DNA of 58,366 bases, taken from Bacteroidales bacterium (GTDB taxonomy: Bacteria > Bacteroidota > Bacteroidia > Bacteroidales > P3). The position numbers and the translations under genes were made by a program. Location of the stretch: the NCBI GenBank assembly GCA_017429685.1, contig JAFROL010000046.1, positions 1 to 58,366 of the forward strand, read 5' to 3'. Below are positions 1-58,366 of this stretch, piece after piece (the stretch's first letter is position 1; the number at the start of each line of letters is the position of its first letter). The notes beneath the pieces are model-generated. The model worked only from the letters and a program-made list of their open reading frames with translations. It was not told the origin of the DNA and ran no database searches.

Positions 1-14
1 TGGCAAAAAGTTCA

Positions 15-44
15 TTGTCAAATGAAAAAATAGTTGTAACTTTG
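15..44 (+). promoter_or_regulatory. Bacteroidetes-type promoter with no recognisable gene downstream
   Basis: TTG at 15-17 and TAACTTTG at 37-44, spaced by 19 bases, match the -33/-7 pattern of the main Bacteroidetes sigma factor. Downstream there is no convincing open frame before the 3' end of topB, which lies on the other strand. The 50-322 stretch holds only half of the dispersed palindromic element (138-158) and a strong hairpin (264-287). A short untranslated RNA or a degraded locus is possible; this is inference. Confidence 0.4.
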
Positions 45-137
45 CACTCGTAAATCGAATGTCAAAACACGGTTGTCTGGCAGATTAACGGGTTCTGTCT
101 GTTTGGATGACCAAAAAGTGAATAAATAGAACCCACC

Positions 138-158
138 ATAAGAACGATATAAGAACTG
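138..158. repeat. Half copy of the dispersed palindromic element
   Basis: The right arm of the palindrome found complete at 17.1, 27.5 and 48.1 kb is intact here, with AAGAACGATATAAGAACTG followed by a flank ending GCGAAAAGG. The left arm is missing and replaced by unrelated sequence, so this copy cannot form the full hairpin. Confidence 0.7.
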
Positions 159-263
159 CCTTGGAACGGTGTGCGAAAAGGCGAAGAAGGTATTTTCCGT
201 AAACAGTGGAAAATCAAAACTTTTGCCCGAATCGGCCATTTCCGTGCCGCTGGCAAGCGATTT

Positions 264-287
264 TCAGCCCCAAGATGCTTTTGGGGC
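264..287. terminator. GC-rich hairpin just beyond the topB stop
   Basis: AGCCCCAA pairs with TTGGGGCT around a short loop. It lies about 40 bases downstream of the topB stop on the minus strand, but no clear U-tract follows on that strand, so it is a candidate terminator or RNA-stabilising hairpin only. Confidence 0.35.
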
Positions 288-322
288 TTGGTGCGAAAAA
301 GGGGAGGGGTGCCGACAAAATG

Positions 323-2257
323 TCAGTCGCGTCTGTTCATCACGTCGAAGACGATCTGCGAAACCATCTGCTTCAGCTCGTCGATGAATTGCGCTGCGCT
401 GTAGCGGTGAGCCTCGATGTCGCGAAGCTTTTTCTCCCATTGGCCCGTAAGTTCGGCACTTTTAAGCAGTTCGTTGTGGATTAGGGCTATCAGGTTGATG
501 CCCGTCGGGGTGGCCGAAAGCGATTTTCGCGCCTTGGTGATATATCCGCGCTTGAAAAGCGTCTCGATGATGGCGGCGCGAGTCGACGGGCGTCCGATGC
601 CGTTTTCCTTGAGTGCGTCGCGTAGCTCGTCGTTGTCGACAAGCCGTCCGGCGGTTTCCATAGCGCGCAGCAGTGTCGCTTCGGTGTAGGGCTTTGGCGG
701 CGTGGTCCATTTTTCGGTGAGCGTAGGTGTGTGCGGTCCGCGTTCGCCTTTTTCGAAAGCGGGGAGCATTTTGTCGTCGTCCTTGCGGTCGCCTTTGTCG
801 GCATCGTCGTCGTCGCGGACTGCTTTTTTCTCCTGATGCCAGCTGCCTGCCGTCTCGATCCATTTGCCGAAACAGACACGCCAGCCGGGGTCGAGAATCT
901 GCTTGCCGCTGGCTTTGAATGTCAGCCGTTCGCCTTTTTTCTGCCCTTCGTCGGGTTTGCCGTCCACGCGTCCCGTCACGGTTGTCGTCGAGACCTTGCA
1001 GTCGGGATAGAACACGGCGATGAAGTGCCGTGCCACGAGGTCGTAGACGCGTTTCTCGTTGATTGTCAGGTCGCCGTTCGACGGGTTTTCGCCAGTCGGG
1101 ATGATGGCGTGGTGGTCGGTCACCTTGCTGTTGTCGAACACTTTCTTGCTTTTGGGCAGTTTCTTTTCGAGCAACGGGGCTGTGAGCGGGGCGTAGGGCA
1201 GCAGACCTTTCAGTATGTTGGGGCACTTGGGATAGATGTCGTCGCTGAGGAAGGTGGTGTCGACACGCGGGTAGGTGGTGAGTTTCTTCTCGTAGAGGCT
1301 TTGTATGTATTTCAGCGTTTCGTCGGCCGAGAAGCTGTATTTTTTGTTGCATTCGACCTGCAGGCTTGTGAGGTCGAAAAGTCGCGGAGGCGCCTCGTTG
1401 CCTGCTTTTTTGGCGATGGAGGTCACTTCGAAATCCTGTCCGCTGATGGCTTGCAGCGCCCGGCGGCCGTCTTCCTCGCTGGTTATGCGTCCCTTGAGGC
1501 TGCGTTTCTCTTTGCCTGCGGCATTGTTGTCCGCTGCTTCGTCGTCGTTGTCGTCGTCGTTTCCCTGAAGGGTGAAAAGCGTGTCGCGGTAGACGGTCGA
1601 CAGCACCCAATACTGTTCGGGCTTGAACGAGTCTATTTCCTGTTGCCGCTTGACAATCAGGGCCAACGTGGGGGTCTGCACACGTCCGATCGAGAGCACC
1701 TGGCCGCGTTCGGTGCGGTATTTGAGGGTATAGAGGCGCGTGGCGTTCATACCGAGCAGCCAGTCGCCGATGGCACGGCAGAGGCCTGCTTCATAGAGCG
1801 ACTGGTAGTCGTCCTGCGGCTTCAGGTTCTGGAACCCTTCGCGTATGGCCTCTTCGGTAAGCGACGAGACCCACAGCCTCCGGACGGGACAGGTGGCGCG
1901 AGCCTTCTGCATCACCCAGCGCTGTATGAGCTCGCCCTCCTGGCCGGCATCGCCGCAGTTGACGATGGAATCGGCTTTCTGCATAAGGGTTTCGATGATA
2001 TGAAACTGTTTTTCATATGTTTGGTTGTCGATAAGCTTGATGCCGAAACGCTGCGGAATCAGTGGCAAGCGGCTTAAGGACCACGCTTTCCAGGCATCGC
2101 TGTAGTCGTGCGGCTCTTTGAGGGTACACAGGTGTCCGAATGTCCAGGTGACCTGGTATCCGTTGCCCTCGATATATCCGTCGTGGCTGCTGTTGGCACC
2201 CAGGACGCGGGCTATCTCACGGGCTACGCTTGGTTTTTCGGCAATGCAGACTATCAT
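323..2257 (-). CDS. topB: DNA topoisomerase III (type IA)
   Basis: The 644-residue protein decatenates and relaxes DNA by cutting one strand. The N-terminal TOPRIM domain begins MIVCIAEKPSVA and holds the acidic metal site DAGQEGE near residue 103. The catalytic tyrosine is Y329 in TTYPRVDT, and the SIGRVQTPTL motif of type IA enzymes is at about 189-198. The length matches family members without C-terminal zinc fingers. Two strongly acidic low-complexity inserts (about 233-243 and 484-500) are encoded by GTC/GTCGTC-rich DNA and probably form surface loops. topB is common on conjugative elements in this phylum, but no mobility gene is nearby, so this looks like the chromosomal copy. Confidence 0.95.
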   Translation of the reverse strand: MIVCIAEKPSVAREIARVLGANSSHDGYIEGNGYQVTWTFGHLCTLKEPHDYSDAWKAWSLSRLPLIPQRFGIKLIDNQTYEKQFHIIETLMQKADSIVNCGDAGQEGELIQRWVMQKARATCPVRRLWVSSLTEEAIREGFQNLKPQDDYQSLYEAGLCRAIGDWLLGMNATRLYTLKYRTERGQVLSIGRVQTPTLALIVKRQQEIDSFKPEQYWVLSTVYRDTLFTLQGNDDDNDDEAADNNAAGKEKRSLKGRITSEEDGRRALQAISGQDFEVTSIAKKAGNEAPPRLFDLTSLQVECNKKYSFSADETLKYIQSLYEKKLTTYPRVDTTFLSDDIYPKCPNILKGLLPYAPLTAPLLEKKLPKSKKVFDNSKVTDHHAIIPTGENPSNGDLTINEKRVYDLVARHFIAVFYPDCKVSTTTVTGRVDGKPDEGQKKGERLTFKASGKQILDPGWRVCFGKWIETAGSWHQEKKAVRDDDDADKGDRKDDDKMLPAFEKGERGPHTPTLTEKWTTPPKPYTEATLLRAMETAGRLVDNDELRDALKENGIGRPSTRAAIIETLFKRGYITKARKSLSATPTGINLIALIHNELLKSAELTGQWEKKLRDIEAHRYSAAQFIDELKQMVSQIVFDVMNRRD

Positions 2258-2445
2258 TGTAAGTTATTAATTGTGATTAGTGAATTGAGAATTGGGCGCG
2301 TTCGTGTCACAGGTCACTGAACACCAGTGATTTCAACTTTCAACCCTCAACTTCCAACTTTCAGAAACGTGATTTGAAAAAAAATATTGTACAACATATA
2401 ATAATTTATGTTTTGTCGCGTTTGTAAAAGTTAAGATAATAAGGA

Positions 2446-3135
2446 ATGACAGCAATGAATGAACCTGATATAAAAACGAATCTGGAAAAAATCCGCACTA
2501 CGCTTGGGCCGTCCACACGCCTTATTGCGGTGTCGAAAACGAAACCTGTCGAGATGCTTCAGGAGGCCTACGACGCCGGCCAGCGTCTGTTTGGCGAGAA
2601 CAAAGCGCTGGAAATGCGCGACAAACACGAGGTTCTGCCTAAAGACATAGAGTGGCATTTTATCGGGCACCTGCAGACGAACAAGGTCAAGTATATCGCC
2701 CCGTTCGTGAGGATGATCCACAGCATAGACTCGCTGCAGCTGCTGCAAACGGTCGAAAAGGAGGCGGTAAAGCACGACCGAACAATCGACTGCCTGCTGC
2801 AGTTCCACATCGCAACGGAGGAAACCAAGTTCGGACTGGACCTGGACGAGGCCCGCGCACTCCTGCAGTCGGACGAATACAAAGCCCTGAGCCACATACG
2901 CCTGTGCGGAGTGATGGGTATGGCCACCAACACGGACAATAAAAATCTGGTGCGCAGCGAATTCGCCAATCTGAAAAGCATTTTCCTGACGCTGAAGAAG
3001 GAGTTTTTTGCCGACTGCAGCCATTTCTGCGAACTTTCGATGGGAATGAGCCACGACTATCCCATCGCCATCGAGGAGGGCGCCACCCTGGTGCGTGTCG
3101 GCTCGTCAATCTTCGGAGCAAGGGAAAAACATTAG
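2446..3135 (+). CDS. yggS: YggS/PROSC family PLP-binding protein
   Basis: This 229-residue, single-domain TIM-barrel protein binds pyridoxal 5'-phosphate and buffers cellular PLP. It has no known catalytic activity in the family. The PLP lysine is K31 in AVSKTKP. Further family motifs are FIGHLQTNK, GVMGMATNT and the C-terminal phosphate-binding MGMSHDYPIAIEEGATLVRVGSSIFG. An alternative start is ATG at 2455, three codons downstream; the first ATG overlaps an AAGGA sequence, which makes the second plausible. It is transcribed divergently from topB and stands alone between repeat-filled gaps. Confidence 0.93.
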   Translation: MTAMNEPDIKTNLEKIRTTLGPSTRLIAVSKTKPVEMLQEAYDAGQRLFGENKALEMRDKHEVLPKDIEWHFIGHLQTNKVKYIAPFVRMIHSIDSLQLLQTVEKEAVKHDRTIDCLLQFHIATEETKFGLDLDEARALLQSDEYKALSHIRLCGVMGMATNTDNKNLVRSEFANLKSIFLTLKKEFFADCSHFCELSMGMSHDYPIAIEEGATLVRVGSSIFGAREKH

Positions 3136-3247
3136 CTAATGCGTTAGTGCGTTAATGCGTTAGTGGCTGACGCGTTCGTGTCACTGGTCACAGACCTCAA
3201 TTCATTAATCACAATTCACTAATCACGATTCACCAACAAACATCACT
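3135..3247. repeat. Intergenic 7-mer/8-mer repeat module (reverse orientation)
   Basis: Octamers of the GTTAATGC type are followed by the core GACGCGTTCGTGTCACTGG and then 7-mers such as AATTCACT/AATCAC. It is the reverse-orientation form of the module found in many gaps of this window. Confidence 0.7.
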
Positions 3248-3251
3248 TAAT

Positions 3252-4145
3252 ATGCACATTTTCAAAAACAAATCAAAGATTATCTTGTCCTACGTGATCA
3301 TCACGTTCGGCATCCTGGTCTATACTTTTGCCTGGTCGGCGTTTATGCTGCCCGCCAAGATTGTGGGCGGCGGCGTCAGCGGTATCTCGTCGGTGCTCAA
3401 CATTGCGGCAGGCATCCCGCTGCCTATCGGTGTGCTCAACTTCATTATCAACGGCATCCTGCTGGCCATCGGCTTCAAGGTGTTGGGCTCGAAATTCGGC
3501 GCCAACACCATCTACGGCATTGTTATGAGCTCGCTGTGCTTCATCCTCTGGCAACAGGTGCTGCACGTCGAAAACCTCTTCATTGTCAATAACGAGATGG
3601 GGTTCGAGCCCTTTATGTGCGCCATCATCGGCGGTGCCCTCTGCGGAGGCGGCATCGGACTGACCTTCTCGATGGGCGGCAACAGCGGCGGAACCGACAT
3701 CATTGCCCTTATCGTCAGCAAGTTCTACAACATTTCGCCAGGCAAAGTGATTATGTATCTCGACATTTTCATTATCGGCAGCTCCTATTTTGTCTCCAAC
3801 CAGATCACCAACGTTGTCTACGGCTACATCGTAATGGTGACGATGACCTATGTGCTTGATATGGTGCTCGACGGCAACAAACAGACCTACCAGATTCTGG
3901 TCTTTTCGGCCAAGAACAAGGAAATTGCCGATGCCATAACCAGTGAGATAGGACGCGGCGTCACACTGCTCGACGGCGAAGGCGGCTACACACACCAGGC
4001 CACCAAAATCCTCATCGTTATGGCCCACAAGACCGACAAGCCCAACGTGATGCAAATAATCCACCGCCACGACGAGAACGCCTTCATCTCCGTCTCGAAA
4101 ACCCAAGGCGTCTACGGCCGCAATTTCGAGAAACTAAAAATGTAA
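3252..4145 (+). CDS. YitT family membrane protein
   Basis: The 297-residue protein has about six hydrophobic segments in the first 210 residues (YitT/DUF161 region, glycine-rich, for example GGALCGGGIGLTF). A cytoplasmic C-terminal DUF2179 domain follows at about 220-295, with VTLLDGEGGYTHQ and the terminal VSKTQGVYGRNFE. The family is widespread in Bacteroidetes and Firmicutes, and its substrate is unknown. Nothing in the neighbours (PLP homeostasis, ribulose-phosphate epimerase) indicates one. The start is the only ATG before the first membrane segment. Confidence 0.9.
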   Translation: MHIFKNKSKIILSYVIITFGILVYTFAWSAFMLPAKIVGGGVSGISSVLNIAAGIPLPIGVLNFIINGILLAIGFKVLGSKFGANTIYGIVMSSLCFILWQQVLHVENLFIVNNEMGFEPFMCAIIGGALCGGGIGLTFSMGGNSGGTDIIALIVSKFYNISPGKVIMYLDIFIIGSSYFVSNQITNVVYGYIVMVTMTYVLDMVLDGNKQTYQILVFSAKNKEIADAITSEIGRGVTLLDGEGGYTHQATKILIVMAHKTDKPNVMQIIHRHDENAFISVSKTQGVYGRNFEKLKM

Positions 4146-4149
4146 ATAT

Positions 4150-4222
4150 CAAAGTGATAACTCCTGTGACGCGAACGCGCCAGCCACTAACAAATTAACG
4201 AATTAACAAATTAACAAATCAA
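4150..4222. repeat. Intergenic 7-mer/8-mer repeat module
   Basis: A GTGACGCGAACGCGCCAGCC core is followed by CACTAAC and repeated (A)AATTAAC octamers immediately before the rpe start. Orientation follows the flanking genes. Confidence 0.7.
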
Positions 4223-4224
4223 CA

Positions 4225-4875
4225 ATGAAAATGGTCTCCCCATCGCTGCTATCGGCCGACTTCGGCAACCTGCAGCACGACATAGAGATGCTCAACAACA
4301 GCCAGTGCGACTGGCTGCACGTCGACGTGATGGACGGCATCTTTGTACCCAACATATCGTTCGGACAACCCATCGTCAGACACATCAAAAAACACGCCCG
4401 CAAGCCTCTGGACGTACACTTGATGATTATGGATCCGGGACGCTACATCGCCGACTTCAAAGAGGCCGGCGCCGACATACTGACAGTTCACTACGAGGCC
4501 TGCACCCACCTGGACCGCACCCTCAACGCCATTCGCGATGCAGGTATGAAATGCGGCGTGGTGCTCAACCCGCACACGCCCGTCGCCCTGCTCGAAGACA
4601 CAGTGCAGCTCTGCGACGTCGTCCTGCTGATGAGCGTTAATCCCGGATTCGGCGGACAGAAGTTCATCGAGAACACATACAGCAAAGTGCAGACCCTGCG
4701 TGCGCTCTGCGACCGCAAAAACCCGCACTGCCTCATCGAGGTCGACGGCGGCGTAAACACCGGCAACGCCGGAAGGCTTTACAAGGCCGGCGCCGACGTG
4801 CTGGTGGCCGGCAACGCCGTCTTCAAGTCCGAAAACCCTCAACAGACAATCATTGACCTTAAGACCAGTGAATAG
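4225..4875 (+). CDS. rpe: Ribulose-phosphate 3-epimerase
   Basis: The 216-residue TIM-barrel enzyme interconverts ribulose 5-phosphate and xylulose 5-phosphate in the pentose phosphate pathway. The metal ligands are visible as H32 and D34 (LHVDVMDG), H65 (DVHLMI) and D174 (EVDGG). D34 and D174 also act as the acid/base pair. The mobile loop motif MSVNPGFGGQ is at 136-145. Length and motif order are standard. It functionally connects with the transketolase subunit at 54 kb, but there is no operon link. Confidence 0.96.
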   Translation: MKMVSPSLLSADFGNLQHDIEMLNNSQCDWLHVDVMDGIFVPNISFGQPIVRHIKKHARKPLDVHLMIMDPGRYIADFKEAGADILTVHYEACTHLDRTLNAIRDAGMKCGVVLNPHTPVALLEDTVQLCDVVLLMSVNPGFGGQKFIENTYSKVQTLRALCDRKNPHCLIEVDGGVNTGNAGRLYKAGADVLVAGNAVFKSENPQQTIIDLKTSE

Positions 4876-4945
4876 TGACCAGTGACACGAACGCGCCAGC
4901 CACTAACGCACTAACACAATAACGCAATAACACAATACCGCATTA
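4876..4945. repeat. Intergenic 7-mer/8-mer repeat module
   Basis: GTGACCAGTGACACGAACGC is followed by GCCAGCCACTAAC and CAATAACG/CAATAACA octamers up to the next gene's start. Same orientation as the genes. Confidence 0.75.
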
Positions 4946-4949
4946 TAAA

Positions 4950-6179
4950 ATGTTCCGTCCACAACTGATATTGGCCCCAGGAAAAGAAAAAGCCCTGCTG
5001 CGACGCCACCCTTGGATTTTTTCCGGCGCAGTGCGCAAAAGGGTGGGAGAGATGCAGCCCGGCGATCTGGTGGACGTCCTGTCGAGCGACGGACGCTGGC
5101 TGGCCACAGGACATTACCAGGACGATTCGATAATCTGCAAGATTCTTTCGTTCGAAACACAACAAATAGACCGTCAGTTCTATCGCAAGCAGCTTCTTTC
5201 TGCAATCCGCTATCGCGAACAACTCGGCTTCTTCGACAACCCGCAGACCAACGTCTTCCGCCTTGTCTACGGCGAAGGCGACAACCTGCCTGGCCTTGTC
5301 TGCGACTGGTACAACGGCGTGCTGGTAATGCAGGCTCACAGCGCAGGAATGCACCGCGAATTTGCGACACTGGCAGAGCTTATGGTCGAAATGCTTGGCA
5401 AATATGGACTCAAGTCCATTTTCGATAAAAGCAGCGCCACCTGTCCGCAATACGGCGAGCCCGTTCACGACGGATACATTTATGGCGAGCAGCCCAACGA
5501 ATGGGAAATCTCAGAGAATGGCGTCCGATTGCTCATTAACTTCTTCGAGGGGCAGAAGACCGGTTTTTTCATCGACCAGCGCGAAAACCGCGAACTCGTG
5601 GCGCAGCTGGCTCGCGGCCACCGGCTTCTCAACTGCTTCGGCTACACCGGCGGTTTCTCGCTGGCGGCTCTCAAGGGCGGAGCACAATATGTCGAGACTG
5701 TCGACATCTCGAAGAAAGCCATCGAACTCTGCAACCGAAACGTAGAGCTCAACTTCGGCACCGACGCACCCCACAAAGGCACCTGCGCCGACGTACTACA
5801 GTTTTTAAGCGAAGAGGGGAAAGAGGAAGGCGGAGAACGTACCAACCTTACAACCCTCAAGCCCTTCGACTTCATCATCCTTGACCCTCCCGCTTTTGCA
5901 AAAAACCACCGTTCGCTGCAACAGGGACTGAAAGGTTACCGCACTATCAACCAGCGCGCTATGCAAATCATTGCCGACGGCGGACTGCTGATGACCTTCA
6001 GCTGCAGCCAGGCAGTGTCCAAGGACGACTTCCAGACAATGCTCTTTACCGCCGCCAACAATGCGCACCGCCACGTGCGCATCGTCAAGCAGCTGCCGCA
6101 CGCCGCCGACCATCCCGTCAGCATCTACCATCCCGAAGGCGAATACCTCAAGGGACTGCTGCTGCAAATAGAAAAATAG
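4950..6179 (+). CDS. Class I SAM-dependent rRNA methyltransferase, RlmI/RlmK-like
   Basis: The 409-residue protein has an N-terminal PUA RNA-binding domain (about 1-75), a linker domain, and a Rossmann methyltransferase domain. Visible motifs are GFFIDQREN, the SAM-binding NCFGYTGGFSLAAL near 220-235, the acidic end of beta-2 ETVDISKKA, and LDPPAFAKN. A cysteine in TFSCSQ sits where RlmI-type 5-methylcytosine methyltransferases carry a catalytic cysteine. The likely substrate is a cytosine of 23S rRNA, but the exact position cannot be read from sequence. Confidence 0.88.
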   Translation: MFRPQLILAPGKEKALLRRHPWIFSGAVRKRVGEMQPGDLVDVLSSDGRWLATGHYQDDSIICKILSFETQQIDRQFYRKQLLSAIRYREQLGFFDNPQTNVFRLVYGEGDNLPGLVCDWYNGVLVMQAHSAGMHREFATLAELMVEMLGKYGLKSIFDKSSATCPQYGEPVHDGYIYGEQPNEWEISENGVRLLINFFEGQKTGFFIDQRENRELVAQLARGHRLLNCFGYTGGFSLAALKGGAQYVETVDISKKAIELCNRNVELNFGTDAPHKGTCADVLQFLSEEGKEEGGERTNLTTLKPFDFIILDPPAFAKNHRSLQQGLKGYRTINQRAMQIIADGGLLMTFSCSQAVSKDDFQTMLFTAANNAHRHVRIVKQLPHAADHPVSIYHPEGEYLKGLLLQIEK

Positions 6180-6246
6180 TGAATAGTGACACAAACGCGC
6201 CAGCCACTAACAAATTAACATATTAACGAATTAACGCATTCTTCAT
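6180..6246. repeat. Intergenic 7-mer/8-mer repeat module
   Basis: GTGACACAAACGCGCCAGCC, CACTAAC and four (A)NATTAAC octamers fill the gap between the methyltransferase and folE. Confidence 0.7.
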
Positions 6247-6249
6247 ACA

Positions 6250-6855
6250 ATGGAAAAAGGGTACCTTAAAATAGACAAATACGACGAACAGTGTGTGGCC
6301 GAATTGGCGAAGCACTACAAAGAAATCATCCGCCTGTTGGGCGAAGACCCCGAGCGCGAAGGACTCATCAAGTCCCCTGAACGCATAGCCAAAGCAATGC
6401 TCTTCTTCACCAACGGCTACGACCTCGACCCAAAAGAAATACTGCGCTCTGCAATGTTCCACGAAGACTACCGCCAGATGGTCGTCGTGAAAGACATCGA
6501 ACTCTACTCCCTCTGCGAGCACCACCTGGTCCCATTCGTCGGCAAAGCCCACGTAGCCTACATCCCAAACGGCACCATCGTAGGACTCAGTAAAATACCT
6601 CGCATCGTCGACGCCTATGCTCGCCGTCTTCAAGTGCAGGAACGCCTCACAAAACAAATCAAAGACTGCATACAGGACACACTGCAGCCCCTCGGCGTTG
6701 CCGTCGTCATCGAAGCACAGCATATGTGTATGTCGATGCGCGGAGTCCAGAAGCAGAACTCCGTCACCACAACAAGCGATTTCACCGGAGCATTTATGAA
6801 AGACCCCAAGACGCGCGAAGAGTTTATGCACATCATCGGCGTCAATCTGCATTAA
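6250..6855 (+). CDS. folE: GTP cyclohydrolase I
   Basis: The 201-residue enzyme converts GTP to 7,8-dihydroneopterin triphosphate, the first step of folate synthesis. The zinc ligands C89 and H92 lie in [10 protein letters not shown], with C160 in [10 protein letters not shown]. The substrate motif [20 protein letters not shown] is at 112-131. Length and the C-terminal FTGAF motif are typical of the type IA family. No other folate genes are adjacent. Confidence 0.96.
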
Positions 6856-6869
6856 TATTAAAGTGGGAA

Positions 6870-6968
6870 GTGACCAGAGACCTGTGATATGAGCACATTC
6901 GTGTCACTGGTCACAGATCATAGGTCACTAATCACTAACGAATTAACACATTCACAAATTAACGAATT
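6870..6968. repeat. Intergenic inverted 7-mer module plus octamers
   Basis: GTGACCAGAGACC and its inverted counterpart TGTCACTGGTCACAG flank the core CACATTCGTG, followed by AATTAACG/CATTCAC octamers. Translating through it produces an artefactual 28-residue N-terminal extension on the next gene. Confidence 0.7.
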
Positions 6969-6972
6969 ACCA

Positions 6973-7845
6973 ATGAAACAGAAGTTCTTGATTGTTGCCG
7001 CACTGCTGCTGGCCACCCTCTCATCCTGCCGCACACGGCAAGTGGCCTACATCAGCGACGCCACGCGCGACAGCGTTCAGCAGATACTCGACACCTATGT
7101 CGCCACCATCTTGCCCGGCGACCAGCTCTACATTTATGTCGGTAGCAACACACCGCAGAGCGTCATCCCCTTCAACCAGGAAACCCACAAGCTCCTGATA
7201 GAACAAAACAAAACGCTGAATCTGGACACAACGCACCGTGCCGTCATTAAACAAGGCGAGGGGTCGCCGAAGACTGAGACCCAGTACCTTACCGCCGAAA
7301 TTACAGGCTATACAGTCAAAAACGACGGCACAATCAACTTCCCAATACTCGGCACCATACAAGTTGCCGGCATCACCATCGACAGCCTTTGCAACCTGAT
7401 AGAACATCGACTCATAAAAGAAGGCTACGTGCTCGACCCACAAGTCAGCGCAAAAATTATGAACTTCCGCGTCACCGTGGTCGGCGAAGTACGCAATCCG
7501 CAGCAAATCCACGTCGACGGCACACGACTCACAATCCTTGAAGCAATAGCCATCTGTGGCGACCTGACCGACTACGCCCGTCGCGACAACCTGCTTGTCG
7601 TGCGAACCGACAGTGGCAAACGCCAGGCTGCCGAAATAGACCTGACCAAAAAAGAAATGCTCGATTCGCCGTTCTACTATCTGCACAACAACGACATAGT
7701 CTATATCGAACCCACCGATCGGCGCAAGCGCATTTCAGACCGCGACCAGAATGTACCAACCTACATCTCGATGGGAGTCAGCCTCTTCAGCATCATCCGA
7801 ACCAACATCGGAACAGCACTCGAAATACAACGACAGCAACAATAG
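6973..7845 (+). CDS. Polysaccharide export (Wza-type) outer-membrane lipoprotein
   Basis: The 290-residue protein starts at ATG 6973; an in-frame upstream ATG at 6889 would only add repeat sequence. The signal peptide ends in a lipobox with C19 (LSSC). A poly-export domain follows (ILPGDQLYIYVGSN, then INFPILGTIQVAG) and then SLBB-like sequence (FRVTVVGEVRNPQQIHVDG). Wza-family proteins form the outer-membrane pore for capsule or exopolysaccharide. It is short compared with Wza and stands alone: no Wzc kinase or glycosyltransferase is adjacent, so the exported polymer is unknown. Confidence 0.9.
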   Translation: MKQKFLIVAALLLATLSSCRTRQVAYISDATRDSVQQILDTYVATILPGDQLYIYVGSNTPQSVIPFNQETHKLLIEQNKTLNLDTTHRAVIKQGEGSPKTETQYLTAEITGYTVKNDGTINFPILGTIQVAGITIDSLCNLIEHRLIKEGYVLDPQVSAKIMNFRVTVVGEVRNPQQIHVDGTRLTILEAIAICGDLTDYARRDNLLVVRTDSGKRQAAEIDLTKKEMLDSPFYYLHNNDIVYIEPTDRRKRISDRDQNVPTYISMGVSLFSIIRTNIGTALEIQRQQQ

Positions 7846-7857
7846 CGCGGTAATTAT

Positions 7858-7926
7858 AAGTGATCAGTGAACAGTGACCAGTGACCAGTGAATAGTTAAA
7901 CGAACACGCTCGTGTCACTGGTCACC
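7858..7926. repeat. Intergenic inverted 7-mer module
   Basis: Four GTGANCA heptamers lead into CACGCTCGTGTCACTGGTCACC, which inverts the same motif, so the segment can form a long imperfect hairpin after the polysaccharide export gene. Confidence 0.65.
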
Positions 7927-7999
7927 CATAATATTTTTAATTTTTAATTATTAATTATTAATTTTTAAGATTCTTTTTCTGCGAAAAAAACAAAATATT

Positions 8000-8029
8000 T
8001 TTGCAGAATAAAAAAAATACATACCTTTG
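8000..8029 (+). promoter_or_regulatory. Promoter for the 8.05-8.2 kb leader and probably the exported-protein island
   Basis: TTTG at 8000-8003 and TACCTTTG at 8022-8029, separated by 18 bases, match the Bacteroidetes consensus. The next elements on this strand are a 40-codon frame, a terminator-like hairpin, and then the 8298 gene. Confidence 0.6.
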
Positions 8030-8055
8030 CACATTATAACACAAATACACATCCT

Positions 8056-8178
8056 ATGCCTATTAAACACAAAACATTAAGCACCAACACTTTACCCCCT
8101 CCAGATAAAAATTTGATATTCGCTTATCAAAGGCGAACTATGATATACACAGAAACGGACAGCATCATTGAAAGATGA
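8056..8178 (+). CDS. Possible 40-residue small protein or leader peptide
   Basis: ATG at 8056 opens a 40-codon frame (MPIKHKTLST at the start, DSIIER at the end) that begins about 20 bases after the predicted transcription start. It stops at TGA 8176-8178, inside the terminator-like hairpin that follows. No family is recognised. The layout promoter / short frame / hairpin with U-tract resembles an attenuator leader or an independent small transcript. A non-coding RNA is equally possible, since no ribosome-binding sequence can be seen. Confidence 0.3.
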   Translation: MPIKHKTLSTNTLPPPDKNLIFAYQRRTMIYTETDSIIER

Positions 8179-8200
8179 ATGTTGCCCGTTTTTTTTCATC
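8149..8200 (+). terminator. Intrinsic terminator or attenuator hairpin
   Basis: CGGACAGCATCATT and GATGAATGTTGCCCG form an imperfect stem of about ten pairs, with two mismatches and one G-U pair, followed directly by eight T residues. It would end the short transcript from 8036 before the 8298 gene unless read through. Confidence 0.55.
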
Positions 8201-8297
8201 GTATGTAAATGTTGACCATTGAGCCGCACTATTCACAATTCACTATTTACAATTCTCACATTAACAGAATATTATTAATAAACAAATCCATAAAACA

Positions 8298-8981
8298 ATG
8301 AAAAAATCATTAATTATCGGTTCGCTGCTAATGTGCAGCATAATGATGTGCAACGTTGCAAATGCGCAAAGCAAGGATGAGTTGAAGAAAATCCGCAAAG
8401 AACGTGAAGCCATTGCTAAAATGACCAGCGACGAGCTGGACGACAAAGTGTCGAAAACAGCACGCAAGGAGGCCGAAAAGCTTGAGAAAGAGGGCTGGAA
8501 GGCTTCGCCTGGTTCGCTGCCGCTGGAGCGTCAGTTAGACCGTTCGTACAATATGCAGTACGAGTTCGACGACAACCTGATGCCCAAATACATAATGGGC
8601 GAGGCACGTAGTGTGGGCACTGCCTACGATGCGGCGAAGATGCAGGCTATGACGCTGGCAAAACAGGAGCTGGCAGGTATGGTGGCGACGGAGATTACGG
8701 CACTTGTCGAGGACAAGGTGGAGAACAACCAGCTTTCGGACGAAGAGGCTCAGTCGCTGGTGCAGGCCGTCACTACGGGCAACCAGCTCATTTCGCAGAG
8801 CATAGGTCGCGTGGTGCCTATTGTTGAAATCTATCGCGACAAGGGCAAGAACAAAGAGGTGCTGGTCCGCGTGGCCTACAGGACTGACCTTATTATGAAG
8901 AAAGCCAAGGAGATTGTCCGCAAGGAGATAGAGAAGAACGGCGGCAATGCCGATAAGGTTGACGATATGTTCGGTGAATGA
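8298..8981 (+). CDS. Exported LPP20-like protein of unknown function
   Basis: The 227-residue protein has a signal peptide with likely cleavage after A23 (ANA/Q). A charged helical stretch at about 25-70 (KKIRKEREAIAKM, ARKEAEKLEKEG) is followed by a domain with GEARSVGTAYDAAKMQAMTLAKQE. That pattern resembles LPP20-type domains, where an ARG/ALAA-rich helix packs on a sheet. The C-terminus is highly charged. It overlaps the next gene by four bases (ATGA), so the two are translationally coupled, and it starts the exported caspase island. The family call is tentative. Confidence 0.7.
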   Translation: MKKSLIIGSLLMCSIMMCNVANAQSKDELKKIRKEREAIAKMTSDELDDKVSKTARKEAEKLEKEGWKASPGSLPLERQLDRSYNMQYEFDDNLMPKYIMGEARSVGTAYDAAKMQAMTLAKQELAGMVATEITALVEDKVENNQLSDEEAQSLVQAVTTGNQLISQSIGRVVPIVEIYRDKGKNKEVLVRVAYRTDLIMKKAKEIVRKEIEKNGGNADKVDDMFGE

Positions 8982-9853
8982 CTATGAAGCGAATCCTACT
9001 GCTTTTATGTCTGTCGGGGCTTGGTGTTTTTGCTGCGGCCCAGGATATTGTCGACATCTGCGGCGAATACACATATTATCCGTCCGAAGATGTCACCCTG
9101 GCCCAAGCCAAGCAGACGGCCTTGCAGCGTGCACGTCTCGAGGGACTGATCCGCGAATTCAACGAGACGGTCTACCAGAGCAACACGTCGGTGGTAAGCA
9201 ACCGCAATGGCGAGTCGAATATTGACATCTACTCGATTGGCGGCAGCGATGCCCGTGGCGAGTGGATTGAGGACACGAAGGAGCCGGAATACAAGGTGTT
9301 TTACGAGCAGGAGATGCTGGTGGTGAACGTCAAGGTGTGTGGCAAGGCTCGCGAGGTCAAGTCGGCCAGTGTTGCTGTCGATGCCAAGGTGCTGCGCAAC
9401 GGCACGCTGCCCAAGTACGAGAGCGGCGAGTTCAACGCCGGCGACGATATGTACCTCTATTTCCGTTCGCCTGTGGCGGGCTACGTGCTGGTCTACCTGC
9501 TCGACCGCGCCAGCCAGACGGTCTATTGCCTGCTGCCTTACCGCGACTCGCAGCAGGGCAATGTGCAGGTGCGTGCCGACAAAGACTATGTCTTTTTCCA
9601 TCGCGACAAGCGTTACGACAACTGGCAGGAGATTGACGAGTACACCCTTACGGCCGAGAACCCCGAGGAGTGGAATGACATCTACATTCTCTTTTCGCCG
9701 CATCCTTTCTACAAGGCCGCCTCAAACACTCCATCCTCCGAATATGCCCCAAAGGAACTGCCGTTCAAGGACTTTGAGAAATGGCTGGTCCGCTGCCGGA
9801 CCAAGGACCCCGAGCTGGTCGTCGAAAAACGGCAGGTGAAAATAACCAAATGA
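8978..9853 (+). CDS. Exported DUF4384 domain protein
   Basis: The 291-residue protein has a signal peptide ending near A21. The ATG at 8978 overlaps the previous stop; ATG 8984 two codons later is an alternative start. Residues 22-125 form an LPP20-like region with a regular alanine/arginine helix (AKQTALQRARLEGLI). Residues about 135-245 match DUF4384: NAGDDMYLYFRSPVAGYVLV, then YCLLPYRDS and YVFFHRD. DUF4384 domains are often found with caspase or kinase modules, in keeping with the two caspase genes directly downstream. No catalytic residues are apparent; a sensing or binding role is inferred. Confidence 0.75.
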   Translation: MTMKRILLLLCLSGLGVFAAAQDIVDICGEYTYYPSEDVTLAQAKQTALQRARLEGLIREFNETVYQSNTSVVSNRNGESNIDIYSIGGSDARGEWIEDTKEPEYKVFYEQEMLVVNVKVCGKAREVKSASVAVDAKVLRNGTLPKYESGEFNAGDDMYLYFRSPVAGYVLVYLLDRASQTVYCLLPYRDSQQGNVQVRADKDYVFFHRDKRYDNWQEIDEYTLTAENPEEWNDIYILFSPHPFYKAASNTPSSEYAPKELPFKDFEKWLVRCRTKDPELVVEKRQVKITK

Positions 9854-9870
9854 AAAAAACATAAAATGAT

Positions 9871-11559
9871 ATGAAAAAACTGACATCTTTTTTTTCAGCG
9901 ATGCTACTGATGACTATGGTATATTCCCAAAAGTCAAATGTGGATTTGGCATACAAATTGCTAACGGAAGACAACAATTATGCCAAAGCCGTGGAAGTCA
10001 TCGAGAAAGCCTGTCGTCACAGCGATACGAAGAATGACCCCCTTACTTGGTTCATAGCCAGTTACTCATACGGTAATCTCATATTGTTTGAACCATTCAA
10101 CAAGACACATATCGACAGGACTTTGGAATGCATCCGTACAGGCCGAAGCCTCGACAATGATGGTGAATGTTTCTCGTCCAATTCACCCGGTCCATTTCAT
10201 TTGATAGGCACGGCATATTTTATTGAGGCTGTTAGACTTGGCAATGAGAACCATTATGAACGCGCCGATTATTATTATAACCGCGCCATAGAATATCATC
10301 GTGCCGGGAAAGATGATGTGGGCATATTAAAAGATTCTTGGTCCGCTCATATTAACTGCATAAACAAATATTATTCCCTTGAATCAGTTGATGCGGAAAC
10401 TGGGTTTGGCATATTGAACGATTGTTATGAACATTTGATGAAATGCGACGAGTTGTTGCGACTATTTTCCGACAAAACGCTGGAAGAGATGGGATTGCCT
10501 TTTGACTACGACGACTTTGATTCTGCTTTTTATCACTTGGGAGCTCTTTATTACAATGGAGCCGACAAATTGTACGAACAGGGCTACTACGAGACGGCAA
10601 AAGAATGGCTGAACTCTGCCTGGGCTTGCGTGTCAATGTATGATATCGAAGGGAATGAAATGAAAAATATCAAGGAAGCCATCGCCTATTGCGACGAGGC
10701 TATTCGCACCGGCAAAAAGGCACCCTCATCCACCCCTCAGCCAAACAAAGAGACTGCAAATGACATCGGCCAAACCAGGAAGGGTACCGGGGTCGATGTC
10801 GACATACCCGTCTCTAACGCAACAGCCGACAACACATACGCCTTTATCATTGCCAACGAGAACTACGACAACCGCGAAGTGCCATACGCATTGAACGACG
10901 GTCGCATCTTTAAGGAATATTGCAACAAGACGCTCGGCATTCCTTCTAATCATATTAAAATTTACGAAAATGCCTCGGGCAACAAAATCATAGCCTGCGT
11001 GGCCGCCATTCGTCGCGCCAGCGAGGCCAACGACGGCGACCTGAACGTCATCTTCTACTACGCCGGACACGCATTTCCAGACGAACGCACCAAGGATGCC
11101 TACCTGCTGCCTGTCGACGGCGACAACCAGCTGGTCGAGACTTGCTACAGCCTGAAGCGTCTTTATCAAGAGCTGGGCAGCATTAAAACCAAATCGTGCG
11201 TCTGCTTCCTCGATGCCTGCTTCAGCGGTGCCACACGCGAGGACGATATGCTGCTCACGGGGCGCGGCGTGGCCATCAAGCCCAAAGAGGAAACCCCACA
11301 GGGCAACCTCATCGTCTTCACCTCCGCCAGCGGCAACGAGACTGCTCACCAGTACGAGGAAAAACAGCACGGCCTCTTCACCTACTATCTGCTCAAGAAG
11401 ATGCAGGACAGCAAAGGCTCCTTCACCCTCGGCGAAATGTACGACTACGTTTCCAAGAATGTCAAAAAGACATCATTCGACGTGAACAACAAAATCCAGA
11501 CCCCGTCGGTCATCCCGTCGGAAACAATGGGTACAAAATGGAGAAATATAAAACTCTAG
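9871..11559 (+). CDS. Secreted caspase-like peptidase (C14 family), paralogue 1
   Basis: The 562-residue protein carries a signal peptide (about 1-19, ending MVYSQ). Residues 20-285 are helical, TPR-like repeats. A low-complexity linker (285-320) leads to a caspase/metacaspase p20-like domain (322-560). The dyad is H400 in FYYAGHAFPDE and C450 in FLDACFSGATRED. Prokaryotic caspases usually cut after basic residues; specificity here is unknown. The export signal places it in the periplasm or outside. It lies 17 bases after the DUF4384 gene. Its catalytic half is more GC-rich than its N-terminal half and almost identical to that of the next gene. Confidence 0.88.
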   Translation: MKKLTSFFSAMLLMTMVYSQKSNVDLAYKLLTEDNNYAKAVEVIEKACRHSDTKNDPLTWFIASYSYGNLILFEPFNKTHIDRTLECIRTGRSLDNDGECFSSNSPGPFHLIGTAYFIEAVRLGNENHYERADYYYNRAIEYHRAGKDDVGILKDSWSAHINCINKYYSLESVDAETGFGILNDCYEHLMKCDELLRLFSDKTLEEMGLPFDYDDFDSAFYHLGALYYNGADKLYEQGYYETAKEWLNSAWACVSMYDIEGNEMKNIKEAIAYCDEAIRTGKKAPSSTPQPNKETANDIGQTRKGTGVDVDIPVSNATADNTYAFIIANENYDNREVPYALNDGRIFKEYCNKTLGIPSNHIKIYENASGNKIIACVAAIRRASEANDGDLNVIFYYAGHAFPDERTKDAYLLPVDGDNQLVETCYSLKRLYQELGSIKTKSCVCFLDACFSGATREDDMLLTGRGVAIKPKEETPQGNLIVFTSASGNETAHQYEEKQHGLFTYYLLKKMQDSKGSFTLGEMYDYVSKNVKKTSFDVNNKIQTPSVIPSETMGTKWRNIKL

Positions 11560-11650
11560 TGACCAGTGACCAGTGGCCAGTAACACGAACTCGCACAATT
11601 CACAATTCACTAGTGACACGAACTCGCACAATTCACAATTAACTAGTTAT
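11560..11650. repeat. Intergenic 7-mer module between the two caspase genes
   Basis: GTGACCAGTGACCAGTGGCC and two copies of a GTGACACGAACTCGCACAAT type unit. The first bases after the stop are the same as those after the second caspase gene. Confidence 0.7.
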
Positions 11651-11655
11651 AATTT

Positions 11656-13326
11656 ATGAAAAAAGCGTCATTTGTTTTTGTATTTATGTTATTGTCTTTT
11701 ATTGGCTTCACACAAGAAGTTGAAGGTCGAATTCCTAATAAATATATAAACGCCCTACAACCTTGCAATGGTGATATTTCGAATGGTGACTTAATGTGCG
11801 TAAAATATGCCATTGAAAAGCTTTGCAATGATGAAGATTTGAGTGACAATCCTTTAGTTTGGTATTCATCAAGCTATGTATATGCACGAATCGGAAGCGA
11901 AAATCCAAACATCGACCCTGATTGGCTCGACAAGGCTGCATTCAGCCTGCAAAAATGGGAGGAGTGTAGAAAATTCAATCCGGAATATGATATTGTTTTC
12001 GAAGAAGAAGTTGATATGACCAAGTATATATATACTACCATCTTCTATGAAGGCTATTTTTCCCAGATTATGGACAATTTCACCAATGTTGATTTTTTCA
12101 AGAACAGGGATTTGTCAGATGATATCAAAGTTATGCAATCTTGTTTATCCATTTTTTCATCTGCTGGGGAAAAAGATGCTGCTGCAGAAGTGTGCTGGAT
12201 GATAGCGGAGACGTGGGAAAAAATTGGAATTGTTGCCCTAACATCGTCAAAATACAGTGAATATAAGGAAGATTGGTTCAAGTATACTGACAATTATTTC
12301 AAAAAGATAGACAAATATTTGAAGGGTAGGAATGTGGCTGATTGGTGGCACAAAAGATTCGGTGGGAAAAACTGTAATGAAATGTATAAAATAAGGGGAA
12401 ACTATTACTGTGATTCCATACAAAAGGCAATAGATGAGAACGATTTTAAACAAGCAAAGTATAAAACCATAATAGCAGAAAAGTATTGTCAAGCCAGTGG
12501 TGACAAGGTCCTGATTTCAAGATTCGAAAATCTGTCTTTGAAGATAAACAGAAACAGTGTCGATTCATATATTCCAGAATCTTCGTCAATCGACAATAAT
12601 ACATACGCTTTCATAATCGCAAACGAAAACTATCCCAATCGCAATGTGCCATACGCGCTCAATGATGGACGAATCTTTAAAGAATACTGCAACAAAACTT
12701 TGGGCATACCTATAAACCATATAAAAATATACGAAAACGCCACTGCTGGTCAGATAACAGCCTGTGTTGCCTCTGTCAGAAAGGCTAGCGAAGCCAACGA
12801 CGGCGATCTCAACGTCATTTTCTATTACGCCGGGCACGCCTTCCCCGACGAGAACACCAAGGATGCATACCTGATGCCCATCGACGGTGACAGCCGTCTG
12901 GTTAGCACGTGCTACAGTCTCAACAGCCTTTACAAAGAGCTAGCCATTGCAGGTGCAAAAACGGTCGTCTGTTTCCTCGATGCCTGCTTCAGCGGTGCCA
13001 CGCGCGAGGACGATATGCTGCTTACGGGCCGTGGCGTGGCCATCAAGCCCAAAGAGGAAACCCCACAGGGCAACCTCATCGTCTTCACATCCGCCAGCGG
13101 CAACGAGACGGCACATCAGTACGAGGAGAAGCAGCACGGCCTATTCACCTACTACCTGCTCAAGAAGATGCAGGACAGCAAAGGCACCTTCACCCTCGGC
13201 GAGATGTACGACTACGTGTCCAAGAATGTCAAAAAGACATCATACGACGTGAACAACAAAATCCAGACCCCGTCGGTCATCCCGTCGGAAACAATGGGTA
13301 CAAAATGGAGAAATATAAAACTCTAG
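11656..13326 (+). CDS. Secreted caspase-like peptidase (C14 family), paralogue 2
   Basis: The 556-residue protein has a signal peptide (about 1-19, ending IGFTQ). Residues 20-300 are an AT-rich, helical sensor-like region with no clear similarity to that of paralogue 1. The caspase domain is at 316-554 with H394 (YYAGHAFPDE) and C444 (FLDACFSG). From residue 315 onwards it follows paralogue 1 closely. The last 110 codons, the stop codon and a few bases after it are nearly identical at DNA level, while base composition changes sharply inside the gene. This fits duplication or gene conversion of the catalytic half with an exchanged N-terminus. Confidence 0.88.
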   Translation: MKKASFVFVFMLLSFIGFTQEVEGRIPNKYINALQPCNGDISNGDLMCVKYAIEKLCNDEDLSDNPLVWYSSSYVYARIGSENPNIDPDWLDKAAFSLQKWEECRKFNPEYDIVFEEEVDMTKYIYTTIFYEGYFSQIMDNFTNVDFFKNRDLSDDIKVMQSCLSIFSSAGEKDAAAEVCWMIAETWEKIGIVALTSSKYSEYKEDWFKYTDNYFKKIDKYLKGRNVADWWHKRFGGKNCNEMYKIRGNYYCDSIQKAIDENDFKQAKYKTIIAEKYCQASGDKVLISRFENLSLKINRNSVDSYIPESSSIDNNTYAFIIANENYPNRNVPYALNDGRIFKEYCNKTLGIPINHIKIYENATAGQITACVASVRKASEANDGDLNVIFYYAGHAFPDENTKDAYLMPIDGDSRLVSTCYSLNSLYKELAIAGAKTVVCFLDACFSGATREDDMLLTGRGVAIKPKEETPQGNLIVFTSASGNETAHQYEEKQHGLFTYYLLKKMQDSKGTFTLGEMYDYVSKNVKKTSYDVNNKIQTPSVIPSETMGTKWRNIKL

Positions 13327-13408
13327 TGAATAGTGAACTGTGACCAGTGACACGAACGCGTCAGCACTAACAAATTAACGAATTAACACATTAACGAATT
13401 AACATATT
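13327..13408. repeat. Intergenic 7-mer/8-mer repeat module
   Basis: GTGAATAGTGAACTGTGACC, the core GACACGAACGCGTCAGC, and AATTAACA/CATTAACG octamers before the next start. Same orientation as the genes. Confidence 0.7.
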
Positions 13409-13412
13409 CCAT

Positions 13413-14888
13413 ATGAAACGATTCACAATTTTGACTTTAGCAGCGTTTTGCATCTTTTCTGCTGCGGCGCAGACTCCGCAAGAGCGGTACAACGCCCTCA
13501 AACAGCAGGCCAAGCAGAAGTACGACAATGCCAAGCAGAAGGCCATATCGGACTACGAGGCATTCCGCAAGCGCGCTAACGCAGAATACGCCGCAGCTAT
13601 GGAACGCGCCTGGACCAAAATGAACGTCCAGCCTGCCGAAGAGAAACCCAAGGAACCCGAGCCGCCCAAGCCGCAGGCACCACCGGCCGAGGATGCCAAA
13701 CCCCAAACCAAACCGCTACCCAAACCCGATGTGGTCGTCCCGCCACCCCCGGCACCGCCCGCGCTGCCCACACCGCCAGTGCGCGAACCGGAACCCACAG
13801 CGCCCACAATGAGCTTCGCCATCTACGGAACCGGCTGCAAGGTGCACACCGCCACCGACGGGCTGACCTTCAAGCTCTCGTCGGTCGACGAAAAAGGTGC
13901 CGCAGCAGCCTGGAAAACCCTCTCGCAACAGAAATACGACGCCCTCCTGCAGGGCTGCCTCGCACAGCGCGACGAAATGCAACTCGGCGACTGGGGCTAC
14001 ATCAAACTACTGGAGGCCGCAACCGAAAAAATGCTGGGCAAGGGGAGCAATGAGGCTGTAATACTGCAGCACTACCTGCTCACCCAGTCGGGCTACTGCA
14101 GCCGCATCGCCAAAGTCGACGGCCGCTTCCTGCTCCTCGTCGCCTTCAACCAGCGCCTCTTCGGCTACCCCTGCACCTTCATCGGCGACCAGCGTTTCTA
14201 CGTGACATCGAAGACAAAAGCCAAAAGCATCGACATCTTCGACGTCGGATTCCCGCGCGAACAGGTGGCCAACGTCAGCCTCACATCGCTGCCCAAGCTC
14301 AAAGGCAAGCAGCTGTCCAAGAAAACCTTCAAAGGCGAACGCTTCGGAACAATGAAGGCCGACGTCGGCGTCAACCAGAGCCTTATCGACTACCTGAACG
14401 AATTCCCGCTGATGCTTGGAATGTGGGAACACTATGCCAACGCAGGCCTCAGCGACGAAGTCAAAGCCGACCTTTACCCGATGATCCGCAGCCAGATAGA
14501 AGGCAAAAGCCAGCAAAAAGCCGTCTTTATGATCCTCGACTTCCTGCAGCATTGCTTCAAGTATGCCCAGGACGACGTTCAGTTCGGCTACGAACGGCCC
14601 TTCTTTGGCGACGAGAATTTCTACTACCCAAAGAATGACTGCGAAGACCGCGCCATCCTCTTCAGCATCATCGTCCGCGACCTCGTCGGGCTCGACGTCG
14701 TCCTCGTCCACTGGCCCGGCCACCTCGGCGCCGCAGTGGCCTTCGACGAAGAGGTCGAAGGTGCCTACTACACCCTCGACGGCCGACGCTACACCGTCTG
14801 CGACCCCACCTTCATCGGCGCCAAAGTCGGTATGATTATGGACTTCTGCGAAAACGCCGAAGCCAAACTCATCAAACTGAGAAAGTGA
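13413..14888 (+). CDS. Exported transglutaminase-like protein with proline-rich linker
   Basis: The 491-residue protein has a signal peptide (1-20, SAAAQ), a lysine/alanine-rich helix (21-70) and a proline-rich linker (75-132, for example VVVPPPPAPPALPTPP). A large C-terminal region ends in a transglutaminase-like core with C410 (PKNDCEDRAILFS), H437 (HWPGHLGAAV) and D464 (VCDPTF), a complete Cys-His-Asp set. Such domains act as periplasmic peptidases or transamidases. The proline-rich stretch may span the periplasm or cell wall. It directly follows the caspase pair. Confidence 0.75.
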   Translation: MKRFTILTLAAFCIFSAAAQTPQERYNALKQQAKQKYDNAKQKAISDYEAFRKRANAEYAAAMERAWTKMNVQPAEEKPKEPEPPKPQAPPAEDAKPQTKPLPKPDVVVPPPPAPPALPTPPVREPEPTAPTMSFAIYGTGCKVHTATDGLTFKLSSVDEKGAAAAWKTLSQQKYDALLQGCLAQRDEMQLGDWGYIKLLEAATEKMLGKGSNEAVILQHYLLTQSGYCSRIAKVDGRFLLLVAFNQRLFGYPCTFIGDQRFYVTSKTKAKSIDIFDVGFPREQVANVSLTSLPKLKGKQLSKKTFKGERFGTMKADVGVNQSLIDYLNEFPLMLGMWEHYANAGLSDEVKADLYPMIRSQIEGKSQQKAVFMILDFLQHCFKYAQDDVQFGYERPFFGDENFYYPKNDCEDRAILFSIIVRDLVGLDVVLVHWPGHLGAAVAFDEEVEGAYYTLDGRRYTVCDPTFIGAKVGMIMDFCENAEAKLIKLRK

Positions 14889-14947
14889 ATATTGAACGGA
14901 AAGCGGAGAACCGCGTCAGCACTAACACAATAACGCAATATCAACAG

Positions 14948-15496
14948 ATGAGACCCAATATCATTCTTTATGCTTTGGCAATCATTGTTTTGGCAACAAG
15001 CTGCAAGCACAGGACAAAGACTGCGGACGCCACACCGCACGACACGACAAAACAGGACACAAACGTTCTCGTCGACACAATGCCAACGGTCCCCGACACA
15101 GACACGCTCGTATCACAGGTCACTCATCACAAGTCACTTATCTTCAACGAAGAAGACAGCGCCGAAGTCACCAACCTGCGACTGTTCACCCGCAAGCAGA
15201 AGGAAATCTATCCCCCTGCGCTGCTCATCGGCGAATGGATTCGCGGCACCGAACACGAAGTCTACCACAGCGACGGCACAGGGCGGATGTGGGACACCTC
15301 GGAGGATGTCGACGCCAGCGAGGCGCAGCGTTTCAACTGGACCCTCGACAGCAACCTGCTGACCATCGTCTGCCACCTCGAACTGGGCGGCATCCTCCCA
15401 AAACGCTACGTCGTAACCTACGCCGACAACGAAAGCCTTGCTTATCAGGACCTCTACGGCAAAGCCCTGCTTTGGGACAAAAAAAGTGACCAGTGA
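14948..15496 (+). CDS. Small lipoprotein with lipocalin-like C-terminus
   Basis: The start is ATG 14948, which gives a clean lipoprotein signal with C19 (VLATSC). An upstream in-frame ATG (14885) overlaps the previous gene and is unlikely. The 182-residue product has a Thr/Asp-rich linker (20-53) and a beta-rich C-terminal part (about 85-180: LLIGEWIRGTEHEVYHSDGT) reminiscent of lipocalin-like domains. Codons 53-65 (TLVSQVTHHKSLI) are encoded by a copy of the intergenic 7-mer repeat, including 19 bases identical to a gap at 51.17 kb. Function unknown. Confidence 0.65.
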   Translation: MRPNIILYALAIIVLATSCKHRTKTADATPHDTTKQDTNVLVDTMPTVPDTDTLVSQVTHHKSLIFNEEDSAEVTNLRLFTRKQKEIYPPALLIGEWIRGTEHEVYHSDGTGRMWDTSEDVDASEAQRFNWTLDSNLLTIVCHLELGGILPKRYVVTYADNESLAYQDLYGKALLWDKKSDQ

Positions 15497-15708
15497 CCAG
15501 TGACACGAACGCGTCAGCCACTAACGCATTAACACATTAACGCATTAACAAAGTGACCAGTGACACAAACGCGTCAGCCACTAACGCATTAACACATTAA
15601 CACATTAACGCATTAACAAAGTGACCAGTGACACGAACGCGTCAGCCACTAACGCATTAACACATTAACGCATTAACACATTAACACAATAATACGAATC
15701 AACATACT
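15486..15708. repeat. Three tandem copies of the intergenic repeat module
   Basis: A unit of about 60-68 bases (7-mers GTGACCA, core GACACGAACGCGTCAGCCAC, then three to five CATTAACR octamers and AAA) is repeated three times head to tail. The copies differ in octamer number and in one core base. No spacers and no protein-coding potential. Confidence 0.85.
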
Positions 15709-15712
15709 GACA

Positions 15713-17005
15713 ATGAAAATCAAACATCTTTCTCTCTTTATCGCAATCTTTTTTGTGGCTACAGCAATGGCACACTGCCAGAAGGTTCATCTTTTCGAAT
15801 TCTACGAAAACGGCAAAGTGGGCTTTATGGACAGCACCGGCCGCACCATCATCGCACCGCGCTTCGACGCCACCCGCGGCTTCGAGCAGGGTAGGGCAGG
15901 GGTCCTCCTCGACAACAAATGGGGCTTCATCGACACGCGGGGCAACATCGTCGTACAGCCGCAGTTCGACGGCGTTGCCGACTATCAGGACAGTATGGCC
16001 CTCGTTTGGAACGACGTCTGGGACAGCGACGAATACGAAGAAGCCATCTACGGCTATGTCGACTATCAGGGCCGCATCGTCCGCAAACCGCAGTTCCATA
16101 TGGCTTTCGATTTCTACGAAGGCCTCGCAGCCGTCAATGTCGGCAACTACGACAACCCCCGCTGGGGATTCATCGACCGCACCGGACGTATGGCCATCGA
16201 GGCACGCTATTCCGACTATGGCCGCTTCTGTCAGGGGCTGGCATCCGTCAAAGACCAGTCCGGAAAGGCCGGCTTCATCGACCGAACAGGCCAGATGGTC
16301 ATCGCGCCGCAATACGACGGCGCAGGCTATTTCTGCCACGGCCTGGCACTGGTCCGCATCGGCAACGACACCTCCGCGCGCTACGGATTCGTCGACACCA
16401 CAGGCCACTACGTCGTGCAGCCCAAATACGGCCAAGCATTCAACTTCGACCCCAAAGGTTTCGCCTATGTCAAAACCGCCGAATTCCTGCACCTGAAAGC
16501 CTACCGCCACCCCGTCGATGCCGGCAAGCGCGGCATCATCGACACGCAAGGACGTGAAGTCGTGCCCGCCATCTTCGAGTCTGCCTCGATGCCCAGCGAG
16601 GGCCTCTCGGCAGTAAAGGTTGGCCAAAAGTGGGGCTACGTCAACCTCGACCGCAAATATGTTGTTGATCCTCAATACCAGACCGCCGGCGACTTCAGCG
16701 AGGGCCTGGCCTGCGTCAGCCTCGACGGCAAGTACGGCTACATCGACCGCTCCGGACGCATCGTCATACCGCTGCAGTTCTACAAAGCCCATCTCTTCAG
16801 CGAAGGACTGGCCTGCGTCAATGTCGGCGACTTCGACAATCCCCGATTCGGCTACATCGACCACTCCGGCCGCTTCGCCATCGAGCCCAAATTCAGCCAG
16901 GCATTCCATTTCCATCACGGCCTCGCCCTCGTCCGCTGGCCCGGCCACGAAGGCTACGTCGACCGCTCCGGACGCATCGTCAGGCACTGGCCAAGCGAAT
17001 TGTAA
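15713..17005 (+). CDS. Exported WG-repeat protein
   Basis: The 430-residue protein has a signal peptide (1-22) followed by about nine WG-type beta repeats. Examples are NGKVGFMDSTGRTIIAPRFD, NKWGFIDTRGNIVVQPQFD, PRWGFIDRTGRMAIEARY and GKYGYIDRSGRIVIPLQF. WG repeats form all-beta structures, thought to mediate protein-protein or protein-glycan contacts; no catalytic residues are visible. It closes the exported-protein island on this strand and is preceded by the triple repeat array. Confidence 0.85.
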   Translation: MKIKHLSLFIAIFFVATAMAHCQKVHLFEFYENGKVGFMDSTGRTIIAPRFDATRGFEQGRAGVLLDNKWGFIDTRGNIVVQPQFDGVADYQDSMALVWNDVWDSDEYEEAIYGYVDYQGRIVRKPQFHMAFDFYEGLAAVNVGNYDNPRWGFIDRTGRMAIEARYSDYGRFCQGLASVKDQSGKAGFIDRTGQMVIAPQYDGAGYFCHGLALVRIGNDTSARYGFVDTTGHYVVQPKYGQAFNFDPKGFAYVKTAEFLHLKAYRHPVDAGKRGIIDTQGREVVPAIFESASMPSEGLSAVKVGQKWGYVNLDRKYVVDPQYQTAGDFSEGLACVSLDGKYGYIDRSGRIVIPLQFYKAHLFSEGLACVNVGDFDNPRFGYIDHSGRFAIEPKFSQAFHFHHGLALVRWPGHEGYVDRSGRIVRHWPSEL

Positions 17006-17096
17006 GTGGAATCCCTAGGAAAGGCAAAGGAAGTTGAGGAACAAATGCCACGGTCTGCATTGCCATTCGCGATGCCTTTTTGCCCAACGCTACCAT

Positions 17097-17149
17097 TCAG
17101 TTCTTATATCGTTCTTATATCGCGAATATAAGAACGATATAAGAACTGA
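17097..17149. repeat. Dispersed palindromic element, full copy
   Basis: Perfect 24-base arms (17097-17120 and 17126-17149) surround the loop CGCGA. Each arm holds two direct TTCTTATAT units separated by CG. Right flank: GAGTAGAAAACGATATGCGAAAAG. Same element as at 27.5 and 48.1 kb. It lies in the 405-base gap before gcvP, which otherwise holds the gcvP promoter and 7-mers (about 17250-17315). Confidence 0.9.
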
Positions 17150-17355
17150 GTAGAAAACGATATGCGAAAAGCCATTGCCTGTGCCTCGTTGCTGGATGAT
17201 TGCCAAAATACCTGCCTGACGCTTGCCAAAATTCTAAAAACAAATAGAGTGACCAGCGATACGAGCGCATTCGTCTCACAGACCACCATTCACTATTCAC
17301 AATTCACTATTCACTTTTTTTTTCCGTTCTTTTCATCGGATTCTGCTTTTTTTTG

Positions 17356-17363
17356 TATTTTTG
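17356..17363 (+). promoter_or_regulatory. Probable gcvP promoter -7 element
   Basis: TATTTTTG lies 48 bases upstream of the gcvP start. The region 19-20 bases further upstream is T-rich, without a clean TTTG. Confidence 0.4.
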
Positions 17364-17410
17364 TAATCTTAATTTATATCGTATTTAACAATAATTATAT
17401 AAATAAAGCA

Positions 17411-20263
17411 ATGATTACCAATAATTTCACCGCTCGTCACAACGGCGTTTCAAAGCCCGCTGACGAGGAAAAAATGCTTAAAGCCATCGGCGTTTCCTCG
17501 ATGGAAGAACTTATTGACAAGGCCGTCCCCGCCAGCATCCGCCTCAAAGAGCCTATGCCCATCGCCGACGGCATCAACGAATACGAATTCCTCAACCGCT
17601 GCCGCGCTCTGGCTCAGAAGAACAAGATGTTCAAGAGCTATATCGGTATGGGTTACTACAACACCATCACCCCGGCTGTCATCCAGCGCAACGTCTTCGA
17701 AAACGCAGGCTGGTACACCGCCTACACTCCCTATCAGACCGAAATCAGCCAGGGCCGTCTCGAAGCCCTGATGACCTATCAGACGATGGTCAGCGATATG
17801 ACCGGTATGCCTCTGGCCAACGCGTCGCTCCTCGACGAGGCCACCGCCGGCGGCGAATGTATGATTATGTTCTACAACAGCCGCAGCCGCGCCCAGCAGA
17901 AGGAAGGCGTCAACAAGATTTTTGTCGACGACTGCATCTTCCCGCAGACCCTCGACGTGATGCGCACCAACGCCGCTCCGCGCAACATCGAAATCGTTGT
18001 CGGCAAGGCCAGCGAGGTGAAGCTCGACAACTCGTTCTTCGGCGCTATTGTGCAGTATCCCAACCAGTTTGGTGAGGTGTGCGACTATACCGAGTTCATC
18101 GCCAAGGCTCACGAGCTTGGCATCTTTGTCGGTATGGCCACCGACCTGATGGCTCTTGCCCTGCTCAAGACCCCCGGCGAGATGGGTGCCGACTGCGCCT
18201 TTGGCTGCAACCAGCGCTTCGGTCTGCCGATGGGCTTCGGCGGTCCTCACGCCGGCTTCTTCGCCGTCACTGAGGCCTTCAAGCGCAGCTTCCCTGGCCG
18301 CATCATCGGCTGGAGCGTCGACGTCAAGGGTAACCCCGCACTGCGTATGGCCCTGGGTATGCGCGAACAGCACATCAAACGCGAGAAGGCCACTTCGAAC
18401 ATCTGCACCGCTTCGGCCCTGCAGGCCATTATGAGCGGTTTCTATGCCGCTTGGCACGGCCCCGAAGGCATCCGCGCCATCGCCACCGACATCCACGCCA
18501 AGGCTACCCGCCTCGATATGGAGCTGGAGCGCTACGGCTACAAGCAGCACAACCGCGTCTATTTCGACACGCTGGCCATCCAGTGCCCCGTGCCGACCGC
18601 CAAGGTGCGCGAAGTGGCTGAGGCTCACTGCATCAACTTCCGCTACATCTGCGACGAATGCATCGGCATCAGCATCGACGAGACCACCAGCCGCGAGGAC
18701 ATCGAGACCATCGTCGCCGTCCTGGCCGAAGCCGCCGGCAAGAAGGCTGAAGCCCTCGAATGCAAAGGCCTCTGCAACAAGGCTATGGACAATATTCCCG
18801 AGAGCCTGCGCCGCACATCGAAATATTTGACCCACAGCGTGTTCAACAAATACCACAGCGAGACCGAAATGATGCGCTATATGAAGAAGCTCGAGGTTAA
18901 GGACCTGAGCCTGAACCGCGCTATGATTCCGCTGGGCAGCTGCACGATGAAGCTCAACGCCGCCGCCGAAATGCTGCCGCTGAGCTGGAGCCACTTTGCA
19001 GGTATGCATCCTTTCGTTCCCGCCGACCAGGCAGAGGGTTCGCTGCAGATGATCAAGGAGATGGAGGATATGCTGGCCATCATCACTGGCTTTGCCGGTG
19101 TTTCGCTGCAGCCCAACTCGGGTTCGGCAGGCGAATACAGCGGTCTGACCGTCATCCGCAACTATCACATTGCCAACGGCAACCCGCAGCGCAACGTTTG
19201 CCTCATTCCCGCTTCGGCACACGGCACCAACCCCGCTTCGGCCGCTAAAGCCGGTATGACCGTCGTCGTTGTCAAGTGCAACGAACTCGGTGATGTCGAT
19301 GTCGACGACCTGCGCGCCAAAGCCGAGCAGTACAAGGACACGCTCAGCTGCGTGATGATCACCTATCCGTCGACCCACGGTGCTTTCGAAGAGGGCATCC
19401 TCGAAATCGTCGACATCATCCACCAGAACGGCGGCCTCGTCTATATGGACGGTGCCAATATGAACGCTCAGGTGGGCCTGACCAGCCCTGGACGTATGGG
19501 CGCCGATGTGTGCCACCTCAACCTGCACAAGACTTTCGCAGGTCCTCACGGCGGTGGCGGTGCCGGTGTCGGCCCCATCGCTGTCAGCCAGAAGCTGCTC
19601 GACTTCCTGCCCAACCATTGCATCTACAAGGTCGGTGGCAGCAAGGGCAACGCAATGGCTGCTGCTCCGTTCGGCAACGCGCTGCTGTTCCCCATCACCT
19701 ACGGCTACCTGCTGATGCTGGGCGGCAACGGCCTGACCGAGGCTACGCGCCACGCCATCCTCAACGCCAACTACCTGCGCGCACGCCTGCAGAAATATTA
19801 TAAGATTCTCTATACCAACAAGAACGGTATGTGCGGCCACGAGATGATTGTCGACTTCAACGAGTTCAGCCTCAAGGTCAGCGTCGGCGACATCGCTCGC
19901 CGTCTGGACGACTACGGCTTCCACGCTCCCACGGTGGCCTTCCCGGTGCACAACACCCTGATGGTCGAACCCACCGAGAGCGAGCCCCTCAGCGAACTGG
20001 ACCGCTTCTGCGATGCAATGATCAGCATCCGTCAGGAGATCGACGACATTATGACCGGCAAGTACGACGAGAAGAACAACCCCATCGCCAATGCTCCGCA
20101 CACGATGCAGGTGGTCTGCGCCGACGAGTGGAACTACCCCTACAGCCGTAAGGTGGCAGCCTTCCCGATGGAACACGGCGACAAGTACTGGCCGACCATC
20201 AGCAAGATCGACGATGCCTACGGCGACCGCAATCTGCAGCCCGTCTGGCCCGCCGAAGAATAA
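17411..20263 (+). CDS. gcvP: Glycine dehydrogenase (decarboxylating), fused P-protein
   Basis: The P-protein of the glycine cleavage system decarboxylates glycine and passes the aminomethyl group to the lipoyl H-protein. The start is ATG 17411; in-frame codons upstream to 17162 run through repeat and promoter sequence. The 950-residue product is the single-chain form, in which P1 and P2 halves are fused. The N-terminal half shows TPYQTEISQGRLEAL and ACGFGGPH-like GLPMGFGGPHAGFFA. The C-terminal half shows GSCTMKLNAAAEM and the PLP lysine in LNLHKTFAGPHGGGG. Other gcv genes are not in the window. A hairpin terminator follows at 20297. Confidence 0.97.
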   Translation: MITNNFTARHNGVSKPADEEKMLKAIGVSSMEELIDKAVPASIRLKEPMPIADGINEYEFLNRCRALAQKNKMFKSYIGMGYYNTITPAVIQRNVFENAGWYTAYTPYQTEISQGRLEALMTYQTMVSDMTGMPLANASLLDEATAGGECMIMFYNSRSRAQQKEGVNKIFVDDCIFPQTLDVMRTNAAPRNIEIVVGKASEVKLDNSFFGAIVQYPNQFGEVCDYTEFIAKAHELGIFVGMATDLMALALLKTPGEMGADCAFGCNQRFGLPMGFGGPHAGFFAVTEAFKRSFPGRIIGWSVDVKGNPALRMALGMREQHIKREKATSNICTASALQAIMSGFYAAWHGPEGIRAIATDIHAKATRLDMELERYGYKQHNRVYFDTLAIQCPVPTAKVREVAEAHCINFRYICDECIGISIDETTSREDIETIVAVLAEAAGKKAEALECKGLCNKAMDNIPESLRRTSKYLTHSVFNKYHSETEMMRYMKKLEVKDLSLNRAMIPLGSCTMKLNAAAEMLPLSWSHFAGMHPFVPADQAEGSLQMIKEMEDMLAIITGFAGVSLQPNSGSAGEYSGLTVIRNYHIANGNPQRNVCLIPASAHGTNPASAAKAGMTVVVVKCNELGDVDVDDLRAKAEQYKDTLSCVMITYPSTHGAFEEGILEIVDIIHQNGGLVYMDGANMNAQVGLTSPGRMGADVCHLNLHKTFAGPHGGGGAGVGPIAVSQKLLDFLPNHCIYKVGGSKGNAMAAAPFGNALLFPITYGYLLMLGGNGLTEATRHAILNANYLRARLQKYYKILYTNKNGMCGHEMIVDFNEFSLKVSVGDIARRLDDYGFHAPTVAFPVHNTLMVEPTESEPLSELDRFCDAMISIRQEIDDIMTGKYDEKNNPIANAPHTMQVVCADEWNYPYSRKVAAFPMEHGDKYWPTISKIDDAYGDRNLQPVWPAEE

Positions 20264-20296
20264 CAATGTTTCGCAAGCTTTGCTTGCGATAGGATA

Positions 20297-20328
20297 GGGG
20301 AGAGTCCTGGTGGACTTTCCCCTTTTTT
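20297..20328 (+). terminator. gcvP intrinsic terminator
   Basis: GGGGAGAGTCC pairs with GGACTTTCCCC around the loop TGGT, followed by six T residues. Confidence 0.85.
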
Positions 20329-20376
20329 CTTTTACACAACTTTCAAAAAAGAATTATAAGGATATGAAATATAACT

Positions 20377-20407
20377 AAAAAAGGCGACTCATTCGAGTCG
20401 CCTTTTT
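20377..20407 (-). terminator. clpC terminator, usable in both directions
   Basis: AAAAAGGCGACTC and GAGTCGCCTTTTT form a perfect stem with ATTC loop, with A and T tracts on the two sides. It lies 18 bases beyond the clpC stop and is convergent with the gcvP terminator. Confidence 0.85.
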
Positions 20408-20424
20408 ATTCATAATAGTACGGG

Positions 20425-23052
20425 TCAGACCGTTGCAGGTGTCTCTTCCTCTATGCTCTCGTTGATTGCAGCACTAAGTTGCTTCGAGGCTTCGCCCTTT
20501 TCGATTTCGAAAACAATCTTCTCGTCGTCGAGGGCAGGGGAGTCGATGTCGCTCTTGGCCGTGGTGACGCGGATGATGTCGCCGGCCAGAATGTCGGCCT
20601 TGATGATCTCTTCGGCCAGGTCGTCCTCGATATAACGCTGGATGGCGCGTTTCAGCGGACGGGCGCCGAACTGGGCATCCCAACCCTTTTTGACAAGGAA
20701 ATCCTTGGCCTTCTCGTCGATTTCAATCTCGTAGCCCATCGTACGGATACGCTTAAAGAGACCCTTTAATTCGATATCGATAATCTTATGGATATCATCA
20801 CGTTTAAGGCTATTGAAATATATGATATCGTCAATGCGGTTCAGAAACTCGGGAGCAAAAGATTTCTTGAGGGCCTTCTCGATAACATCGCGCTCCATTT
20901 CCGACTTTTCGGCCTCGCGGGCGGCAGTGTTGAAGCCCACACCCGTGCCGAAATCCTTCAGCTGGCGGCTGCCGATATTGCTGGTCATAATGATGATGGT
21001 GTTCTTGAAGTCCACCTTGCGGCCCAGACCGTCGGTCAGCTGACCGTCGTCGAGCACCTGCAGCAGCACGTTGAACACGTCGGGATGCGCCTTCTCGATT
21101 TCATCCAACAGTATGATAGAGTAGGGTTTGCGGCGCACCTTCTCGGTCAGCTGACCGCCCTCTTCGTAGCCGACGTATCCCGGAGGCGCTCCGATGAGGC
21201 GCGACACGGCAAACTTCTCCATATACTCGCTCATATCGATGCGGATCATCGACTGCTCGCTGTCGAACAGATACTTGGCCAGGACCTTGGTCAGATAGGT
21301 CTTGCCGACACCCGTAGGACCGAGGAAAATGAATGTTCCGATGGGCTTGTTGGGATCCTTGAGGCCAGCGCGGTTGCGGCGTATAGCCTTGGCAATCTTG
21401 CGAATGGCCTCATCCTGACCCACCACCGAGCCCTGCAGCTCGTCCTCCATACGCAACAGGCGCGTACCCTCGTTCTGCGCGATGCGCTGCACTGGCACGC
21501 CGGTCATCATAGCCACCACTTCGGCCACATCGTTTTCGGTGACGGGCACGCGGTTGTCGCGTTCCTCCTCCTCAAAGGCGCGGCGCATATCTTCGAGCTG
21601 CGCCGTCAGTTCGCGCTCCTGGTCGCGCAGGGCCGCCGCCTCGTTATAGCTCTTCTGGGCCAGGACTGCCTTCTTCTGCTTCACGACCTCGGCAATCTCA
21701 TTCTCCTTGTCCAGAATCTCCTGTGGCACACGCACATTGGCGATGCGCACACGCGCGCCGGCCTCGTCCATAGCGTCGATGGCCTTGTCGGGCAGCAGAC
21801 GGTCGCTGACGTAGCGCTCGGTCAGGCTGATGCAGGCCTTCAGGGCGTCGTCGGTGTAGCGCACCAGATGGTGATCCTCGTATTTGTCGCGTATATTGTT
21901 CAGTATTTCAAGAGTTTCCTCAGCCGTAGTGGCTTCGACCAGCACCTTCTGGAAGCGGCGTTCGAGGGCACCGTCCTTCTCGATATACTGGCGGTATTCG
22001 TCGAGCGTGGTGGCACCGATGCATTGGATTTCGCCGCGCGCCAGAGCGGGCTTGAACATATTCGATGCGTCGAGCGAGCCGCTGGCGCTGCCGGCGCCGA
22101 CGATGGTGTGTATTTCGTCGATAAAAAGGATAATATTCGGATTGTGCTCAAGCTCGTTGAGGATGGCCTTCATACGCTCCTCGAACTGGCCGCGATACTT
22201 CGTTCCGGCCACAAGCGATGCCAAATCCAGCGATACTACACGCTTGTGGTACAGCGTTCTGGGCACCTTGCCTTCAACTATTCGTTGAGCCAGTCCCTCA
22301 GCCAGTGCCGACTTGCCCACGCCAGGCTCGCCGATGAGCACGGGGTTGTTCTTCTTGCGACGGCTCAGGATCTGCGCCACACGCTCCAGCTCCTTGGCGC
22401 GTCCCACAATGGGGTCCAGACGACCCTCCTCGGCAGCCTTGGTCAGGTCGCGGCCAAAGTTCTCGAGGGCAGGGGTTTTGCTGTTCTTGTTGGTTTCGGA
22501 GCGCTGCGGCTCGTCGGGGTTGGCATACGGATAGTCGTCGTCATCGTCGTCGCCGATGTCGAAATGCGGATTGAAGGCATCCGAGGCTTCACGTTCGCTG
22601 TTTTCGTTGTCAGCGCGATTCGACTTCAGCTGGTTGAAAAACTTGTTGTAGTTCAACCCCTCGCGGTCCAGCAGCCGTGCGGCCACATTCTCGCCCTCCA
22701 TAAGTATCGCCAGGACAAGATGTTCCGTCTTGATTTCCGGCTCCTTCATTTTGGTCGATTCGAGGAAAGCCAGTCGCAGCACCTTTTCGGTCTGCTTGAG
22801 CATCGGGATTTCGCTTTCTTCGCTGTATGTTATATTGGTCTGCTGGCGTCCGATGGCTGCCTCGATGCGGGTTTTGACATCCTGCATATCCACACCCATC
22901 TGGGTCAGCATTTTATAGGCCGAGCATTCGGGTTCGCGGACAATGCCCAGGAACAGATGCTCGACACCGATATGGCCGTTTTTGAGCCTTATGGCCTCGT
23001 CGCGGCTGTTTGCAATGACCTTTTTGCTGTTTTTGCTTAGTCTAGCTTCCAT
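20425..23052 (-). CDS. clpC: ClpC-type AAA+ protease ATPase subunit
   Basis: The 875-residue Clp/Hsp100 unfoldase feeds substrates to ClpP. The order is an N-terminal double Clp-N repeat (1-150), an acidic linker ([17 protein letters not shown]), AAA module D1 with Walker [14 protein letters not shown], a coiled middle domain (about 430-500), and AAA module D2 with Walker [14 protein letters not shown] and Walker [11 protein letters not shown]. The short middle domain indicates ClpC rather than ClpB. Transcription diverges from gyrA, and a promoter and a palindrome lie upstream. ClpC handles misfolded proteins under stress. Confidence 0.95.
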
Positions 23053-23120
23053 TTAAAGAGTTATATGTCAGTATATTGGTAATGAAACGCAATCTTGTTC
23101 TACAAAATTCAAAATTACTA

Positions 23121-23151
23121 CAAATATAGCACCTGCAAAAAAGATGCCAAA
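23121..23151 (-). promoter_or_regulatory. clpC promoter
   Basis: On the minus strand TTTG (23151-23148) and TATATTTG (23128-23121) are 19 bases apart, a close match to the Bacteroidetes consensus. It gives a leader of about 65 bases. Confidence 0.7.
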
Positions 23152-23182
23152 TATTATTTTCAACAATGCAGTGTGAATAGCG

Positions 23183-23199
23183 ACTGACAAAATGTCAGT
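23183..23199. promoter_or_regulatory. Candidate stress operator, perfect palindrome
   Basis: ACTGACA-AAA-TGTCAGT is a perfect 7-3-7 inverted repeat, followed at once by another TTTGTCAG half-site (to 23208). It lies about 32 bases upstream of the clpC -33 element, in the clpC/gyrA divergent region. TGACA/TGTCA pairs are a plausible operator for a stress regulator; the regulator is not identified. Confidence 0.45.
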
Positions 23200-23311
23200 T
23201 TTTGTCAGCCCCCTTTTTGGCCGCAGATGCACAAAAAGTTATAACCATCCGATGTGGAAAAGTTTTTCCTTAAATAAACATAAAATATAAAACATTTCGA
23301 CGGAAAAATCG

Positions 23312-23319
23312 TATTTTTG
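23312..23319 (+). promoter_or_regulatory. Probable gyrA promoter -7 element
   Basis: TATTTTTG lies 67 bases upstream of the gyrA start. The -33 region (CATTTCG) is a weak match. Confidence 0.4.
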
Positions 23320-23385
23320 CATTTCTAAATAATAATGTTTTCTATTATTTATATATTTGAAAATTACAGATTAAAATAGAAGTTA

Positions 23386-25974
23386 ATGGTATCAGAGAAC
23401 GAAAAAATAACCCAAGTCGACATTGAAACCGAGATGAAATCGGCCTATATCGACTATGCTATGTCGGTAATCGTGTCGCGTGCACTGCCTGATGTGCGCG
23501 ACGGTCTGAAACCCGTCCACCGTCGTATTCTGTATGCGATGAACGATATGGGACTATACTACAACACAGCCTACAAGAAATCGGCCACCGTGGTCGGCGA
23601 GGTGCTTGGCAAATACCATCCCCACGGCGACTCGTCGGTCTATGGCGCTATGGTGCGTCTGGCCCAGCCGTGGGCTATGCGCTATATGCTCGTCGACGGC
23701 CAGGGCAACTTTGGTTCAATCGACGGCGACGGTGCCGCTGCTATGCGTTACACCGAGGCCCGTATGAAGCAAATCACCAACGAGATGCTTGCCGACATCG
23801 ACAAGGATACCGTCGATATGATGCCCACCTACGACAACGACCGCGAGGAACCCACCGTGCTGCCCGCCAAGATACCCAACCTGCTCATCAACGGCTCGAA
23901 CGGCATCGCCGTGGGTATGGCCACCAATATGCCCACCCACAACCTGCGCGAGGTGCTGAACGGATGCATCGCCTATATCGACAATCCCGACATCACCATC
24001 GACGAGCTGATGAAATATATCATAGCCCCCGACTTCCCCGGCGGCGGCATCATCTATGGCTACGACGGCGTGCGCGAAGCCTTCACCACAGGCCGCGGCT
24101 CTGTCGTGCTGCGTGCCGAGACATCGTTCGAAACCGACAGCAAAGGTCGCGAAATGATTGTGGCCCACTCGATTCCGTACAATGTCAACAAGTCCGAGAT
24201 GATCAAGAAGCAGGCACAGCTGGTCAAAGACGGCAAAATTGTAGGCATCACCGACATCCGCGACGAGTCCGACAAGGACGGTATTCGCGTAGTCTACTAT
24301 CTGCGCCACGACGTCGTGCCCAACATCATCCTCAACAAGCTCTTCCAGCTGTCCGACCTCCAGACCTCGTTCGCTGTCAACAACATCGCACTGGTCAAAG
24401 GACGTCCGCAGCTTCTCAACCTCAAAGACCTTATCAAATGCTTTGTCGAGCACCGCGAGGATGTCGTCACGCGCCGCACACGCTTCGAAATGGCCGAGGC
24501 CGAAAAACGCGCCCACATACTGCAGGGCTTGATCAAGGTTCTCGACATTCTGGACGAAGTCATTGCCCTCATCCGCAGGTCGGAAACCCAGGACGAGGCC
24601 CGCATCGCAATGATGGACACCTGGGGCTTCAGCGACATCCAGGCCCGCGCCATCATCGCTATGCGTCTCGGACAGCTGACGCGCCAGAACCGGCTGGAAC
24701 TGCAGTCCGAATACGACGAGAAGATGGCTTTCATCGAGCATTGCAAGGAAATCCTCGCCGACCACAGCATCCTGATGGGTGTCATCAAAGACGAGCTCGC
24801 CGAAATCCGCGACAAATACGGCGACGACCGCCGCACCCGCATCGAATATGCAGCCTCCAACTTCAGCATCGAGGATATGATTGCCGACGACAAGGTGGTC
24901 ATCACCATCTCGCATATGGGCTACATCAAACGCACCCTGCTGGCCGAATACCGCACGCAGAGCAGGGGAGGCGTCGGCTCGCGAGGCAGCTCGGTACGCA
25001 ACGAAGACTTTGTGGAGCACATCTTTATGGCTACCAACCACAACTACATCCTCTTCTTCACCGAGAAGGGACGCTGCTACTGGAAACGCGCCTTCGAAAT
25101 CCCCGAGGGCGGCAAGGACTCGAAAGGCCGCGCCATCCTGAACCTCATCAACATCGAATCCGACGACAAGGTCAAGGCCTACGTCAACGTGCTCAACCTG
25201 AAGGATGAAGAGTATCTGAACAACCATTTCATCGTCCTTTGCACCAAGAACGGCATCATCAAGAAGACCAGCCTCGAAGCCTATTCGCGTCCGCGCACCA
25301 ACGGCATCATCGCCGTGGGTATCCGCGAGGGCGACGAGCTGCTCACCGCACGCCTTACCGACGGCAGCAGCGAGCTGCTCATCGCGTCGCGCCAAGGCAA
25401 GGTGGTCCGCTGCTCGGAAGAGGAATTCCGCGAAATGGGCCGCGGCGCATCGGGCGTCAAAGGCATCACCCTCGAGCCGCAGGACGACGCTGTCATCAGT
25501 ATGCTCTGCACCAACAACGAGGAGGACGACATCCTCGTGGTTAGCGAAAACGGCTTCGGCAAGCGCTCGCAACTCAAATACGACCCCGAAAAGAGCCAAG
25601 GCTACCGTCCCACACACCGTGGCGGCAAGGGCGTAATGACAATGAAGGTCACCGACAAGACCGGCGGCATCGTGGCCATCGAGAACGTCACCGACGACAA
25701 CGACCTGATGATCATCAACCGTTCAGGTGTCACAATCCGTATGCACGTCGCCGACCTGCGCGTTCTGGGCCGCAACACACAGGGCGTCAAGCTCATCAAC
25801 CTGCGCGGCAAAGACACAATAGCCTCCATCACCAAAGTCGACGCCGAACCCGAAGAGGCAATAGCCGAAGAACAAGCGTCCGAGACAGAAAACCCTGAGG
25901 CCACCATCGAGAACCCCACACCCACCGAAAGGGAAGGGGAGACCTCCGACAACGAAACGCCTCAGGAATCTTAA
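23386..25974 (+). CDS. gyrA: DNA gyrase subunit A
   Basis: The 862-residue subunit cleaves and religates DNA during negative supercoiling. The catalytic tyrosine is Y122 in [11 protein letters not shown], the same number as in E. coli. The quinolone-determining region reads [17 protein letters not shown]: serine at 83 but glycine at the position of E. coli D87. The C-terminal beta-pinwheel is present, with a GyrA box of type [10 protein letters not shown] near 526-535. The C-terminus ends in an acidic Glu/Thr/Pro-rich tail (about 825-862). It is followed 78 bases on by a TPR gene. Confidence 0.97.
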
Positions 25975-26052
25975 TAATTCTTAACGGACAAAATAAATCA
26001 CAACAGTAATAGACAAAATAGAAAAAAATAACAATTTAAAACACACCAAAAA

Positions 26053-27303
26053 ATGAAAAAAATCGCATTGTTTACTGCGCTTATCGCTCTTGGCATAGCC
26101 GCCAACGCGCAGACCCTCAACGTTCAGAGTGCAATGTCCGACCTGAAAAGGGGCTATCTGAACAAAGCCAAAGCAGCCATAGACAAAGCCTGTGTTCACG
26201 ACGACACCAAGGAAGACGCCAAAACCTGGTATTATGCCGGTCTTATCTACAGTATGATTGGCGATGCCGCCACCGACCCGCAGTCGAAATACAAGAAATA
26301 CAAAGACCTGGATCCCGACTGGTGCCAGAAAGCCTACGACGCCGCTATGCGCTGCAAGGAACTCGACAAGGCCGGCGACTACGACCTCAAATACATCTTC
26401 AGCAAAGTCGGCTCGACCTACTACAACAAAAGCATAGAACTCTTCAACACCGGCAACTACAAAGACGCTCTCGAAAACAGCGACAAGGCCGCCAAAGTCC
26501 TCAACAACTCGGGCGACCCCGACCTGGCCAACGAGTCGATCTACATCGCCGGCTACTGCTGCCATATGATGAAGGACAACGACGGCGTGAAGAAATACTA
26601 CGGTCCGCTGGTCCGCAAAAACAAAGTCAAAGACGAATTCAAACCCAGAATGCAGTTCGTTTACACGACAATGTACGGTGTGTATAAAGAGCTGAAAGAC
26701 ACCGCCAACGTCATCAAGACCGCCGAGCGCTACACCAAAGTGATGCCCGAAGACCCCGCCGCCAACCTGCTGCTTGCCAATGCCTACATTTGGACTGGCA
26801 ACAACGCCAAGGCTATCGAACTGGCCAACAAGGCAATAGAAGAGACCAAGAACACTCCCAGCTACTACAAATGGCTCTGCGCCGCTGCCGGAATCTACGA
26901 ACAAACTGGCGACTTCGCAACGGCAGAAGCCAAGTATAAAGAATCCTCGCAAATCCAGCCCAACCAGATGGAAGCCAATTCGGGAATGGGTTCAATGCTC
27001 TTCAGACGCGCCTACGAGAAAGACCAGGCCATCGAAAAACTCGGATATTCCGAAGAGGACGAGGTCGTTGCCAAAAAACTCTCCGAAGAGCGCAACTCAT
27101 TCCTCAACCAGGCAATTCCTTACTTCAAAGCGGCCATCAGCTATATCGACAGCCTTTCGGAAGCCGAACAGGCTCAGAACCGTCCGCAACTGTACAGCTG
27201 CCTGCGCACCCTGAACACCTGCTACATTACGCTCGAGATGTACGACGAGTCTAAAACCGTCAAGGCACGTCTCGACAAGATTGAAGCCGGCGCCAACAAC
27301 TAA
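26053..27303 (+). CDS. Exported tetratricopeptide-repeat protein
   Basis: The 416-residue protein has a signal peptide (1-19, ending ANAQ) and helical TPR-type repeats throughout, for example AKAAIDKACVHDD, ALENSDKAAKVLNNSGD, AKAIELANKAIEETKN and ATAEAKYKESSQIQPN. TPR arrays are protein-binding scaffolds. The N-terminal region (KAKAAIDKACVHDDTKEDAKTW) resembles the start of caspase paralogue 1 (EVIEKACRHSDTKNDPLTW), suggesting a shared domain family. No enzyme motif is present. A strong terminator follows at 27340. Confidence 0.85.
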   Translation: MKKIALFTALIALGIAANAQTLNVQSAMSDLKRGYLNKAKAAIDKACVHDDTKEDAKTWYYAGLIYSMIGDAATDPQSKYKKYKDLDPDWCQKAYDAAMRCKELDKAGDYDLKYIFSKVGSTYYNKSIELFNTGNYKDALENSDKAAKVLNNSGDPDLANESIYIAGYCCHMMKDNDGVKKYYGPLVRKNKVKDEFKPRMQFVYTTMYGVYKELKDTANVIKTAERYTKVMPEDPAANLLLANAYIWTGNNAKAIELANKAIEETKNTPSYYKWLCAAAGIYEQTGDFATAEAKYKESSQIQPNQMEANSGMGSMLFRRAYEKDQAIEKLGYSEEDEVVAKKLSEERNSFLNQAIPYFKAAISYIDSLSEAEQAQNRPQLYSCLRTLNTCYITLEMYDESKTVKARLDKIEAGANN

Positions 27304-27339
27304 AATAATGAATGATTATTATTTTTATTTTCATTTTGG

Positions 27340-27371
27340 GAGGGCACTTGTATAAGTGCTCTCTTTTTTTT
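27340..27371 (+). terminator. Terminator of the TPR gene
   Basis: GAGGGCACTT pairs with AAGTGCTCTC (one G-U pair) around GTAT, followed by eight T residues. Confidence 0.85.
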
Positions 27372-27507
27372 CTCGCAACACCCTACTTAACATAATGGAA
27401 ATTGAATCCCAAAATAGGCTCCCAAAAGCCCAGACCTTTAAAAAGGCTTTTATACATAAGATTTTACGACAGTTTCCCGTATGGAATTGCGACAGATCTG
27501 CGAAGCA

Positions 27508-27600
27508 TTTTTTCGCATCGTTCGAACTCAGTTCTTATATCGTTCTTATATTGCGAATATAAGAACGATATAAGAACTGAATTCGAACGGTATGAAAAAA
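27508..27600. repeat. Dispersed palindromic element, longest copy
   Basis: Perfect 24-base arms (27528-27551, 27557-27580) flank the loop TGCGA. They extend outward, with one mismatch, into CGTTCGAA/TTCGAACG and then T-rich/A-rich ends, so the whole hairpin spans about 93 bases. It lies between the convergent TPR and thioesterase genes. Confidence 0.9.
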
Positions 27601-27614
27601 GGCGGATATGGCGG

Positions 27615-27646
27615 CAAAAAAATCCCAAGCAAAACTGCTTGGGATT
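27615..27646 (-). terminator. Terminator of the argS-thioesterase transcript
   Basis: On the minus strand AATCCCAAGCA pairs with TGCTTGGGATT around GTTT, followed by a run of T residues. It lies about 85 bases past the thioesterase stop. Confidence 0.85.
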
Positions 27647-27729
27647 ATAATCAAATCTGTGTACAAAACCGGCTGCTGTTTGCGCGAGAATCGTTCAAAC
27701 CGACTGAGCCGTCATACCAGTCCGGATAT

Positions 27730-28464
27730 TCAACCCAGATTCACTTTTGCGTTGACCGAAACGCCGCCGAGATTCTGAATCTGGAAAAAAAGGTCGCCGT
27801 TCAGCCGCTTGTGCAGCATCACGGTCTGCCGGTCGTCATATTTGGTTTCCTTCAGATAGTTGATCTCAAATTCGGCAATTTCGGGGCGTCCGGTGCTGCG
27901 TGGCTGGCAGAGTTCCGGAATTGCGTCGCAAATCCATTTTATATATTCTGCATTGTTGACGTGGCGCGTATGGTCGAGAGCCGAATATGGAATGTCCATT
28001 TTCTTCAGGAAATCCATTTCGTCGGGCATTTTGATTTTTTCGAGCTTGGTGTATTTTGTCGAATGCAATGTCTCTTTGCTGTATTTGCCGATAATGTCGC
28101 CCAAACGGCACACCCGGCGCGACACGACGTCGAGGATTACCCAGTTCGAAGCACTTGAGGCACAGATATTTCCATTAGCATCGACAAGCTGATAGTCCCT
28201 CGGGGCTATCAGTCCGTTGTCGGGCTTGGCCCACGTTTTGAGGGTCAGCCTCTCTCCTGCCGTCGGAAACCTTAACACGTTGTAATACACGTGAGTAAGA
28301 ACCCAGGCTTTGTTTTGCGGCTTAAGGCCGTTGAAACCGACGCCGAGGCTGTCGGATTGGTCGCCGGCCACATCCTGGAACAGTCGTGCCAGTCCCCACA
28401 GCGTCAGGCGGTCGTCCTCGTCGCAGATCAGCGTAGAAAGCGTAAAATCTTCAGTATAAATCAT
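27730..28464 (-). CDS. Acyl-ACP thioesterase
   Basis: The 244-residue double-hotdog enzyme releases fatty acids from acyl carrier protein. The N-terminal hotdog includes DRLTLWGLARLFQDVAGDQS and the family WVLTHVYYNVLRFP. The second hotdog has the catalytic-site segment DHTRHVNNAEYIKW, carrying the Asn and His of the FatA/FatB type. Length fits bacterial members. It lies two bases after the argS stop, so it is probably cotranscribed with argS, and it ends before a strong terminator. Confidence 0.88.
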   Translation of the reverse strand: MIYTEDFTLSTLICDEDDRLTLWGLARLFQDVAGDQSDSLGVGFNGLKPQNKAWVLTHVYYNVLRFPTAGERLTLKTWAKPDNGLIAPRDYQLVDANGNICASSASNWVILDVVSRRVCRLGDIIGKYSKETLHSTKYTKLEKIKMPDEMDFLKKMDIPYSALDHTRHVNNAEYIKWICDAIPELCQPRSTGRPEIAEFEINYLKETKYDDRQTVMLHKRLNGDLFFQIQNLGGVSVNAKVNLG

Positions 28465-28466
28465 AT

Positions 28467-30257
28467 TTACATCCTTTCGGGCACCTCAATGCCGAGAATC
28501 CACATCATATTCTTGATTGCTGTCGAGACGGCGTTGCACAGCTGGACAAGGAAAAGCATCCGGTTCTGGTCGGACTCGCGCAAAATTGGCGTATCCTGAT
28601 AGAAGCTGTTGAATGCCTTTGCCAGGTCGAAGGTGTAGTTGGCAATCATTGCCGGACTGTAGGCTGCGGCAGCCTGCTCCACGACCGACGGCATTTCGTG
28701 GAGCATCTTGATGACCTCGCGCTCCTTGTCGTTGATCTGCACAGCACTGGCCGTGGCGTTCAGGTCGAGCCCCTTCTCTCCCACCGCCTTGCGGATGATG
28801 GAACGGATACGGGCGTGAGTGTATTGGATAAACGGGCCCGTGTTGCCGTTGAAGTCGATGCTTTCGGCAGGATTGAAAAGCATTGTCTTGGTCGGGTCTA
28901 CTTTGAGGATGAAATATTTAAGTGCGCCGAGAGCGAGGATATGGTAGAGTTCCTTGAGCTCGTCGGCCGACATATCGTCGTTCTTGCCACGGTCGCGGCA
29001 CATCTCCTCGGCGGTTTTTTCCATTTCCTCGATAAGGTCGTCGGCATCAACAACCGTGCCTTCGCGCGATTTCATCTTGCCGTTAGGCAGCTCGACCATT
29101 CCGTAGGAAAGGTGATAGACCTTGTCGGCCCAGTCGAATCCCAATCGGCCCAAAACGATTTTAAGCACCTGGAAATGATAGTCCTGTTCGTTGCCGACGA
29201 CATAGATGAGCTGGTCGGCGCCAAACTCGTTGTGGCGCAGCAGTGCCGTGCCGAGGTCCTGGGTCATATAGACCGACGTGCCGTCTTTGCGCAGCAGCAG
29301 CTTTTGGTCGAGGCCGGCATCGGTGAGGTCGCACCACACCGAACCATCGTCTTTACGGTACAGCACGCCGATGTCCAATCCTTTCTGGACCAGCTCTTTG
29401 CCAAGCAGATAAGTGTTCGATTCATAATAAGTCTTGTCGAACGAGACGCCCATTTTCCTGTATGTCTCGTCGAAGCCGGCATAGACCCATCCGTTCATCT
29501 TCTGCCAGAGAGCGCGTATTTCCTTGTCGCCCTCTTCCCAGCGTTTCAGCATCTGCTGCGCTTCGACCATCAGCGGAGCCTCCTTCTTGGCCTGCTCCTC
29601 CTCTACCCCACTATCCATAAGGGCTTTGATTTCAGCCTTGTAGTGTTTGTCGAACTTAACGTAGTATTTTCCGACCAGATGGTCGCCCTTGATGCCTGTC
29701 GATTCAGGCGTTTCGCCGTTGCCGAAGCGCATCCAGGCCAGCATCGACTTGCAGATGTGAATGCCACGGTCGTTGACGAGGTTGACTTTTTTGACGTTGT
29801 GCCCGTTGGCGGTGAGCAACTGCGACACCGACCATCCGAGCAGGTTGTTGCGTATATGTCCCAGATGCAGCGGCTTGTTGGTGTTGGGCGACGAGAATTC
29901 GATAACCACAGGAGCGTCGGCGGGTTTGACCGTCTTGAGCCCATAGCCGCCATTGGTCGCGATGCTGTCGGCAAATGATTTCCAATAGTTGTCGCTGACG
30001 CTGAAATTAAGGAAACCTTTGATGACATTGAAGCCTGCAAGGTCGGGCATTGCGTCGCAGACTGCGGCACCGAGTTCGTTGGCCACAGCTTCGGGCGATT
30101 TGCGAGCCTGTTTCACAAAGGGGAAAACGACGATCGTGAAGTCGCCTTCGAACTCCTTTTTTGTCTTCTGCAGGACAACGTCGCCAGGTTCGATATCGAT
30201 ATTGTAAAGGGTTTTGAGTTTTTCGGATACTGTTGACTGTATATTAGTTGTAATCAT
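28467..30257 (-). CDS. argS: Arginyl-tRNA synthetase
   Basis: The 596-residue class Ia synthetase attaches arginine to tRNA-Arg. The Add-1 tRNA-recognition domain is at about 1-95 (NELGAAVCDAMPD). The HIGH signature appears as SSPNTNKPLHLGHIRNN, and the KMSKS position reads KMKSREG after PNG. The C-terminal anticodon-binding domain is rich in DALRV-type helices. Length and motif order are standard. Confidence 0.97.
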   Translation of the reverse strand: MITTNIQSTVSEKLKTLYNIDIEPGDVVLQKTKKEFEGDFTIVVFPFVKQARKSPEAVANELGAAVCDAMPDLAGFNVIKGFLNFSVSDNYWKSFADSIATNGGYGLKTVKPADAPVVIEFSSPNTNKPLHLGHIRNNLLGWSVSQLLTANGHNVKKVNLVNDRGIHICKSMLAWMRFGNGETPESTGIKGDHLVGKYYVKFDKHYKAEIKALMDSGVEEEQAKKEAPLMVEAQQMLKRWEEGDKEIRALWQKMNGWVYAGFDETYRKMGVSFDKTYYESNTYLLGKELVQKGLDIGVLYRKDDGSVWCDLTDAGLDQKLLLRKDGTSVYMTQDLGTALLRHNEFGADQLIYVVGNEQDYHFQVLKIVLGRLGFDWADKVYHLSYGMVELPNGKMKSREGTVVDADDLIEEMEKTAEEMCRDRGKNDDMSADELKELYHILALGALKYFILKVDPTKTMLFNPAESIDFNGNTGPFIQYTHARIRSIIRKAVGEKGLDLNATASAVQINDKEREVIKMLHEMPSVVEQAAAAYSPAMIANYTFDLAKAFNSFYQDTPILRESDQNRMLFLVQLCNAVSTAIKNMMWILGIEVPERM

Positions 30258-30303
30258 ATATGAAAATGAGAATTATGAATTTAAAATATAGAAAGCTATT
30301 GAA

Positions 30304-31776
30304 CTATCTTCTGAACAAAGGGTTTGTCGAGCTCTCCTCGTCCGGACGTTTCTGCCACGGGGCGTTGAGAAGGAATCCCGTGCTTGGTGCAGGAGTGATG
30401 TCGTAGGGAATCTTCCCGTCGGGATCGACCAGCACAAACCAGGGGAAAGCCGTGACACGGAAGTGGCGCAGCAGGTCGTAGTTGCCGTCGAAGTGCAGCC
30501 ACGTCCAGTTGTAGCGGTTCCCGTGCTTGGAGTTTTTGAGGAAATGGAACATCTTCTGGAATTCACGGTTGCAGTCGATGGTGACGAATTCCACATCCTT
30601 ATTTTCCGACATCACCTTGTCTTTCAGGTGGGCCATAGTCTCGAGTTCGGCCAGCGATGCCGATTCGCCGGCGCGCACAAAGGCTATGTATATCCATTTG
30701 CCTTTCAGGCTGGCGAGCGACACGGTTTGCTTGTTGACATCGGGCAAGGCCGTTGAAAAAATGTCGGTTTTCGACTCCTCGTCGACATATCGGTTGAAGC
30801 CGGCAAGAATGTTCTGGGCTATGTTCTTATGCTCAGGGAACTTGGTTCTTTGAGCGATTTTTTCAATCATCTTTACAACCATCGATGCGTCGTAGTAGCG
30901 GAAATTGTAGTACGATTCCTGCAGGGCCTGCAGTGCTGCCAGTTCGCGTACCTGCTCGTGCCTCAACAGGGGGTCGGTGCCCAGCGAGTCGATATAAGTG
31001 TCAAGGTCAAGGTTGTAGACCCAGTGTGCCAGCCTGTAGACCGAGATGTCCTTGGTGCCTTTCGAAATGCTGTAGGCGAACAGCGAGGAAAAAAGCGACA
31101 TATAGTTCTCGTCGTAATAAAGGATTGGCTGGTTCTTGATATATTTGTTTATCAGGTTTTTGCGGCTGTCGAACTTGAAATTGTACTTTAACTCGGCAAG
31201 CTGGTAGACCTTGTAGCGGTTGACGAAATCGTTGTCCGAATCAGGGCACAGCTTGTTGAGCAGCGTGGCGAGGCTGTCGAAATAGTAAACAGAAGGATGG
31301 AATTTTTGGTCGAAAAAGACGCGGTTTTCGTCGATAAAACGCGCAATCACGCGATCGATGCTGTCGATTTTCAGGTTGATGTCGTCGGGTTTTATGTTCT
31401 GGAACAGCAGCGGCAACGGTTCGGGGTCGAGGAAGACGTTGCGCGTCTCGTCGAGGTTCCAGTCGAACTGGGGAATCTCGACCTCGTAGCTTTTTGCCGG
31501 TTCGACATAGAAAGACTGCGAATAGTTGTCGATGCGCATCGAAACCAACATCGGGTAGTTGGTGTACAGGCGCAGGGCAAAATTGCCGTCGGCATCGATT
31601 GTGGAGGAGTCGACCACGACCTCGTACTTTGATATCTGGTCAGTGTATTTGAGTATTTCAACACGGCGTCCGCTGGCACCCGTAGCGTGCCCCTTGATGG
31701 ATATGTTGTGCTGTGCCAGGGCCGGGAAGGCGCAGGCAACCATCAGGACGATATATATAGCGATTCGTTTCATCAT
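30304..31776 (-). CDS. Exported thioredoxin-fold protein lacking the CXXC motif
   Basis: The 490-residue protein has a signal peptide (1-21, FPALAQ) and an N-terminal beta domain like that of Bacteroidetes TlpA-type proteins (23-100). A helical middle (110-335) leads to a C-terminal thioredoxin-like fold (about 340-470). Where redox members have WCxxC this reads AFVRAGESASLAE (365-377), with no cysteine. The cis-proline is kept (P445 in TAFPWFVLVDPDG). It is therefore probably not a disulphide oxidoreductase; a binding or structural role is inferred. ATG 31773 is an alternative start. Confidence 0.8.
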   Translation of the reverse strand: MMKRIAIYIVLMVACAFPALAQHNISIKGHATGASGRRVEILKYTDQISKYEVVVDSSTIDADGNFALRLYTNYPMLVSMRIDNYSQSFYVEPAKSYEVEIPQFDWNLDETRNVFLDPEPLPLLFQNIKPDDINLKIDSIDRVIARFIDENRVFFDQKFHPSVYYFDSLATLLNKLCPDSDNDFVNRYKVYQLAELKYNFKFDSRKNLINKYIKNQPILYYDENYMSLFSSLFAYSISKGTKDISVYRLAHWVYNLDLDTYIDSLGTDPLLRHEQVRELAALQALQESYYNFRYYDASMVVKMIEKIAQRTKFPEHKNIAQNILAGFNRYVDEESKTDIFSTALPDVNKQTVSLASLKGKWIYIAFVRAGESASLAELETMAHLKDKVMSENKDVEFVTIDCNREFQKMFHFLKNSKHGNRYNWTWLHFDGNYDLLRHFRVTAFPWFVLVDPDGKIPYDITPAPSTGFLLNAPWQKRPDEESSTNPLFRR

Positions 31777-31787
31777 TGGACAGTTTG

Positions 31788-32843
31788 TTACATTTCATTA
31801 TCTATCAATCCGCGAAGGATTTCGACTTTTTCCTTGAATTTGCATATTGCGGCGACCTCCTGCTCGGTAATGCCTTTGACGTTGAGGTTGCAGATGGCCC
31901 CGCTACCTTCCACCAGGCCGGTGCAGTGTCCACCGAGTTCGACTGCCGAGGTGTGTCCGCGTTCGCAGACCAGCAGTGTCCCCGTTTTCGAAAACAGGCC
32001 TTCGCGTCCTTCGATGTATCGTCCTGTGTCGGGCAGGTTGTCAAGAAAAGCGGCGATGGCATCCATATAGACCAAGTCGCGCGACGTATAGGAAGCCTTG
32101 TCGCTGTCGAGCAGCGCAATGACAGTGTGTTTGTTTTCAGGATGGAGCATCTGAGCTATTTTCTCGGGATGGAAGAGGTCGCACGATTTGACGACATCGC
32201 AGAAAACGTATGGGGACGTCTCGATGTCGCCATATACTGCTTCGCAGGCAGCGTCGTAATCCATACTTTGCAGGAAAGGGATAAAGTTCTCGAGCAGAAG
32301 TTTTTTTTCGGCCACCGAGGTGCTTCCAATGGTTTCAGATGCCAGTTTGAGGTAGCGGCGATACAGCTGCGGAGCTAGGTCGACGAGCGCATAGCGGTTG
32401 ATGTCGTCCCAATCGTCGCTGCTTGGATTGAACTGCGGATTGGATAGTTTCCGTCCCAGGCCGACCAGAAGCTGGTTGCGTCGCAAGTCGTAGAGCGTCA
32501 CGTTTTTGCATCCGTCCTGTTCCGCTTTGGGCCGGTCGAGCCGGACAGCAGTGCCCAGCACCGAGACGAGGAAGCGCGTCTTGCCTTTGCCGAAGATTTC
32601 CTGAAACTCGGTGTGCAGCCCGACGACAGCATCGGCACCGGCGGCAAGGGCTTTGAGACGAATGTCCTGAAGGGCTTTGCTGTATATGTCGTCCAGTTTG
32701 CGGCGATACTTGCGTGAGGAGTCTGCAAAGATGTCGGCCAGAGCTATCTCGGTGCCGACGACAGCCGACGACCGCAAGATGCCTATATAGCCTGTAATGC
32801 AGCGGTTTTCAATATGGTCGGTAGTTGTGACGATGATGTTCAT
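31788..32843 (-). CDS. YbjQ (heavy-metal-binding-like) domain protein
   Basis: The first 105 of 351 residues match the YbjQ/DUF74 family: TTDHIENRCITGYIGIL, then DIRLKALAAGADAVVGLHTEF. The family forms pentameric rings and its biochemical role is unsettled. Residues 110-351 are not recognised; they contain an alternation of acidic helices and a late segment CERGHTSAVELGGHCTGLV with two cysteines and histidines that could bind a metal. It ends 11 bases before the thioredoxin-fold gene, so the two are probably cotranscribed. Confidence 0.75.
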   Translation of the reverse strand: MNIIVTTTDHIENRCITGYIGILRSSAVVGTEIALADIFADSSRKYRRKLDDIYSKALQDIRLKALAAGADAVVGLHTEFQEIFGKGKTRFLVSVLGTAVRLDRPKAEQDGCKNVTLYDLRRNQLLVGLGRKLSNPQFNPSSDDWDDINRYALVDLAPQLYRRYLKLASETIGSTSVAEKKLLLENFIPFLQSMDYDAACEAVYGDIETSPYVFCDVVKSCDLFHPEKIAQMLHPENKHTVIALLDSDKASYTSRDLVYMDAIAAFLDNLPDTGRYIEGREGLFSKTGTLLVCERGHTSAVELGGHCTGLVEGSGAICNLNVKGITEQEVAAICKFKEKVEILRGLIDNEM

Positions 32844-33104
32844 TGCTTAAATAATATTTTTTCTAACGCGAAACATAATTATTTATTGCATCCATATTAA
32901 AAAAAGAAAAAAATGGAACAAAGACCACGAAGCAGACAAAAGGGTCTTAACCCAAATCGGTCGTGGGCCGACCATACAATATAGTCGCGCTCTGCCGGAA
33001 CGCATATCCTTTCAGTTTATGTTCTCCGCACTAAGCTTGCGCGGTGTCAGATGCACTTTGTGCGTCACGTCCCCATTATCGGCATCGCCTTTTTCGCCTT
33101 CAGG

Positions 33105-34208
33105 CTACGATTGCAGCCAAGGATGGTCGAGAACTTTGGCTATAACCTGATCCATATCGTAGTAACAATATTCGGCAAGGCGACCGCCAAAGGAAACATC
33201 GGGCAAAGCAGCAGCCAACGCCTTATACTTGGCAGCAAGTTCGTTGTTGCGCTGGTCGTTGACGGGATAATAGGGCTCGGCACCGGGCGTCCAATCCTGA
33301 GGATATTCGTAAGATACCACCGTGTCGGGCTGTGTGCCGAACTCGAAATGCTTGTGTTCGATAGTGCGCGTGTATGGTGTTTCGGCGTCAGTATAGTTAA
33401 AGACAGCGTTGCCCTGGAAATTGTCGATGCCGTTCATAAGCCGATGGTCGAAGCGCAGCGAGCGGAAATCGAGATGGCCAAGACTATGGTCGAACCAGGC
33501 ATCGAGAGGACCAGTGTATAAGGTGCGTTTTGCCAGCGACCGCAGTTGCTCACGATTGGCCAGGAAGTCGGTAGAGAGACGCACATCGACACCGTCGAGG
33601 AGTTTTTGGAAGATGGGAGTATATCCTCCGACAGGAATTCCCTGATGAGGGTCGTTGAAATAGTTGTTGTCGAAAGTGAAGCGAAAAGGAAGCCGCCGCA
33701 GGACAAAAGCAGGAATCTGGTCGGCCGGGCGACCCCACTGTTTCTCGGAATAGCCCTTGACAAGTTTGTTGAAGATGTCGCGTCCTGCCAGTTTCATTCC
33801 CTGCTCGGTAAGGTTGCGCGGTTCGGCAACGGAGGCATACTCGGCCTGCTGCTCGGCGATGCGGTCGCGCGCCTGCTGCGGAGTGCGCACATCGGGCCAG
33901 AGCTTGGTAAAAGTGTTCATATTGAAAGGCAGGTTGTACAGTTCGCCCTTGTAGTTGGCAATTGGACTGTTGATGTAGTTGTTGAAATGGGCCAACTGGG
34001 TCACATACTGCCAAACGCGTTCGTTGGAGGTGTGGAAGATATGGGCACCATACCAGTGGACGTTGATTCCACTGACATCCTTGGTATAGCAGTTGCCGCC
34101 GATGTGGTCGCGACGTTCGACAAGCAGACAGCTTTTGCCCTGTAGCGTGGCCTGGTGGGCAAAAACGGAGCCGTAGAGACCGGCACCGACGATGAGGAAG
34201 TCGTACAT
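33105..34208 (-). CDS. glf: UDP-galactopyranose mutase
   Basis: The 367-residue flavoenzyme converts UDP-galactopyranose to UDP-galactofuranose, the donor for galactofuranose in surface glycans. The N-terminal FAD site is FLIVGAGLYGSVFA with ERRDHIGGNCY. The substrate region contains HIFHTSNERVWQYV and TGPLDAWFDHSLGHLDFRSL. Length equals classical Glf. After the TAG stop the frame stays open for 29 more codons (PEGEKGDADNG at the start, SAENIN at the end), an unusual coding-like tail. It is the last gene of the minus-strand glycan cluster. Confidence 0.95.
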   Translation of the reverse strand: MYDFLIVGAGLYGSVFAHQATLQGKSCLLVERRDHIGGNCYTKDVSGINVHWYGAHIFHTSNERVWQYVTQLAHFNNYINSPIANYKGELYNLPFNMNTFTKLWPDVRTPQQARDRIAEQQAEYASVAEPRNLTEQGMKLAGRDIFNKLVKGYSEKQWGRPADQIPAFVLRRLPFRFTFDNNYFNDPHQGIPVGGYTPIFQKLLDGVDVRLSTDFLANREQLRSLAKRTLYTGPLDAWFDHSLGHLDFRSLRFDHRLMNGIDNFQGNAVFNYTDAETPYTRTIEHKHFEFGTQPDTVVSYEYPQDWTPGAEPYYPVNDQRNNELAAKYKALAAALPDVSFGGRLAEYCYYDMDQVIAKVLDHPWLQS

Positions 34209-34254
34209 AAGTATTAAATAATTTCGATGTTCGTTTATTTTGCCATAAGTGTAG

Positions 34255-35562
34255 CTATTTGCATACTATACAATTGATGACATTTTCAATGGCATTAAGA
34301 ATATTCTCGGATGGCAACGCGTTGGACGGTGGAAGAAGGTATGTATTGAAGAAATTGTTGCGCTGTTCGTGCATTGGGTCTATGCCGTTGATGACGTCAT
34401 CAATGAAACTGCATATCTGGTCAGAAGTTTGACCTTTACGATGGCACGCAAATGCTTTCTGTCCGAAGAGGTTGAACTGGCGTTCCGGATGGTTGTCGTG
34501 GACGAGGTACATAACGGGCTTGTTGAGGTAGAGGTATTCGACGGTGAAGCTGCCGCTGTCGTGCACCATAGCGTCAGAATGGATGAAGAGGTCGACGTAA
34601 GAGGATTCTTCAAGCTGTGTGTTTTCCATCTGCTGCCACTGTGCATAATAGCTGTTGGTGCGTTCTTCGCCCCAAAGCTGTATAAGCTTGAATTTTAGCA
34701 GTTGGTGGGGTTTGAATGCGAACTGTACGCTGTCACGATATTGCTTGGCAAGTTGCAACATAAGATCACAGTTGTGCAAAAATGTGGAAGACTGGAAATC
34801 GTCGCCAGCATCGATTGTATGGTGCGGTGCCCAAATGATACGTTTTTTTGCGTGTGTTTGTGGTTTCCAGGGGTCTGGCGAATGGTAATCGCTGCGCAGA
34901 AAAACCTCGATACCGGGATAGCCTGTCAGGACGAAATTGGCGCCGTGGCTTTTGCTGTATTGTTTTGCAAAATCAATATGCATAGGTGTTTCAGCGAAAT
35001 TAAGGCTATATAGATTGATAGCTATCTGGTTGTAGTTAAGATTATAGGCATTCATAGCCTGGAAAGCATACGGCACATAGCAGGTGAGTTTGTCGCTAAA
35101 GTTATAGTAGTAGTATTGCGGCGGTATGTCACGATATGGAGTGGTGAAGAATACGATGTCGGGATTGAGAGTCTTGCGAATGTCGACCCATTTATGACTC
35201 TGCGAGTCGTAGGGGACGATATACTCAAAACCGCGATCCTTGATGAATTGCTCGGTACGTTTGATAGTGTCGGCCACAGTCTGTGAGTCGAAGCCTTTGT
35301 ATTGCGAATAAGGGATAATAACTACATAGGGGTGGTAGCGTTTACTGTCGCGCATAAGTCGGAAGAGGTAGTCGAGTTTCCACATACCTGGGATAGAGAG
35401 CAGAAAGGCCACTTCAATGGTTTCCTTGTTACGCAGTACAGCGGCTGCCTTGCGAGTCTGTTTTTGAGAACGTGCCATCATCTGCTTGAAAAGCAGCGGC
35501 ACACGAGTGCGGACGGCATCCTTGTAGGCGAGCGCCAGTCGTAGTTTATAGAGTATCTTCAT
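34255..35562 (-). CDS. CDP-glycerol glycerophosphotransferase family protein (TagF/TagB-like)
   Basis: The 435-residue GT-B type transferase is predicted to move a polyol phosphate from a CDP-polyol to a glycan. Seen motifs are IWAPHHTIDAGDDFQSS (position of the family APTWR/H segment), FAFKPHQLLKFKL, and the C-terminal MVHDSGSFTVEYLYLNKPVMYL, corresponding to the nucleotide-binding DYSS..D segment. The TagD-like gene 26 bases upstream fits as donor supplier. Acceptor and polyol identity cannot be told from sequence. Confidence 0.8.
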   Translation of the reverse strand: MKILYKLRLALAYKDAVRTRVPLLFKQMMARSQKQTRKAAAVLRNKETIEVAFLLSIPGMWKLDYLFRLMRDSKRYHPYVVIIPYSQYKGFDSQTVADTIKRTEQFIKDRGFEYIVPYDSQSHKWVDIRKTLNPDIVFFTTPYRDIPPQYYYYNFSDKLTCYVPYAFQAMNAYNLNYNQIAINLYSLNFAETPMHIDFAKQYSKSHGANFVLTGYPGIEVFLRSDYHSPDPWKPQTHAKKRIIWAPHHTIDAGDDFQSSTFLHNCDLMLQLAKQYRDSVQFAFKPHQLLKFKLIQLWGEERTNSYYAQWQQMENTQLEESSYVDLFIHSDAMVHDSGSFTVEYLYLNKPVMYLVHDNHPERQFNLFGQKAFACHRKGQTSDQICSFIDDVINGIDPMHEQRNNFFNTYLLPPSNALPSENILNAIENVINCIVCK

Positions 35563-35588
35563 AATGCGTGGCGGTTTAGAGGATTGTG

Positions 35589-36041
35589 TCAGGATTGGTG
35601 TAGGTTGGTGCCAAGCGACGGCTGTTCGCCGTCGCGCAGCTTGATGAGCACTTGATTGATGAGAGTGCTTGAAGTGCCTTTGGTGTAGGGGAAATATATG
35701 AGTTCGACACCGACAGCCTTCATTTCGGCCTCAATGCGGTTCCATTTTTCAGTACCTTTCCAGTCGTCACCGACAAACATACGGTTGAAGTGGTATTTGC
35801 GCCAGGCTTCCATTTTGTCCATATTGTATTGAGGTACAGCCTCGTCAACATATTTTATCTGTCGAACTATTTCGATGCGTTCCTCAAAGGGGATGACAGC
35901 GCGTTTGTGTTTGTAGAGCACCAGGTCATCGACAGAAACGCCAACTATAAGGTGGTCGCACTGTTCTTTTGCTTTGCGCAAAAGGTTGAGGTGGCCTATA
36001 TGGAAGAGGTCAAAAACTCCTGTGGTGTAACCGATGATCAT
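35589..36041 (-). CDS. Glycerol-3-phosphate cytidylyltransferase-like nucleotidyltransferase (TagD-like)
   Basis: The 150-residue protein begins with a nucleotidyltransferase fold: TTGVFDLFHIGHLNLLRKAK (HxGH motif). Then FVGDDWKG and the C-terminal TKGTSSTLI parallel the TagD segments GDDWEG and RTEGISTT. It would make CDP-glycerol, or a related CDP/ADP-linked compound, for the TagF-like transferase downstream. Length is close to TagD (about 130) with a short C-terminal extension. Confidence 0.85.
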   Translation of the reverse strand: MIIGYTTGVFDLFHIGHLNLLRKAKEQCDHLIVGVSVDDLVLYKHKRAVIPFEERIEIVRQIKYVDEAVPQYNMDKMEAWRKYHFNRMFVGDDWKGTEKWNRIEAEMKAVGVELIYFPYTKGTSSTLINQVLIKLRDGEQPSLGTNLHQS

Positions 36042-36045
36042 ATTT

Positions 36046-36110
36046 TATTGTATTATTGTGTTATTGCGTTATTGGTATGCTTTCCGCTTACTATTACTAA
36101 TCACTTGAGT
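36046..36110. repeat. Octamer repeat in reverse orientation
   Basis: TTATTGTATTATTGTGTTATTGCG repeats between two minus-strand glycan genes, partly overlapping the AsnB-like gene's 3' end. It is the reverse of the CAATAACA octamers elsewhere. Confidence 0.55.
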
Positions 36111-37153
36111 GGGAAAGCCATATCAAGGAACTTTTCTGCGCACCAGAGTTGCCATTTTTGATTGCCTGTGAGTTGCTGCATAGGTATGTCGTTGCGAAAT
36201 TCGGGGCGTTGCGGGCCCTTCCAATCCTGGAACACGGTGTCGACAGGACGCGGCATAGGTATCTTGGTCGGGATGGGCAGTTCGGGATACTTGATGGCAT
36301 AGAGACCACGGACGAGATATTTGGGTTCGCCGTTGCGTACACGGTCCATATCGAGTGGATCGGCCATAACAAGGCGTACGTACGGATCGTAATATGGCAT
36401 CCAGGCAGCGCCGAAGGCATTGAGGTAGGACGACGAACTTTCAATTGAAAAAACTTCATCCATAAAGCGCATAAAGTCAATGGTATCAGCTCCTGTCCTA
36501 TAACGTTCGTATAGCGGCGACTGGTCGACGGGATTAGTCAGTACCAAGGCTGGGTCAAGGAACGTGTAGCGTTTGGCAAAGCCGTCGAATGTCCATTGCG
36601 GCGATATCAGTTTGTCCATACCGCCAAAAATGAGGTCTGCACTTTCGCCTACAATCATCAACTGCACGCCGTCTTGTTTTGCCAGTTCAGCGGCTTTATA
36701 AATCTGTGGTTCAATAGAATGTACTGGTGCAAATTTATGCCGCATCACGATGGGTGTGTATTTCTCATAGTCGGAGAAATCGATGTGGATAAGATGGTGA
36801 TTAAGGTTCCATTTTTTGCAATAGAACTCAGCGCGATTTATGTCGGCATCGAAAACACCAGATTCCGAGGTGAATGTGTAAGCGTGGCTGCCTGGCTTGA
36901 GGTAGGACGCCAGATTGGCGCTATCCATTCCGCCCGAGAGCAAAATGCCAATGTTGTCATACTTTTTGTACAGCTGGTCAAACTGGTTCTGGATTTCGCG
37001 GTCGATGTCGGCCGAAGTGTGAACAGGAATACGCTCCGATTCAGGAACTGGCAAAATGTTTTTGTGTTGGAAACCTTCACAAAAATCTACACCGTCTTTC
37101 CATATATAGCGGAAGGCAATGTAGGAACTGAGGCAAAAATCTTTGTTTGTCAT
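36101..37153 (-). CDS. Asparagine synthase-like ATP-pyrophosphatase without glutaminase domain
   Basis: The 350-residue protein carries the AsnB C-terminal synthetase domain. The ATP PP-loop is LLSGGMDSANLAS (S73-S78). The N-terminal Ntn glutaminase domain of full AsnB (catalytic Cys2) is missing; only about 60 unrelated residues precede the PP-loop. Free-standing AsnB-like proteins in polysaccharide clusters are thought to amidate or ligate sugars or peptides, and this placement between a T9SS cargo and the TagD-like gene agrees. The exact reaction is unknown. Confidence 0.8.
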   Translation of the reverse strand: MTNKDFCLSSYIAFRYIWKDGVDFCEGFQHKNILPVPESERIPVHTSADIDREIQNQFDQLYKKYDNIGILLSGGMDSANLASYLKPGSHAYTFTSESGVFDADINRAEFYCKKWNLNHHLIHIDFSDYEKYTPIVMRHKFAPVHSIEPQIYKAAELAKQDGVQLMIVGESADLIFGGMDKLISPQWTFDGFAKRYTFLDPALVLTNPVDQSPLYERYRTGADTIDFMRFMDEVFSIESSSSYLNAFGAAWMPYYDPYVRLVMADPLDMDRVRNGEPKYLVRGLYAIKYPELPIPTKIPMPRPVDTVFQDWKGPQRPEFRNDIPMQQLTGNQKWQLWCAEKFLDMAFPLK

Positions 37154-37214
37154 AAATAATAATATTAATGTATTTATATATAATGTATAATGGCATTGTT
37201 GCGACCGAGTCGAC

Positions 37215-39557
37215 TCATCGCAGCAAAAGCACGGTTCCTTTTTTGATCTGTTTTATTTGCGGTTTATTTTTCGTGTAATATTCAATTAGATAAGTATATG
37301 TGTTCATAGGACAGGGTTTTCCTTTGCAGGTGCCGTCCCAACTGTCAGTGAGGCCATCGAATTGCGTGACGATATTCCCATCACGGGTAAAGATATAGAC
37401 TTGTGCTTGGATGAGATGAAAGCCGAAAATGCGGAAATGGGTGTTGTTGGTTTCGTCTGGCGTGAAGGCGTTGGGTACCCATAGACTGGACGAATCAATT
37501 TGCGGCGTTGGGAACATATGTATGTTGAGCACAATAATGCTGTCGCATCCGTAGACCGAGGTGAAATACATCTGCGGATGTTGGTCTGTGGAGTGGTATA
37601 CACCGCCATCCATCCATTCGATGCTGTCGCCGTTATGCAAGACAACGTCAACTCCGATACGATAGGATGGATGCACAGAAAGCGTAATGTTCATTATACT
37701 ATCGCATCCGTATGTGTTTGTGAGAGGTGGCAAGGATATTGTGGTGTCGTGAAAAAAAACATCACCCTGCAGCACGACGCTGTCGCATCCGTGGACAAAG
37801 ATGGTTGTATCAGATTTTGGCAGCAGCGAAAGGCTGAGAATCTGCTGACTACGGCATCCTTGGGCATTAAGATAGGTACTGGTATCATTTCCAGTCGAAT
37901 TGATTAATGTGTTGTGCCAATAAATAGGCAAGTCACATACTGAAGTATCATAAAAGACAGTGTCGCTCTCGAGGATGTTGACAACGAACGAAATGGTGTC
38001 GTCGGACGCAGAAAAACAAGTCGATGCAGCATTGTGATAGAATATGCACATTCCGTTAATAACGTTAGTGGTATGAAAATCCTTGCTGACCGTATCGCCT
38101 ATAAGCGTTGTGCCATCGTCAAAGAGCCACACAATGCTGTCAGTCTGATTGCTGGCGACAGCAACAAAAGGAACGGTGTCGTGCTGGCATATGTCTACAG
38201 TGGAATTTGATGCTATGATACGTTGTCCGTCAACAAACACACTGTTGGTAAGGTCTATCATATTGGCGCCAACAGAATAGGCGTAACTTTCGTGAATTCC
38301 CAATCCATAGGCATATGCAATGAAGCCCTGTCCGCCAATGCATTCTAGCGTGTGGCTGCCGGCACTTACAGCTATCTTGGCATACGAATAAACAGGATTG
38401 AATGTAGCGATATGAAAGCTAGATGATATTGAGTTCCCGTCGAGCAACAACGAGTATACGTCGCTTGTACGTGCAACAATCATCACATAGTGGTTTGTCG
38501 TATAATTGGAGTTGAAACTGGCGAAGGTCACTTTGTGCATCATTTGTTCGACAGGCGAAATAGTCACCATCGACGGATCACCGAATCCTTGGTTAAACGT
38601 GCTTGAAAAATAGACGTTTACAGATGACGGCTGCGAGGTTGTAACGTATCTTGCCGTTGTAGAGCCGCTAAGTCCCGTTTCGTAGGTATCGCCAGCATCG
38701 AGATTTGCTAATATAGCGCCGTTAATACGGACTACACAGTTGTCGTAAAGCGATGTTATACGAAGTCTGTCGGGATGGCTAGTGCCTGTGTTGACGACTA
38801 TAAATTCCTTGCCCCAATAGTTGACAGGTACAGACTGTTCGACGAGGTGGTCGCAAGTGCATCCTTCGTCCCAAGCTGGTATGTAGCCACACAGAGAACC
38901 CTGCAGAACTGCTATTCGCTTGCATTCGCGGGCTTTGACCCGTGTGCCGGAAAAATCGCCCACGGGATCACTCTTTACCTGATAGCTTGAACCGGCAGTA
39001 GGCAGAAATGCCGTAATAGTGTCGCCTGCTGCGCCTATGCGTGTGGACGATGTCAAGACGATGTCAATATAGGTACTGTCTTCTGTCGCTATCACCTTGA
39101 ATTCACTGCCATATCTGTCCGAAGGATAGCTCTGCAAAAGGTATTCGTCGCGAAGCACATTGACAGGGAATATATTCGTGACATCGTAATTAGACATACC
39201 CAGTGTGGATGCATAGACCGAAATGGTATCGGATGATAGCAGGTGAAGACCCGTGTTTGTGACAGAGCACGACGAAGAAGTATAGCCCTGTTCCTGCGGC
39301 ACATAGATAGTGGCAACATTGTTAGCTGTGCAATTGACGGTGTAGCTATATCCTGTGTTGGGGTTGCTCAATGTGGCTGTGCAGTTGCGAGGCGCAGAAA
39401 TCAAAACCTTAAGCATATCCAAACCCAATCGGTTGTCGTAGTTATCCATAAAACCCACCCAAAAATCGACACCCATAGTGTTAAGGCTTTGACCTGCAGA
39501 AGGCTGAACAAAGAGCAACGACAGTATTGCCGCAAAAAAAAGCTTTAGCCTTTTCAT
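37215..39557 (-). CDS. T9SS type-B cargo with IgGFc-binding-like N-terminal region
   Basis: The 780-residue secreted protein has a signal peptide (about 1-22). An N-terminal beta-rich region resembles the IgGFc-binding N-terminal family (GVDFWVGFMDNYDN near the start, SVPVNYWGKEFIVVNTG in the middle). Cysteine/threonine-rich stretches follow, with repeated YGCDSI/GCDSVV motifs. A gliding-motility-associated type-B T9SS domain closes it (about 695-780: LWVPNAFTPDETNN, then VYIFTRDGNIVTQFDG). T9SS would export it across the outer membrane, and type-B cargo is often anchored or retained at the surface. It overlaps the upstream cytidylyltransferase gene by four bases (ATGA), so it is translated as part of the glycan operon. 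Confidence 0.88.
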   Translation of the reverse strand: MKRLKLFFAAILSLLFVQPSAGQSLNTMGVDFWVGFMDNYDNRLGLDMLKVLISAPRNCTATLSNPNTGYSYTVNCTANNVATIYVPQEQGYTSSSCSVTNTGLHLLSSDTISVYASTLGMSNYDVTNIFPVNVLRDEYLLQSYPSDRYGSEFKVIATEDSTYIDIVLTSSTRIGAAGDTITAFLPTAGSSYQVKSDPVGDFSGTRVKARECKRIAVLQGSLCGYIPAWDEGCTCDHLVEQSVPVNYWGKEFIVVNTGTSHPDRLRITSLYDNCVVRINGAILANLDAGDTYETGLSGSTTARYVTTSQPSSVNVYFSSTFNQGFGDPSMVTISPVEQMMHKVTFASFNSNYTTNHYVMIVARTSDVYSLLLDGNSISSSFHIATFNPVYSYAKIAVSAGSHTLECIGGQGFIAYAYGLGIHESYAYSVGANMIDLTNSVFVDGQRIIASNSTVDICQHDTVPFVAVASNQTDSIVWLFDDGTTLIGDTVSKDFHTTNVINGMCIFYHNAASTCFSASDDTISFVVNILESDTVFYDTSVCDLPIYWHNTLINSTGNDTSTYLNAQGCRSQQILSLSLLPKSDTTIFVHGCDSVVLQGDVFFHDTTISLPPLTNTYGCDSIMNITLSVHPSYRIGVDVVLHNGDSIEWMDGGVYHSTDQHPQMYFTSVYGCDSIIVLNIHMFPTPQIDSSSLWVPNAFTPDETNNTHFRIFGFHLIQAQVYIFTRDGNIVTQFDGLTDSWDGTCKGKPCPMNTYTYLIEYYTKNKPQIKQIKKGTVLLLR

Positions 39558-40255
39558 TCGCGTTCTCCTTCCTTTAACATTTTTTCGATCAGTGGTATGT
39601 CTTCTTTGTAGGTGAGCTTCACATTGCGCTCGTCGCCACGGACTATGTGTATTGCAACATCCGGAAGATACCGCAATACGGTTCCACAGTCATCGGTCGA
39701 AACAAAATCAGGGTCACGCAGGGCAATTTCATAGGCTTGTTGTATAGTGCTGAGCCTAAATGCTTGTGGGGTTTGAGCCCGCTGCAGCTTACGACGGTCG
39801 GGAACAGAACGCACAGTATCGCCTTCTGTCAGGAAGACAGTGTCTGTCATTGGTACGGCTACGCCCACGGCATTGTATGTCTTCAGGGCATCTGCAACAT
39901 CGCATATAACTCGGTTGCTGACCAACGGACGGGCTGCGTCGTGGAACAGCAAATTGCATTCGCCGTATGAACTGTAAGCCTTTATGGCTGCAACTGTCGA
40001 GAGATAGCGTTCTTTACCTCCAGCAAATATATGTTGCACCTTGGTCCAATTGTTGGCTTTGCTTATCTGTAGCATCCGTTGCAAGTGGTCGGGATGCATT
40101 ACGACGGCAATCTCATCAATGGCATTGCACCGCTCGAAAGCATCTATGCTGTACTCCACTACAGTGCGACCGCCGAGACAGAGAAACTGCTTCGGACACT
40201 CATCCCCCATTCGGCTTCCTGTACCTGCAGCCAGTATGATTGCAACGTTCTTCAT
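39554..40255 (-). CDS. IspD/TarI family cytidylyltransferase
   Basis: The 233-residue enzyme has the CTP-binding motif IILAAGTGSRMG and KQFLCLGGRTVVEYSIDAF. FHDAARPLV and VPMTDTVF are near the middle, and NVKLTYKEDIPLIEKML is at the C-terminus. IspD makes CDP-methylerythritol for isoprenoids; the close relative TarI makes CDP-ribitol for polyol-phosphate glycans. The context (TagD- and TagF-like genes in the same operon) favours a TarI-like role, but motifs alone do not separate the two, and no other ispD is in the window. Confidence 0.8.
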   Translation of the reverse strand: MKNVAIILAAGTGSRMGDECPKQFLCLGGRTVVEYSIDAFERCNAIDEIAVVMHPDHLQRMLQISKANNWTKVQHIFAGGKERYLSTVAAIKAYSSYGECNLLFHDAARPLVSNRVICDVADALKTYNAVGVAVPMTDTVFLTEGDTVRSVPDRRKLQRAQTPQAFRLSTIQQAYEIALRDPDFVSTDDCGTVLRYLPDVAIHIVRGDERNVKLTYKEDIPLIEKMLKEGERE

Positions 40256-40312
40256 TTGCTCTGATGTAAATTGGATTTTGTCAGGTTCTTCAATAAATCC
40301 AAAGCCAACGGC

Positions 40313-40804
40313 TTATTTTGTTTTTCTGGATAGGGTGGCAAAAAGCAGTGCGTAGAGCAGTACCGTTGATAATTGTAGCCAAATGCTGGTACCGATGAGA
40401 ACGGCTGGCGAGAGCAACAAAGCTTTCAGCAGGTAGAATACAACCTTGCTACAAAGCATAGCCGTCAAAACGGCAATGAACCGTTGCATAAAACGTGAAA
40501 GAAATGTGTAAATACCAACAAGCGTCAATAGTTCGGCGACAATGCATATACATTTGAGCGGTGTTGGCATTCCAACCACAAGCATAGTCACTACAGGCAA
40601 AAGTATGGCCAACAATACGCTGTTGCGCCGGTCACAGACCAGCGTCATCTCTGCCAAAAGACAGAAATACATAGGGTTGAGTTGATAGATAGGCAGCGAA
40701 AAAGTATGTGACGCCGCCGGGATAAGACAAGCTACCGTAAGCAGCAAAACGTCAATGGCTACGGTGTGCAATGCAACAGTTGTTTTTGAAATAGTAGTAT
40801 TCAT
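40313..40804 (-). CDS. Small membrane protein, possibly an ECF transporter S-component
   Basis: The 163-residue protein has five or six predicted membrane helices. The segment IYQLNPMYFCLLAEMTLV, then VGMPTPLKCICIVAELLTLV, resembles the substrate-binding subunits of energy-coupling-factor vitamin transporters, which have similar Pro/Asn-Pro and Pro-rich turns. The ATPase and T subunits are not in the window. It is the first gene of the minus-strand cluster. The assignment is tentative. Confidence 0.45.
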   Translation of the reverse strand: MNTTISKTTVALHTVAIDVLLLTVACLIPAASHTFSLPIYQLNPMYFCLLAEMTLVCDRRNSVLLAILLPVVTMLVVGMPTPLKCICIVAELLTLVGIYTFLSRFMQRFIAVLTAMLCSKVVFYLLKALLLSPAVLIGTSIWLQLSTVLLYALLFATLSRKTK

Positions 40805-41247
40805 TTTCTTATGTATTTAGAATTGCAAAAATACACAATATTTATTGAATTCTAAAATAAAAATAAATATTACTTTGACAATATACAAATAAAAAAAACA
40901 AAATAATTGTTTCATAGCTTTTTAAATCGGAAATTTTTATCTTTTGGACTTAATTTTTCAAATTCGAATACAATATAAATATCATTCAAACAACAATTAT
41001 TTACACTAAATTATTAAATATTTTGCAGATATATTTAATTGATAAAACCTAAATTTTCTGAAAAACAAATATTTAAATACCACCTCATAAAAAATTACAA
41101 TTCAATATTTTACAAAAAATATACATTGTATTATTTTGCATATCAGAGACTAAAAAAACAAAAAAATTTGTTTCATATTATTTTTTTTGTGTATCTTTGC
41201 AAAATCAAAAAAAGCACAAAACAATAATCTTTAAATTATATCAGAAA
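40805..41247. other. AT-rich divergent intergenic region
   Basis: This stretch is extremely A+T-rich with many A and T tracts, so it is likely curved. It contains a minus-strand -7 element (TATTTTTG, 40832-40825) for the membrane-protein gene and the HU promoter. No coding frame was found that can be supported. Confidence 0.6.
41167..41199 (+). promoter_or_regulatory. HU gene promoter
   Basis: TTTG at 41167-41170 and TATCTTTG at 41192-41199, spaced 21 bases; transcription would start about 40 bases before the HU ATG. Confidence 0.6.
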
Positions 41248-41532
41248 ATGACAAAAGCAGAAATTGTGGCTTCCATTTCAGAGAAGACCGGAATTGAAAA
41301 AGTGGCCGTTCTGGCCGTTGTCGAAGAATTTATGACAACCGTTAAGGATGCTATGATCGGTGGTGAGAACGTTTATCTCAGAGGCTTCGGCAGCTTCATC
41401 ATCAAACGTCGTGCAGAAAAGACCGGACGCAACATCAGCAAAAACACTTCGGTCATCGTTCCCGCTCACAACATCCCGGCTTCCAAGCCTGCCAAGACCT
41501 TTATGAACGAGGTTAAGGATAACGTCAAGTAA
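41248..41532 (+). CDS. HU/IHF family DNA-binding protein
   Basis: The 94-residue histone-like protein starts at ATG 41248; an in-frame ATG at 41197 lies in the promoter. The two-helix N-terminus MTKAEIVASISEKTGIEK and the core GSFIIKRRAEKTGRNISKNT (the prolines of the DNA-intercalating arm follow) are typical. HU dimers bend DNA and organise the nucleoid. It ends with an own terminator at 41553. Confidence 0.95.
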   Translation: MTKAEIVASISEKTGIEKVAVLAVVEEFMTTVKDAMIGGENVYLRGFGSFIIKRRAEKTGRNISKNTSVIVPAHNIPASKPAKTFMNEVKDNVK

Positions 41533-41552
41533 CCTTCGCTTGAGTTTACTTA

Positions 41553-41586
41553 AATAGCGTCAGGTATCCCCCGACGCTATTTTTTA
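41553..41586 (+). terminator. HU terminator
   Basis: AATAGCGTC pairs with GACGCTATT around AGGTATCCCCC, ending in T residues. Confidence 0.8.
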
Positions 41587-41612
41587 TATTTATCCATAAC
41601 ATAACAACCACT

Positions 41613-44510
41613 ATGTCTTTCACATCTTTGAAATCAGCACTTCTTCCTCTTTTCGTCCTGCTGGCATTGGCAGCTCCGGCGCAAAACAGCACGAAAAAAA
41701 CAAAAAACAGCAAAACCGTCGACACAGTAGGGCTTGCCGCTGCCAACCGATGGGCCGACAAAGAGATGAAACACCTGTCGCTCAACGAGAAAGTGGGACA
41801 GCTTATGTTCGTGCGCGTTCCGCTGACAATGACAAAAAAACAGCGACACGAGTTCGAGAAAAACTTCTCGAAATATGAGGTCGGCGGAGTCTGCTTCTTC
41901 AAAGGCACCTCGTCCATCCAGCTCGAACGCGTAGTCCGCTACCAGCGTATGTCGGACATCCCGCTGCTCGTCACCATCGACGGCGAATGGGGTCTCGGTA
42001 TGCGCCTGACCGACTGCTACAGTTTTCCGCGACAGATGCTTATGGGAGCCCTCTCGCGCAGCAACGACACGCTCATCACGCAGTTTGGCCGCGAGGTGGG
42101 GCTGCAGTGCCGCAAAATGGGCATCCACGTCAATTTTGCACCCGTTTGCGACATCAACAACAATCCGCTCAACCCCGTGATTGGTTGCCGCTCGTTCGGC
42201 GAAAACAAAAAACGCGTGGCTCGCAAGTCGGCCCTCTATGCCCAAGGTATGCAAAGTGTCGGCATTATTGCCGTCGGCAAGCATTTCCCCGGACACGGCG
42301 ACACCGATGTCGACAGCCATCTCGACCTGCCGACCATCACCCACGACAAGGCTTACATCGACAGCGTCGACCTCTTTCCGTTCCGGCACCTGGTGAAAAG
42401 CGGCATCCGCGGAATGATGATTGCGCACCTGCAGGTCAACGCACTCGACAACAGGCCCACTATGCCGTCGTCGCTTTCCGAGCGCATCGTGCAACCACTG
42501 CTGCGCGACGAAATGGGATTCGACGGACTCGTATTCACCGACGGCATCGATATGAAGGCTGTGTCGAACAACTACAAAGATGGCGAAGGGGCTATTCGCG
42601 CCATTCGCGCAGGCTCGGACGTCATCTTGCTGCCTATCGACGTCGAAAAGACCATCGACGCCGTCGTCAGCGAAGCCAAACGCGACCCTGAATTCGCACG
42701 TATGATCGACAACCGCTGCCACCGCATCCTGCGCGAAAAATACCGCTGTGGACTGAACAAAATGGACCTCTCCAAGCTTACATCGCCCAGCAAGGCGGAT
42801 GCGCAGCGCTGCGAGGCACTCACACGCCTGATGGCATCGAAGGCTCTGACGCTTGTGCGAAACACGGACTATACCTTGCCGCTCGAAAAAAACTGCGACT
42901 ACGTCGAAGTCAACATCGGCGGTGGCGACAACCCGGTGAGCCGACTCGACGAGCAACTGCGCCAGCGCATCCGGCAGGCCGGAACGGCGGTCATATCGCT
43001 CTACGCCAACCTCGGCTCAGCAAAAAACTATGGCGTATCGAAAGAAACCATTGCGTTGATCAACAGCATTTCAGCCATCGATAGCGCTCGCACGGTGCTG
43101 GTCATTTATGGGTCACCATATATTCTCGAATCGTTTCCGGCCGATGCCAAAGGTCCCTCGGCAATCGTTATGGCATACCAGAATATGCGCGAAATAATTG
43201 ATGCCGTCCCCCCTGCCCTTCGTGGCGAAACGCCGTTCGAGGGCATCCTGCCAGTCACCACCGGCGGATACCGTGAAGGGACATCGCTCAAAGCCGTCGC
43301 TCGTCCCAAAACGACGCGCTACGACGCTGTGAAAAAGGCAGGTATGGATGCCGATTGCTTCAAAAAAATAGACACCATTGCCCTTTACGGCATCGCCCAA
43401 AAGGCCTATCCGGGATGCGAAATACTTGTGGCATACAAGGGTCAAGTGGTTTACAACCAATGCTATGGTCGGCAAACTTATGACAAGAACGCTCCGCTAA
43501 TCGACTCCAACACAGTCTTCGACCTCGCGTCGCTCACCAAAGTGTCGGCCACGAACCTGGCGGTAATGAAACTGGTCGATGCCGGCAAAATCAAACTCGA
43601 CGACAAGCTGTCGCGCTATCTGCCTTACCTGAAGCACACCAACAAAAGGAACATCACCATCCGCCAGGCTTTGTCGCACTGCGCGCGCCTCAAGGCGTTC
43701 GATGCCTATTGGAAAAATGCCCTCGAGAGCGACAACATCTACTCGGGCGACAATCCTCCCAACGGATATACTGCCATTGGCGACAAGCTGTATATCAACA
43801 ATATGTACAGAACCGACCTGCTGCATCAGATTGCCGACAGCAAGCTGGAAAAGAAAGCCGGCTACCTCTACAGCGACTTGGGATTCATTCTGCTTGCCGA
43901 CCTCGTGCAGCAAGTCAGCGGACAATCGATCGATGTCTTTATGCAGCAGCACTTCTACAAACCCTTGGGAATGAGCAACACCTGCTTCCAACCCTTGCAG
44001 CACGGCATCGACATCAGCCGCATAGCCCCAACCGAGTACGACAAATCGTTCCGCCAGCAGCAACTGCGCGGCTATGTCCACGACCCCAATGCGGCGGCAA
44101 TGGGCGGCGTTGCCGGCCACGCAGGCCTCTTCTCGACGGCTGGCGATTTGTTCCGCCTGTATCAGATGATGCTCGATTCCGGACGCTACAACGGTCGCCA
44201 ATACATCACTGCCGAGACATTCAACACCTTCAATTCGCGGCACTTTGCCGACAAAGGCAACCGCCGCGCCCTGGGTTTCGACAAGCCGTTTATCAACGGA
44301 CGCAGCACCCACGTGTCGCCAAAGGCTTCGCAGTCCAGCTTCGGACACACAGGCTTCACAGGCATAATGGTTTGGGTCGATCCGCAGTACGATTTGGTTT
44401 ACATATTCCTCTCCAACCGCGTCTACCCGTCGGCTTCGCCCAACAAGCTGTCGTCGCTCAACATACGCACCGACATACAGGACCTGATATACAAATCAAT
44501 CGGGAAGTAA
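41613..44510 (+). CDS. GH3 beta-N-acetylhexosaminidase fused to a serine-hydrolase (beta-lactamase fold) domain
   Basis: The 965-residue protein has a signal peptide (1-23). Residues about 50-385 are a NagZ-type GH3 barrel with KHFPGHGDTDVDSH (223-236, the His/Asp acid-base motif) and nucleophile D310 in FTDGIDMKAV. Residues 385-565 resemble the second GH3 domain. Residues 580-965 form a penicillin-binding/beta-lactamase-like domain with S640-x-x-K643 (LASLTK), Y753-S-D (YLYSDLGF) and H912-T-G914. The combination suggests cutting of N-acetylglucosamine linkages and amide or ester hydrolysis in peptidoglycan fragments in the periplasm. This fusion is a known Bacteroidetes architecture. Confidence 0.93.
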   Translation: MSFTSLKSALLPLFVLLALAAPAQNSTKKTKNSKTVDTVGLAAANRWADKEMKHLSLNEKVGQLMFVRVPLTMTKKQRHEFEKNFSKYEVGGVCFFKGTSSIQLERVVRYQRMSDIPLLVTIDGEWGLGMRLTDCYSFPRQMLMGALSRSNDTLITQFGREVGLQCRKMGIHVNFAPVCDINNNPLNPVIGCRSFGENKKRVARKSALYAQGMQSVGIIAVGKHFPGHGDTDVDSHLDLPTITHDKAYIDSVDLFPFRHLVKSGIRGMMIAHLQVNALDNRPTMPSSLSERIVQPLLRDEMGFDGLVFTDGIDMKAVSNNYKDGEGAIRAIRAGSDVILLPIDVEKTIDAVVSEAKRDPEFARMIDNRCHRILREKYRCGLNKMDLSKLTSPSKADAQRCEALTRLMASKALTLVRNTDYTLPLEKNCDYVEVNIGGGDNPVSRLDEQLRQRIRQAGTAVISLYANLGSAKNYGVSKETIALINSISAIDSARTVLVIYGSPYILESFPADAKGPSAIVMAYQNMREIIDAVPPALRGETPFEGILPVTTGGYREGTSLKAVARPKTTRYDAVKKAGMDADCFKKIDTIALYGIAQKAYPGCEILVAYKGQVVYNQCYGRQTYDKNAPLIDSNTVFDLASLTKVSATNLAVMKLVDAGKIKLDDKLSRYLPYLKHTNKRNITIRQALSHCARLKAFDAYWKNALESDNIYSGDNPPNGYTAIGDKLYINNMYRTDLLHQIADSKLEKKAGYLYSDLGFILLADLVQQVSGQSIDVFMQQHFYKPLGMSNTCFQPLQHGIDISRIAPTEYDKSFRQQQLRGYVHDPNAAAMGGVAGHAGLFSTAGDLFRLYQMMLDSGRYNGRQYITAETFNTFNSRHFADKGNRRALGFDKPFINGRSTHVSPKASQSSFGHTGFTGIMVWVDPQYDLVYIFLSNRVYPSASPNKLSSLNIRTDIQDLIYKSIGK

Positions 44511-44511
44511 T

Positions 44512-44661
44512 CTTTTGTGAATAGTGAATTGACCGCGTCAGCCACTAACACATTAGCAAATTAACGAATTAACAAATTAACACATTAGCAAATTAACGAA
44601 TTAACAAATTAACAAATTAACACATTAACGTATTAACACATTAACGAATTAACACATTAAC
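44512..44661. repeat. Long octamer array
   Basis: A short GTGAATAGTGAATTGACCGC stretch is followed by about sixteen (A/C)NATTAAC or CATTAGC octamers. The order of units repeats partly (CATTAGCAAATTAACG occurs twice), showing internal duplication. Confidence 0.85.
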
Positions 44662-44662
44662 A

Positions 44663-44689
44663 AAAGGGTGGCCACAATGGCCACCCTTT
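44663..44689. terminator. Bidirectional terminator between convergent genes
   Basis: AAAGGGTGGCCA and TGGCCACCCTTT form a perfect 12-base stem with loop CAA, serving the GH3 fusion gene on one side and the riboswitch-controlled gene on the other. Confidence 0.85.
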
Positions 44690-44725
44690 CTTATAAAAAC
44701 ATACTGATAAAGAAGTCGAATCAAG

Positions 44726-47551
44726 TTATTTCTTTATTATTTTGTGCACCGCACCGTTGGTGCGAAGCATATAGACACCTTGAGGCAGATTGCTGATTTC
44801 GACAGTGTTTGCACCCTCGTGGAGGGTCATTGTCGAAACGGCGCGGCCATTGATGTCGAAGAGGATAGCCTCGACGCTTTCGCTGCCGCTCATAACGACG
44901 TTTACGCGCTCGCTAGCGGGGTTGGGATAGACGCTCAGGCTGATGCCATCGGCCATATCGATTGCCTCGACCTTCTGGTTGAGGACAGCTACACCGGCCA
45001 GGTCGAATCCCGACGAACCGCCCGGCGTGGGCCACGGGTCGTTGATGAGGCGGCCTTCGCTGTCGCGGGTGCCGTATTCGGGGTCAATGCTGCCCACCAC
45101 GTCGACAATGCGGACGTGGGTGATGTTGTTGATATCAAGGCCGGTGCTGTCGCGCAACTCATTGAGGTCAAACGGTGTGCCATAGCCCATACGGAACTTG
45201 CCAGCCAGATTGTTGATCATCGTCGGGTCGGTCGAACCGTTGCCGCCGGTCTGCACTTCGGTCTGCGTCAGAGAGACGGCGGGGAAGCGGACAAAACGCT
45301 CGCCGTCCGAGCTGACCTCGACGAAGGCCAGTTCGAGGAAGGCGTCGCCAAACGAGTTCTCATAGACGGCAAAATCGAAGCCTTCGCCATTGACGATGGG
45401 ACTGTCGAACGTCAGCGTGGCCCTGCCGGCATCGCCGAGGCTTACGACGGTAAGGTTGTCGCTCATATCGACGGGACCCACGGCCATCGAGTCGGCACCG
45501 TAGCTGGCGTAGGCGGCAGCAGTCGAAATGACCTGATAGCCGCGCTCGACGACGCAGCCCGTGGCCCAAGCCTTGATGGCAGCGCTGTTGGCGGCAATGG
45601 CATTGCAGCCCTCAGTACCCACGGCGCCGCAGAATGGACCGCTGACAATGGGTGCGCTGACGGGAAGCACAGGCATAGGATAGACATAGATATAGTTGTA
45701 GGCGCCCCAGTCTTCAACCCAAGCGCTGTCGACCAGAATGCCGGTGCTGCTTTCGGCCCACTTTTCAAAGTCGCCGTTGGCAAGTGGCTGGCTCATACCC
45801 ATATCCATCACGCCGTTGTTTGTACTGCCCCACCAGTTGGCGGGCAAGCGGCGCAGCGTGTCGCCGGCGACGGTGACAAAGAGGATGTCGTCGATGCCGT
45901 AGGTGCCGGGCACGATGCTGAAGCGCGGGTCGGCAGCTGCAATGTCGTTCAACATATCGCCGACGGTCTTGGTTCCGTCGAAGCGGTAGCCCCAAGCCAG
46001 AGCTCGCGTAGGCCAGTTGACGGCCAGAACAACCTCGTTCTGACCCTCGCCGACCCAGTACTGTATTTCGCTGGCAGCGATAGTGGCCTCGACAGGCAGC
46101 GGAACGCTTACGGGGCTGATTGTCATAGGATAGACATAGATGTAGTTCCAGTAACCGCCATAACTTTCAACCCAAACGCTGTCGACCAGAACGCCGGTGC
46201 TGCCATCGGCCCACTTCTCGAAGTCGCCGTCAGTAAGTGTCTGAGCCATACCCATATCCGTCACGCCGTTGTTGGTGCTGCCCCAGAAACTGGTGGCCAG
46301 GCGGCGCAGCGTGTCGCCGCTGTTGCAGACAAAGAGGATGTCGTCGATGCCGTATGCGCCAGGCACGATGCTCAGGCGCGGGTCGGCGGCGACTATGTCG
46401 TTCATCATATCGCCGACGGTCTTGGTGCCGTCGAAGCGGTAGCCCCAAGCCAGAGCCGTGTCGGGCCAGTTGACAGCCAGAACGACCTCATTCTGACCTT
46501 CGCCAACCCAGTACAGGATATCGCTGGCGGCGATGGTTGCCTCCTCGACTGTCGGGTCATTGCCGGGCACAGGCACCGGCGTGGGGGCCTTGATCCAAGC
46601 CTCCTGCAGAAAATAAGTACCAAGCGGGTCCCAGCCGATGGCCGAGTTCATATCGCCGTATTTGAAGACGTCGCCGTTGTGCATTGTCGAACCGGCACCA
46701 GCATCGGCACTGACACCGTTGAGGTTGGTCCACCAGAAGTTGTAGCCCACCGAGGGGTCAATAGGCGAAAGTCCAAGAGTGTCGCCATTATCGGTAACGA
46801 AGTGAATATCACCATTAAACGAGGGCGTTCCCACCGTCCAGAAGCGCGGGTCGGCGGCATCGATGGCGTCGATCATCGCCTGAGCCGTGGTAGAGCCGTT
46901 GAAGAGGTACCCCCAGGCAAAAGCCGTGTCGGGCTGGGCGAAGTTGACGATGAAGGCGGCGCTGTCGCTGCCCGAGCCAACCCAGAACAGGATGTCGCTG
47001 AAGGCGATAGTGGCGTCGACGGGGTCGGACGACGAGCCGCCGTTGGGGTCGCTGGCGGCCACTGCTGAGGTCATAGTAAAACTGCAACTGCTGCTGACTT
47101 CGATCAAATCGCCGTCGCTAACCGGTTGATTGCCATATGCATTCATAGCCCACGATCCGTTGAGGTAGTAGCACCATCCGTAGGAGGAACTGCCAGAAAC
47201 AAGGGTGCCGTCATTGTACGACACCTCGCCCATTAACGAGCTTGAGTAGGTATAGCTGAAACGGCTGTCGTGCGTGGCTATCGAGTCAATCAAGCCGAGG
47301 GCCGTGGTGTTGCCATTCCAATGGACGCCCCAAGCCAAGGCAAAGTTTCCGTTCGGATTATCATCCCAGCCAACAACAACAACTGCTGAATTGCTGCCGC
47401 TGCCAACCCAATACTGGACATCGGAAGCTGGAAAGCTTACACTCTTTGCACGGGCAATGTTTTTAATATGCCCGGCGTTGTTGCCCTCCTGGGCCGATGC
47501 GCCAAAGGCCATCACCAAGCCCAAAGTTAGAAAGATTAGTTTTTTTAGCAT
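44726..47551 (-). CDS. T9SS-secreted protein with four transcobalamin C-terminal-like domains
   Basis: The 941-residue protein has a signal peptide (1-20). Four related domains follow at about 45-160, 185-322, 343-478 and 492-630. Each starts with a strand such as DILYWVGEGQNEVVLAVNWP, continues with ALAWGYRFDGTKTVGDM and ends with a Trp/Asn-Gly turn plus a GD motif (YGWCYYLNGSWA..VSDGDLIEV; FWWTNLNGV..HNGDVFKYG). This matches the layout of the DUF4430/transcobalamin C-terminal family, which holds cobalamin in transcobalamins. A further beta domain (636-857) and a type-A T9SS domain (873-941, SVYPNPASERVNV) follow. A cobalamin riboswitch lies upstream. B12 binding is inferred. Confidence 0.75.
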   Translation of the reverse strand: MLKKLIFLTLGLVMAFGASAQEGNNAGHIKNIARAKSVSFPASDVQYWVGSGSNSAVVVVGWDDNPNGNFALAWGVHWNGNTTALGLIDSIATHDSRFSYTYSSSLMGEVSYNDGTLVSGSSSYGWCYYLNGSWAMNAYGNQPVSDGDLIEVSSSCSFTMTSAVAASDPNGGSSSDPVDATIAFSDILFWVGSGSDSAAFIVNFAQPDTAFAWGYLFNGSTTAQAMIDAIDAADPRFWTVGTPSFNGDIHFVTDNGDTLGLSPIDPSVGYNFWWTNLNGVSADAGAGSTMHNGDVFKYGDMNSAIGWDPLGTYFLQEAWIKAPTPVPVPGNDPTVEEATIAASDILYWVGEGQNEVVLAVNWPDTALAWGYRFDGTKTVGDMMNDIVAADPRLSIVPGAYGIDDILFVCNSGDTLRRLATSFWGSTNNGVTDMGMAQTLTDGDFEKWADGSTGVLVDSVWVESYGGYWNYIYVYPMTISPVSVPLPVEATIAASEIQYWVGEGQNEVVLAVNWPTRALAWGYRFDGTKTVGDMLNDIAAADPRFSIVPGTYGIDDILFVTVAGDTLRRLPANWWGSTNNGVMDMGMSQPLANGDFEKWAESSTGILVDSAWVEDWGAYNYIYVYPMPVLPVSAPIVSGPFCGAVGTEGCNAIAANSAAIKAWATGCVVERGYQVISTAAAYASYGADSMAVGPVDMSDNLTVVSLGDAGRATLTFDSPIVNGEGFDFAVYENSFGDAFLELAFVEVSSDGERFVRFPAVSLTQTEVQTGGNGSTDPTMINNLAGKFRMGYGTPFDLNELRDSTGLDINNITHVRIVDVVGSIDPEYGTRDSEGRLINDPWPTPGGSSGFDLAGVAVLNQKVEAIDMADGISLSVYPNPASERVNVVMSGSESVEAILFDINGRAVSTMTLHEGANTVEISNLPQGVYMLRTNGAVHKIIKK

Positions 47552-47640
47552 AACTGATACTGTTTTAAAATGTTAATACAATTATTCACACCATTCAGTA
47601 TCGGCGGCAAACAAAGGAAAGGGGGAACGATAACTCGGAG

Positions 47641-47660
47641 AAAAAACGGCACAACCTGCC
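47641..47660 (-). terminator. Candidate expression platform of the cobalamin riboswitch
   Basis: On the minus strand GGCA-GGTTG-TGCC is followed by GTTTTTT, a small intrinsic-terminator-like hairpin. Its 5' half (GGCAGGTT) is also complementary to the GACCTGCC at the 3' end of the aptamer, so the two can form an alternative pairing. The stem is short; this is inference. Confidence 0.35.
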
Positions 47661-47715
47661 TTCTGATTCCGATTTACCGGGCACTTTTTCCTCGAAAGCG
47701 GACCGATATTTTCAG

Positions 47716-47880
47716 ATTTGGCAGGTCTTCTGACTCGTTCTTTGCCCTTCAGCCTTCCCACGCACCTATGGCGATGCGCAGTGGCTAAAACGTTGAATGG
47801 CAAACTACTGAACTCACAGCAGCGGGACTGTTCAGGACTCTCACCTGATTCCCTTTTGACGCCCTTTCGGGCGACCAAAT
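47716..47880 (-). ncRNA. Cobalamin riboswitch aptamer
   Basis: On the minus strand, stem P1 is ATTTGG (47880-47875) with CCAAAT (47721-47716). Inside are GGGAATCAGGTGAGAGTCCT, ACAGTCCCGCTGCTGTGA, the B12-box core AGCCACTGC (47786-47778), GTGGGAAGGC, and the closing AGTCAGAAGACCTGCC. These are the conserved segments of cobalamin riboswitches, in order. It controls the gene starting at 47551; the opposite-strand genes from 48242 are not in its transcript. Confidence 0.93.
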
Positions 47881-47886
47881 CGACTG

Positions 47887-47917
47887 CAAAAGTACATACT
47901 TTTTCCAATATGGCAAA
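47887..47917 (-). promoter_or_regulatory. Promoter of the riboswitch transcript
   Basis: Minus-strand TTTG (47917-47914) and TACTTTTG (47894-47887), 19 bases apart. Transcription would start within a few bases of P1, so the aptamer opens the RNA. Confidence 0.7.
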
Positions 47918-48056
47918 AAAAATCTCTCCGACCCGTGTGCAAAACTTCATTTGCATTCCGAAAGCACACCCCCGGCAAACGGCCACCAGGAACGGCAGGA
48001 CAAGCCAACGCCCCCACCCACCGACCGGCATCGTATTTTCGCACTTCGTTTTTATG

Positions 48057-48107
48057 CAGTTCTTATATCGTTCTTATATCGGGAATATAAGAACGATATA
48101 AGAACTG
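48057..48107. repeat. Dispersed palindromic element, full copy
   Basis: Perfect 23-base arms (48057-48079 and 48085-48107) flank the loop CGGGA, with the same two TTCTTATAT units per arm and the right flank GAACGATGGGCAAAAAGGCG. It lies between divergent transcripts. Confidence 0.9.
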
Positions 48108-48241
48108 AATCCGAACGATGGGCAAAAAGGCGGTGCCGGTGGCAGCCATTCCGCACCCGCTGCCGACGCGCGCGCAACATTATATATTACGGCACAATAT
48201 TTCAATCCAATCGTCGTTAAAAGTGACAAAACAAGGGACCA

Positions 48242-49453
48242 ATGACTTATAAAAGTATTTTTGTCGACGGAACGCTTTGCGACATCAGCGTCGAAAACGG
48301 AGCAATCAGCGCCATCGAGCCTTTGGCCGAAAACGTTATCAGAGAGCGACTTGCCTCTGGCGAAGAATGTCGCTATGCCATTCCGGGCCTGGCCAATATG
48401 CACACCCATTCGGCGATGACACTGCTGCGCAGCGCCGGAAGCGGCCTACCCCTGCAGCGCTGGCTTGGCGAGGCCATCTTCCCCCGCGAGGCGCAGCTCA
48501 CACCCGAGCTCATCCACCGTGGCGCCCTCGACGCCTGCCAGGAGATGAGGCAAAGCGGCACGACGGCTTTCAACGATATGTATTTCAGCATCGAAAGCAC
48601 CATCCGCGCCGCACGCGAAACGGGACTCGATGCCAACATTGCCCTTTCGGTGACTGACGGCGATTTCGACAAAGGACCCTTTGTGTCGCAGTTTCTGGAA
48701 ACAGCGGCCAAAATGGCCGAAAGCGACGACCACAGGCAGCGCATCACCCTTTCCATCGCCCCCCACGCCATATACACCGTGTCGGGACCCCACCTGCAAT
48801 ACCTGGCCGACTTCGCTGCCGAGCACAAGACATTGTTCCACATCCATTTGTCCGAAACACGCAAAGAGCGCGAGGACTGCATCAGCCAGCACGGCGTGCC
48901 GCCCGTGGTCTACCTGCAGCGGCTGGGAGTCCTGGACCGCGTCGGCAGCCACTTCATAGGCGCCCACGCGCTGTGGCTCGACCCGACTGAAATACAGATT
49001 CTTGGAGAATATGGTGCCAGCGTGGTACACTGTCCCAACTCGAACCTGAAACTCGGCTCGGGCTGCCGATTCCTCTACACCGAGTTGCGCGATGCCGGCG
49101 TCAATGTCTGTCTGGGCACCGACGGATGCGCCTCGAGCGACAACCTGGATATGATCGAGGCTATGAAAGTGATGTCGCTGCTGCAAAAAGGCACCCGCTG
49201 CGACCCTTCGGTGCTGCCAGCCGACGAGGTGCTGAAGGTTGCATCGGCCAACGGCCGCAGAGCCCTGGGCCTGCCCGACGGCAACATCAAGGTAGGCAAC
49301 AAAGCCAACTTCTTTCTTGTAGATATCAACAACCGCTATTTCAAAGGATTGGACCTACTTACTTCAACCTCTGCTAAAAGGCATATCGATTTCCTTAACC
49401 GCCTGATTTACGCCGCCGGCAATGCCGTAGTCAGCGAAACCGTAACACAATGA
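48242..49453 (+). CDS. MtaD/SsnA-like amidohydrolase (probable 5'-methylthioadenosine/S-adenosylhomocysteine deaminase)
   Basis: The 403-residue metal-dependent hydrolase belongs to the ATZ/TRZ/MtaD branch, which deaminates methylthioadenosine, S-adenosylhomocysteine or related purines. Metal ligands are H54 and H56 (ANMHTHSAMT), H202 in HIHLSETRKER, and D294 in LGTDGCASSDN. H242 in GAHALWLD and GVPPVVYLQRLGVLD are also typical. Its stop overlaps the start of the next gene by four bases, so substrate uptake and deamination may be linked. The exact substrate is not defined. Confidence 0.85.
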   Translation: MTYKSIFVDGTLCDISVENGAISAIEPLAENVIRERLASGEECRYAIPGLANMHTHSAMTLLRSAGSGLPLQRWLGEAIFPREAQLTPELIHRGALDACQEMRQSGTTAFNDMYFSIESTIRAARETGLDANIALSVTDGDFDKGPFVSQFLETAAKMAESDDHRQRITLSIAPHAIYTVSGPHLQYLADFAAEHKTLFHIHLSETRKEREDCISQHGVPPVVYLQRLGVLDRVGSHFIGAHALWLDPTEIQILGEYGASVVHCPNSNLKLGSGCRFLYTELRDAGVNVCLGTDGCASSDNLDMIEAMKVMSLLQKGTRCDPSVLPADEVLKVASANGRRALGLPDGNIKVGNKANFFLVDINNRYFKGLDLLTSTSAKRHIDFLNRLIYAAGNAVVSETVTQ

Positions 49454-51108
49454 AAACAAGAATCATATATTATATTTTAGCCGCGACAATGTGCGTTGCC
49501 GCTACTGCCTGCCGACGAAGCAGCGAAGGCGACGGCAAAGCCATTTTCCGATACAACGAATCGGCTGGCATCGCCACCCTCGACCCAGCCTATGCCAAAG
49601 ACCAGGCGCTGATATGGGCCACCTCGCAGCTGTTCAATGGTTTGGTGCGGCTCGACACAAACCTGAACGTGGAGCCCTGCATCGCCAAACGATGGACGAT
49701 AACTCCCGACGGACTGACATACACCTTCACTTTAAGAGACGATGTCTATTTTCATAAGAATCCGCTATTTAATACCGACGATTCTACACGCAAAGTTGTC
49801 GCCGCCGACTTCCTTTACTCGCTCAACCGCATACTCGACCCCGATGTGGCTTCGCCCGGACTGTGGATATTTGCCAACGTGGCCGACAATGGTTTTGAAG
49901 CCCCCGACGACACCACTTTCATCGTTCGCCTGAAGGAGCCCTTTGCGCCGATGCTGTCGCTGCTTTCGATGCCCTATTGCAGTGTCGTTCCGCGCGAAGT
50001 GGTGGAGCACTATGGCACCGACTTCCGCAGCCACCCCGTCGGCACGGGGCCGTTCCGTTTCCAGTATTGGAAGGAGGGTGTGAAACTAGTTATGCGCCGC
50101 AACGACAACTATTTCGAGCACGATGCCGAAGGGCGTCCCCTGCCCTATATCGACGCCGTGGCAGTCACGTTCATCATCGACAAACAGACTGCTTTTCTGG
50201 AGTTTGTGAAAGGGAATCTGGATTTTATGAACTCGCTCGACGCATCGTACAAGGACGAAATCCTGACGCGCACCGGACAGCTCAAGGCCAAATATGCCGA
50301 CCGTATCGATATGGTTTCCATACCGTTCCTGAACACCGAATACCTGGGCTTCAATATGGACGTATTCCAGCAGGAGTTGTCGAAAGAGTCGGGCAAAACG
50401 ATCGGAGCCAACGAAGCCCGCCTGGTGCGCCAAGCCATCAGCTACGGCTTCGACCGGGCCAAGATGATGAAATATATGCGCAACAACGTCGGTCGGCCAG
50501 GATGCAAAGGTATGATTCCCTGCGGATTGCCAGGCTACGACAGCACTGCCGGCTATGGCTACGACTACGACCCCGAACGGGCGCGGCGCCTGCTGGCCGA
50601 AGCCGGTTTTGCCGATGGCAAAGGACTGCCGCCCATCCGATTGGCCACAACGAGCAGCTATCTCGACCTGTGCAAATACATACAGCAGCAGTTATCGCTG
50701 ATAGGCATTGACATAAAGCTCGACGTGAATCCGCCTGCCGCCCTCCGCGAGCAGATGGCGCAGGGCAAGTCGCCTTGGTTCCGAGGCTCGTGGATTGCCG
50801 ACTATCCCGATGCCGAGAACTATATGACGCTGTTTTTCAGCCCCAACCATTCGCCTGCTGGTCCCAACTACACGCACTTCACCTCGCCGCGCGTCGACCG
50901 ACTGTACCGCGCGGCCGTTCGCGAGCCCGACGATGCCCGTCGGCGTCAGCTATGCCGGCAGATTGACTCGCTGGTGATGGAGGAAGCCCCCGTTATAGTG
51001 CTCTACTACGACCAGATTCTGCACTTTACGCACAAGAACATCCGCGGACTACGCACCAATGCTATGAACGCACTGGACTTGAGGAAATTAAAAAAAATTA
51101 AAAATTAA
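49450..51108 (+). CDS. Family 5 extracellular solute-binding lipoprotein (peptide/nickel type)
   Basis: The 552-residue protein has a lipobox with C21 (VAATAC). It shows the OppA/DppA fold: NESAGIATLDPAYAKDQAL at the N-terminus, RWTITPDGLTYTFTLRDDVYFH, GTGPFRFQYW and the C-terminal WIADYPDAENYMTLFFSPN. It binds oligopeptides or other small solutes for an ABC transporter, whose permease and ATPase genes are not adjacent. Translation is coupled to the upstream deaminase (ATGA). Confidence 0.9.
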   Translation: MKTRIIYYILAATMCVAATACRRSSEGDGKAIFRYNESAGIATLDPAYAKDQALIWATSQLFNGLVRLDTNLNVEPCIAKRWTITPDGLTYTFTLRDDVYFHKNPLFNTDDSTRKVVAADFLYSLNRILDPDVASPGLWIFANVADNGFEAPDDTTFIVRLKEPFAPMLSLLSMPYCSVVPREVVEHYGTDFRSHPVGTGPFRFQYWKEGVKLVMRRNDNYFEHDAEGRPLPYIDAVAVTFIIDKQTAFLEFVKGNLDFMNSLDASYKDEILTRTGQLKAKYADRIDMVSIPFLNTEYLGFNMDVFQQELSKESGKTIGANEARLVRQAISYGFDRAKMMKYMRNNVGRPGCKGMIPCGLPGYDSTAGYGYDYDPERARRLLAEAGFADGKGLPPIRLATTSSYLDLCKYIQQQLSLIGIDIKLDVNPPAALREQMAQGKSPWFRGSWIADYPDAENYMTLFFSPNHSPAGPNYTHFTSPRVDRLYRAAVREPDDARRRQLCRQIDSLVMEEAPVIVLYYDQILHFTHKNIRGLRTNAMNALDLRKLKKIKN

Positions 51109-51124
51109 AACTTAAAAATTAAAA

Positions 51125-51200
51125 TCACTCGGGTATGGTGACCTGTAAACAGTGACCAGTGACACGAACGCGCTCGTATCACAGGTCACAAGTCACTCAC
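51125..51200. repeat. Intergenic inverted 7-mer module
   Basis: AACAGTGACCAGTGACACG and its inverted form CGTATCACAGGTCACAAGTC flank the core AACGCG. It lies between convergent genes and shares 19 identical bases with codons of the lipoprotein gene at 15.1 kb. AATTATTAATT tracts lie on both sides. Confidence 0.75.
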
Positions 51201-51240
51201 CCCAACAGATATTAATTATTAATTATTAATTTTTAATTAT

Positions 51241-52194
51241 TCAAAGGCAGCTGAACGAGTCGATCAGGCCTACAACCTGCTTGTTGGCATCGGTCACAAC
51301 GAGGGTATGGATGCTGTTGCGACGCATAATCTCCGATGCATCCGAGAGGCGCGCCTGCGAATCGATTGTCTTGGGGTTGCGACTCATTATCTCGCTAACA
51401 GACAGCGAAAAGAATCGCTCTTGATAGTTTTGCATAGCCCTACGCACATCGCCGTCGGTAACAACGCCGACCATTCGGCCCTGATCAATAACGATGGCAA
51501 ATCCCTGCTTGGCACGGCTTATTTCGATGATTGTGTCGCTCACCTTGTCGGTGGGCTTCACGATGGGCAGGTTGGTGGAAATCATAAAATCCTCAACGCG
51601 CGAAAGCAGTCGTTTGCCCAGGCTTCCGCCGGGGTGGTACTTGGCGAAGTCGCTTTCCTTGAAATTGCGCCGTTTGATGAGGGCACAGGCCAATGCGTCG
51701 CCCATTGCCAAGGTGGCCGTGGTCGACGACGTGGGCGCCAGGCCGAGGGGGTCGGCCTCGTGGTCGACCGATATGTCGAGATGGCACACCGAAAGGCGCG
51801 CCAGCGGCGACCGCGCATTGCTGCTGACACCAATAATGGGTATGCCGCGGCGATGCAGAAGTGGCAGAAAACGAAGCAGTTCCTCGGTCATTCCGCTATA
51901 GGAGATGGCCATAACGAGGTCGCCTTCCTGAATCATACCCAGGTCGCCGTGGTAGGCGTCGAGCGGGTTGACGAAGAACGACGGGGTGCCGGTACTGGCC
52001 ATCGTGGCAGCAATCTTGTGGCCGATATGGCCCGATTTGCCGACACCGGTAATGATGAATTTTCCTTTGCAGTTGTATATCATCTCGACAGCCTGGACGA
52101 AAGAATGGTCCAGACGAGGCACGAGGTCGCTAATGGCCTGAGCCTCATCGAGCAAACAACGTTGCCCAACTTCTATTATATTGGAATCAGTCAT
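51241..52194 (-). CDS. kdsD: D-arabinose 5-phosphate isomerase
   Basis: The 317-residue enzyme makes arabinose 5-phosphate, the precursor of Kdo in lipopolysaccharide. The SIS domain (about 20-180) has the phosphate site GVGKSGHIGHKIAATMASTG and the active-site HGDLGMI. Two CBS domains follow (about 205-317, MVGVVTDGDVRRAM and HTLVVTDANKQVVGLI). It is transcribed in the same direction as the next Kdo gene upstream. Confidence 0.94.
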   Translation of the reverse strand: MTDSNIIEVGQRCLLDEAQAISDLVPRLDHSFVQAVEMIYNCKGKFIITGVGKSGHIGHKIAATMASTGTPSFFVNPLDAYHGDLGMIQEGDLVMAISYSGMTEELLRFLPLLHRRGIPIIGVSSNARSPLARLSVCHLDISVDHEADPLGLAPTSSTTATLAMGDALACALIKRRNFKESDFAKYHPGGSLGKRLLSRVEDFMISTNLPIVKPTDKVSDTIIEISRAKQGFAIVIDQGRMVGVVTDGDVRRAMQNYQERFFSLSVSEIMSRNPKTIDSQARLSDASEIMRRNSIHTLVVTDANKQVVGLIDSFSCL

Positions 52195-52204
52195 TTAATG
52201 GGGT

Positions 52205-52302
52205 TGGTTGAAAGTTGAGAGTTGAATGTTAGTTATTGCGTTATGTGTTAGTGCGTTGGTAGCTGGCGCGTTCGTATCACAGGTCACTATTCACTGGTCA
52301 CT
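52205..52302. repeat. Intergenic repeat module, reverse orientation
   Basis: Heptamer TTGAAAGTTGAGAGTTGAAT, octamers GTTATTGCGTTATGTG, the core GCGCGTTCGTATCACAG and TCACTGGTCACTC. It runs with the minus-strand Kdo genes. Confidence 0.7.
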
Positions 52303-53074
52303 CTTTAACAATGCTCGTCAGTACGTTTTCGAGGTCGGTAAGACGGAGCATATTGGGCCCATCGCTTTTGGCCTCGTCAGGATTGGGATGCACCTCGAAG
52401 AAATAGCCCGTGGCGCCAAAAGCTTTGGCTGCCAAGGCCATAGCGGGCACAAACTGGCGATCGCCACCCGTCTTGCCTCCCGCAGCGCCAGGGCGCTGCA
52501 CGGAATGGGTACAATCCATTATCACCGTCGGTGTAAAGCGCTTCATATCAGCTATGTTACGGAAATCGACGACGAGGTTGTTATAGCCATACACGTTGCC
52601 GCGTTCGGTGAGCCAAATGTCGTCGTTGCCACTTTCGCGGACTTTCTGGACGGGGAACTCCATATCCAAACCGCTGAGGAACTGTGCCTTCTTGATGTTG
52701 ACGGTCTTGCCCGTCTGCGCTGCAGCCACCAGCAGGTCGGTCTGGCGGCAGAGGAAAGCAGGGATTTGTATCACATCCACCACTTCGCCAACAGCTTTGG
52801 CCTGCCAGCTTTCGTGGATGTCGGTCAGCAAGCGTAGTCCGTAACGGCTCTTGATGTCGGCAAGCATCTGCAGTCCCCTGTCCAGTCCCGGACCGCGGAA
52901 CGAGCTGATACTGGTGCGGTTAGCCTTATCAAACGACGATTTGAAGATGATGTCGACACCAAACTTTTTGTTCAGCCTGACAAGTTCTTCCGCCACCTGG
53001 CAAAGGCATTCCATCGATTCGATCACGCAAGGGCCTGCTATTATAACGGGTTTCATTTCTTTCTGATTTGTCAA
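52298..53074 (-). CDS. kdsA: 3-deoxy-8-phosphooctulonate synthase
   Basis: The 258-residue TIM-barrel enzyme condenses phosphoenolpyruvate with arabinose 5-phosphate to Kdo 8-phosphate. Motifs seen are IIAGPCVIES, KSSFDKANRTSISSFRGPG, LLTDIHE, IPAFLCRQTDLL and MDCTHSVQRPG. Length fits the non-metal/metal KdsA families. Its product of reaction depends on kdsD next to it, so the pair supplies lipid A core synthesis. Confidence 0.96.
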   Translation of the reverse strand: MTNQKEMKPVIIAGPCVIESMECLCQVAEELVRLNKKFGVDIIFKSSFDKANRTSISSFRGPGLDRGLQMLADIKSRYGLRLLTDIHESWQAKAVGEVVDVIQIPAFLCRQTDLLVAAAQTGKTVNIKKAQFLSGLDMEFPVQKVRESGNDDIWLTERGNVYGYNNLVVDFRNIADMKRFTPTVIMDCTHSVQRPGAAGGKTGGDRQFVPAMALAAKAFGATGYFFEVHPNPDEAKSDGPNMLRLTDLENVLTSIVKE

Positions 53075-53261
53075 GTTATATTATCTATCGGGTCTTTGCT
53101 GGCGACGACAGCACTGCACACTACATAAATCGTTTATATTTCATCGTTTTATTCGTCACGTCGCAAAGGACAATTATTTTGCAAATATACGCACTTTTCC
53201 AAAAAAAATTGTACGAAGGGGAAAAATATTTGACTTTTTAAGCCCGAAAGTTGTTTTTAAT

Positions 53262-53292
53262 TTTGCCGTATCGGAAATTATATATATTTTTG
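53262..53292 (+). promoter_or_regulatory. Promoter of the 53.3 kb lipoprotein gene
   Basis: TTTG at 53262-53265 and TATTTTTG at 53285-53292 with 19 bases between; the start codon is 20 bases further on. Confidence 0.65.
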
Positions 53293-53312
53293 TATCTTTA
53301 AAAAGAGAGCAG

Positions 53313-53801
53313 ATGAAATACAAAAAAACACCTTTTCCCCTCATAATGACGACATTCGTCATAGCATTATGCATTTCGTGCAACGGCAGCAACACTCCTG
53401 CAGCGCCAACCGGAAACGTTGAAAACGACTCCTGCGAGGCCCCGGCCGACGAAACGGGCATCGACATCGTCACCCCGTTGGACGGCGATGACGGTGCCGC
53501 CCCGATCTTCGAGCGCGATTCGTCGGACTACAACGCTGCTGTGGCAGAACCTGAGACCAAGCCGGCACAACAGCAGAAGCAGAAAGTCGACAAACCCTCG
53601 TATGGCGGCAAAGAGACCCTCTACATCTCGACCTACGGCGCCAACGGCAAGGTGTGGGGCCACGTGACGATGAACGGCAAGACGGGTCGCGGCACCATCC
53701 ACGACGACGACGAGAACAGCTACAGCATCACCGTGACGCGCCACGGCGGCGAGCTGTACGGCACCGACCAGAACGGCCGACAGTATGTGTTCAGACTGTG
53801 A
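53313..53801 (+). CDS. Small lipoprotein of unknown function
   Basis: The 162-residue protein has a signal peptide with lipobox cysteine near residue 23 (LCISC/N). A Pro/Asp/Glu-rich linker (27-95, APADETGIDIVTPLDGDDG) is followed by a beta-rich C-terminal part (about 100-162: ETLYISTYGANGKVWGHVTM, NGRQYVFRL). The family is not recognised. It has its own promoter and is followed by a repeat-filled gap. Confidence 0.65.
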   Translation: MKYKKTPFPLIMTTFVIALCISCNGSNTPAAPTGNVENDSCEAPADETGIDIVTPLDGDDGAAPIFERDSSDYNAAVAEPETKPAQQQKQKVDKPSYGGKETLYISTYGANGKVWGHVTMNGKTGRGTIHDDDENSYSITVTRHGGELYGTDQNGRQYVFRL

Positions 53802-53902
53802 CTTGTGACCTGTGACCTGTGACCAGTGACAAGTGACAAGTGAAACGAGCGCGTTCGTGTCACTAGTCACAGGTCACAAGTCACTTGTCACAGGTCACTC
53901 CT
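53802..53902. repeat. Intergenic inverted 7-mer module
   Basis: About six GTGACCT/GTGACAA heptamers read into the core ACGAGCGCGTTCGTGTC and then into the inverted AGGTCACAAGTCACTTGTC, so the segment can fold into a long hairpin. Confidence 0.8.
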
Positions 53903-53980
53903 GTTGATAAACATTGATAACTTTCGATGGGGTGCGGCCTTTTTATTAGTATTTTTGCAAAAAATTAAAATTTATAATAT

Positions 53981-54832
53981 ATGAAAACAACACAAGAATT
54001 ACAGACAATTGCGCAGCAAGTGCGCAGAGACATATTGAGAATGACCACGGCAGCCAAGAGCGGACATCCAGGTGGCTCGCTGGGAACGACCGACTGGTTT
54101 GTGGCTATGCAGTTCAACCTGATGGATCACGACCCAGCCAAGTTCACGATGGAAGGTACGGGCCAGGATATGCTCTTCGTCAGCCAGGGTCACATCACGC
54201 CGGTGATTTACAGCACTATGGCACGCCGCGGTTATTTCCCGGTCAGCGAGCTGGCTACGTTCCGCAAATTCGGCACCCGCCTGCAGGGCCACCCCTCGAC
54301 CGAGCACGGCCTGCCGGGCATCCGTATGGCCAGCGGCTCGCTGGGTCAGGGTATGAGCGTGGGCATCGGCGCTGCGCTGGGCAAGAAGATGACTGGCGAC
54401 AACCACCTGGTTTACACTATGCACGGCGACGGCGAGCTGCAGGAAGGCCAGATTTGGGAGGCCGCTATGTTTGCCGGTGCAAAGAAGGTGGACAACCTGA
54501 TCAGCACTGTCGACTACAACCACCAGCAGATCGACGGCACCGTCGAGCAGGTGATGGACCTCGGCAACCTGAAGGCCAAGTTCGAGAGCTTTATGTGGGA
54601 AGTGGTCGTGATCGAGAACGGCAACGATATGCAGCAGGTGATTGACGGTATGCAGAAGGCCAAGTCGCTGACTGGCAAGGGTAAACCCGTGTGCGTTCTG
54701 CTGCAGAGCCAGATGGGCTACGGTGTCGATTTTATGCAGAACACCAACAAGTACCACGGTGCCGTGCTGAACGACGAGGACTTGCAGAAGGCTCTGGCTC
54801 AGCTGCCCGAAACGGAGCTGGGAGACTATTAA
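53981..54832 (+). CDS. Transketolase N-terminal subunit
   Basis: The 283-residue protein corresponds to the thiamine-diphosphate pyrophosphate-binding half of transketolase, a central pentose-phosphate enzyme. Motifs: SGHPGGSLGTTDWFVAMQF, GHITPVIYSTMA, GSLGQGMSVGIG and the ThDP motif GDGELQEGQIWEA with DYNHQQIDG. Two-subunit transketolases are known in Bacteroidetes, but the expected C-terminal subunit gene is not next to it: a repeat and a vWA gene follow. Either the partner lies elsewhere, or this copy has specialised. Confidence 0.92.
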   Translation: MKTTQELQTIAQQVRRDILRMTTAAKSGHPGGSLGTTDWFVAMQFNLMDHDPAKFTMEGTGQDMLFVSQGHITPVIYSTMARRGYFPVSELATFRKFGTRLQGHPSTEHGLPGIRMASGSLGQGMSVGIGAALGKKMTGDNHLVYTMHGDGELQEGQIWEAAMFAGAKKVDNLISTVDYNHQQIDGTVEQVMDLGNLKAKFESFMWEVVVIENGNDMQQVIDGMQKAKSLTGKGKPVCVLLQSQMGYGVDFMQNTNKYHGAVLNDEDLQKALAQLPETELGDY

Positions 54833-54835
54833 TCA

Positions 54836-54922
54836 ATAGTGATAAGTGACCAGTGACCAGTGACACGAATGCGCTCGTGTCACTGGTCACTGGTCACAGG
54901 TCACTAATCTCTAATCACTTGA
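54836..54922. repeat. Intergenic inverted 7-mer module
   Basis: GTGACCAGTGACCAGTGACA, the core CACGAATGCGCTCGTG, and the inverted TCACTGGTCACTGGTCACAG form a nearly perfect hairpin after the transketolase subunit. Confidence 0.8.
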
Positions 54923-54925
54923 AAA

Positions 54926-56317
54926 TTGAAATCACTTAGATTATTTATCGTCCTCTTCTTGTTGTTTGGCGGAGCCGTTGCACACTCGCAAACGGCTCCG
55001 TCCGAGCAGCATACGCGTGTGCTGATAATCCTCGACTGCTCGCACAGTATGTGGGACCGCTGGCAGAGCGACGCGAAGATAAAGGTGACGCAGCAGGTGC
55101 TGCTGAAGTTTATGGACAGCGTGGCCAACCAGCAGAACATCGAGGTGGCGCTGCGCGTGTTCGGCCATCTTAACAAGAACTCGTACGGCACACGCCTTGA
55201 GGTTCCTTTCGGGAAAGGCAACAACTACAAGATACAGAGCAAGATAAAGACCCTTGTTCCCAACGGTGCCTGCACAGCGGCGACGGCCTTGAGCAGTTCG
55301 CTGAACGACTTTCCGCCGCTGACGGGCGACTCGAAGGAGGATGTGCAGCCGCGCAATATCATACTGATTATCACCGACGGTATGGACGACTGCGACGGCA
55401 ACATCTGCGACGTGGCGCGCCAGGTGCAGATGAGCGGCGTCATCGTGCAGACCTTCATCCTCGGCATCGGCGACAAGAAGGACTTCCAGCACAGCTTGGA
55501 CTGCGCCGGCAAGTTCACCTACGTGCCCAACGAGGAGCAGTACACCGAAACGCTCTACAACATCTTTCGCCTGTCGGAAGAGGAGGCCCGCGTGGTGGTG
55601 AGTGTCAACGACGAGACCGACCACCTGATGGAGGCCACACTGCCGATGGCGCTGTACGACAGCCAGACAGGCGTGGTGAAATATGCCACGCTCTACAGCA
55701 TCGACAGCCGCTACACGCCCGACACGCTGACGGTGGACCCGCTGGTGACCTACGACATAACGCTGTTCACCACGCCGCCGACAGTACTGAAAAAGAAGCA
55801 GTTCAAGTCTGGTCGCATCAACCGGCTGAACATCACCGTGGAGCAGGGCTCGTTGCGGCTGCGCACCGACGGAAGGCACACCAACTATCAGGTGCCGCAA
55901 TATCCGGTGCTGGTGTACCGTCACGGCAGCAGCCAACTGGTTGGCCGCCAGCTGATGGGCGAAAGCAACAACTACCTGGCCGGCAACTACGACATCGAAG
56001 TGCTCTCCTACCCCACCCTGCGACTTGAAAATGTGGGCATTGTGGGCTCGTCGGCGACCGACCTGACCATTCCGACCCCAGGCCTGGCCAACATCAGCAA
56101 GCCCAAGGCTATTTCGTCGGGAGCCATCTTCGAGCTGAAAGAAGGCGTGCTGACTTATGTCTGCGACCTTGATCCCAACAAGATAAACGAGCGCATACTG
56201 CTGATGCCCGGCCAGTACCAGCTGGTGATAAAGCCGCAGAACAGCATCGAATACCGCACGGTGCGCACCAAGCGGTTCCAGATAGAATCGGGCCAGACGA
56301 CGAATATCGGACTTTAA
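54926..56317 (+). CDS. Exported von Willebrand factor A domain protein
   Basis: The 463-residue protein starts with TTG at 54926; no usable ATG lies before the signal peptide (1-21, HSQ). The vWA domain (about 30-220) has a complete metal-ion-dependent adhesion site: D37-S39-S41 (LDCSHSMW), a threonine near 117-120, and D151 in ITDGMDD. The second half (230-463) is beta-rich and not recognised. vWA domains usually bind protein partners through the metal. Downstream lies an operon of a membrane protein and a RhuM-Fic protein. Confidence 0.85.
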   Translation: MKSLRLFIVLFLLFGGAVAHSQTAPSEQHTRVLIILDCSHSMWDRWQSDAKIKVTQQVLLKFMDSVANQQNIEVALRVFGHLNKNSYGTRLEVPFGKGNNYKIQSKIKTLVPNGACTAATALSSSLNDFPPLTGDSKEDVQPRNIILIITDGMDDCDGNICDVARQVQMSGVIVQTFILGIGDKKDFQHSLDCAGKFTYVPNEEQYTETLYNIFRLSEEEARVVVSVNDETDHLMEATLPMALYDSQTGVVKYATLYSIDSRYTPDTLTVDPLVTYDITLFTTPPTVLKKKQFKSGRINRLNITVEQGSLRLRTDGRHTNYQVPQYPVLVYRHGSSQLVGRQLMGESNNYLAGNYDIEVLSYPTLRLENVGIVGSSATDLTIPTPGLANISKPKAISSGAIFELKEGVLTYVCDLDPNKINERILLMPGQYQLVIKPQNSIEYRTVRTKRFQIESGQTTNIGL

Positions 56318-56358
56318 AGCGGAAAACGGGAAGCGGAAAGAGGAAAGCGGAGATTCAA
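56318..56358. repeat. Short purine-rich heptamer repeat
   Basis: GCGGAAA units recur four times (AAAGCGGAAAACGGGAAGCG), another 7-base period in the gap before the 56375 gene. Confidence 0.6.
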
Positions 56359-56374
56359 CCTTAAAAATAATCTT

Positions 56375-57175
56375 ATGCCAAATTGCGACCACATAAAGAA
56401 AAGCTCATCCAACGATTGGATTGTGCGCTACTGGTGGGTGTTCCCGCTGGCGACGCCGCTGTTGCTTGTGGCCTCGATGTTTGTTGGTGGAGAGTCAACC
56501 GTGTGGGGGCTCGTTCTTGCTGGCATTACTGCCTTTGTGTTACTTTTGCAGCTGCCGGTTTTCATCATTCTCTTGCTGAGGAAGGAATGGTGGCGTGCCG
56601 TGGGGGCATTTCTGGCAGGAATTGCCAGTTTGGTTTTGGAGGCTGTCATCGGTTTTATGTTCTTCTCAATGGGTGTAGCAGGGTTGTTCAGTATGGCGCC
56701 TGACGATTTCGGCAAAAGCCACCCTATACCCGAAGGACTGGAATATAACATACCCATTACCGACACCGCTCACAGATGGAATGCCACTGATGGGGACATC
56801 TTCACCCCCGTCGACATAGACAGCACCGACACCAACACGTGGCTGCAGATATGGAACGGCGACCAGGGCGGCATATACAATTACGCATTCTATTGGCCTG
56901 CATTAGAGGACGGCGATATTTACCTCCGCTGCTTTGAAGTGACGGATAACATCGAACTGTCAAAAGACAGGCTGAAGCCGTGCACCACCACGCAGGTGCT
57001 GAACCACAACGGTTTTGGACAGATAGTTGAGCCGAACCACAAGGATTTCACCATTTACGAAGGTGACTGGGAGGACTACTACGCTGTGCGCGTCGAGGTA
57101 TGGCACAAGCCCACAAAAGGCAAAGCCCGCAAGTTGATGGAGAAAATTTATCGTATGGAGGGCTGGATGAGATGA
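56375..57175 (+). CDS. Membrane protein with extracytoplasmic C-terminal domain
   Basis: The 266-residue protein has about three transmembrane segments in the first 110 residues (YWWVFPLATPLLLVASMFVG, VLAGITAFVLLLQLPVFII, LAGIASLVLEAVIGFMFFSM). A soluble domain with many Asp and aromatic residues follows (about 120-266, GDIYLRCFEVTDNIELS). No family is recognised. Its stop overlaps the next start (ATGA), so it is translated together with the RhuM-Fic gene. Confidence 0.65.
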   Translation: MPNCDHIKKSSSNDWIVRYWWVFPLATPLLLVASMFVGGESTVWGLVLAGITAFVLLLQLPVFIILLLRKEWWRAVGAFLAGIASLVLEAVIGFMFFSMGVAGLFSMAPDDFGKSHPIPEGLEYNIPITDTAHRWNATDGDIFTPVDIDSTDTNTWLQIWNGDQGGIYNYAFYWPALEDGDIYLRCFEVTDNIELSKDRLKPCTTTQVLNHNGFGQIVEPNHKDFTIYEGDWEDYYAVRVEVWHKPTKGKARKLMEKIYRMEGWMR

Positions 57176-58167
57176 TTAGTCAAAACGAAAATATGGAAAA
57201 CCGTGGGGAAATAATCATATACCAGACCGCCGATGGGCAGACCAGCCTGGAGGTGAAGATGGAGAATGAGACGGTGTGGCTGTCGGCTACACAGATGGCG
57301 ATGTTATTTGACCGCGAAGAGTCGAATGTCCGACGTCATATTATCAACGTATTCAAAGAGGGAGAACTCGAGCGCGAGAATAACGTGCATTTTTTACACG
57401 TTAATGGAGTAAAGAAACCTGTTCCATTCTATTCCCTTGATGTCATCATCTCCGTCGGCTACCGCGTAAAGAGCCAGCGGGGCACGCAGTTCCGCATCTG
57501 GGCCAACCGCGTACTGAAAGACTACCTCACCAAGGGTTTTGCCATTAACGAGAAGATACGGCAGGAGAACCTTACCGAGTTGCGACAGCTGGTGCAACTC
57601 GTGGGACGCACGCTGAAGCAGAGCGACGAAGAGAAACCTGTGGACAGCCAAGGGCTGCTCGACGTGGTAGTGGACTACACCTATGCCCTCTCCACGCTCG
57701 ACAGTTACGACTATCAGCGCCTTGCCGTGGCCTACACCACCGCAAATGCCCCTTTTCACGCCACCTACGACAACGCGATGCAGGCCATCCAAGCTGTCAA
57801 AGAACGATTTGGGGAGAGCCCACTCTTCGGCAACGAGAAGGACGAGTCGTTCCGCAGCAGCATCGGACAGATCTATCAGACCTTCGACGGTGTGGAGCTC
57901 TACCCCTCGGTGGAGGAGAAGGCCGCAATGCTGCTCTACCTCGTCACCAAAAACCACTCGTTCAGCGACGGCAACAAGCGCATCGCCGCCACGCTGTTCC
58001 TCTGGTTCCTGAACAACAACCGCATCCTCTACCGCGAGGACGGCACCAAACGCATTGCCGACGGCACCCTCGTGGCCCTCACCCTGATGATAGCCGAGAG
58101 CCGTCCCGAGGAGAAGGACGTGATGGTAAAGGTGGTGGTGAATTTGATCAACAAGAATAACCAATGA
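57172..58167 (+). CDS. RhuM family protein with C-terminal Fic/Doc domain
   Basis: The 331-residue protein starts at ATG 57172, overlapping the previous stop; codons upstream to 57100 lie inside that gene. Residues 10-130 match the virulence RhuM N-terminal family (TVWLSATQMAMLFDREESNV, RIWANRVLKDYLTKGF), a likely nucleic-acid-binding module. The C-terminal part is a Fic/Doc domain with the catalytic motif HSFSDGNKR (H262-R270). Fic enzymes transfer nucleotides or phosphate to target proteins; the DGNK variant resembles Doc. No antitoxin-like gene is adjacent. The gene sits in a coupled trio with membrane proteins. Confidence 0.85.
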   Translation: MISQNENMENRGEIIIYQTADGQTSLEVKMENETVWLSATQMAMLFDREESNVRRHIINVFKEGELERENNVHFLHVNGVKKPVPFYSLDVIISVGYRVKSQRGTQFRIWANRVLKDYLTKGFAINEKIRQENLTELRQLVQLVGRTLKQSDEEKPVDSQGLLDVVVDYTYALSTLDSYDYQRLAVAYTTANAPFHATYDNAMQAIQAVKERFGESPLFGNEKDESFRSSIGQIYQTFDGVELYPSVEEKAAMLLYLVTKNHSFSDGNKRIAATLFLWFLNNNRILYREDGTKRIADGTLVALTLMIAESRPEEKDVMVKVVVNLINKNNQ

Positions 58168-58366
58168 CAAAGATGAAAGCAAAAACCATACGCAGGATTA
58201 TTGGCATCACGGCACTTGTGCTGTGGGGGGTGGTTATTGCGTCTATGTCCCTGGACGAGGGTGTCAGAATAGCCTATCATCTCGACGGGTGGGCTTTCGG
58301 GATAGCGTCGGTGCTCACACCTATATATGCTGTAATGCTGGCCATCCATATTACCGGAGGTAGACA
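58164..58366 (+). CDS. Membrane protein, cut by the window end
   Basis: ATG 58164 overlaps the RhuM-Fic stop by four bases (ATGA). The frame stays open for 67 codons to the end of the window. The predicted product begins MTKMKAKTIRRIIGITALVL and holds two hydrophobic stretches (VLWGVVIASM, then GIASVLTPIYAVMLAIHI). Family unknown; the 3' end is missing. Confidence 0.6.
   Translation, partial: MTKMKAKTIRRIIGITALVLWGVVIASMSLDEGVRIAYHLDGWAFGIASVLTPIYAVMLAIHITGGR

Follow-up and report, generated by a model that had tools for sequence, protein, structure and literature searches.

A gene in contig JAFROL010000046.1 (58,366 nt, analysed at full length and here called the window) of a gut Bacteroidales bacterium with a 2.65 Mb assembly most likely encodes a B12-repressed, multivalent cobamide-capture protein, predicted to be exported by the type IX secretion system (T9SS) and to feed BtuB/BtuG. 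The computed evidence for this role comprises the cobalamin riboswitch preceding the gene, the architecture of its product (four transcobalamin-beta-like domains, R, one BtuH-like domain, C, and a T9SS tail), two predicted folds, conserved riboswitch linkage, and the co-occurrence of its relatives with BtuB, BtuG, BtuH and DUF4465 (BtuJ-type) genes. In Bacteroides, known surface B12 capture uses the lipoproteins BtuG, BtuH, BtuJ and BtuK1.

In the proposed mechanism, low intracellular cobalamin would permit expression, as expected from the aptamer family, and the protein would be led across the inner membrane by its signal peptide, then through the outer membrane by the type IX system, to be anchored on the surface or released, judging from its tail. 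Outside the cell, up to five modules (four R and one C) may bind cobamides, and the captured vitamin would be handed to a BtuB/BtuG transporter encoded elsewhere.

Gene architecture and genomic context

The original prediction, made from the DNA letters, placed a single 941-residue gene with a T9SS type-A end signal behind the riboswitch, and both elements were recovered (Table 1). The tail (residues 874-941) scores above both cut-offs, with 41.7 against 23 for TIGR04183 and 45.1 against 27 for PF18962, and the same genome holds 18 further T9SS tail-like matches. No lipobox was seen by eye in the window protein, which carries the T9SS tail instead, and the propeller family is absent from its Pfam matches; residues 38-857 are wholly taken up by R and C domains. 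The strong inverted repeat past the stop codon is not listed by a terminator consensus scan. A 774-aa open reading frame on the opposite strand is presumed to be a mere shadow cast by the repeats.

Table 1. Features of the capture-protein locus, in window positions
Feature	Position	Strand	Remarks
Cobalamin riboswitch aptamer RF00174, full length	47703..47894	-	cmscan 111.2 bits, E 4.8e-27
TAnnTTTG promoter-like box (TACTTTTG)	47887..47894	-	5' edge of aptamer match
Small hairpin CTTTCGAGGAAAAAG directly 3' of aptamer	47684..47698	-	perhaps part of expression platform
Window gene, 941-aa protein	44726..47551	-	ATG start; signal peptide-R-R-R-R-C-tail
N-terminal signal peptide, residues about 1-20	47492..47551	-	by eye from sequence
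R1, transcobalamin-beta-like, residues 38-175	47027..47440	-	local HMM; PF14478 at 120-151, E 1.9e-4, below cut-off
R2, transcobalamin-beta-like, residues 180-326	46574..47014	-	local HMM
R3, transcobalamin-beta-like, residues 338-481	46109..46540	-	local HMM; 78% identity with R4
R4, transcobalamin-beta-like, residues 489-631	45659..46087	-	sole modelled copy
C domain, BtuH-like, residues 638-857	44981..45640	-	
T9SS type-A C-terminal sorting domain	44732..44935	-	PF18962 1.2e-11, TIGR04183 8.3e-11
Strong inverted repeat past stop codon	44662..44690	-	fold -22.3 kcal/mol; possible terminator

The genes flanking the window gene are a GH3/beta-lactamase-like gene and an amidohydrolase, in agreement with the earlier statement that no BtuB-like transporter is adjacent. 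The genome encodes a B12-dependent methylmalonyl-CoA mutase. In profile searches of the window's own assembly BtuG was not found, and a search with a relative's BtuB retrieved nothing; no close BtuB was found, only distant TonB receptors. A PHP-type gene (identified by eye) that neighbours the BtuB-BtuG operon of relatives was likewise not found, which makes an assembly gap likelier than loss of BtuB/BtuG; their absence is therefore not used as evidence, and the BtuB-BtuG operon may well lie elsewhere in the genome, missing from the assembly.

Riboswitch and leader

The aptamer, already described as complete, covers RF00174 model positions 1-189 at 111.2 bits against a gathering threshold of 31.5 (cmscan), and is one of three cobalamin riboswitches in the assembly. 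At the 5' edge of the match lies TAnnTTTG, which we take to be the Bacteroidota promoter box; of 44 sequences examined, the window's and those of 43 loci, 41 have it at this place, so that the match to the Rfam model probably opens on promoter bases, consistent with the riboswitch having its own promoter as proposed. The box is also named in excerpts of PMC9723704, and a sigma-70 promoter scan listed nothing at it.

Directly 3' of the aptamer, one of five related hairpin motifs, picked after looking, is present in 44/44 sequences, and the window's copy would perhaps form part of the expression platform. A transcriptional antiterminator was also considered, in which a downstream GGCAGG would pair with the B12 box and free a small terminator in the window; this motif occurs in just 3/44 sequences, and a general antitermination mechanism is therefore not claimed.

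The R domains

Starting from a single repeat, profile iteration recovers all four R domains (E 5e-41 to 3e-56, in a profile that includes them), with limits close to those first proposed for four repeated domains. As to their earlier assignment to the DUF4430/transcobalamin C-terminal family, the fold of the modelled repeat matches the beta domain, as set out below, and PF14478 stays under its cut-off, at 22.2 bits against 23.8 on residues 120-151. This family reaches E<=0.01 in 15 of 101 non-redundant R repeats (best 2e-6), and since it falls below cut-off in the window protein the domain is named transcobalamin-beta-like and is not filed as DUF4430.

The structural comparison proposed for the repeats was run on R4, whose model shows a beta-grasp fold with a beta-hairpin inserted after the helix, as in the DUF4430/transcobalamin C-terminal domain, and fits the beta domain of transcobalamin, intrinsic factor and haptocorrin. 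Foldseek matches of the model to transcobalamin-family entries are weak (E 0.02-0.3; TM 0.40-0.52 by query length), and a PDB sequence search with R profiles found no transcobalamin. Compared with that family, R stands at 10-13% identity, is repeated four times and has no alpha/alpha toroid partner in view. Because the aptamer passes the covariance model and the modelled repeat matches the transcobalamin-family beta domain, the original reading is supported.

The C domain

A fifth conserved domain, C, had been overlooked. Its model has the predicted fold of the B12-binding C-terminal domain of BtuH, the nearest folds being the B12-binding domains of BtuH2 (BT1956; 7biz) and of BtuG1/BtuGH (its H domain; 8blw). 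Ranked by Z, two B12 proteins, BtuH2 and BtuG1, come first, with a modest lead over CBM32; in Foldseek, the first two are CBM32/F5-8C domains, followed by 8blw and 7biz. At the sequence level, hhalign aligns C with the BtuH profile at 47% identity across 36 columns only (P 1.7e-4, probability 49%), its global mode gives no meaningful C-BtuH alignment, and PDB searches with R and C profiles returned nothing convincing. The C model matches 7/10 BtuH-like open reading frames (E 3e-4 to 4e-3; 3/10 unmatched) and zero reversed sequences.

The B12-contacting residues of BtuH2 given in excerpts of PMC8941943 are Asn399, Gln333, His476, Tyr510, Trp511 and Trp577. Asn95 of C aligns with the phosphate-contacting Asn399 described there and is invariant in 37/37 aligned sequences; Gln333, His476, Tyr510, Trp511 and Trp577 all fall outside the reliable alignment, and the corrin contacts among them (the latter four) have no C counterpart within its 36 columns. 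Like BtuH2, the window protein is predicted to be extracellular, stands under a B12 riboswitch and is multi-domain with N-terminal modules. Compared with BtuH, however, C is shorter (220 residues) and corrin-contact residues lack counterparts in the reliable alignment; a T9SS tail replaces the lipoprotein signal, hence the designation BtuH-like domain and not BtuH.

The CBM32 resemblance bears on a different ligand, a glycan held by C or a small ligand held by R, in a protein whose riboswitch control would reflect a need for it once B12 is exhausted; the other two riboswitch genes of the assembly may be of this kind. We regard this as very improbable, given that the leading matches of C by Z are B12 proteins, that relatives sit in BtuB-BtuG operons and that R genes adjoin BtuH.

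Related loci and operons

The riboswitch-gene pair, which the original prediction had suggested seeking in relatives, is present in 46 of 51 related loci (45/50 plus L059); in the remaining five, contigs begin inside the gene or its operon. Three loci (L041, L043, L049) have the operon riboswitch-BtuB-BtuG-RRRC and five (L024, L032, L039, L053, L054) have riboswitch-BtuG-R..C. The L041 receptor is BtuB by its match to BtuB1 (8blw_A, 5.9e-145), and the BtuG proteins of these operons best match 8blw_B, 8ptf and 8ptd at 1e-99 or better. Furthermore, R genes adjoin proteins with profiles matching BtuG1 (1e-84) and BtuH2 (1e-55). B12 capture by a T9SS protein, as first predicted, is thus backed by the riboswitch pairing, the BtuB-BtuG operons and the BtuH neighbours.

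In other Bacteroidales, 9/18 loci have separate cassettes of riboswitch, R gene and C gene. With short flanks of about 1.5 kb, only 15/26 surveyed R loci show a riboswitch (1/8 and 14/18 in two surveys), which counts against the main reading. Since R and C elsewhere lie side by side as separate genes sharing a riboswitch, the window gene probably descends, on comparative grounds, from such a two-gene cassette whose R and C genes were fused, with R multiplied afterwards.

The same loci bear on whether C alone binds B12, the R domains being spacers that hold it off the surface, a part that Ig-like PKD domains may play in BtuH2. PKD domains do precede the B12-binding domain in BtuH2 (excerpts of PMC8941943), 41 related proteins that have both R and a tail contain 1 to 5 R copies and never more than a single C, and Fn3 modules lie among the R domains in the two giant relatives tested. 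The predicted R fold nevertheless resembles the beta domain of a B12 carrier and not an Ig fold, and in L121 and L139 R genes stand behind cobalamin riboswitches although the retrieved sequence around them contains no C gene; we consider a pure spacer role unlikely, and favour cobamide capture by both R and C.

Comparison with known capture systems

BtuG and BtuJ (DUF4465) of Bacteroides are likewise B12-regulated capture proteins, and BtuG (in several relatives) and DUF4465 (in L064) genes share operons with relatives of the window gene. They differ in fold (propeller and jelly roll), those of Bacteroides are lipoproteins, and neither domain was found in the window protein. Within the B12 operons of relatives, a DUF4465 (BtuJ-type) protein, in L064, and propeller proteins carry T9SS tails. 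BtuK1 (BT_1486), which binds cobamides, is a predicted lipoprotein whose gene lies close to btuH1 within a riboswitch operon; its setting is comparable to that of the L119 R protein, and it is plausibly an R-domain protein itself.

B12 scavenging by transcobalamin-beta-like bacterial domains was suggested in 2007. In an open-licence PMC search on DUF4430 and transcobalamin-like domains, PMC1796856 is the sole paper on such bacterial domains by title and abstract opening, and none at that level concerns Bacteroidota with T9SS; some of its bacterial members are Gram-positive and wall-anchored, whereas the window has a Bacteroidota host and a T9SS tail. For cobalamin riboswitch plus T9SS, PMC9723704 is the sole open-licence match, its excerpts placing the riboswitch before a TonB transporter; for type IX secretion with vitamin B12 or BtuB, none of the matches listed is on the subject by title. 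The phrase 'type IX' is absent from the texts of PMC8941943, PMC12751083, PMC13398666, PMC10404256 and PMC6143338. Surface B12 binders are already known; the T9SS route and this domain combination were not found in the open-licence PMC literature searched.

Implications

A bolder extension, which we hold to be doubtful, treats the protein as a secreted, five-site 'cobalophore' in which R might cover one corrin face and C or a neighbouring R the other, much as animal transcobalamin does with its alpha and beta domains; in that case modules for B12 capture (R, C, DUF4465, propeller) might quite generally use T9SS as a second way out of the cell across Bacteroidota, and ruminant gut symbionts might share the intrinsic factor fold of their hosts.

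Surface capture bears on which gut organisms obtain B12, and the locus described here, with its relatives, suggests that a T9SS-exported capture set exists alongside the lipoprotein one, in Bacteroidales of the rumen and gut and also elsewhere. Two unnamed domains, R and C, gain a testable function, the transcobalamin-beta-like domains of Bacteroidota are placed in a B12-regulated setting, and possible multivalent B12-binding scaffolds are on offer.

Riboswitch control and gene organization

Among 51 related loci collected by protein similarity, 46 have a same-strand cobalamin riboswitch upstream, placed either immediately before the gene or where its operon begins. Mapping the hits of a 49-genome scan by coordinate accounts for 45 of 50 loci, and L059 adds one more. 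In four of the riboswitch-less loci (L031, L038, L042 and L055) the contig starts inside the gene; in L056 it starts inside an apparent receptor ORF (judged by eye), after which come a BtuG-like gene and the R/C gene, and its genome is the sole one of the 49 without a riboswitch match. At the 5' edge of the aptamer match, a TAnnTTTG box is present in the window and in 41 of 44 sequences overall (the window and 43 loci). A hairpin motif, whose variants were picked after inspection, immediately follows the aptamer in 44/44.

The window gene (see table) is flanked by a GH3/beta-lactamase-like gene and an amidohydrolase gene, and is probably monocistronic because both neighbours sit on the opposite strand; a strong inverted repeat follows its stop codon.

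Two further cobalamin riboswitches occur in the window's genome, one before an anaerobic ribonucleotide reductase gene and one before an acetyl-CoA hydrolase/transferase family gene. Anaerobic ribonucleotide reductase is a B12-independent enzyme. The second pairing, which recurs in a relative, may relate to the succinate-propionate route, which depends on B12. In L085, L086 and L087, a weak cobalamin riboswitch (35-41 bits) is followed by a small membrane-like gene and, after it, a C-domain gene; in L085, the one examined, the membrane-like gene is DUF6580.

Features of the window locus, its protein and related loci
Feature	Location	Strand	Remarks
Cobalamin aptamer RF00174, full length	window 47894-47703	minus	111.2 bits
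Window gene, 941 codons	window 47551-44726	minus	single gene 3' of aptamer
R domains (transcobalamin-beta-like)	window protein, residues 38-175, 180-326, 338-481, 489-631		four homologous copies
C domain (BtuH-like)	window protein, residues 638-857		one copy
T9SS type-A tail	window protein, residues 874-941		
Tandem repeat	window 44546-44664		about 15 copies of 8-base unit TAACAAAT between convergent gene ends
Riboswitch before reductase gene	G000 C24:78305-78505 (locus L004)		gene 6058-8157 (minus), NRDD 4e-99
Riboswitch before acetyl-CoA hydrolase/transferase family gene	G000 C31:15735-15926 (L002/L005)		
Same pairing in a relative	L036:11288-11478		
Divergent cobalamin riboswitches, back to back	L058:5253-5443; 5625-5816	minus; plus	
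DUF4465 (BtuJ-type) protein	L064:650-1657		T9SS-tailed, behind cobalamin riboswitch
DUF5074 propeller	L065:4627-5916		T9SS-tailed, inside B12 operon
R-domain protein	L119:1279-2067		lipoprotein-like by eye; between BtuH-like gene and DUF4988/DUF5074 gene
Weak C-domain relative	L098:1432-2973		adjoins cob(I)alamin adenosyltransferase-like gene (by eye)

Domain architecture and probable origin of the gene by fusion

The window protein begins with a signal peptide (read by eye), and its third and fourth R domains share 78% identity. Across the window and related loci, 50 proteins yield a total of 178 domains with the R profile, and 44 proteins yield 44 with the C profile, never more than one C domain per protein. 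Copy number varies among the 41 proteins with R domains and a tail (window included): four in 17, three in 11, five in 10, two in 2, and one in a single protein, that of L042, which is cut by the contig end. Giant relatives of approximately 2,200-2,400 residues (L023, L037, L060, L062, L066 and L068) carry large inserts among the R domains, including Fn3 modules in the two tested (L023 and L066). Elsewhere in the window's genome, 18 further T9SS-tail-like matches were found.

In a phylum-wide sample, the C domain was detected in 43 of 395 genomes, being strong and nearly full-length in nine (own genome included) and weak or partial in the rest, and the R domain in 8 of 395, again including the window's own. 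An order-level sample seeded with an R protein gave matches in 25 of 198 genomes, own included; 14 of its 18 scanned loci have a cobalamin riboswitch, and nine show the order riboswitch, R gene, C gene. Within these nine cassettes, a T9SS tail was detected in six R genes and eight C genes, the ninth C gene being cut by the end of the stretch. Since other Bacteroidales thus keep separate R and C genes behind one riboswitch, the window gene is best read as an R-C fusion in which R has multiplied. Among the eight R loci of the phylum sample, a riboswitch lies within the short flank in one (L121); in the remaining seven, the gene immediately upstream is BtuH-like, so that their operon start may lie outside the sampled stretch.

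Comparison of the C domain with BtuH

A C-domain model built from 37 sequences (pLDDT 88.6, pTM 0.90) matched BtuH2 (7biz) best by Z score (11.9; 155 residues, 3.3 A, 17% identity), followed by the H domain of BtuG1 (8blw_B, 10.5) and the CBM32 of AlyQ (9.6). Foldseek placed a CBM32 and an F5/8-type domain in the top two positions (both 2e-3, in that order), 8blw third (3e-3) and 7biz fourth (7e-3). Against A6, a seven-sequence BtuH profile whose own matches include 8blw_B (1e-84) and 7biz (1.2e-55), the C profile gave an alignment of 36 columns at 47% identity (P 1.7e-4, probability only 49%). A C sequence model matched 7 of 10 BtuH-like ORFs, with E-values from 3e-4 to 4e-3, and gave no match to the reversed sequences.

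A phosphate contact has been reported for BtuH2 Asn399 (PMC8941943), which corresponds to the Asn of the GNAF motif, given a numbering offset of 100 as read here. This residue aligns with C Asn95, invariant in 37/37 sequences, and Phe401 with C Phe97, kept in 30/37; the remaining reported contacts fall outside the reliable alignment.

Operons with BtuB, BtuG and other putative B12 binders

The order riboswitch, BtuB, BtuG, RRRC gene (three R domains and one C) occurs in L041, L043 and L049, and riboswitch, BtuG, R..C gene in L024, L032, L039, L053 and L054. For the L041 receptor, the match to Bacteroides BtuB1 (8blw_A) reaches 5.9e-145; the receptors of L043 and L049 were named BtuB by position and sequence likeness to it. 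The top matches of the BtuG profile are 8blw_B, 8ptf and 8ptd (1e-99 or better), with YncE/surface-layer chains near 1e-55. BtuG was found in 48 of 49 relative genomes, the exception being G019. Riboswitch, receptor and BtuG are consecutive in four of six stretches (L076-L079; L076 receptor versus BtuB1, 1.6e-128); of the other two, L081 starts inside the receptor and L080 has an ambiguous receptor frame. In eight genomes (G001, G002, G003, G005, G011, G013, G028 and G043) the BtuG match is split into two segments that have traded places, a pattern resembling circular permutation of the propeller.

In L064, a riboswitch is followed by a DUF4465 protein with a T9SS tail, a C protein, a TonB-type receptor (by eye) and a BtuG-like gene, and a further family of B12 binders, DUF4465 (BtuJ-type), seems to employ T9SS here. 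L113-L118 carry a fusion of an R domain with a DUF5074 beta-propeller, with Pfam applied to L113 and L115. The R-domain protein of L119 is possibly of the BtuK type of Bacteroides.

Implications for B12 acquisition

The window's genome encodes a B12-dependent methylmalonyl-CoA mutase. Neither BtuG nor a close BtuB was found in its 96%-complete assembly; as the gene adjoining the BtuB-BtuG operon in relatives was not found there either, an assembly gap is the likely explanation. Under the proposed mechanism, low B12 would relieve riboswitch repression, the window protein would be exported via T9SS, its R and C modules would capture cobamides outside the cell, and BtuB/BtuG would import what had been captured.

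Bacteroides BtuH and BtuG are described as binding B12 at the surface, and it has been proposed that BtuH may load BtuBG (PMC10404256); BtuG2 is able to acquire B12 from intrinsic factor (PMC6143338). Riboswitch-controlled surface B12 binders are likewise already known (e.g., PMC12751083), and a B12-scavenging role for bacterial transcobalamin-like domains was suggested in 2007. Within the literature searched, the T9SS route, the pairing and fusion of R and C, and the placing of two domain families in a predicted B12 role appear to be new. Altogether, the window locus is well supported as a real variant of B12 surface capture, with cobamide binding by its protein predicted.
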